From a virus, in the IMG/VR virus record IMGVR_UViG_3300025128_000307, positions 1 through 25,194 of that record: a stretch of DNA of 25,194 nt, one strand, 5' to 3'. A program made the translations under genes and the position numbers. The notes beneath the pieces are model-generated. The model saw nothing but the letters and a program-made list of their open reading frames with translations. It did not search any database and was not told the origin of the DNA. This document shows positions 1 to 25,194 of this stretch, one piece after another (position 1 is the stretch's first letter; every line of letters begins with the position of its first letter).

Positions 1-1
1 T

Positions 2-181
2 AATAAAAGACCTAGAAGAAAGTTCAAGGCAATTACTTGGACTAAAAAAGAAAAGTTTAAAGTTGAGTTTAAAGAAAAAAGTTTTAAGGATTTAGATACT
101 AGAGTACATTACCCTATATCAAGTGCTTATAGAGGGTTTTCAATGTTAGGGGGTAGAAGTAATAAATGCAGATATGCTTAA
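2..181 (+). CDS. C-terminal end of a basic protein, 5' truncated
   Basis: An open frame enters from the left edge of the window and runs for 59 codons to a TAA at 179-181. The visible peptide is rich in Lys, Arg and Phe (two KFK/KEK runs near its start) and ends in a Gly-Arg-Ser-Asn-Lys segment. I do not recognise the family. The frame is the only long open one here and ends just before a promoter-like site, which supports a gene end rather than chance. The start lies outside the window. Confidence 0.5.
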   Translation, partial: NKRPRRKFKAITWTKKEKFKVEFKEKSFKDLDTRVHYPISSAYRGFSMLGGRSNKCRYA

Positions 182-210
182 TTGACACAAGGTCATAATT
201 AAGACACAAT
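182..210 (+). promoter_or_regulatory. Candidate sigma70 promoter P1
   Basis: A perfect TTGACA -35 box (182-187) is followed after 17 bases by CACAAT (205-210), which matches 4 of 6 positions of the -10 consensus. It lies directly after the stop codon of the truncated gene and about 50 bases before the gene at 259, so it could drive the early gene run. It lacks the TGn extension found at P2-P6. Confidence 0.5.
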
Positions 211-258
211 TATATATTAATCGTAAGTTAAGATTAAATTAAATGAAAGTAGGTTAAA

Positions 259-474
259 ATGAATAATAATATAGTAGATATTAAAGATAAAAAGACACTA
301 ACAAGATTATTAAGAAATTGCTATTATGTTTATGGTTGGGTTGTGTTTAGTGAGCATGATGGCAAATATGTGAAACTACAAAAAACCGATTTAATGAGTA
401 ATCTAATAGATGGAGATTATGACTTAAATAAATTTACATACGATACTAGAGAAAATATCGTATATATTAACTAG
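259..474 (+). CDS. Small phage protein, unknown function
   Basis: This codes for 71 residues and is the first gene after promoter P1. The protein is soluble, with an aromatic-rich middle (CYYVYGWVVF near residues 21-30) followed by a YVKLQK stretch, and has no membrane segment. The Shine-Dalgarno match upstream is weak (AGTAGG at about 247-252). The following gene starts 8 bases after its stop with a good AGGAG between them, so the two are probably co-transcribed. I do not recognise a function. Such small genes next to an early promoter often act on host takeover, but nothing in this sequence shows that. Confidence 0.6.
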   Translation: MNNNIVDIKDKKTLTRLLRNCYYVYGWVVFSEHDGKYVKLQKTDLMSNLIDGDYDLNKFTYDTRENIVYIN

Positions 475-482
475 GAGAAAAT

Positions 483-686
483 ATGCTAACTAGAAAAGAC
501 TTTACAAAAAGAGCAAATGAATTTATACAGTTGAGCAAGAATTGTAAAAGAAATACTATTGAATTAATGACAATAGGACATCAGATTGATAACTATTGTT
601 ATATTGCTAAAGAGTCGAATAAGCGATTTGATGAGCAAAGGTTTAGAAATTATATCGAGGTTGGTATATATGGCAATACAATATAA
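483..686 (+). CDS. Small helical phage protein, unknown function
   Basis: This codes for 67 residues, preceded by AGGAG at 473-477. The sequence is Lys/Arg-rich and predicted helical. It ends with an NKRFDEQRF-type segment (about residues 46-54) that recalls a common family of short phage and plasmid proteins whose C-terminus carries a NPRFDRxRF motif. That similarity is from memory and the function of the family is unknown to me. Its 3' end overlaps the next gene by 17 bases, which suggests coupled translation. Confidence 0.6.
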   Translation: MLTRKDFTKRANEFIQLSKNCKRNTIELMTIGHQIDNYCYIAKESNKRFDEQRFRNYIEVGIYGNTI

Positions 687-972
687 ATATAAACTAGGTA
701 CACATAGAAATAATCGCAGATTGTGGCTAGAGGGTAATAGACTCTCTAGTCATGGATTTGTAAAAGATAAAAGATACAATTTAAGATATGCGACAAATTG
801 TATTATGATTGAGTTTGATGAGTTTGGTACACATAAAATAAATGGTACTGATAAAAGACCTATTATAGATATATGTAATATGAAAGTAGGTCAAAATATA
901 AAGACAGATAATGTCATGGTGGCATTTGATGTAGATAACTTATTAATTGAGGGAATAGAAAATGATACATAA
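670..972 (+). CDS. SymE/AbrB-like small protein
   Basis: This codes for 100 residues. I chose ATG 670 over an upstream ATG at 586: 670 has AGG at 658-660, gives a small overlap with the previous gene, and starts just before the conserved-looking core. The N-terminal half reads RLWLEGNRLSSHGF followed by KDKRYNLRY (about residues 14-37). This fits the pattern of SymE-type toxins and AbrB-like beta-barrel proteins, where a WL-G-x-L-x5-GF stretch is followed by a tyrosine-rich strand. The second half has a DKRPIIDI segment. SymE proteins are toxin-like RNA- or DNA-associated proteins. A phage copy could be a regulator, and the assignment rests on motif shape only. Confidence 0.5.
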   Translation: MAIQYKYKLGTHRNNRRLWLEGNRLSSHGFVKDKRYNLRYATNCIMIEFDEFGTHKINGTDKRPIIDICNMKVGQNIKTDNVMVAFDVDNLLIEGIENDT

Positions 973-1141
973 TTCTGACACAATTAAAAAGTATAATAAG
1001 AAAATGAGTTTTACAGACTGGGTTATAGAACAGCAGGAAATGATAGACGAACAAATCCTGGACTCAGATGTAGATGAATTGCCTATTGATGAGCAACAGG
1101 CAATAACTGACGAATTGCTAAACAAGTGGGGGAAACTATGA
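962..1141 (+). CDS. Small acidic protein, unknown function
   Basis: This codes for 59 residues. It starts 11 bases inside the end of the preceding gene and ends in an ATGA overlap with the amidoligase start at 1138. The protein is strongly acidic and glutamine-rich (EQQEMIDEQ near the middle) and predicted helical, with no membrane segment. The tight overlap on both sides is the main evidence that it is translated. Its place immediately before the amidoligase may be chance. No family recognised. Confidence 0.5.
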   Translation: MIHNSDTIKKYNKKMSFTDWVIEQQEMIDEQILDSDVDELPIDEQQAITDELLNKWGKL

Positions 1142-2355
1142 CACTATTAGCACAATTACGAAACACAACAAATCGTTATATAAATCAATCATGGTATGAT
1201 TGGCTTAGAGAGTATCGTGATGAAGATAAAGACAATATATCTCTAGACGATTTAAAATCATTATGTGAATTTGAAATGTCATATAATAGAAATGGCACAG
1301 GTAAATGGTCTAAGTTTACTAGGTGGTGTGATTATTTTGATGAGGATACAGGGCATTATGAAATGTGTGATGATTGCAGTACCATTGAACACACAGACGA
1401 AATGTCCACAGCTTATGAGGGTGATTATATTATCTGTCGAAGTTGTCTTGATGATGATTACACATGGTCAGAATATCGAGATACTTATGTAAGATATGAA
1501 GATAGAGATGAAGATGACTATGATGAGGATTATAGAGATGATTGGGTAAATTCATACGACTATGATGTCATGGAAGATTTAGTACATACCTCAGCACCAG
1601 ATGAGAGAATACTACCAGACACAGCCTATTATGGTGTAGAGTTGGAAGTAGAAAAACGCACAAATGCAGATAGTGATACAGCAAGAGAAGTATATGAGTG
1701 TTTTGGAACTAACCAAAGACAATTCGCAGTATTGAAATCTGATGGCTCATTATCAAATGGCTTCGAGATTGTATCGGCTCCTGGGACTTTGAAAGCACAC
1801 AAGTTATATTGGGAACAGTTTTTCAAATCTAATGCTATCAAAAAACTAAAGGGTTGGTCTACTGATACAGCAGGTATGCATGTGCATATATCTAGGTCAG
1901 CACTTAGACAATTAGATATAGGTAAGATACTTGTATTCATAAATGACCACAAGAACGAGTCATTTGTAAATCATATAGCTGGTCGTAACTCTGACCAATG
2001 GGCAAAGAAATCTGATAAAAAGATTATGGATTGTGTACAGAGTAGCGACAAATATGAAGCTGTGAATACATCACACCGACATACAATCGAACTAAGAATA
2101 TTCAAAAGTAATTTGTCTAGGCTTGGATTTTACAGAGTAATAGAATTTGTAGATGCTCTAGTAAACTTTGCAAAGCAAACAAGTATAGGCAACTTACAAT
2201 ATACTGACTTCATCAAGTACATGGAACAACCAAATGTACGAAGTCAGTACCCTGTTTTCTATGGTTGGTTATCAAGAAAATCCTATTGCATAGGTAAACC
2301 ATCTAGGAAAGTTGATTGGACTGATGAGCAGTCTAATCTAAAAGAAATAGCTTAA
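1138..2355 (+). CDS. Amidoligase (COOH-NH2 ligase, GCS-like) with N-terminal zinc ribbon
   Basis: This codes for 405 residues from ATG 1138, which overlaps the previous stop as ATGA; an in-frame GTG at 1126 is less likely. The C-terminal half carries the signature of the glutamate-cysteine-ligase-like amidoligase family: YYGVELEVE (about 164-172), KSDGSLSNGFEIVS (200-213), GMHVHIS (246-252) and TIELRIF (316-322). These acidic and His/Arg residues bind Mg-ATP and the carboxylate in relatives. The N-terminal half has a Cys-x2-Cys/Cys-x2-Cys pair (C77, C80, C100, C103) that looks like a zinc ribbon, then a very acidic, tyrosine-rich linker. Family members join a carboxylate to an amine using ATP. 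The next gene is a class II glutamine amidotransferase, and a cyclotransferase follows at 5475, so the amine may come from glutamine. The substrate is unknown. Confidence 0.82.
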   Translation: MTLLAQLRNTTNRYINQSWYDWLREYRDEDKDNISLDDLKSLCEFEMSYNRNGTGKWSKFTRWCDYFDEDTGHYEMCDDCSTIEHTDEMSTAYEGDYIICRSCLDDDYTWSEYRDTYVRYEDRDEDDYDEDYRDDWVNSYDYDVMEDLVHTSAPDERILPDTAYYGVELEVEKRTNADSDTAREVYECFGTNQRQFAVLKSDGSLSNGFEIVSAPGTLKAHKLYWEQFFKSNAIKKLKGWSTDTAGMHVHISRSALRQLDIGKILVFINDHKNESFVNHIAGRNSDQWAKKSDKKIMDCVQSSDKYEAVNTSHRHTIELRIFKSNLSRLGFYRVIEFVDALVNFAKQTSIGNLQYTDFIKYMEQPNVRSQYPVFYGWLSRKSYCIGKPSRKVDWTDEQSNLKEIA

Positions 2356-2373
2356 CTGAAAAGGAGTTATATT

Positions 2374-3309
2374 ATGTGCTTAATTATCAAAGCAGACAAG
2401 CCACAAATCATAAGTGAAACTATGATGAACTGTGCTTACTTAAACAATGATGATGGGTTTGGACTCATGTTTGCCAATAAGGGTAAAGTCCATGTTCACA
2501 AGTTAGGAAAACCTAAGTCATTCAAATCTATTAACAAAGTGTGGGATAGCTACAAAGATTTAGATGTACCTATCGGAGTACACTTTCGTTTCAATACAAA
2601 TGGAGAGTCAAGCAAAGCTATGTCGCACCCATTTCAAGTATTGACCAAAGACGAACACAACAGGGATATATGGCTCATGCACAATGGACCTCAACTTCCT
2701 ACGCCTATGATTGATGATAACAAATCAGACACTCATCAGTTTGTAAAGTGGATACTCAAGCCACAACTATCTAATGAGCCAGAGTTATTATACAATCCCG
2801 ATTGGCAAGAAATGATAGCCGATATGATTGGAAGTGACAAGCTCTTATTCCTGGATAGTAAGACAGAAGAATTTACTATCATCAATGAGCAAGAAGGTAA
2901 AACCACAGATGATATGTGGTTGTCTAACACTTACTCATTACAACCAACAGGTAACTATGCTTTGTCTAGAGATTACAAGTATGATGAAACTACTGACACT
3001 ATGCAGAAGAATATTTCCAAGTGGGATTATGAAGATGAAGATACATGGTATGGACATTATTCTGGAATAGGTTACAGTGCTAATGATGTGCCTGTTGGCA
3101 GAACAGAAGTCACTAGGTCAGCAAGACGCATACATGAACAACCTGTGGATAACAAAGATATTAATATCAATGGGCATAACATAACTGATGATGATTGGTA
3201 TGGTATGACACAGGAAGAAGTATACGATACTGTATGCGAAAACCCTATGGGTACAGCAGAGTGGGTATACGACATCATATATGATGGTAACAAGAAAGGT
3301 GGTAAGTAA
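2374..3309 (+). CDS. Class II glutamine amidotransferase (Ntn-hydrolase)
   Basis: This codes for 311 residues, with AAGGAG 15 bases upstream of the ATG. Cys2 follows the initiator Met, as in class II amidotransferases where the exposed N-terminal Cys is the nucleophile. Other family features are NNDDGFG (24-30), HFRFNTNG (70-77), an HPF at 85-87, MHNG (102-105) and SDT (118-120), which correspond to the Arg, Asn-Gly and Asp positions that hold glutamine. The first 130 residues form the glutaminase domain. The rest (130-311) is acidic, with no synthase domain I can recognise, so it may supply ammonia to a partner protein. The amidoligase lies directly upstream and is the obvious candidate. The stop overlaps the next start as TAATG. 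Confidence 0.85.
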   Translation: MCLIIKADKPQIISETMMNCAYLNNDDGFGLMFANKGKVHVHKLGKPKSFKSINKVWDSYKDLDVPIGVHFRFNTNGESSKAMSHPFQVLTKDEHNRDIWLMHNGPQLPTPMIDDNKSDTHQFVKWILKPQLSNEPELLYNPDWQEMIADMIGSDKLLFLDSKTEEFTIINEQEGKTTDDMWLSNTYSLQPTGNYALSRDYKYDETTDTMQKNISKWDYEDEDTWYGHYSGIGYSANDVPVGRTEVTRSARRIHEQPVDNKDININGHNITDDDWYGMTQEEVYDTVCENPMGTAEWVYDIIYDGNKKGGK

Positions 3310-3953
3310 TGATTATCTTTAGAAATGTAGAGAAAGGTACTTGGGAGTGTGAACAATCCAGGAATGGGAGTTCACATCTCACCACATGGAAACCTATACA
3401 CTCAGCAGTGTATCTGAAAGATGTTAGCTTTGGCGTGGTAACACACCCTTTCAAAGTAGAAACTTCGTTTCGCCGAAAACCTTTCAGCCCTTTGAACTTT
3501 GCTCATCAAGGAAAGGGGGCAGACTATGGTATTGCAATCAAAGGTACACCGATTAACCTTATGGATTGGCAGAAGTTATATGCCGAAGACAATCCAGTGC
3601 CGACAACTATACGCAAACTGTGGTCAAGATATGGGGAAAGATTCTATTCAGCCTATCCTAGTATGGTCAAACATTTTAAGGATAAAGGGTTGTGGAACTT
3701 AGCAACGCAGAGTCCTAGCTACACAGGTACTAACGCAGTAGCTAGTAATAGAACTTTCCCTACATTAGTAGGTAATGATATGAACCATGCATTTATACCG
3801 AGTCCTGTTAAAGCAATGCATATACCATCAGCAACAGGTACTCACTTCCAAGTGCTGTTTGATTCCAAGCAAACAGTTAGAACATGGAGCGATTGGCACA
3901 CAGTAATCGAGCCATCATGGAAACAAGTCGTTCTATCGAGAGCGGCAGCTTAA
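3309..3953 (+). CDS. Unknown protein coupled to the amidotransferase
   Basis: This codes for 214 residues. Its ATG shares one base with the amidotransferase stop (TAATG), so it is probably made by re-initiation in fixed ratio with that enzyme. It has no signal peptide or membrane segment. Aromatic and His/Lys residues are spread through it, with a FSPLNFAHQGKGADYG stretch near residues 58-73 and a W-rich C-terminus. I do not recognise the fold. By position it is a candidate subunit, substrate or accessory factor of the amidoligase cassette. The alternative is an unrelated early phage protein. It is the last gene before a long intergenic stretch. Confidence 0.65.
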   Translation: MIIFRNVEKGTWECEQSRNGSSHLTTWKPIHSAVYLKDVSFGVVTHPFKVETSFRRKPFSPLNFAHQGKGADYGIAIKGTPINLMDWQKLYAEDNPVPTTIRKLWSRYGERFYSAYPSMVKHFKDKGLWNLATQSPSYTGTNAVASNRTFPTLVGNDMNHAFIPSPVKAMHIPSATGTHFQVLFDSKQTVRTWSDWHTVIEPSWKQVVLSRAAA

Positions 3954-4219
3954 TCCTGGATAATCCAGGTACCCGAATGAGTCCGAGTCAGCATCGGTAT
4001 TACACGAGGGTATCTGTTTCAGTAAGTATAGGGGTATGAGGTAGTCTTGTATAGTACACCTTACTCTATGAACTATATATAGTATATAATAAATTATTAT
4101 TATATTTTAAATCGTTTATTAGAGGGGTGTGCTTACCCTACAAAAACAGTAACCATTGTGATTTACCGATACTTTTTCGGTATCATTCGACAGAAAACTA
4201 TTGACGAGAGGAGAGAATT
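3954..4219 (+). other. Gene-free structured and AT-rich stretch (possible ncRNA, leader or origin)
   Basis: This 266-base stretch has no convincing gene. Its left part can fold. CCTGGAT (3955-3961) pairs with ATCCAGG (3963-3969). Alternatively GGTACCC (3968-3974) pairs with GGGTATC (4008-4014) and encloses CCGA/TCGG (3983-3986 with 3994-3997). The two folds share bases 3968-3969. The middle (about 4066-4125) is almost pure A/T. The right part holds a 6-bp hairpin TACCGA/TCGGTA (4164-4169 with 4177-4182). The stretch could be a gene-end signal plus promoter and leader, a small RNA, or a replication origin. It matches no ribozyme or riboswitch core I know. Confidence 0.4.
4061..4090 (+). promoter_or_regulatory. 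Weak sigma70 promoter candidate in the AT-rich stretch
   Basis: A perfect TATAAT (4085-4090) lies 18 bases after TTACTC (4061-4066), which matches 4 of 6 positions of the -35 consensus. The surrounding A/T-richness makes chance -10 matches easy, so confidence is low. If real, it would drive the genes from 4220 onward. Confidence 0.3.
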
Positions 4220-4330
4220 ATGTTAGAGTTAATCTTGATTTATTTTTTAGGATTTATTTCATTGCCCACATTTTACTGGGCAAGCGTAGTATTACATGAG
4301 GTATACTATGCAATCAACAGGAAAGACTAA
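4220..4330 (+). CDS. 36-residue membrane micro-protein
   Basis: This is a short frame with a good GAGAGGAGAG Shine-Dalgarno region at 4205-4214. Residues 3-27 are almost entirely hydrophobic (LIYFLGF, then a PTFYWASVV segment), giving one membrane helix, followed by a short polar tail ending in NRKD. It lies 12 bases before the next gene, which has its own AGGAG. No family recognised. It is one of eight small membrane proteins in this window. Confidence 0.55.
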   Translation: MLELILIYFLGFISLPTFYWASVVLHEVYYAINRKD

Positions 4331-4342
4331 CAGGAGACAGTT

Positions 4343-4831
4343 ATGAATCCATTGATACCAACAGACGCAATACAATTACGATACTACTCACCTATCTATG
4401 AGCCTATCTATGATGAAGATGATAATGTCATAGACGAGGAGTGTGTTCGTAGTGGTAGCGATGTGTACGAAGACTTTATTAAGCCAACGCATGATGATGG
4501 TGTACCTAGATACTATCGTCTTAGGTATTCAAGAAATGCGAAAGACCATAAACGCAGATGGGAACAGTGGATTAATAATAAACTAGGCACATCTGACCCT
4601 ATCTTTGTGCGTGTTTGTAAGATAGGTAGGAGAGTATTGTTTAAATACGACCCTAAGTTAGTAGCTAAACACGAGAAGAAACTTAAGACATTTCAATTTC
4701 TCAGGGACAAAATAAACCAGGAACCTGAATCAGCTGCAGGTGCTGCTGACATACCTGGTAGTTTTATAGATTTAATAGATGTAGCAAGAGAACTACAAGA
4801 AAGGATGCAAGATGAAGAAGAAAGAAGATAA
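4343..4831 (+). CDS. Unknown phage protein, 162 aa
   Basis: AGGAG sits at 4332-4336, seven bases before the ATG. The protein has an acidic, Tyr-rich N-terminal third (YEPIYDEDDNVIDEE near residues 18-32), a basic middle with many Arg/Lys/Trp residues (about 57-110) and an acidic C-terminal helix ending in EERR. The charge pattern suggests a soluble protein that could bind nucleic acid through its middle part, but I see no named motif. Its last 20 bases overlap the next small gene. Confidence 0.65.
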   Translation: MNPLIPTDAIQLRYYSPIYEPIYDEDDNVIDEECVRSGSDVYEDFIKPTHDDGVPRYYRLRYSRNAKDHKRRWEQWINNKLGTSDPIFVRVCKIGRRVLFKYDPKLVAKHEKKLKTFQFLRDKINQEPESAAGAADIPGSFIDLIDVARELQERMQDEEERR

Positions 4832-4946
4832 ACAGTGGGAAATCATGACTGACTTTACAATCACTATACTGTCATTGATGATTTCATTGGGGGCATTTGC
4901 ACTTATGATTATGTTATTTGTGTGGGTGTCTAAGTTATTCTCATGA
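4812..4946 (+). CDS. 44-residue membrane micro-protein
   Basis: It starts inside the end of the previous gene, where a run of A/G (GGATGCAAG, 4803-4811) gives a modest Shine-Dalgarno match. It ends in an ATGA overlap with the next gene. The N-terminal 10 residues are charged (KKKEDK). Residues 15-39 form one strongly hydrophobic helix rich in Met, Leu and Ile. With Lys at the N-terminus, the positive-inside rule would place that end in the cytoplasm. No family recognised. Confidence 0.5.
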   Translation: MKKKEDKQWEIMTDFTITILSLMISLGAFALMIMLFVWVSKLFS

Positions 4947-5206
4947 AGTATGTAGTAACAACATGGGAAACCTTGCAGTGTCAGTACGAGGTGGAATCAG
5001 CTACCAAAGAACAAGCATGGCAAGATGTACTTGACAACAAAGGAGTGCAGATAGATAAACAATGGGTTGATGAAGGCTCATATGTTGTCAAAGAAAAAGA
5101 CAGACAAAACCAGGAAGGCGTGCAGCTTCAGCCCGGTGTAAAATTTCCTGGGAATGTTGTTGATTTTAAAACTAAAGTAAGTGAGTTACTTAAGAAGAAA
5201 AAATAA
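4943..5206 (+). CDS. DpnD/PcfM-like small protein, paralogue 1
   Basis: This codes for 87 residues and overlaps the previous stop (ATGA). The N-terminus reads MKYVVTTWETLQCQYEVESATKEQAW, a beta-beta-alpha pattern like the short DpnD/PcfM-type domain common in phages and mobile elements. A basic tail (KKKK) closes it. The protein at 7454 has the same architecture: MKY-x-V-x-T, a Q-x-x-VE strand, a Lys/Glu/Ala helix, a D-K-Q turn, a Y-V-x-KE strand and a QEG motif. The two look like duplicates within this genome. Their function is unknown. Confidence 0.65.
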   Translation: MKYVVTTWETLQCQYEVESATKEQAWQDVLDNKGVQIDKQWVDEGSYVVKEKDRQNQEGVQLQPGVKFPGNVVDFKTKVSELLKKKK

Positions 5207-5239
5207 ATGTCAATAATTTATTGACAAGAAAGGAGTACA

Positions 5240-5515
5240 ATGATATATGATTTAGTTAAGATTAAATGGCTTGACGCAATGTCTGATGATAATACTTGGC
5301 AAGAGTTATCTGAGTTGAGACAGCAACAATTACGCACTGTCGAAACTGTTGGGTGGATTATCCAAGACTTTGGAGATAAGGTAGTAACTATATCATCATA
5401 TGATGACGAGTGTAAGACAGGGGGTGGGGGTGCTGTTATCCCTAAGGTTAACATTGTAGAGATACAACACTTAGATGGAGGTAGGATTGAAGAACTTAAA
5501 CCACAACCCTTATAA
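5240..5515 (+). CDS. Conserved-looking small phage protein, unknown function
   Basis: This codes for 91 residues with AGGAG at 5231-5235. It reads as a small alpha/beta protein: a strand with KIKWLDA (8-14), a polar W-x2-L helix, then TVGWIIQDFGDKVVTI (35-50) and IPKVNIVEIQHLDGG near the C-terminus. I recall similar W-L-D-A/TVGW/IPK proteins of about 80 residues in many phages, all without known function. The 3' end overlaps the cyclotransferase gene by about 40 bases. Confidence 0.65.
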   Translation: MIYDLVKIKWLDAMSDDNTWQELSELRQQQLRTVETVGWIIQDFGDKVVTISSYDDECKTGGGGAVIPKVNIVEIQHLDGGRIEELKPQPL

Positions 5516-5918
5516 GACTAGACTATTTACTTATGGTACGCTCAAGAAAGGGGGCAGGTTAGAAACTCTAATCGGAGATGGTACATACCTGGGTGAATAC
5601 TTTACATTGCATTCAGTCTTTGACATGATTGATTATCAAAGTGCTTTCCCCATTGTGTTTCGCAAATGGGATAAGGGTAAGTCAATCAAAGGACATCTGT
5701 ATGAATTAGACCTACATCATATGGATTACATTAATCGTATGGAAACTAATGCAGAGTATACACCTATGGTTGTAGATATAATTAACGAAGAAGGGGACTT
5801 GACAAATGCTATTATGTTTGTTAATTCAGTAGGAGAAAAACATATTGATTCTATGTACCACATGGGAACAGGAAACAATATAAAAGAAGAGAAAGGATAT
5901 ATGGAATGGCAACAGTAG
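5475..5918 (+). CDS. Gamma-glutamylcyclotransferase-like (GGCT/AIG2) protein
   Basis: This codes for about 147 residues from ATG 5475. TTG 5487 is an alternative start because GGAGG lies five bases before it. The protein opens with FTYGTLKKGG (about 18-27), the YGTL/YGSL loop that binds the gamma-glutamyl group in this fold. It continues with AFPIVF (57-62), GHLYELD (73-79) and INRMETNAEY (86-95), where Glu90 fits the catalytic Glu of the family. Relatives release 5-oxoproline from gamma-glutamyl amides. Occurrence in one run with an amidoligase and a glutamine amidotransferase suggests that it edits, removes or matures a glutamyl modification. That role is inferred from context. Confidence 0.8.
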   Translation: MEVGLKNLNHNPYKTRLFTYGTLKKGGRLETLIGDGTYLGEYFTLHSVFDMIDYQSAFPIVFRKWDKGKSIKGHLYELDLHHMDYINRMETNAEYTPMVVDIINEEGDLTNAIMFVNSVGEKHIDSMYHMGTGNNIKEEKGYMEWQQ

Positions 5919-6076
5919 GAGGGATACTAAGTTATGTAGCTGTGTATGGTTTATTTATACTAGGCTCAATGAGTTTTTTCTTTAACCCGAACGTTATCAC
6001 ATTGCTAGTGTTTGTATTTACAATGTGGTTGTTCTTAAACAGAAGGAGTCGCAATGACAAAGAAGAAAAAAAGTAA
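5906..6076 (+). CDS. 56-residue double-span membrane protein
   Basis: It starts 13 bases inside the end of the cyclotransferase gene (GAAAGGA lies upstream at 5891-5897) and overlaps the next gene by 23 bases. Residues 5-26 and 30-46 are hydrophobic, separated by an NPN turn, and the protein ends in a very basic and acidic tail (NRRSRNDKEEKK). It may form a small helical hairpin in the inner membrane. No family recognised. Confidence 0.5.
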   Translation: MATVGGILSYVAVYGLFILGSMSFFFNPNVITLLVFVFTMWLFLNRRSRNDKEEKK

Positions 6077-6314
6077 GTGGACTAAAGGTGTAGGCTTGAG
6101 AGAGGCAACACCTAGAGACGAAGACATCTTAGATGAGGGTGACTTTGTAATGGATGGCTATACAGTAGCCCCTAAAAGAAATACATCGTTTGATTTAGAT
6201 GATATGAATCTAGACCAAGATGATTATGAATACAGACAGGAGGAAATAAATGGGTTGGAATCCGAAAACGCAGAACCTATTGCAGTGGACAGATATTTCA
6301 AACGCATTAGATAA
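6054..6314 (+). CDS. Unknown protein with basic head and acidic body
   Basis: This codes for 86 residues with AAGGAG at 6041-6046. The first 12 residues are Lys-rich (TKKKKSKWTKG). Residues 22-70 are dominated by Asp and Glu with scattered Tyr. No membrane segment or motif is seen. It overlaps the following gene by 65 bases. The next start has its own strong AGGAGG, so both frames are probably used. Confidence 0.6.
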   Translation: MTKKKKSKWTKGVGLREATPRDEDILDEGDFVMDGYTVAPKRNTSFDLDDMNLDQDDYEYRQEEINGLESENAEPIAVDRYFKRIR

Positions 6315-6570
6315 AGCAATACAATACTTGGATAATGCAGAGCGAGACGAACCTCATGTAACTATCAAGCATGACAATCCTTTCGCTTTGCGTATGCGTA
6401 TGTATAGATATATCAAAGCGTTTACATTGCAGATGAAAGGCAATGATGTGGTAGATGAAAACAAGTATGCTCATCTATCTATCAAAGCAATAGATGATGG
6501 GGTAATTATTGCTTCATCATTAGAACAAGAGCCATTAGTTTTAGTGGCAGATAATGGAGAAGAACTATGA
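6250..6570 (+). CDS. Unknown small phage protein, 106 aa
   Basis: The start is set by AGGAGG at 6239-6244. The protein is soluble, with an N-terminal W-rich part, a helical AIQYLDNAERDEP segment, a basic RMRMYRYIKAF stretch (about 48-58) and a beta-rich acidic C-terminus (SLEQEPLVLVADNGEEL). No family recognised. It ends in an ATGA overlap with the next gene. Confidence 0.6.
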   Translation: MGWNPKTQNLLQWTDISNALDKAIQYLDNAERDEPHVTIKHDNPFALRMRMYRYIKAFTLQMKGNDVVDENKYAHLSIKAIDDGVIIASSLEQEPLVLVADNGEEL

Positions 6571-6866
6571 AGAAAATAAAAGACATAGAGAAAGCTATGG
6601 CAGATTGTATTGATGACATGCGAGAACCTATCGTTGAACTATCTAAGAAACATGGCGTTGATACTATTAATAGTTCAATGCTTGAGTTGTCTTTGCGTAT
6701 GTTATTAATGAGAACAGGTAGTACTCAAGTGCTACACATGTTAGCTTCAACAGTTGCAAACTTAGTGGAGAAAGGTCCACTCATTGAGACATACTTAGAA
6801 GACAGAGACATAGACGAAGTGGATTGGTTAAAGAATGGTAATCTAGTTAAACCAACTATACATTAG
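6567..6866 (+). CDS. All-helical small protein, unknown function
   Basis: This codes for 99 residues and starts in an ATGA overlap with its neighbour. The sequence is almost wholly helical: KKIKDIEKAMADCIDDM, then a Met/Leu-rich middle (SLRMLLMRTGSTQVLHMLA, about 46-64), then an acidic tail. The hydrophobic middle is broken by Arg and Thr and reads as a buried helix rather than a membrane span. No function recognised. Confidence 0.6.
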   Translation: MKKIKDIEKAMADCIDDMREPIVELSKKHGVDTINSSMLELSLRMLLMRTGSTQVLHMLASTVANLVEKGPLIETYLEDRDIDEVDWLKNGNLVKPTIH

Positions 6867-6874
6867 GAGAGAGT

Positions 6875-7003
6875 ATGGATATAAAAATCTTTGAAGAATG
6901 GTTAAGTAAATGCCCTGTTAATTGGGTACAAACTGACAATGGTCTTAACTTAACAGAGACTTATGAGTTTGACTTAGCTGATTGTGAGTTTGATTATGAA
7001 TGA
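6875..7003 (+). CDS. 42-residue acidic protein
   Basis: A clear AGGAGAG (6865-6871) precedes the ATG. The peptide has FEEWLSKCPVNW near its start and a run of acidic residues at its C-terminus (EFDLADCEFDYE), with two cysteines. It overlaps the next gene by 8 bases. Its size and charge resemble small phage inhibitors or DNA mimics, but nothing in the sequence proves that. Confidence 0.5.
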   Translation: MDIKIFEEWLSKCPVNWVQTDNGLNLTETYEFDLADCEFDYE

Positions 7004-7166
7004 TAAAAGAATAATCCATGTACCTACACGAATGAAACATTGGGAAGATGAAATGTACAATGCAGAGTTTGAAGATAGGTGGAGAGCATACCACGAATAT
7101 AAAAAGTTGTATGAATACTATAAAGAACTACATGAAAGGGGGCATGAATATGAACCAAACTTTTAA
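6996..7166 (+). CDS. 56-residue charged helical protein
   Basis: I chose ATG 6996; a GTG at 6984 in the same frame would add four residues. The protein is rich in Tyr, Glu, His and Arg and reads as one long amphipathic helix (about 18-48). Its end overlaps the next membrane protein gene by 23 bases. The Shine-Dalgarno match is weak, so translation probably depends on coupling with the gene at 6875. No family recognised. Confidence 0.5.
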   Translation: MNDKRIIHVPTRMKHWEDEMYNAEFEDRWRAYHEYKKLYEYYKELHERGHEYEPNF

Positions 7167-7401
7167 GAAAATTACACCGGGTCACGGTCCTTCCTGGTAC
7201 GTTAAGTGGACTGCTAGTGTCATCATGATTATAGGTATGGTCATGACAGCAGTAGAATTTACACCACTCAATTTGTTCTTTCACTTAGGTGGAGTGACAG
7301 GGTGGTTTATAGTAGGGTGGATGTGGCATGATAGAGCATTGCTTACAGTTAATGCAATCGCCATGTTCATATTTGCAGTAGGTATCTTGTTAAACTTTTA
7401 G
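7144..7401 (+). CDS. Membrane protein resembling DUF6552
   Basis: This codes for 85 residues from ATG 7144 (an ATG at 7150 is possible), preceded by GAAAGGGGG. Three hydrophobic stretches are visible: residues about 19-36 (SVIMIIGMVMTAV), 44-57 (GGVTGWFIVGWMW) and 64-84 (VNAIAMFIFAVGILL). The order KWTASVI...TPLNL...GVTGWFIVG-W-DRALLTVN recalls the DUF6552 family of small phage membrane proteins, of unknown function. It is the last gene before promoter P2. Confidence 0.65.
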   Translation: MNMNQTFKKITPGHGPSWYVKWTASVIMIIGMVMTAVEFTPLNLFFHLGGVTGWFIVGWMWHDRALLTVNAIAMFIFAVGILLNF

Positions 7402-7402
7402 C

Positions 7403-7430
7403 TTGACATTTTTTCTAACTGTGCTAGTAT
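7403..7430 (+). promoter_or_regulatory. Sigma70 promoter P2 with extended -10
   Basis: TTGACA (7403-7408), a 16-base spacer and TAGTAT (7425-7430), with TGC immediately before the -10. The block TGTGCTAGTAT resembles the corresponding parts of P3 and P5. It lies 2 bases after the stop codon of the preceding gene and about 15 bases before the Shine-Dalgarno site of the gene at 7454. Confidence 0.65.
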
Positions 7431-7453
7431 TAAATAATAATTAAGGAGACAAA

Positions 7454-7714
7454 ATGAAATATGATGTAGTAACTTCGCACATGTATGTGCAACATTGGAC
7501 AGTCGAGGCTGAGAGTAAAGACAAAGCCGAAGAACTTTTCAAGAAAGTAAATATAGATTGGGATAAACAACGAAGACAATATGTTTTGAAAGAACCCCAT
7601 GATAAAGTACAAGAAGGGTTAGTAGTAATACCCGATGCAGAGCTGCGTGCTGTGATGCCAATACCTGGACAAACAGAACCTAGCTTTACAAAATTAGGAG
7701 AGAGTAATGAGTGA
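7454..7714 (+). CDS. DpnD/PcfM-like small protein, paralogue 2
   Basis: This codes for 86 residues with AAGGAG at 7443-7448, and is the first gene downstream of promoter P2. The first 65 residues follow the same pattern as the gene at 4943: MKYDVVT, VQHWTVEAESKDKA, a D-K-Q turn, YVLKE and QEGLVV. The C-terminus differs, being acidic here and Lys-rich in the other copy. They are probably paralogues under different promoters. The fold matches short DpnD/PcfM-type domains. No biochemical role is known to me. Confidence 0.65.
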   Translation: MKYDVVTSHMYVQHWTVEAESKDKAEELFKKVNIDWDKQRRQYVLKEPHDKVQEGLVVIPDAELRAVMPIPGQTEPSFTKLGESNE

Positions 7715-7937
7715 TGATAAAGAGTTAGAAATACCTGTTGACTTACTTGAGAAAGACCCATTGGAATTAGCAGAGAGTGATGAAGATATAAATACTATCG
7801 TTAAATATTTACAAGCTACCAGGGAAAACATCAGAGCAACGGAGGCTGCAGGTAAACGTATCACCAGTAAAGCCGCGAGAACTAAACCAAAACAATTTGA
7901 AACAAATGTACTAGACATGCTAGTAAAGGAGACATAA
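7707..7937 (+). CDS. Unknown small protein ahead of the Fe-S nuclease
   Basis: This codes for 76 residues. AGGAGAG (7698-7704) lies in the end of the preceding gene, which it overlaps by 8 bases. It ends in a TAATG overlap with the nuclease gene. The N-terminal half is acidic and the C-terminal half basic (AAGKRITSKAARTKPKQ, about 47-63). Tight coupling to the nuclease suggests a shared process, but no motif supports a specific role. Confidence 0.6.
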   Translation: MSDDKELEIPVDLLEKDPLELAESDEDINTIVKYLQATRENIRATEAAGKRITSKAARTKPKQFETNVLDMLVKET

Positions 7938-8866
7938 TGGAACAACCAGATAGACTAAAGAAGTTTGTACTACAAGAGGGCAGACCTATCCAAAAGATAT
8001 GGGATACATCAAGTCTATCATCATTCCTTTCATGCCCCCGAATGTACAACTGGACTAACCTACAAGGCTACAAGTCAAAGACTTATGGCATGGCAACTGG
8101 ATTTGGTTCGGCTGTGCACGAAGGATTTGAAGTCCTTGACGCAGAGAAATTCAAGGGGGCAAGTAAGGAAGACGCTGTGGTCGCAGCTATCAAGTACGTT
8201 CTCCTGGAATTTGGCGAGGCACTTAACTTATCAGAAGATAAGGCAAGAGGATTAACCTCTGTTCTTCGTGCAATAGTATGGAGAGCAGAAGAATACTGGG
8301 ATGATTTGTTTGAGATAGCAACCATGCCAGATGGGTCACCATGTTTAGAGCAAAGATTTGAAGTACCGTTTGGTAATGGAGAGTATAGATTCTCTGGTCG
8401 TATAGATAAGATAGTACAACTAGATGGTAAGCTATACTTGTGTGATGTAAAGACAACTAAGAGTACACTTAACTCTAATTACTTTGGTAACTTCATGCCG
8501 AACAATCAAGTGTTCAGTTACATCTGGGCTGCCCGGGAAATACTCGGACTGGATGTCGCAGGCTTTATCATTGACGCAGTACAAACAGGTGTGCACTTTA
8601 CTAGGTTTGATAGAAGTGTATACAATGTACCAACTGATTTGATAATGGAGTGGTACAAAGACGCAATGCATACACTAGATGTATCAACTAATTATTTTAA
8701 CAAACAGTATTATCCTGCGGATTTTACTGCATGTAACAACTATGGTGGTTGTAGATATAAAGAAGCGTGTTCGGCATCACCGTCACGCAGGAACATATTC
8801 CTGGACAATGACTTTGATAAAGAACCACACCCAGATTTAAAGGAGGCTTATGCAGAAACAATATAA
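7937..8866 (+). CDS. PD-(D/E)XK nuclease with Fe-S cluster (Cas4/AddB/RecB-like)
   Basis: This codes for 309 residues. The family core is clear: LSSFLSCPRMY (27-37, Cys33), GSAVHEGFE (57-65, His61), GRID (154-157), LCDVKTT (168-174, Asp170-x-Lys172) and QVFSY (191-195). These correspond to the metal-binding and catalytic residues of RecB-type nucleases. Three further cysteines near the C-terminus (C266, C272, C278, in a Y-GGC-x5-C context) together with Cys33 match the four ligands of the iron-sulfur cluster of Cas4 and AddB enzymes. Such enzymes degrade or resect DNA ends as exonucleases. It sits just upstream of the Sak4-like ATPase and ssDNA-binding protein, so recombination or DNA-end processing is the likely role. 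Confidence 0.85.
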   Translation: MEQPDRLKKFVLQEGRPIQKIWDTSSLSSFLSCPRMYNWTNLQGYKSKTYGMATGFGSAVHEGFEVLDAEKFKGASKEDAVVAAIKYVLLEFGEALNLSEDKARGLTSVLRAIVWRAEEYWDDLFEIATMPDGSPCLEQRFEVPFGNGEYRFSGRIDKIVQLDGKLYLCDVKTTKSTLNSNYFGNFMPNNQVFSYIWAAREILGLDVAGFIIDAVQTGVHFTRFDRSVYNVPTDLIMEWYKDAMHTLDVSTNYFNKQYYPADFTACNNYGGCRYKEACSASPSRRNIFLDNDFDKEPHPDLKEAYAETI

Positions 8867-8975
8867 AGAAAAACATTATTACCCACCTAAGAAGTGGTAT
8901 AACAATACGAGTTCGCTATTAAATATAATAGCTGTGTTGTTAGTTTTAAATATATTCTTTTCGATAATACTATGA
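8850..8975 (+). CDS. 41-residue membrane micro-protein
   Basis: AGGAGG (8841-8846) precedes the ATG, which lies inside the end of the nuclease gene. A Tyr/Lys/His-rich N-terminal half (KQYKEKHYYPPKKW) is followed by one hydrophobic helix (about 22-40). It ends in an ATGA overlap with a second membrane micro-protein, so the two form a pair that may act together. The double arrangement recalls small lysis or membrane factors, but function is unknown. Confidence 0.5.
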   Translation: MQKQYKEKHYYPPKKWYNNTSSLLNIIAVLLVLNIFFSIIL

Positions 8976-9085
8976 TTACAGTAACCAACATTTTATTGAT
9001 TTTATTACTGTTATCTAATATGTTTATTGCATTTATGATATATGCTTTAGGCAAAGTTTTATTGGAGAAAGAAAAAAAAGATTGA
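8972..9085 (+). CDS. 37-residue membrane micro-protein
   Basis: It starts in an ATGA overlap with the preceding micro-protein. Residues 5-27 are hydrophobic (ILLILLLLSNMFIAF), followed by a charged tail (EKEKKD). Its stop codon lies within the -35 box of promoter P3, so the transcript of region 1 ends close to where region 2 begins. No family recognised. Confidence 0.5.
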   Translation: MITVTNILLILLLLSNMFIAFMIYALGKVLLEKEKKD

Positions 9086-9110
9086 CACGGATTTAAATTC
9101 GTGCTACAAT
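9082..9110 (+). promoter_or_regulatory. Strong sigma70 promoter P3 for the replication module
   Basis: TTGACA (9082-9087), exactly 17 bases, then TACAAT (9105-9110) with TGC directly before it. This is the best promoter match in the window. The TTCGTGCTA block is shared with P5. Transcription would start near 9117, just before the Shine-Dalgarno site of the Sak4-like gene. This excludes the in-frame ATG at 9109 as the start of that gene. Confidence 0.8.
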
Positions 9111-9132
9111 GCATACTTTACAGGAGACAAAT

Positions 9133-9927
9133 ATGGCAAACATTAGTAAACATAAATCAGCAGAGTATACAAAGTTATTGCTCGTAGGTGACAGTGGGGC
9201 AGGTAAAACATCAGCACTTGCCTCGCTTGCCAACGCAGGTTATAACTTACGTATCTTAGATTTTGATGATGGACTATCTATCTTACCAGAGTTCTTGAAT
9301 GACGACGCAGTTAAGAATGTATCTTACATTACTTTACGTGATGGTCTAGGTCAAGCGAATGCTTTTAGAAAAGGTGTTCAAATGATTACGAACTGGAAAG
9401 ATGGTGACGAAGACTTTAGTTCAGTTAAGAACTGGACTAGCAAGGATGTACTTGTTATCGACAGCTTAACCTTGATGGGTGAGGCAGCGCTACGTGGTGC
9501 CCTGGTTTTTAATAATAAGAAACCAACTGACCAACCGAGTCAGCCAGAATGGGGAACCGCGGCACGTGATGTACAACACATTGTACAATACATAACAGGT
9601 TCAGAGGTACCATGTAATGTAGTAGTAACTACTCACATGCAGTACATGGAAGGAGACTTAGGTGTATCCAAAGCATATCCTACAAGTGTAGGTTCAAAGC
9701 TATCTACTAAACTAGGTAGATACTTTAACTGTGTATGTAGGATTGACACACGGTCTTCAAGTAAGGGCACTGAGCGTACCCTCAGAACAGTATCAGACCA
9801 CAAGATGGACCTTAAGATTACAGCTCCATCTCTAGTTGAAACAAATGCTGAGTTAAATTTAGCTAAGTTATTTGAAGCTGTGCAGAAAAATGCTCAAAGT
9901 AAATTAACAAATAAAGGAGGCAAATGA
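9133..9927 (+). CDS. Sak4-like RecA-fold ATPase (AAA_24), recombination
   Basis: This codes for 264 residues. The start is ATG 9133, six bases after AGGAGA (9121-9126). An upstream ATG at 9109 overlaps the promoter -10. Walker A is GDSGAGKT (19-26) and Walker B is VLVIDS (106-111). A VVVTTHM segment near residues 165-171 fits the sensor strand. This is the AAA_24/Sak4 group of single-domain RecA-like proteins, which in phages bind ssDNA and promote annealing and recombination. The next gene is a probable ssDNA-binding protein with a 4-base overlap, the usual partner of Sak4. Promoter P3 makes this the first gene of the replication module. Confidence 0.82.
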   Translation: MANISKHKSAEYTKLLLVGDSGAGKTSALASLANAGYNLRILDFDDGLSILPEFLNDDAVKNVSYITLRDGLGQANAFRKGVQMITNWKDGDEDFSSVKNWTSKDVLVIDSLTLMGEAALRGALVFNNKKPTDQPSQPEWGTAARDVQHIVQYITGSEVPCNVVVTTHMQYMEGDLGVSKAYPTSVGSKLSTKLGRYFNCVCRIDTRSSSKGTERTLRTVSDHKMDLKITAPSLVETNAELNLAKLFEAVQKNAQSKLTNKGGK

Positions 9928-10364
9928 TGTCAGATGTTAATGACTTTTTATCGATGACCCCTAGTGAAGTACCTGAATCGGTTACTTTACCAGAGGGTAG
10001 CTATGATTTTACTATCACTTCTTATCGTTCGGATAAGGTGGGAGAGAATCAAACACCATTAGTTCGTATCAACTGCAAGGCAGTTGGTGTGATTCAATCT
10101 GACTTGGGTGATTCAGATTTAGTTAATGCCGAGCCAACTCGTATTGAGTTCTGGGCTACGCCTAAAGCAATGCAACAAAACAATCCTGCATTGTCTTTGA
10201 AAGCATTCTTAACTAAGGGATTGGAAATGGATGACGGTTCATCGTTCGGTGAATTGTTAGAACAAGCCATTGGACAAACCTTTAGTGGAATTGTCAAGCA
10301 TGAAATGGTTGGCAGAAACAAGGACATACTTCAAGCGTCCATCAAAAGGATAATTAAGAAGTAG
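9924..10364 (+). CDS. Probable ssDNA-binding protein (DUF669-like OB fold)
   Basis: This codes for 146 residues. Two adjacent ATGs (9924 and 9927) follow AGGAGG (9916-9921), and either may be used. The protein is beta-rich: LPEGSYDFTITSYR (about 24-37), PLVRINCKAVGV, PTRIEFWATPKA, then KGLEMDDGS and a final strand pattern TFSGIVKHEMVGRNKDI. This layout fits the small phage OB-fold proteins (DUF669-like) that coat ssDNA. Position directly after a Sak4-like ATPase and before the polymerase supports this. Sequence motifs alone would not prove it. Confidence 0.65.
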   Translation: MMSDVNDFLSMTPSEVPESVTLPEGSYDFTITSYRSDKVGENQTPLVRINCKAVGVIQSDLGDSDLVNAEPTRIEFWATPKAMQQNNPALSLKAFLTKGLEMDDGSSFGELLEQAIGQTFSGIVKHEMVGRNKDILQASIKRIIKK

Positions 10365-10368
10365 TCCT

Positions 10369-11472
10369 ATGGGTGAGTATGCAGTCAATAAACGTGTGCC
10401 GTCTAGCAAACCATCATCAGCCGATGGTTGCAAGATAGCATTTGTTTTCGAGTATCCTACCAACAAAGAAGCAATAGCTAATACGATTCTGCAAGGGGGC
10501 ACGGGAAAAGTATTCGCGGAACTTTGCGACATTGCTGGTATCACCCTCGACGATTGCTTACTCACCCACACTATACAATTAAAAGCACATCAAAATACAG
10601 CACAACATTTTTTCCACAAACGAAACGAATACAAACGCTTGTGTAAGACAACTGAGTGGCGGTCACCTTATGGTCCTACTAAAGAAGGTTATCTTAAACA
10701 AGAGTACGAGCAAGACATACAACGGTTACACAAAGAAATAGAAGAAGCCAATCCAAATATCATTATCGCAATGGGTTCATTATCTTTGTGGGCAGTGACA
10801 GGTCTAGACAAAGTCGGTACTTATAGAGGGGCTACATTACAAACAAGTCTCCTTTCTTCTCCATATAAAGTACTTGCAACTTATAGTCCTGTTGCTGTCG
10901 TTAAAAATTTTAAGTGGCGACCTCACGTAGCTTCTGATTTAATCAAAGCTAAAAGCGAATCGCTCAGCAAAACATTAGAACATACTGAAAGAGAGATATG
11001 GATTGAACCTACTCTCTCCGACCTCGATACGTTCTATACTAAATACATTAGTAAAGCAAATCACAACGACCCTCTCGCATTTGATATTGAAACAGCAGAA
11101 GGCTCTATCGTATGTATAGGCTTTGCACCTAATCCTCGAACTGCAATCGTAGTTCCTTTTCGTGATAAGAATACTGACACCCAAAACTATTGGAACGCTA
11201 CAGAAGAAGTAGCTGCATGGCAATGGGTGCGTAAGATCCTGGAAGACGAAGAGATTGTAAAGGTAGCACAGAATCAACTATATGATATATCATGGCTCGC
11301 TCACAAACAGAAGATAAAAGTTAAAGGTATCACACATGATACCATGCATGCCCAACATTCATTGCAACCAGAACAAGAAAAAGGTTTAGGTTTCTTAGGC
11401 TCAATTTATACAAATGAGAGTGCTTGGAAAACACTAGCCAAGTTTTCAAAGAGTACCAAAGCAGATGAATAG
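10369..11472 (+). CDS. UDG-like domain fused to the N-terminal part of a 3'-5' exonuclease domain
   Basis: This codes for 367 residues. Residues 20-200 resemble a uracil-DNA glycosylase of the family 4/5 type: FEYPTNKEA (28-36), GGTGKVFAELCDIAGI (43-58), NPNIIIAMGSLSLWAV (128-143), RGATLQ (153-158) and ATYSPVAVV (170-178). In active enzymes the last motif is normally HPS or HPA; here the His is Ser, so activity is doubtful. Residues 234-350 are the start of a DnaQ-like exonuclease, with LAFDIET (Exo I, D239 and E241) and QNQLYDISWL (Exo II, D306). It lacks Exo III, which lies at the start of the polymerase chain at 12020. The protein ends at KSTKADE where unsplit relatives would continue. The two chains probably assemble into one proofreading polymerase. 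Confidence 0.8.
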   Translation: MGEYAVNKRVPSSKPSSADGCKIAFVFEYPTNKEAIANTILQGGTGKVFAELCDIAGITLDDCLLTHTIQLKAHQNTAQHFFHKRNEYKRLCKTTEWRSPYGPTKEGYLKQEYEQDIQRLHKEIEEANPNIIIAMGSLSLWAVTGLDKVGTYRGATLQTSLLSSPYKVLATYSPVAVVKNFKWRPHVASDLIKAKSESLSKTLEHTEREIWIEPTLSDLDTFYTKYISKANHNDPLAFDIETAEGSIVCIGFAPNPRTAIVVPFRDKNTDTQNYWNATEEVAAWQWVRKILEDEEIVKVAQNQLYDISWLAHKQKIKVKGITHDTMHAQHSLQPEQEKGLGFLGSIYTNESAWKTLAKFSKSTKADE

Positions 11473-11474
11473 AA

Positions 11475-11789
11475 ATGAAACGATCAGAATTATTCTCGGT
11501 CAAGCCGATGCCCGAGGATTCAAAGGACATAGAGAACCACTACAATTTATGGAGGGCTGTTCTCGATCAGGCAGTACAAGATTATTCCTACAAAGGCAAA
11601 TCCGAAGAGGGTTTAAAAGCAAAGAAAGAAGTAGAGAAATGGTTGAGGTACAAGTATAAAGAATTTAAATTCGTATGTGAAATGGCTGCAGTTGACCATG
11701 CCAGAGCACGTAAAGAGTTTGATAAATATAAGGAGGGAGAATATGACAGGAACAGGGAGGTCATCAGAATTACTAAAAAAAGCAAGTGA
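11475..11789 (+). CDS. Conserved-looking small phage protein inserted in the split polymerase
   Basis: This codes for 104 residues and begins 2 bases after the exonuclease stop. The pattern LWRAVLDQAVQDY (25-37), KKEVEKWLRY-K-YKEFKFVCEMA (50-71) and ARKEFDKY is familiar from many phages as a small helical protein: an RAV-LQA helix, then A-WL, then F-VCELAG and V-R. Its function is unknown to me, and it has no nuclease or intron-homing motif. It overlaps the next gene by 47 bases. It separates two parts of one exonuclease domain, which is unusual. Confidence 0.65.
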   Translation: MKRSELFSVKPMPEDSKDIENHYNLWRAVLDQAVQDYSYKGKSEEGLKAKKEVEKWLRYKYKEFKFVCEMAAVDHARARKEFDKYKEGEYDRNREVIRITKKSK

Positions 11790-12051
11790 CTTAGTAAGTG
11801 GTGACCGTCAAAAAGATTATGGAGATAAGCTTCATAATCACAAGAACATTGCAGACTTATGGACAGCGTACTTAGATACGACTGTTAGCCCACATGATGT
11901 AGCAGTCATGATGTGCTTACTAAAGATAGCCAGACTGAAGCAAGGATCCAGAACAGAAGACACATACCTGGATGCATCAGCTTACATGGCAATAGCAAGA
12001 GAAATACAGGAGAGAATAGATGGCGAGGATAGTAAAGAACACAGAGATTAA
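11743..12051 (+). CDS. DUF6378-like protein inserted in the split polymerase
   Basis: This codes for 102 residues from ATG 11743, set by AGGAGGGAG at 11731-11739; an upstream ATG at 11677 is less likely. Motifs are LVSGDRQKDYGD (about 16-27), NIADLWTAYL (33-42), SPHDVAVMMCLLKIARL (46-62) and DTYLDASAYMAIA (70-82). This matches the DUF6378 phage family, an all-helical protein whose acidic residues recall MazG-like nucleotide pyrophosphohydrolases. That relation is not certain. It overlaps the polymerase chain by 32 bases, so the polymerase start is probably coupled to it. Confidence 0.75.
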   Translation: MTGTGRSSELLKKASDLVSGDRQKDYGDKLHNHKNIADLWTAYLDTTVSPHDVAVMMCLLKIARLKQGSRTEDTYLDASAYMAIAREIQERIDGEDSKEHRD

Positions 12052-13567
12052 GGGTTTAAAACTTAATTCAGAGCAAGTACTATGGGTTTATTGTGGGTTA
12101 GATTGCAACTTAACTACTGAGATATGGGGTAAACTTTCTCCCCAACTAGATAACAATACAAAAAATACATACGAGTTCGAACGTAACTCATTAGGTCCTG
12201 CAATATCTATGGTATTGCGTGGGCTACGTGTAGATGAGAGGGCAGTTACTATGATACGTGCCCCCTTACAAAAGAAAAGATTAAAGCTAGAGAGAATGTT
12301 AAATCTCTTTGCTCATGCAGTATGGGATAAGGACTTGAATCATAATAGTCCTGTACAATTAAAGTCTATGCTGTATGAATATCTAAATCTTCCAGTACAA
12401 ATTAAATATGAAAAAGGTAAACAGAAAGTATCTACTGATAGAGAAGCATTAGAACATATGATAGAAGAGTATCCTCGTGCTCGTCCTTTCTGTAAAACTA
12501 TTATTACCTTACGTGATATTGATAAACAATTATCTGTATTAAAAGCAAAGAGAGATTCTGATGGACGCATACGTTGTTCGTATAATGTAGCAGGCACAGA
12601 GACAGGTAGATGGTCTTCATCTGAAAGTCCTTGGGGTACAGGTACAAACTTACAGAATATTACAAAGGACTTGCGGGCTATGTTCATACCAGACAGAGGA
12701 CGTACCATGTTCTATGCCGACTTACAAGCAGCTGAATCCAGGGCAACAGCCTACCTCTCAGGTGATGCAGGTTACATCAATGCCGTTGAATCATCAGACC
12801 TACATACTGAAGTAGCTAAGATGGTCTGGCCTAACATGGGTTGGACAGAAGATAATGCACAGAACAGAGAGATAGCAGAGCGTCCTTACTACGGAAACTT
12901 TTCTTATCGTGATGTATGTAAGAGGGCAGGTCATGGAACTAACTATGGTGCATCAGCTAATACAGTAGCAAGACATACCAAAATTAAGGTAGCACATGCT
13001 ACAAGATTTCAACTTTTATACTTCGGTGGTATAGTACCATTAGCTTCATTAGAACGTTGGCACAAACAAGATAAACGTGGTGGCTTTGAAGAACTTATAG
13101 AGATAGGAGAAGTTATAGGTAGTGGTAGCCAGCAGCTTGTGCGTGTGACGGGAGCATTTCCTGGCATAAGAACTTGGCACACCGAAGTTATAAAAGAATT
13201 ACAAACAACAGGCAATCTTATTACACCATTCGGTAGACGTAGACAATTCTGGGGTAGGCTAGATGATGAACACTATGCAAGAAAAGCTATAGCATATCTT
13301 CCGCAATCTACTATTGGTGACTTGTTAAACTTAGGATTGTATAGAGTATGGAAAGAATTATTTAATGATGGTGTAGAAATACTTGGTCAAGTACATGACG
13401 CAGTATTAGGTCAGTGTCCGACAGATAAAGTGGATGAGTTAATACCACAAGTTATTAGTTGTTTAGAAAATCCTATTGAAGTTAAAGGTAAAACTATGGT
13501 GATACCTTCTGACGCAGAGGTAGGGGATTCGTGGAAAAGTTTAAAGAAGTGGAGTGCTAATGCGTAA
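12020..13567 (+). CDS. polA: Family A DNA polymerase, polymerase domain with Exo III
   Basis: This codes for 515 residues, with AGGAGAG (12009-12015) before the ATG. It begins with YCGLD (24-28), the Y-x3-D Exo III motif of the proofreading domain whose Exo I and II lie in the gene ending at 11472. The polymerase part is complete: TETGRWSS (193-200) and NLQN (210-213), motif A FYADLQAAESR (231-241, Asp234), motif B RDVCKRAGHGTNYG (297-310; Arg297, Lys301, Tyr309) and motif C GQVHDAV (456-462, His459 and Asp460). Spacing of motif B places His305 at the position equivalent to Phe762 of E. coli Pol I (Tyr526 of T7), which influences nucleotide discrimination and is usually Phe, Tyr or Leu. It replicates the phage genome and overlaps the helicase gene by 8 bases. 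Confidence 0.9.
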   Translation: MARIVKNTEIKGLKLNSEQVLWVYCGLDCNLTTEIWGKLSPQLDNNTKNTYEFERNSLGPAISMVLRGLRVDERAVTMIRAPLQKKRLKLERMLNLFAHAVWDKDLNHNSPVQLKSMLYEYLNLPVQIKYEKGKQKVSTDREALEHMIEEYPRARPFCKTIITLRDIDKQLSVLKAKRDSDGRIRCSYNVAGTETGRWSSSESPWGTGTNLQNITKDLRAMFIPDRGRTMFYADLQAAESRATAYLSGDAGYINAVESSDLHTEVAKMVWPNMGWTEDNAQNREIAERPYYGNFSYRDVCKRAGHGTNYGASANTVARHTKIKVAHATRFQLLYFGGIVPLASLERWHKQDKRGGFEELIEIGEVIGSGSQQLVRVTGAFPGIRTWHTEVIKELQTTGNLITPFGRRRQFWGRLDDEHYARKAIAYLPQSTIGDLLNLGLYRVWKELFNDGVEILGQVHDAVLGQCPTDKVDELIPQVISCLENPIEVKGKTMVIPSDAEVGDSWKSLKKWSANA

Positions 13568-14819
13568 GAATACAGATTTTATTAATGCTTGTTTAGACTT
13601 AACTAAAGGTAGTCCTATACCAGATAAGTTTTCTACATGGACTGGCATATCTGCGGTGGCGGGGGCACTGGGTCGTAAGTGTTGGTTTCCTATGAGTAAC
13701 TATGATATAAGACCTAACATATTTGTTGTGTTGATTGCACCGCCAGGAAGAAACAAATCTGTCTCGCTGATCTTGCCTTTCTCTAAAGTGTTTTCTAAAT
13801 TAACTACACCTGTTGGTACTAGTGAAGATGATGAAGAATTTAATAGCGGGCTCACAAAGTATGGGTTAAAAAATTATCCATTACATTTTATACAAGATAG
13901 AATAACCCCAGAAAAATTAGCTGTTGAAATGCAGAAAGTTTCTAGATTAGATTTACGTGTAGGCAATACTGAAATGTTTTATGATTCTTCTTTAACATTA
14001 GTTACATCAGAGTTTGGTACGTTCATGAATAGAACCTCACAATACTTACAAATGTTTTTAACTGACATGTGGGATAGTAAAGATTCTTACAGTCATCAAA
14101 TTAAAACAGGCTCATCACAATTTATTAAAGGTCCTTGCCTTAACTGGATAGCATGTGCCACACCTCAACAGTTTGTGGATAACTTACCAGAAGACGCAGC
14201 TTCCCAAGGATTATTATCTCGTATGCTACCTATCTATCATGAAGGTACTCGTATTGCTCAGAGTTTAGATACTAAGAAAGTTGATGAAGATCAAATAGAA
14301 ACTTTAAGACATGATCTTAGTATGATAGCTAGAATGTATGGTCCATTCAGTGTAGACCCAGAAGCTAAAGATATAATGGAAAAAGATTTTCAAGAATATA
14401 TACAACCAGAACCTACTGATCCCAATATGATAGAGTATAATCAACGTAGGGTATCTCACTTCATTAAGATTGCCATGTCTGTCTCTGCTTCACGTAGAGG
14501 TACCAAAGTTATTACAGGTAATGATTGGGAAAGAACTAAAGAGATTATGTTCGATATGGAGAAGAGTATGCCTAAAGCATTAGAAGGTTTTGGTATGAGT
14601 AAGACAGGTAGGATTGCTCATAATATGAAAGAATGGTTGGAGACTACTGTGTTTAATAATAACCGCTCTCACGTGCGTTTAAAGCTGTTTAAACGGCAAT
14701 TATTGACCAAGATAATGTCACCGGGAGAAATCCCACAGTATATCCAAGCAATGGAAGACTCTGGTTATATCCGTGTTGAATCTGAATTGGTATTCCTATG
14801 CAGAAAAGACGCAACGTAA
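13560..14819 (+). CDS. DUF3987-like replicative helicase/primase-associated ATPase
   Basis: This codes for 419 residues from ATG 13560, five bases after GGAG (13551-13554). Walker A is APPGRNKSV (60-68), with the loose GxxxKS form seen in DUF3987 proteins. A LTLVTSEFGTF segment (145-155) gives the acidic Walker B end, NWIACATPQQF (195-205) fits the sensor strand, and GLLSRMLPI (217-225) carries the probable arginine finger. In phages this family replaces the replicative helicase and lies next to the polymerase, as here. No separate primase domain is seen within it, and none of the neighbours is an obvious primase. Overlaps on both sides mark it as part of one operon with the polymerase and endonuclease. 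Confidence 0.7.
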   Translation: MRKNTDFINACLDLTKGSPIPDKFSTWTGISAVAGALGRKCWFPMSNYDIRPNIFVVLIAPPGRNKSVSLILPFSKVFSKLTTPVGTSEDDEEFNSGLTKYGLKNYPLHFIQDRITPEKLAVEMQKVSRLDLRVGNTEMFYDSSLTLVTSEFGTFMNRTSQYLQMFLTDMWDSKDSYSHQIKTGSSQFIKGPCLNWIACATPQQFVDNLPEDAASQGLLSRMLPIYHEGTRIAQSLDTKKVDEDQIETLRHDLSMIARMYGPFSVDPEAKDIMEKDFQEYIQPEPTDPNMIEYNQRRVSHFIKIAMSVSASRRGTKVITGNDWERTKEIMFDMEKSMPKALEGFGMSKTGRIAHNMKEWLETTVFNNNRSHVRLKLFKRQLLTKIMSPGEIPQYIQAMEDSGYIRVESELVFLCRKDAT

Positions 14820-15289
14820 TCCGAGGTCTGCGGTGGGCTAAAGCCCTTGACGATCGCCCAGGATTCTTATCCTCTCCACGAATCCGCGGCATCCAAAGGG
14901 CTGGGCTCATCTATGAAAACCGTATTGCCAATTACATGCAAGCCTTGTACGGAGACAAGGTATTACATGGGCAATGGTATCAGTTCGAGGACAGACGGGG
15001 GCTAGGTTGGTGTCAACCCGACATCATAGTCCTGCCAGATAAGGATCGTAAGTTTATCCTCGTCCTCGAATGTAAACTTAAAGCTACAAAGAAAGCATGG
15101 GTTCAGCTAAATTATTTGTACCGTCCTGTGCTTGAAAAGATTTATCCACAGACTGAGATTCGCTTAGTCCAAGTGGTCAAGAATTTAAACAAGGAGTTGA
15201 AGCTAGATTTACTAGACACAGTGGATGATTTGTTTTGTCAAGAGAAAAAATTTGAATACTCTACATTATTTTTAAGAAACTTAGGTTAA
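14798..15289 (+). CDS. PD-(D/E)XK endonuclease (resolvase/endonuclease I-like)
   Basis: This codes for 163 residues. The start overlaps the helicase end by 22 bases. The nuclease core is visible as GLIYENRIANYM (36-47, Glu40), QPDIIVLP (73-80, Asp75) and LVLECKLKAT (88-97, Glu91-x-Lys93), followed by a W-x2-LNYLYRPVL helix (101-112). This is the E-D-ExK order of small phage endonucleases that cut branched or recombining DNA, such as Holliday junction resolvases. The precise substrate cannot be read from the sequence. The first 130 bases or so are clearly more GC-rich than the surroundings (about 60% in 14821-14880 against about 38% just upstream). Confidence 0.78.
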   Translation: MQKRRNVIRGLRWAKALDDRPGFLSSPRIRGIQRAGLIYENRIANYMQALYGDKVLHGQWYQFEDRRGLGWCQPDIIVLPDKDRKFILVLECKLKATKKAWVQLNYLYRPVLEKIYPQTEIRLVQVVKNLNKELKLDLLDTVDDLFCQEKKFEYSTLFLRNLG

Positions 15290-15295
15290 TAGATA

Positions 15296-15324
15296 TGGAC
15301 AGCAGACAGATTATATGTTATACT
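15296..15324 (+). promoter_or_regulatory. Sigma70 promoter P4 for the nrd module
   Basis: TGGACA (15296-15301), 17 bases, TATACT (15319-15324), with TGT before the -10. The ATGTTATACTA block matches ATGCTATACTA at P6, so these two may form a subclass. It lies 6 bases after the endonuclease stop and about 30 bases before the nrdA start. Confidence 0.7.
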
Positions 15325-15355
15325 AGAATCTTTCACACAACAGATAGGAATTACA

Positions 15356-17116
15356 ATGATAAATAAACCAACGATAGATGTCGAACGCGACAATCTTTTA
15401 ACGGACTTTGGTAAAGAAGTCCTCAGAGATAGGTATATGTTACCTACAGAGAAATCTCCCCAGGAAGCATTTGCCAGAGCTGCCGCAGCTTTTGCGGATT
15501 CAGATGCTCATGCTAAAAGGTTGTATGATTACTCGTCTAAGTTATGGTTTATGTTTGCTACTCCTATCTTATCTAATGGTGGTACCGATAGAGGACTTCC
15601 TATCTCATGCTTCTTAAATTATGTACCCGATTCTCGTGAAGGATTGTCAGAACATTACGCAGAAAATATTTGGTTATCAAGTTCAGGTGGTGGTATCGGT
15701 GGATACTGGGGTGACATAAGGTCGCAGGATCAATCAACAAGTAAGGGTAATAAAACTACAGGAGTTATACCTTTCATGCATGTAGTTGATAGTCAAATGG
15801 TTGCGTTTAACCAGGGGGCAACAAGACGTGGGAGCTATGCCAGCTACATGGACATATCACATCCAGAAATTATAGAGTTCATAGAAATGAGAAAGCCAAG
15901 TGGTGGTGATGTTAATAGAAAGAATCTTAATCTGCATCATGGGATAAATGTATCTGATAAATTTATGAGAGCATTGGAGAAAGATGAATCATGGAAACTA
16001 ATTGACCCACATAATAAAAAAGTTATAAGAGAAATTAAAGCTAGGCAATTATGGATTAAAATATTAGAGACAAGAGTTTCAACAGGTGAACCTTATATTA
16101 TGTTTAGTGATACAGTTAATAAAGGATTACCAAAAGAATTAAAAGCAAAAGGATTAAAGGTACATCATTCAAATCTGTGTAGTGAAATTACTTTACCAAC
16201 TAATCCCGATCGTACTGCAGTATGTTGTTTGTCATCTGTTAACCTGGAATACTTTGATGAATGGAAAGATGACCTACACTTTATTGATGATATAATGCGC
16301 ATGTTAGATAATGTATTAACTTACTTTATAAAGCATGCCCCCGCTCATCTATGGAGAGCAGTAGCCTCAGCAAAAGCAGAACGTTCAGTAGGATTAGGGG
16401 CTATGGGATTTCATTCTTACTTACAACGTGTAGGTATAGGGTTGAATAGTCCTATGTCTTATGGCATTAATAAGAAAATATTTAAACACATATATGATAA
16501 AGCTTTAGAATCAAACTTTACCCTTGGTAAAGTAAGAGGTGAGCCAGAAGATATGAAAGGTAGTGGTAAAAGATTTGCACATATGCTAGCCATTGCACCA
16601 AATGCTAGTAGTTCTATTATATGTGGGGGTGTATCTCCTAGCATAGAACCATTACGTGCTAATGCTTTCACCCAAAAAACTATGAGCGGTTCGTTCTTAG
16701 TTAAGAATAAATACTTAGAAAAATTATTAGAAGAGAAAGGTAAGAATACTAAAGATGTTTGGAAGACTATTATTTCTAGTAGAGGATCTGTCGATGAACT
16801 CGACTTCCTCACGCCGCAAGAAAAAAATATATTTAAAACCGCAATCGAAGTTGATCAAGCGTGGTTGGTGGACTTGGCTGGCGAACGTCAAAACTATATT
16901 TGCCAAGCGCAATCATTAAACTTATTCTTCCCACCAGATGTAAACGTAAGAAGATTAAACAATATACATAAACGTGCGTGGGAAAACGGATTGAAAACTT
17001 TATACTATTGTAGAAGTGAAGCTATTAAAAGAGCAGAGAACATTGCTACTAAAGTAGAAAGAAAAGTTAGACAGGATAGTGAAGAGGAGGAATCATGCGT
17101 GATGTGTCAAGCTTAA
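15356..17116 (+). CDS. nrdA: Ribonucleotide reductase class I, large (alpha) subunit
   Basis: This codes for 586 residues and catalyses ribonucleotide to deoxyribonucleotide reduction with the beta subunit at 18044. Catalytic residues are present: ISCFLNYVPDS (Cys85, first of the redox pair), SNLCSEI (Asn273, Cys275 thiyl, Glu277), AVCCLSS (290/291, second redox Cys), LYYCRSEA (Tyr550-Tyr551 of the radical path) and the C-terminal CVMC pair (581, 584), which is re-reduced by thioredoxin or glutaredoxin. At 586 residues it is much shorter than E. coli NrdA (about 760). It has no N-terminal ATP-cone, so dATP feedback inhibition is probably absent, as in many phage enzymes. AGGA at 15346-15349 sets the start. 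The 3' end overlaps the methyltransferase gene by 22 bases. Confidence 0.93.
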   Translation: MINKPTIDVERDNLLTDFGKEVLRDRYMLPTEKSPQEAFARAAAAFADSDAHAKRLYDYSSKLWFMFATPILSNGGTDRGLPISCFLNYVPDSREGLSEHYAENIWLSSSGGGIGGYWGDIRSQDQSTSKGNKTTGVIPFMHVVDSQMVAFNQGATRRGSYASYMDISHPEIIEFIEMRKPSGGDVNRKNLNLHHGINVSDKFMRALEKDESWKLIDPHNKKVIREIKARQLWIKILETRVSTGEPYIMFSDTVNKGLPKELKAKGLKVHHSNLCSEITLPTNPDRTAVCCLSSVNLEYFDEWKDDLHFIDDIMRMLDNVLTYFIKHAPAHLWRAVASAKAERSVGLGAMGFHSYLQRVGIGLNSPMSYGINKKIFKHIYDKALESNFTLGKVRGEPEDMKGSGKRFAHMLAIAPNASSSIICGGVSPSIEPLRANAFTQKTMSGSFLVKNKYLEKLLEEKGKNTKDVWKTIISSRGSVDELDFLTPQEKNIFKTAIEVDQAWLVDLAGERQNYICQAQSLNLFFPPDVNVRRLNNIHKRAWENGLKTLYYCRSEAIKRAENIATKVERKVRQDSEEEESCVMCQA

Positions 17117-17970
17117 AACATTTAGATTTATTTAGTGGTCTTGGTGGTTTTAGTTTAGGACTTGAAGCTACAGGTGGATTTGAAACTATAGCTTTCTGTG
17201 ACATAGAAAAGTTTCCACGTAAAGTTTTAAAACATCATTGGCCTGATGTAAAACAATACAAAGATATAAAGGAGTTAACTTATGAGAGATTACAAGAAGA
17301 CGGAATCGGACACATCGACATTATCACGGGCGGATATCCTTGCCAACCTTTCTCCATCGCAGGTAGAAAAAAAGGTGAAGAAGATAAAAGACACCTCTGG
17401 CCAGAAATGTTTAGACTTATCCACGAATGCAGGCCCACTTGGGTCATTGGAGAAAACGTTAGTGGACACATTAAACTCGGTCTCGACACCGTACTTGAGG
17501 ACTTGGAGAGTGAAGGTTACACCGCGAGGGCGTTTAGTATTTCAGCTTCTAGCGTCGGTGCCAACCACAAAAGAGAAAGGGTCTGGATTGTGGCGAACTC
17601 CAGACAACGTAGCAGGGGGATCAAATCTACCTGGAATACAGAGAGCATTGGACGAGGGTCATCTGAACAGACCGAGCGGTCAACCAATACAGATAAGGTT
17701 GGCGGATCAAGTGAGGGAGCCGAGACTGTGTCCGACTCCAACAGCGAGAGATTACAAGGACTCGGGTCCGAACAGCAACTACGAAAAAATGAGACAGAAA
17801 GGCCGACTAGCTGGGACAGCTGGTGGCAGCTTGAACCCAACGTGGGTCGAGTGGCTAATGGGATACCCAAAAGGGTGGACAGACTTAAAGGACTAGGTAA
17901 TAGTTTAGTGCCCGCTATACCTTTTATAATAGGGCAATCAATTTTAAGAGAGGAGAATATATGGCAATAG
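17095..17970 (+). CDS. DNA (cytosine-5) methyltransferase
   Basis: This codes for 291 residues, with GAGGAGGAA just before the ATG inside the nrdA end. All main C5 methyltransferase motifs are present: I HLDLFSGLGGFSLGLE (9-24, AdoMet binding), IV GGYPCQPFS (79-87, catalytic Cys83), VI GENV (119-122), VIII ANHKRERVWIV (156-166) and X KGLGNSLVPAI (265-275). It transfers a methyl group to cytosine C5 in phage or host DNA, perhaps protecting against restriction. The part between VIII and IX, where target recognition lies, is Ser/Glu/Arg/Thr-rich and low in hydrophobics. That same DNA encodes a second protein in the +1 frame (17282-17896), which may explain the odd composition. No cognate restriction gene is seen. 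Confidence 0.9.
   Translation: MRDVSSLKHLDLFSGLGGFSLGLEATGGFETIAFCDIEKFPRKVLKHHWPDVKQYKDIKELTYERLQEDGIGHIDIITGGYPCQPFSIAGRKKGEEDKRHLWPEMFRLIHECRPTWVIGENVSGHIKLGLDTVLEDLESEGYTARAFSISASSVGANHKRERVWIVANSRQRSRGIKSTWNTESIGRGSSEQTERSTNTDKVGGSSEGAETVSDSNSERLQGLGSEQQLRKNETERPTSWDSWWQLEPNVGRVANGIPKRVDRLKGLGNSLVPAIPFIIGQSILREENIWQ
17268..17274 (+). promoter_or_regulatory. Ribosome binding site for the nested +1 frame gene
   Basis: AAAGGAG lies 7 bases before ATG 17282, an ideal Shine-Dalgarno arrangement in the middle of the methyltransferase gene. It is the chief local evidence that the overlapping frame is translated on its own. Confidence 0.65.
17282..17896 (+). CDS. Nested +1 frame phage protein (TPTARD/LNPTWVEWLMGYP family)
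   Basis: This codes for 204 residues entirely inside the methyltransferase gene, in the +1 frame, with its own AAAGGAG. The product is not shadow-like. It has a KTLVDTL...YLRTWRVKVTPRGRLVFQLL stretch (about 57-90), GSGLWRTPDNVAGG (100-113), CPTPTARDYKD (149-159) and a GGSLNPTWVEWLMGYPKGWTDL C-terminus (about 180-201). I know these motifs from a widespread phage protein, usually labelled hypothetical or methyltransferase-associated, that ends in LNPEWVEWLMGFPxGWTDL. That motif uses the same bases as the methyltransferase segment LEPNVGRVANGIPKRVDRLKG. Function is unknown, and a role with the methyltransferase is suggested only by the shared locus. It has no membrane segment. Confidence 0.7.
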   Translation: MRDYKKTESDTSTLSRADILANLSPSQVEKKVKKIKDTSGQKCLDLSTNAGPLGSLEKTLVDTLNSVSTPYLRTWRVKVTPRGRLVFQLLASVPTTKEKGSGLWRTPDNVAGGSNLPGIQRALDEGHLNRPSGQPIQIRLADQVREPRLCPTPTARDYKDSGPNSNYEKMRQKGRLAGTAGGSLNPTWVEWLMGYPKGWTDLKD

Positions 17971-18047
17971 GATTAGAAATTGTAGTCATGGCTTACGTAA
18001 TAACATTTACAGGCGGACTACTATTACAAGCGGCAGGTATACAATGA
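17961..18047 (+). CDS. 28-residue hydrophobic micro-protein
   Basis: GAGAGGAG (17947-17954) precedes the ATG, which lies inside the methyltransferase end. The frame ends in an ATGA overlap with nrdB. The product is nearly all hydrophobic (IVVMAYVITF, then TGGLLLQAAG). It may be a tiny membrane peptide, or simply a leader that couples nrdB translation. Its size makes either reading uncertain. Confidence 0.4.
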   Translation: MAIGLEIVVMAYVITFTGGLLLQAAGIQ

Positions 18048-19003
18048 GTGTATTTAATTCGCGAGACTATTACAAACCATTTAAATACCCGTGGGCTTTT
18101 GAAGCCTACGATTTACAACAGAAGATGCACTGGCTACCAAGTGAAGTGCCCCTTCATGAAGATGTAAATGATTGGAACCATAAAATGAATGAGAGTGAAA
18201 AGAATTTAGTTAAACAAATACTAACGTTCTTTACACAAGGTGATGTAGACATAGCGCAAGCATACATGGATGTGTATATGCCTATGTTTAAACAACCAGA
18301 AATTCGTATGATGTTGTCAGCTATTGCAACAAGTGAAGCTAATCATGCTCATAGTTATTCATTATTAAATGATACAGTTGGTATGGATGATGGAGATTAT
18401 AAAGCATTCCAAGAGATAGCAGCCATGAATGATAAGCATGAATACTTGTGGAAAAATAAAGGGGGCACAGAAGAGGAGAAGATTGTCAGAGACATGGCAG
18501 TATTCTCAGCATTCGGTGAAGGACTCCAGTTGTTTGCTAGCTTTGTTATGCTGTTAAACTTTCAACGGTTTGGTAAGATGAAAGGCATGGGACAAATTGT
18601 CGCATGGTCTATTCGTGATGAGTCACATCATGTAGAGAATATGGTTAAGCTAGTACATGCAGTACTGGATGAAATGCCTCACGTGTGGCACGATAATTTT
18701 AAGAAAACTTTGTATGATATATGCAGGGATATGGTAGAACTAGAAGATAAGTTTATTGATTTAGCTTTTGCCATGGGTCCTGTTGAAGGCTTGACTCCAG
18801 AAGAAGTTAAGCAATACATAAGACATATAGCAGACAGAAGACTATTACAGCTAGGCTTAAAGCCAAACTATGGGGTTAAAGAGAACCCACTTGAGTGGGT
18901 AGATTGGATTGTTGGTGGCGTAGAACATACCAATTTCTTTGAGAATCGTAGCACGGAATACGCAAAAGGGGCACTTACTGGCACTTGGGACGATGCATTT
19001 TAA
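18044..19003 (+). CDS. nrdB: Ribonucleotide reductase class I, small (beta) subunit
   Basis: This codes for 319 residues and starts in an ATGA overlap with the micro-protein before it. The di-iron ligands can be placed by spacing: Asp67, Glu98 and His101 (SEANHAHSY), Glu159 (FGEGLQ), Glu193 and His196 (DESHH). The radical tyrosine is Tyr105, four residues after His101, exactly as Tyr122 relates to His118 in E. coli NrdB, so the classical tyrosyl-radical mechanism is expected. The protein generates the radical passed to the alpha subunit (15356-17116). A methyltransferase and its nested gene separate the two subunits, which is less common than adjacent nrdAB. The P5 promoter follows its stop. 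Confidence 0.93.
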   Translation: MSVFNSRDYYKPFKYPWAFEAYDLQQKMHWLPSEVPLHEDVNDWNHKMNESEKNLVKQILTFFTQGDVDIAQAYMDVYMPMFKQPEIRMMLSAIATSEANHAHSYSLLNDTVGMDDGDYKAFQEIAAMNDKHEYLWKNKGGTEEEKIVRDMAVFSAFGEGLQLFASFVMLLNFQRFGKMKGMGQIVAWSIRDESHHVENMVKLVHAVLDEMPHVWHDNFKKTLYDICRDMVELEDKFIDLAFAMGPVEGLTPEEVKQYIRHIADRRLLQLGLKPNYGVKENPLEWVDWIVGGVEHTNFFENRSTEYAKGALTGTWDDAF

Positions 19004-19016
19004 TTTAAAAAAAGTA

Positions 19017-19045
19017 TTGACACCAGAGCTAAATCGTGCTATTAT
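19017..19045 (+). promoter_or_regulatory. Sigma70 promoter P5 with extended -10
   Basis: TTGACA (19017-19022), 17 bases, TATTAT (19040-19045), with TGC before the -10. The AATCGTGCTA block resembles AATTCGTGCTA at P3. It lies 13 bases after the nrdB stop. Transcription from about 19052 would give a leader of nearly 90 bases that contains the pairing segments at 19083-19125. Confidence 0.75.
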
Positions 19046-19082
19046 TATAATTGAAACTAGAAATAGTTTTAAGGGGGCACAT

Positions 19083-19125
19083 AAGGCTGAGTGACTAGTA
19101 AGTAGTTGTTCAGCCTTTGGCTTTT
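19083..19125 (+). promoter_or_regulatory. Possible attenuator in the P5 leader
   Basis: AAGGCTGA (19083-19090) can pair over 8 bp with TCAGCCTT (19110-19117). An alternative short hairpin pairs AGCC (19112-19115) with GGCT (19119-19122) around a TTT loop and runs into TTT. The two folds use the same AGCC bases and exclude each other, as terminator and anti-terminator segments do. The short stem is weak, so it may act only as a translation or RNA-stability element. Confidence 0.4.
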
Positions 19126-19139
19126 AAAGAGGGAGACAA

Positions 19140-19454
19140 ATGAAAACAATCAATACGTTCTCAGATGTAGAGTTAAAGAAATACTTACAGGTATTCAAAG
19201 ATAAACAGAACAGCGCGTGGCGTAGACATAGGTCACGTGGCGAAACGGATAAGCAAGGGGCTTACCGTGAATATGTAGACGCGAAAGCCATGATACGTAA
19301 TATTAATTATAAAATTAAAAATGACGTATGGTTATACAACGATCTACCTGACGGCACTATGATAGGCGGTCGAAGAGTTGTAGCATCAGGTAACCCTGAT
19401 CTAATAGGTAAGATTATTGATGGCTTCGGAAGGATTATAGATGAGACTGCATAA
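19140..19454 (+). CDS. Unknown basic phage protein, 104 aa
   Basis: GAGGGAGA precedes the ATG, and this is the first gene after P5 and its leader. The N-terminal half is a charged helix (DVELKKYLQVFKDKQ, then WRRHRSRGETDKQ). The C-terminal half is beta-like with Gly (GTMIGGRRVVASGNPDLIG). The charge favours nucleic-acid contact, but no family is recognised. It overlaps the next gene by 14 bases. Confidence 0.6.
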   Translation: MKTINTFSDVELKKYLQVFKDKQNSAWRRHRSRGETDKQGAYREYVDAKAMIRNINYKIKNDVWLYNDLPDGTMIGGRRVVASGNPDLIGKIIDGFGRIIDETA

Positions 19455-19623
19455 ACACCCAGACTACCCAATTAAAACTAAGTACGACGGACTGGCACAT
19501 TATTTATATCGCACTAACAAACCTAGCGCTATAAGGTTACAACCACTGTGGAAGAATCTTAAACTAAAAGAAAAAGATTATTGGCGTGGTGTAGCACAGG
19601 TTTGGAAAGGACAAGACTTATGA
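19441..19623 (+). CDS. Unknown small basic protein, 60 aa
   Basis: GGAAGGA (19428-19434) lies before the ATG within the previous gene. The protein is Lys/Tyr/Trp-rich (LHKHPDYPIKTKYDGLAHYLY, then LWKNLKLKEKDYWRG) and contains no membrane segment. It ends in an ATGA overlap with the next gene. No family recognised. Confidence 0.5.
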   Translation: MRLHKHPDYPIKTKYDGLAHYLYRTNKPSAIRLQPLWKNLKLKEKDYWRGVAQVWKGQDL

Positions 19624-19925
19624 ACATATGGATGTTAGCAGTTACGTTATGTTTTTTAAACATGCCAAGTACAGACGAACCATTATGCATGCCTGCAACT
19701 ATCCCATTACAATGGGAAACGCAACAGAAATGTGAAGCAGACAAAATAAATTTTGTAAATTACTTTGACCCAATAGCTAAAGAGAGACAGCTGTCAATGG
19801 TGTTTACATGTGTGTCAAAGCCATTAGGGCTAGCGCCACTACCACAAGTACAGGAGAATTTTTATGAAGGATATTCTGCAAGAAGCAGTGAACGCTTTAG
19901 TATCAGCCAAGGGAAACATATCTGA
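19620..19925 (+). CDS. Putative exported small cysteine-containing protein
   Basis: This codes for 101 residues from ATG 19620 (ATGA overlap); an upstream in-frame ATG at 19581 is probably not used. Residues 2-15 are hydrophobic (IWMLAVTLCFL), giving a short signal-peptide or anchor-like N-terminus. The rest is polar with Cys at about 11, 23, 38 and 64, and a Ser-rich end. It could be a periplasmic protein. It overlaps the next gene by 62 bases. Confidence 0.45.
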   Translation: MNIWMLAVTLCFLNMPSTDEPLCMPATIPLQWETQQKCEADKINFVNYFDPIAKERQLSMVFTCVSKPLGLAPLPQVQENFYEGYSARSSERFSISQGKHI

Positions 19926-21090
19926 AGCAGCGCGTGCTTTAAAGTTACCAAGACCTACACTTAATAGTAGATTAGAAAAAGCTAAACTAAATAATATAAA
20001 ACCTACAGTTAAAGCCGCAGATACAGAAGCAGCTTTGACTGAACAAAAACTTACGTATGAGTTGCAGATTAAAGAACTCAAACAACAAGTTGAAGAACTA
20101 GCTAGAGAAAATATAACAGCAGATGCTATACGTAAGCACGTGTTTCAGCTAGGAGAATACAATGCTAAACCACCTAAGTGGTTGCATAAATCTACACCAG
20201 CAAAAGGTACGCCTGGAATACCTACATTATTTCTATCTGATTTTCATTGGGGCGAAGTAGTAAGTAAAACAAATGTAGATAATTTAAATCAATATAATAG
20301 AACAATAGGTAAACAAAGAATAGAATCTACTGTAAATTCTGCTATTGATTTATGTACTAATCACATGGTGAACCCTAAGTATCCTGGTATTATTGTACCT
20401 CTTGGAGGTGACATGATAAGTGGTAGCATACATGACGAGTTAGTTGAGACTAATGATGGCACAAGTATTGAACATGTACTTGAACTATTAGATTTAATAT
20501 CATCTGCTATAAATAAATTAGCAGATACATTTGGTAATGTATTTGTACCATGTGTCATAGGTAATCATAGTCGTATGTACAAACAGTATAGGCACAAGCA
20601 AGCTGTTGAGAGTAGCTTTGATTGGCTACTATATAATATGTTAGAGAAGTATTTCTCTAAAGATAAACGAGTTAACTTTTTAATACCTAATACATATGAT
20701 GCTTATTACAAAGTGTATGATATTAGTTACTTATTAACTCATGGTGATAGACTAGGAGTTAAAGGTGGTACGGGTATAGTAGGAATGCTTGGGCCTATAG
20801 CACGAGGCGTACAAAAAGTCAAGTCAGAATATGCTAATCAAAAGAAACCTGTGGACTATGTAATCATGGGGCACTTCCATCAGTATATATCTTTAAAGGA
20901 TGCCATAGTCAATGGTTCAATCAAAGGCTATGATGAGTATGCTATGTCTGGTAGATTTGCATATGAAAGACCTCAGCAAGCGTTGTGGTTTACACACCCT
21001 GTATATGGTATAACATTTCAAGTACCAGTACAAAGTGTTGAAAAAGAAATTAAAAAACCAAAGGAATCGTGGGTATCATGGCGAAGTTAA
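19864..21090 (+). CDS. Metallophosphoesterase with N-terminal Fis-type HTH
   Basis: This codes for 408 residues, with AGGAGA (19852-19857) before the ATG. Residues 1-40 form a Fis-like helix-turn-helix (GNISEAARALKLPRPTLNSRL, shown here by its A-A-R-A-L-x-L-x-R-x-T-L pattern). Residues 52-95 are a probable coiled coil. The phosphoesterase domain follows with all five metal-binding blocks: SDFHWGE (125-131), GGDMISG (181-187), IGNHSR (232-237), LTHGD (291-295) and GHFHQ (336-340). These bind two metal ions and cleave phosphoester bonds. The DNA-binding start suggests a nuclease or phosphatase that acts on DNA, but this is inferred. It could also be a nucleotidase. P6 follows four bases after its stop. 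Confidence 0.82.
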   Translation: MKDILQEAVNALVSAKGNISEAARALKLPRPTLNSRLEKAKLNNIKPTVKAADTEAALTEQKLTYELQIKELKQQVEELARENITADAIRKHVFQLGEYNAKPPKWLHKSTPAKGTPGIPTLFLSDFHWGEVVSKTNVDNLNQYNRTIGKQRIESTVNSAIDLCTNHMVNPKYPGIIVPLGGDMISGSIHDELVETNDGTSIEHVLELLDLISSAINKLADTFGNVFVPCVIGNHSRMYKQYRHKQAVESSFDWLLYNMLEKYFSKDKRVNFLIPNTYDAYYKVYDISYLLTHGDRLGVKGGTGIVGMLGPIARGVQKVKSEYANQKKPVDYVIMGHFHQYISLKDAIVNGSIKGYDEYAMSGRFAYERPQQALWFTHPVYGITFQVPVQSVEKEIKKPKESWVSWRS

Positions 21091-21093
21091 GAC

Positions 21094-21122
21094 TTGCATG
21101 TGCCCCCTTTTTATGCTATACT
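21094..21122 (+). promoter_or_regulatory. Sigma70 promoter P6
   Basis: TTGCAT (21094-21099), 17 bases, TATACT (21117-21122), with TGC before the -10. The spacer contains TGCCCCC (21101-21107), one of the recurring heptamers of this window. The ATGCTATACTA block resembles P4. It would drive the small-gene and lysis-like group. Confidence 0.65.
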
Positions 21123-21144
21123 AAAGGATTACTTAGGAGGATAC

Positions 21145-21270
21145 ATGGATAATGAAATTAAAAACCCTATGCCATCAGGCGTTGACTTTGAACTAGGCAT
21201 AGTAAAGATTGGCGGAGACGCTGTAAAGGTTGAAGAACCGAAAGAAGATAATGAAGAAAAAAAAGCTTAA
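21145..21270 (+). CDS. 41-residue acidic protein
   Basis: A full AGGAGG (21135-21140) lies before the ATG, and it is the first gene after P6. The peptide ends in a run of Glu, Lys and Asp (VEEPKEDNEEKK). Its last 20 bases overlap the next, very basic gene. The pair (acidic then basic) may bind each other, but this is only suggested by charge. No family recognised. Confidence 0.5.
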   Translation: MDNEIKNPMPSGVDFELGIVKIGGDAVKVEEPKEDNEEKKA

Positions 21271-21442
21271 CATAAAGAAAGCTATTAAAAAACCAGGGTC
21301 ATTGCGGTCTGCGCTGGGGATTAAAGAAGGTAATACCATACCTAAATCTAAGCTAGATGCGGCAGCAAAGAAACCTGGGAAGCTAGGACAACGCGCAAGA
21401 TTTGCAAAGACTTTATCTAAATTAAGAAAGAAAAAATCATGA
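21251..21442 (+). CDS. Very basic small phage protein
   Basis: This codes for 63 residues from ATG 21251; a TTG at 21230 in frame lacks a spaced Shine-Dalgarno site. About one third is Lys/Arg. The core KKPGSLRSALGIKEG (about 14-28) and AAKKPGKLGQRARFAKTL (about 39-56) is a pattern I recall from small proteins in many phages with podovirus-like genomes, of unknown function. The charge suggests DNA or RNA binding. It ends in an ATGA overlap with the Cys-rich mini-gene. Confidence 0.65.
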   Translation: MKKKKLNIKKAIKKPGSLRSALGIKEGNTIPKSKLDAAAKKPGKLGQRARFAKTLSKLRKKKS

Positions 21443-21540
21443 AGCCGTGCGATAATTGTGGACATGAATGCCATTGTAGCAATGGCGGTACTTGTTGTGG
21501 TGGTCAATGTGAATGTAGGAACTGTGAACATAATGGCTAG
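21439..21540 (+). CDS. 33-residue Cys-rich metallothionein-like protein
   Basis: This is a short frame starting in an ATGA overlap, with Cys at 4, 7, 11, 13, 19, 20, 24, 26 and 29 and His at 9, 12 and 31. Nine cysteines in 33 residues, spaced as C-x2-C, C-x-C, CC, C-x-C and C-x2-C, give a zinc- or copper-binding, metallothionein-like pattern. It is too small for a standard zinc ribbon. The dense and regular spacing is very unlikely by chance. The overlapping lysozyme-like gene shares its last 8 bases. Confidence 0.6.
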   Translation: MKPCDNCGHECHCSNGGTCCGGQCECRNCEHNG

Positions 21541-22099
21541 TGGTATTGGAAATTTATGGGGCAGTATTACTGAAGCAGTTGGTAACATGATTGGTATACC
21601 AGGCAGTGATGATATGAATTTTGCTAATCAATGGGGTGATAACTATCACGGTAAAGCAGATGATGACAAAAGAGAAAGAGCATTTGAAGTTTTACAATCT
21701 GATTTTACAGTACCAAATGAAGCGGTGGATTCAATAAACAAATCAGCTTTCATATTCGATGGCGATATGGGTTTTGATTCAGAAACAATTAAAAATAATA
21801 TGACAAAGATAGGTGCTATTGAAAGCAACTATACAACTAAAGTACAAGCGGACGAAGGTCCTGCAAGATCTTACTGGCAAGTCGAGCCGACAACGGCGAA
21901 ATCATTACTGAATAATTCATCAGCATTATTCGGACCAAAGTTTAATGAAGTATTTGCACAGTATGCTGAAGGAGACAGAACGGCGTCGGAAGTTTTAGCA
22001 GATAAATCTACTAAAGATTTACAAACGTTAATAGAGAATGACTCTGATTTAGGGGCAGCTTTTGCAACAGCTAAGATGATTACAACGTTTGAAACATAA
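21533..22099 (+). CDS. Lysozyme/transglycosylase-like protein (endolysin or virion lysozyme)
   Basis: This codes for 188 residues from ATG 21533. An in-frame ATG at 21458 would cover the Cys-rich gene and add a hydrophobic leader of doubtful reality. Residues 91-120 read IGAIESNY (Glu97 as the probable catalytic acid) followed by EGPARSYWQVEPTTA. This is the GPA-x-WQ-EP pattern found in phage cell-wall-cleaving proteins, where a Glu about 12 residues upstream is catalytic. The N-terminal 90 residues are Gly/Asp-rich without a known domain. Position before small membrane proteins suggests lysis. Its N-terminus could also suit a virion protein, so the role is not settled. Confidence 0.6.
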   Translation: MASGIGNLWGSITEAVGNMIGIPGSDDMNFANQWGDNYHGKADDDKRERAFEVLQSDFTVPNEAVDSINKSAFIFDGDMGFDSETIKNNMTKIGAIESNYTTKVQADEGPARSYWQVEPTTAKSLLNNSSALFGPKFNEVFAQYAEGDRTASEVLADKSTKDLQTLIENDSDLGAAFATAKMITTFET

Positions 22100-22108
22100 G
22101 GAGTAAAT

Positions 22109-22252
22109 ATGAAACTTATAAAAGATACATGGTCATGGATTAAAGAATGGAATGACTGGGGAATGAAGGACTGGCTAAAAGCTGGCATCATTTGTGCAGT
22201 TGTACTATACATAGTCTGGAACATGACATCAGGTGGAACGCCTTCGGCGTAA
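22109..22252 (+). CDS. Small holin-like membrane protein
   Basis: This codes for 47 residues, with AAGGAG (22098-22103) before the ATG. The N-terminal half is Trp-rich and amphipathic (W8, W10, W14, W17, W22). Residues 24-40 form one hydrophobic helix (AGIICAVVLYIVW). It is directly downstream of the lysozyme-like gene, the usual site of a holin or anti-holin, but single-span proteins of this size have many roles. A hairpin terminator follows 10 bases after its stop. Confidence 0.55.
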   Translation: MKLIKDTWSWIKEWNDWGMKDWLKAGIICAVVLYIVWNMTSGGTPSA

Positions 22253-22262
22253 CCAATTAACT

Positions 22263-22283
22263 AAGGCTCCTTCGGGAGCCTTT
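22263..22283 (+). terminator. Intrinsic terminator hairpin
   Basis: AAGGCTCC (22263-22270) and GGAGCCTT (22275-22282) pair over 8 bp around a TTCG tetraloop, the most stable small loop. The T-run after it is short (TTTACATTT), so termination may be partial. It separates the lysozyme and holin-like pair from the next gene, which has no promoter of its own that I can see. Confidence 0.75.
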
Positions 22284-22299
22284 ACATTTAGGAGATAAC

Positions 22300-22737
22300 A
22301 TGTTAGGTGGATTACCAGTAGAAATGATTACGATGTTGGGCTCATCTTTATTAGGTGGGGTCATGTCAATCTGGTCACAAAGTATTAAAGCAAAACAAGA
22401 CGAACAGAAAATGTTATTAGCAAGAGCTGATAATCAAATGAAACATATCGATAAGGCTCGTGCTTTTACTGACAAAGGATTTACATTTACCAGAAGAATC
22501 ATTGCGCTATCCGCTGTAGGTGCTATCATTGTATGGCCTAAAATTGCACCAGTATTTTTTGATACTACTGTGGTTTTAACTTGGACAGAATTTACTAGAG
22601 GATTTTTATTTTTAATTGAAAGTAAAGAAGTTGTTATGGATAAAACATTTAATGGTTTAATTATTACACCATTAGATACTCACTTAATGAGTGCGATTGT
22701 TGGACTTTACTTTGGTGGAAGTCTTGTCAAAAGATAA
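22300..22737 (+). CDS. Membrane protein, holin-like, 145 aa
   Basis: TAGGAG (22289-22294) precedes the ATG. There are hydrophobic stretches at about 5-24, 66-89 and 125-142, with a charged helix (KAKQDEQKMLLARADNQMKH) between the first two. Features such as the GSSLLGGV start, the FTRRIIALSAVGAIIVWP centre and ITPLDTHLMSAIVGLYFGGSLV at the C-terminus recall a conserved phage protein near lysis genes that is often labelled holin. The function is inferred from topology and position only. Confidence 0.6.
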   Translation: MLGGLPVEMITMLGSSLLGGVMSIWSQSIKAKQDEQKMLLARADNQMKHIDKARAFTDKGFTFTRRIIALSAVGAIIVWPKIAPVFFDTTVVLTWTEFTRGFLFLIESKEVVMDKTFNGLIITPLDTHLMSAIVGLYFGGSLVKR

Positions 22738-22741
22738 CTGA

Positions 22742-22879
22742 AAGAAACAAAAATGGCCTGCTAAAGTTGGTCACTATAAAATTGGTGACGGACTGTGGTA
22801 TGAAATTTGGAACGACGGAACTTATCGTTCGACCTTGTGGACTCGTGTTATTCTAATCCTAAAGCTTTTCTTTGCTTAA
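22742..22879 (+). pseudogene. Coding-like stretch without a usable start codon
   Basis: After an in-frame TGA at 22739-22741, a frame of 45 codons reads like a real protein (KWPAKVGHYKIGDGLWYEIW, then NDGTYRSTLWTRVILI). No ATG, GTG or suitable TTG lies at its beginning. An ATG at 22753 is one base out of frame and stops after three codons. It may be a frameshifted or start-less relic, a sequencing error, or use an unusual start. It overlaps the tail of the opposing gene by 32 bases. Confidence 0.35.
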
Positions 22880-25194
22880 TATTTTGACCTATATTCAATG
22901 GGTCTTTAGTCAATCTTAAATCACTGTACGTAGCTTCAAGGGCTTGTTGTACTAAAGCATTTAAGTCAGGGAATATCATATCAGATATATCTTGTTTGTT
23001 ATTCCATTTAAATAAGTCTCTTGTTATTTCATTTATTTTTTCTTGACCTTTAATAACCATATCCCTATTACCTACTTTGTTCCCAACAAATATATCTCTA
23101 TAAGCATTAGTGATTTGAGCATTTACTTTTTGTCTCTTGCTTTGATTTCTTGTAGCATTTTTTCTTTCTTGATACAACGCTTCTCTTGCTCGTTTATTTC
23201 TAGCAGAACCAAAGCCTAAACTTTGGAATATAGTCTCCATTGCTGTAGCGTCTGTGTTTAATACACTACCATAATTAGTTTCAGTAAATCCTTTACCTAC
23301 ACTTTGATCATATGCTTTGTATAAGTTACGTATGAATAAAGGTGATGACCTAAATGCTACATCTAGTAACCCTTCTCCTTCTCTCATAGCTTGAGTACCT
23401 TCTCTGATGGATGTAATGAATACAGAACCAGGTGCCCCCGCAAAATCTGCCGCATTACCGCCGGGTGTTAGTCCTAATAAAGCAGCCATAGCTCTTATCT
23501 GTTGTGATCCTGGAACATTACCCAGTGATAATCTTCTTTGTACATCTATATTTAACCCAGCTTCTATTACACCATTCTCCATTGCATTAATTAATCCTGC
23601 ACCAAAGCCTGCATCATATAGCATTTCTCTCATAGCTGCTCTGATGTCAGTCTTAAGACCTGTGCCTACGATAGGTGCTTTTTCAATCATCCAGTTAGCT
23701 AACTCTTCTGCATCGTCTGATCCTGGTAATCCAAAGATACCACCTGTTAGTGCTAACATAATCATCATCCTAGCAAATACTTTTCTGCCTGCAGTTTTAG
23801 ATCCTTGTGTTTTACCACCTGTCAATAATCTAAACATCAATGCAAACATTTGACCAATATAAGTTTGGAACAATGCAGGAACAGCAAAAGCACCACGCAT
23901 AATTTGTGGTCTATTTAGTTTACCATACACACCAAACGTATCATCAATCATAGTTCGTGCAATTATCTGTGGACTAATGACTCCATTGTTATCATTAATC
24001 ATACCTTGTACTAAGTTATCGCCATTGTATATTTTATAAAATTCTTCTACAACTTTAGGATCTTGCCCCATTCTATATGCAGCTATGTATGCTGTCAATC
24101 TAGATATAGCTTCCATTGTATTAAACGGTCCACCTATTACTTGGGTTTCAAAATTACGGAATGCCGTGTCTCTGTCAAATCCTGAACGTCCAGGTACTTG
24201 TCCTGTTTCTTGTAATGCTTGCCCTTGTCTAATATAGTTTGGCATGTCTTCTGCTATTGCAGCTTTAACATCTTCAGGAACTTTAGTCCAATCTATAAAC
24301 ACATCACCGTGTTGGTTGTTACTATAAGATAACATAGCAGTAGCTTGTTTAAATGCTATACCTAATTCTTTAGTTGCTCTTATACTTCCTCCCATTTGTG
24401 AAAGCATAGGCCCTGTGAATTGTACGTTAGACATTATCTGTAAGAATGCAGAAGATAAGTTGCCCCCTAAATACCACCAGAATCCTAGTCTTCTTAGTTG
24501 TGCAAACTCTTGGTATGGATCTTGGCTATATCCCCACCATTTATCTAAACCAATTTTTAATTGTTTATATTTTATAGGATCAGTAGCAATAGCATCATCT
24601 AATACTTTCTTTCTTTCATCTGCTTCATTCATAAATCTACTACGTGATGCGTATCTAGAACCTAAGAAACCAAACTGACTAGCTGCTCTACCAAAATCTG
24701 GACTGTATCCTGGAACACCGCCTATTCTTTGACGTGGTTGCATGAATTGGTCAAAGCCAATTATGTTTTTATTATTCTTAATTAATTCTCTAAGTTCTCC
24801 TTCTAACTGTGCAAATATTTCTTGCTTAGGATTACTTAAGTATTGAGCCACATCTAACATATCAATAGAACCTTTTTCTAATTGCTCTTTAATATTTAGT
24901 TGGCTTATCTCTTGTACAGCTCTGACTTCTACACCTGTTTCTTCTCTGTAATTATTTATAAATTTATTTCTTGCTTCTTCTGCTTCTCGTCTACTTTCAA
25001 AGTGTTCACGTCTTATTAAATATGCTGGATTTAATTTAACAAATTTACCTTTTACTTTCATTGCACCTTCTTCCGTAGAAGTAGCGTCTAAATATTGTGA
25101 TTCATTTTTATTAACTATAGTAACTACATAATCTCCAAATCTAGATAGAGGTACATAGTCACTCTTTCTAAAGTCTTCAAACTTTTTCATTTGA
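22848..25194 (-). CDS. C-terminal part of a giant PLxRFG-type (polyvalent) virion protein, 5' truncated
   Basis: On the minus strand, 780 codons are open from an ATG at 25190 to the TAA at 22848. The codon before that ATG is also sense, so the true N-terminus probably lies outside the window. Near the visible start is VPLSRFGDYVV, the PLxRFG motif that lies near the C-terminus of very large phage proteins, often carried in the virion and injected with the DNA. Further on are Trp-rich and Ala/Met-rich amphipathic stretches (LGFWWYLGGNLSSAFLQ, and RMMIMLALTGGIFGLPG as a possible membrane helix). The final 100 residues are highly charged helices. It opposes the replication genes, so the structural module is probably on this strand. 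I recognise no catalytic motif in this part. Confidence 0.7.
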   Translation of the reverse strand, partial: QMKKFEDFRKSDYVPLSRFGDYVVTIVNKNESQYLDATSTEEGAMKVKGKFVKLNPAYLIRREHFESRREAEEARNKFINNYREETGVEVRAVQEISQLNIKEQLEKGSIDMLDVAQYLSNPKQEIFAQLEGELRELIKNNKNIIGFDQFMQPRQRIGGVPGYSPDFGRAASQFGFLGSRYASRSRFMNEADERKKVLDDAIATDPIKYKQLKIGLDKWWGYSQDPYQEFAQLRRLGFWWYLGGNLSSAFLQIMSNVQFTGPMLSQMGGSIRATKELGIAFKQATAMLSYSNNQHGDVFIDWTKVPEDVKAAIAEDMPNYIRQGQALQETGQVPGRSGFDRDTAFRNFETQVIGGPFNTMEAISRLTAYIAAYRMGQDPKVVEEFYKIYNGDNLVQGMINDNNGVISPQIIARTMIDDTFGVYGKLNRPQIMRGAFAVPALFQTYIGQMFALMFRLLTGGKTQGSKTAGRKVFARMMIMLALTGGIFGLPGSDDAEELANWMIEKAPIVGTGLKTDIRAAMREMLYDAGFGAGLINAMENGVIEAGLNIDVQRRLSLGNVPGSQQIRAMAALLGLTPGGNAADFAGAPGSVFITSIREGTQAMREGEGLLDVAFRSSPLFIRNLYKAYDQSVGKGFTETNYGSVLNTDATAMETIFQSLGFGSARNKRAREALYQERKNATRNQSKRQKVNAQITNAYRDIFVGNKVGNRDMVIKGQEKINEITRDLFKWNNKQDISDMIFPDLNALVQQALEATYSDLRLTKDPLNIGQNIKQRKALGLE

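Follow-up and report, generated by a model that had tools for sequence, protein, structure and literature searches.

The closest described relatives of the polymerase reported here are unsplit UDG-exonuclease-polymerase enzymes of phages (PHROG_17; Mel-JY34, ctMlz233; PDB 9qhs phiLo), in which a single polypeptide carries the three exonuclease motifs Exo I, Exo II and Exo III. Phage polymerases encoded in two parts are also known. In LUZ24-like phages (LUZ24 gp25/gp34, UFV-P2; PMC3890496) parts I and II of a family A polymerase are separate genes with many unrelated genes between them, and in MEP401-type OM43 phages (Zobellviridae; PMC10580990) the cut lies within the polymerase domain and leaves the exonuclease domain on the first chain. 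The replicative polymerase of Aeromonas phages 25 and 44RR is likewise in two parts, gp43A and gp43B (Petrov 2010, in PMC2988022). In phage 25 the split is associated with a seg homing endonuclease, and gp43A and gp43B co-purify and are active (PMC2988022); the split NrdA of phage Aeh1 is fully active (PMC2988022). A different kind of interruption is found in the HMO-2011-type polymerase (PMC9038755), a marine family A enzyme with an extra element, a DnaJ-type zinc domain, inserted between the exonuclease and polymerase domains of one polypeptide.

The sequence studied here (the window) comprises 25,194 bases of an IMG/VR virus record (IMGVR_UViG_3300025128_000307). Four genes lie head to tail between positions 10369 and 13567, all on the plus strand (Table 1). 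The product of the first (chain 1) matches PF03167 (UDG) at residues 21-181 and PF01612 (exonuclease) at residues 223-349. The N-terminal UDG-like domain was not mentioned in the first-pass annotation of this DNA. That annotation had placed Exo I and Exo II on a gene ending at 11472 and Exo III at the opening of a second gene at 12020, and both the open reading frames and the residues are as it described. The DUF6378-like gene that it had recognised between the two halves is supported by a match to PF19905 (E=2e-29). It had also described each gap gene as overlapping its neighbour. This is correct for ORF-H and the DUF6378 gene (47 nt) and for the DUF6378 and polymerase genes (32 nt) but not for the exonuclease gene and ORF-H, which are separated by a 2-nt spacer (11473-11474).

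Table 1. Features of the split polymerase locus (window coordinates)
Feature	Position	Strand	Remarks
Exonuclease gene (chain 1)	10369..11472	+	367 aa; UDG-like domain and a 3'-5' exonuclease domain that lacks the final (Exo III) helix
Exo I, D239-x-E241 (FDIET)	11083..11091	+	Invariant in split and unsplit relatives alike
Exo II, N302-x-x-Y305-D306 (NQLYD)	11272..11286	+	Invariant in split and unsplit relatives alike
Chain 1 C-terminal tail, residues 355-367	11431..11469	+	Occupies the place of the loop in unsplit enzymes
ORF-H	11475..11789	+	104 aa; family unknown; LWRAVxDQAxxD motif
Shine-Dalgarno-like AGGAGG	11731..11736	+	Putatively serves the DUF6378 gene; from sequence
DUF6378 gene	11743..12051	+	102 aa; PF19905
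Shine-Dalgarno-like AGGAG	12008..12012	+	Putatively serves the polymerase gene; within the DUF6378 gene; from sequence
Polymerase gene (chain 2)	12020..13567	+	515 aa; head, Exo III helix and family A polymerase; PF00476 E=5.5e-40
Chain 2 head, residues 1-21 (MARIVKNTEIK...)	12020..12082	+	In alignments, common to the split clade and missing in unsplit enzymes
Exo III, Y24-x3-D28 (YCGLD)	12089..12103	+	On chain 2; would complete the exonuclease site begun on chain 1

The two chains tile one unsplit homologue, as in a split of the gp43A/B type. With PHROG_17, a profile of unsplit phage polymerases, chain 1 covers columns 476-788 and chain 2 columns 804-1238 (E=6e-67 for chain 2). Since these stretches are adjacent, nothing substantial is missing; the possibility that a polymerase piece is hidden between the genes was rejected, as the gap in coverage is only about 15 columns. 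The exonuclease domain itself is divided. In six long relatives the first ORF matches approximately positions 4-133 of the single, 173-position PF01612 domain, and in three of these the end of the domain (109/150-173) is matched on the second ORF. A phmmer alignment of chain 2 with the Klenow fragment runs from Y497 onwards, with Y24 of chain 2 aligned to crystal-chain residue 174, which is Y497; D28 therefore corresponds to D501. Between them, the chains have PF00476 and every motif expected of a family A polymerase that carries a 3'-5' exonuclease: DxE (Exo I), Nx2[YF]D (Exo II) and Yx3D (Exo III). Judged from these sequences, chains 1 and 2 are one UDG-type family A polymerase, divided in the midst of its predicted proofreading site.

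The first-pass annotation had stated that unsplit relatives run directly from the exonuclease into the polymerase. A search for this form retrieved one continuous gene in Microcystis phage Mel-JY34, phage ctMlz233, EBPR podovirus 3 and a Desulfofustis phage, as well as in IMG/VR contigs. SPO1-like polymerases are presumably also of this unsplit type. In the alignment, unsplit enzymes read ...WKDEGKEWDLASGNENWVYNGKD..., where chain 1 of the window ends ...WKTLAKFSKSTKADE followed by a stop codon and chain 2 starts MARIVKNTEIKGLKLNSEQVLWVYCGLD...; in place of a short loop, chain 1 thus has a tail of 13 residues and chain 2 a head of 21. In Mel-JY34 the gene that follows the polymerase encodes a DUF3987 protein, as it does in the window.

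Structure models agree with this placement. Chain 1 alone was modelled by AlphaFold with a pLDDT of 89 and a pTM of 0.84 as a UDG-like domain and a Klenow-type exonuclease domain, matching UDG and the Klenow exonuclease domain respectively; only the first three and the last ten residues (358-367, pLDDT < 50) are disordered. An unsplit relative (L161) that aligns with the split chains gave a model with a pLDDT of 94 and a pTM of 0.90 and a TM score of 0.80 against Pol I/Klenow, so that both this enzyme and the chain 1 exonuclease domain have a Klenow-like fold. Its sites are Exo I D225/E227, Exo II D291 and Exo III Y357/D361, the last on a helix spanning residues 352-378. The split falls at residues 340-351 of this model, past Exo II and immediately ahead of the Exo III helix, where confidence drops to about 72, the minimum for the exonuclease domain. 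The break thus sits in a loop, as had been proposed. Other family A enzymes vary in the corresponding stretch between helices E and F, which is mobile and extended there (PMC8599892). By homology with the unsplit model, D239, E241 and D306 of chain 1 and D28 of chain 2 would meet in one site.

The arrangement is widespread. Complete versions of both halves were available for 241 loci. The loop between Exo II and Exo III is the site of a split in 200 of them and is uninterrupted in the other 41, of which eight have a break elsewhere in the gene. Some contigs were fetched repeatedly, and the split loci collapse to 92 distinct sequence pairs, with one separately placed split enzyme (L199) excluded. 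An identical arrangement in 92 distinct pairs from many metagenomes excludes chance or an assembly error as the source of the split. No complete member of the group is unsplit; these members comprise 194 marine loci (87 distinct pairs, with repeat fetches of some contigs) together with Caulobacter phage Kuura, L156/L157, L323 and L324. The split-polymerase phages form a large, mostly marine group, and lake and soil phages share the same arrangement. One locus (L099) is a possible recombinant, with the exonuclease chain of one subgroup and the polymerase chain of another. Kuura has a matching layout at 35-39% identity, with two different small genes in the gap; the paper describing it names a DNA polymerase and does not mention the split (PMC9959647). 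In a tree of 53 representatives the split enzymes (24 rows) fall on one branch (100/99), which indicates that the split of this clade arose once, in its ancestor. The window, Kuura, L157, L324 and L326 have similar chain 2 heads, which fits a single origin. L199 is a further split and is placed apart, among unsplit enzymes, so the loop has been cut at least twice.

We consider that the locus encodes one UDG-type family A replicative polymerase as two non-covalently docking polypeptides with a shared exonuclease site, the result of a single ancestral split (probability roughly 0.85). Chains 1 and 2 would be made from one message, probably by coupled translation, which is suggested by the head-to-tail genes with overlapping or near-touching starts. 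Chain 1 (UDG-like and exonuclease domains, Exo I and Exo II) and chain 2 would fold separately and then dock. Docking without a covalent link is plausible because the break coincides with a flexible loop that leads into the Exo III helix. This helix of chain 2 would bring in Y24 and D28 and complete the two-metal exonuclease site. Reassembly of this kind, with proofreading, is the most likely behaviour of the two chains, and gp43A/B of phage 25 and NrdA of phage Aeh1 offer precedents among phage enzymes. The division itself would have occurred once, in the ancestor of the clade, probably ahead of the arrival of the genes now found in the gap.

These genes differ between lineages. In all complete marine relatives ORF-H is followed by a DUF6378 gene (107 loci) or a DUF3310 gene (87 loci), some contigs being counted repeatedly. 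One DUF1937-type gene occupies the gap of L157, and a single gene resembling nucleoside deoxyribosyltransferases that of L323. Two soil phages have no gap gene: in L324 the exonuclease stop overlaps the polymerase start (TGATG), and in L326 the gap is a short ORF-free spacer. The split therefore needs no cargo and is independent of what the gap contains. It is probably older than the present gap genes, and the gap is now a slot for exchangeable small phage genes. Within these loci ORF-H is confined to the gap, where all complete marine relatives have it. Its dN/dS of 0.09 indicates a real protein. It has no Pfam match and only a weak match to phrog_7024; its weak relatives occur in Wolbachia phage WO and Pelagibacter phage HTVC023P.

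The constancy of ORF-H, under strong selection while its neighbour is swapped, is one argument for a more far-reaching alternative: that the split is an adaptation and not simply an accident that has been tolerated, with the exonuclease chain a separable proofreading subunit and ORF-H binding the pair or tuning proofreading. The split has also never been repaired within the clade, and the mixed pair of chains in the possible recombinant L099 would suit separable subunits. However, the lack of re-fusion is also to be expected if precise loss of an insert is rare, and Kuura, L156/L157, L323 and L324 are split yet have no ORF-H, so ORF-H is dispensable for the split as such. We regard an adaptive split as unlikely, while noting that it is compatible with assembly of the two chains and simply reaches beyond the explanation given above. 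In its strongest form a detachable proofreading subunit would share its site with the polymerase chain, assembly would switch proofreading on and, in the marine clade, ORF-H would be dedicated to this enzyme as a partner. This too is doubtful. If true, it would represent a family A counterpart of the separate proofreading subunit, built differently in that neither chain would be an exonuclease alone.

The first-pass annotation had left open that proofreading is lost. Chain 1 would then be a relic or a UDG-like accessory, and chain 2 would work alone as an exonuclease-free polymerase. The whole polymerase domain does lie on chain 2, and chain 1 alone has no Exo III. Such a loss, however, predicts that the Exo III tyrosine and aspartate of chain 2 should drift. 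Instead, Y24 and D28 are kept on chain 2 in 92 of 92 distinct split pairs, and the Exo I and Exo II residues are kept on chain 1 in all 92 (one of these, L033, is a frame-broken contig in which the motifs are present when it is read in the correct frame). The catalytic residues are thus invariant on both chains at identities down to 33-37%. Pooled Nei-Gojobori estimates of dN/dS from 12 pairs were lowest in the polymerase (0.08) and the Exo III segment (0.085), with 0.12 in the UDG part and about 0.13 in the exonuclease part; the exonuclease domain is therefore constrained like the UDG part and nearly as strongly as the polymerase. The new ends count somewhat against docking. The chain 1 tail, modelled as disordered, is nearly frozen in the marine clade (dN 0.012, dS 0.22), but the low dS suggests that part of this conservation reflects the nucleotide sequence and not a role in docking. 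The head of chain 2 evolves faster than the rest (dN/dS 0.35), partly because it overlaps the DUF6378 gene.

No substitute for the divided site was found. The pattern [YH]xxxD occurs after Exo II in none of 86 readable marine chains, and an alternative Exo III inside chain 1 was rejected, single chance matches being present in Kuura and L157 only. A replacement exonuclease elsewhere in the genome was rejected in the same way: six long relatives of 44-59 kb, whose completeness is not stated, gave no match to an RNase_T/DnaQ-type exonuclease (PF00929), and PF01612 occurs in them at full strength once per relative, as chain 1. Motif conservation, strong purifying selection and the lack of a replacement thus make loss of proofreading highly improbable. 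As both halves are conserved, the chains most likely rejoin as one working enzyme.

The origin of the cut can be approached through the wider family. In L199, split independently at the same loop, the gap ORF matches HNH endonucleases (phrog_3377, E=9e-28), and the polymerase frame resumes at a GTG start, preceded by GGAGG and overlapping the stop codon of the endonuclease ORF. Elsewhere, an HNH_3 gene lies between Exo I and Exo II (L176, L182), an intein-like insertion is present in the polymerase (L325) or the cut is inside the polymerase domain (L004, L173, L178, L184). The family is a repeated target of insertions and splits, and L199 suggests how such splits begin. No endonuclease gene is present in the gap of the window or of the main clade, and ORF-H and the DUF6378 gene were rejected as endonuclease relics since neither matches such a family. 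Because none remains there, it is by analogy with L199 that a homing endonuclease may have made the first cut in the main clade, for which we would give about even odds. Such elements also bear on the idea that the halves are joined post-transcriptionally or post-translationally, with an intron, an intein pair, a programmed frameshift or bypass yielding one chain. Phage polymerase genes often hold introns, inteins and homing endonucleases, and L325 is an unsplit relative with an intein-like insertion, but we give this idea almost no credence: there is no Rfam intron match in the window and 13 relatives and no intein family in either chain, the gap encodes conserved proteins with their own start sites (as the dN/dS of ORF-H shows), L324 has nothing to splice at its overlapping stop and start, and the chains end and begin in lineage-specific protein sequence with stop and start codons.

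Split phage polymerases are thus known (LUZ24, MEP401 and the T4-like phage 25). What appears to be new is that the exonuclease site itself is split; in the open-licence papers searched we found no family A polymerase described as divided between Exo II and Exo III. The locus implies that selection can maintain a proofreading active site whose motifs have been separated onto two proteins, in marine, lake and soil phages alike. The stages can be compared within one family, from unsplit enzymes through an HNH-type endonuclease in the gap (L199) and an empty gap (L324, L326) to gaps with one or two genes acquired later; the same family can therefore be used to test whether a split enzyme is only tolerated or has become useful. 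The pair of chains would also provide a natural two-part, and possibly controllable, proofreading polymerase.

Compared with the described systems, the position of the cut is the distinguishing feature. LUZ24 is similarly a two-gene family A polymerase, but its cut falls after the whole exonuclease domain: read by eye, gp25 holds Exo I (DLEGD), Exo II (HNILDYD) and Exo III (YCLQD), so its active site is not shared. At 169 aa it is also too short to include an additional UDG domain like that of chain 1. An arrangement identical to LUZ24 was rejected for the window on these grounds, its Exo III being on the second chain. In the MEP401 type it is the polymerase domain that is interrupted, and gp43A/B is a family B polymerase and so an unrelated protein. 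The HMO-2011-type enzyme remains one polypeptide where the window has two. The unsplit UDG-exonuclease-polymerase enzymes have identical domains in the same order but run through a loop of about 13 residues, which in the window gives way to a stop codon, two genes and a second start codon.

The exchangeable position in the gap between the exonuclease and polymerase genes (11743-12051, between ORF-H and the polymerase gene) carries DUF6378 in 107 loci versus DUF3310 in 87. Since each replaces the other in a single slot, there are hints that the two may have an equivalent function.

Other relatives carry endonuclease genes or an intein-like insertion at different points of the polymerase (see table). 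The lineage of L199 is otherwise unsplit, and its endonuclease ORF is accompanied by a GTG restart and a GGAGG site. This locus is possibly a fresh example of how a split originates. The intein-like insertion occurs in L325, an unsplit relative whose contig was binned with a Nealsonbacteria MAG. In addition, the polymerase domain itself is interrupted in six relatives (L004, L173, L177, L178, L179 and L184); those among them with profile coordinates are cut at a common position, 198/199, and the gaps of the six hold various small genes. In L099, identity to the window is 84% for the exonuclease chain and 98% for the start of the polymerase chain; either the gap was a site of recombination or the contig is chimeric.

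Features located in the window and in relatives
Feature	Location	Strand	Remarks
UDG-like domain of exonuclease chain	window 10429-10911	+	also compared in marine relatives
C5 cytosine methylase gene	window 17095-17970	+	PF00145, E=2e-39 (clear match)
204-aa ORF within C5 methylase gene	window 17282-17896	+	different frame, same strand; phrog_1008, E=3e-25
HNH-type endonuclease ORF	L199:5043-5480		Exo II/Exo III loop
HNH_3 gene	L182:4626-4967		exonuclease domain split; gene lies between Exo I and Exo II
HNH_3 gene	L176:1343-1684		exonuclease domain split; gene lies between Exo I and Exo II
ORF with intein-like insertion	L325 2987-6250 (PWEN01000062.1)		in polymerase domain, HG/NY motif

The histidine of UDG motif B is missing from all 86 readable exonuclease chains of the marine relatives, which have YSP, YNP, YPS and so on instead, and motif A (GEAPG) is likewise lost. 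HP is found at motif B in the Caulobacter phage Kuura, in L157 and in the remaining split members that are not marine, as well as in those unsplit enzymes that were compared. The role of the marine UDG-like domain is probably structural rather than catalytic.

Elsewhere in the window, the C5 methylase gene and the ORF matching phrog_1008, a phage protein family, are a candidate for a genuine overlapping gene pair, sharing about 615 bases.

Residues 302-309 of the polymerase chain in the window read RAGHGTNY. Compared by eye with E. coli Pol I, the counterpart of F762 is a histidine (HGTNY), as it also is in unsplit relatives.
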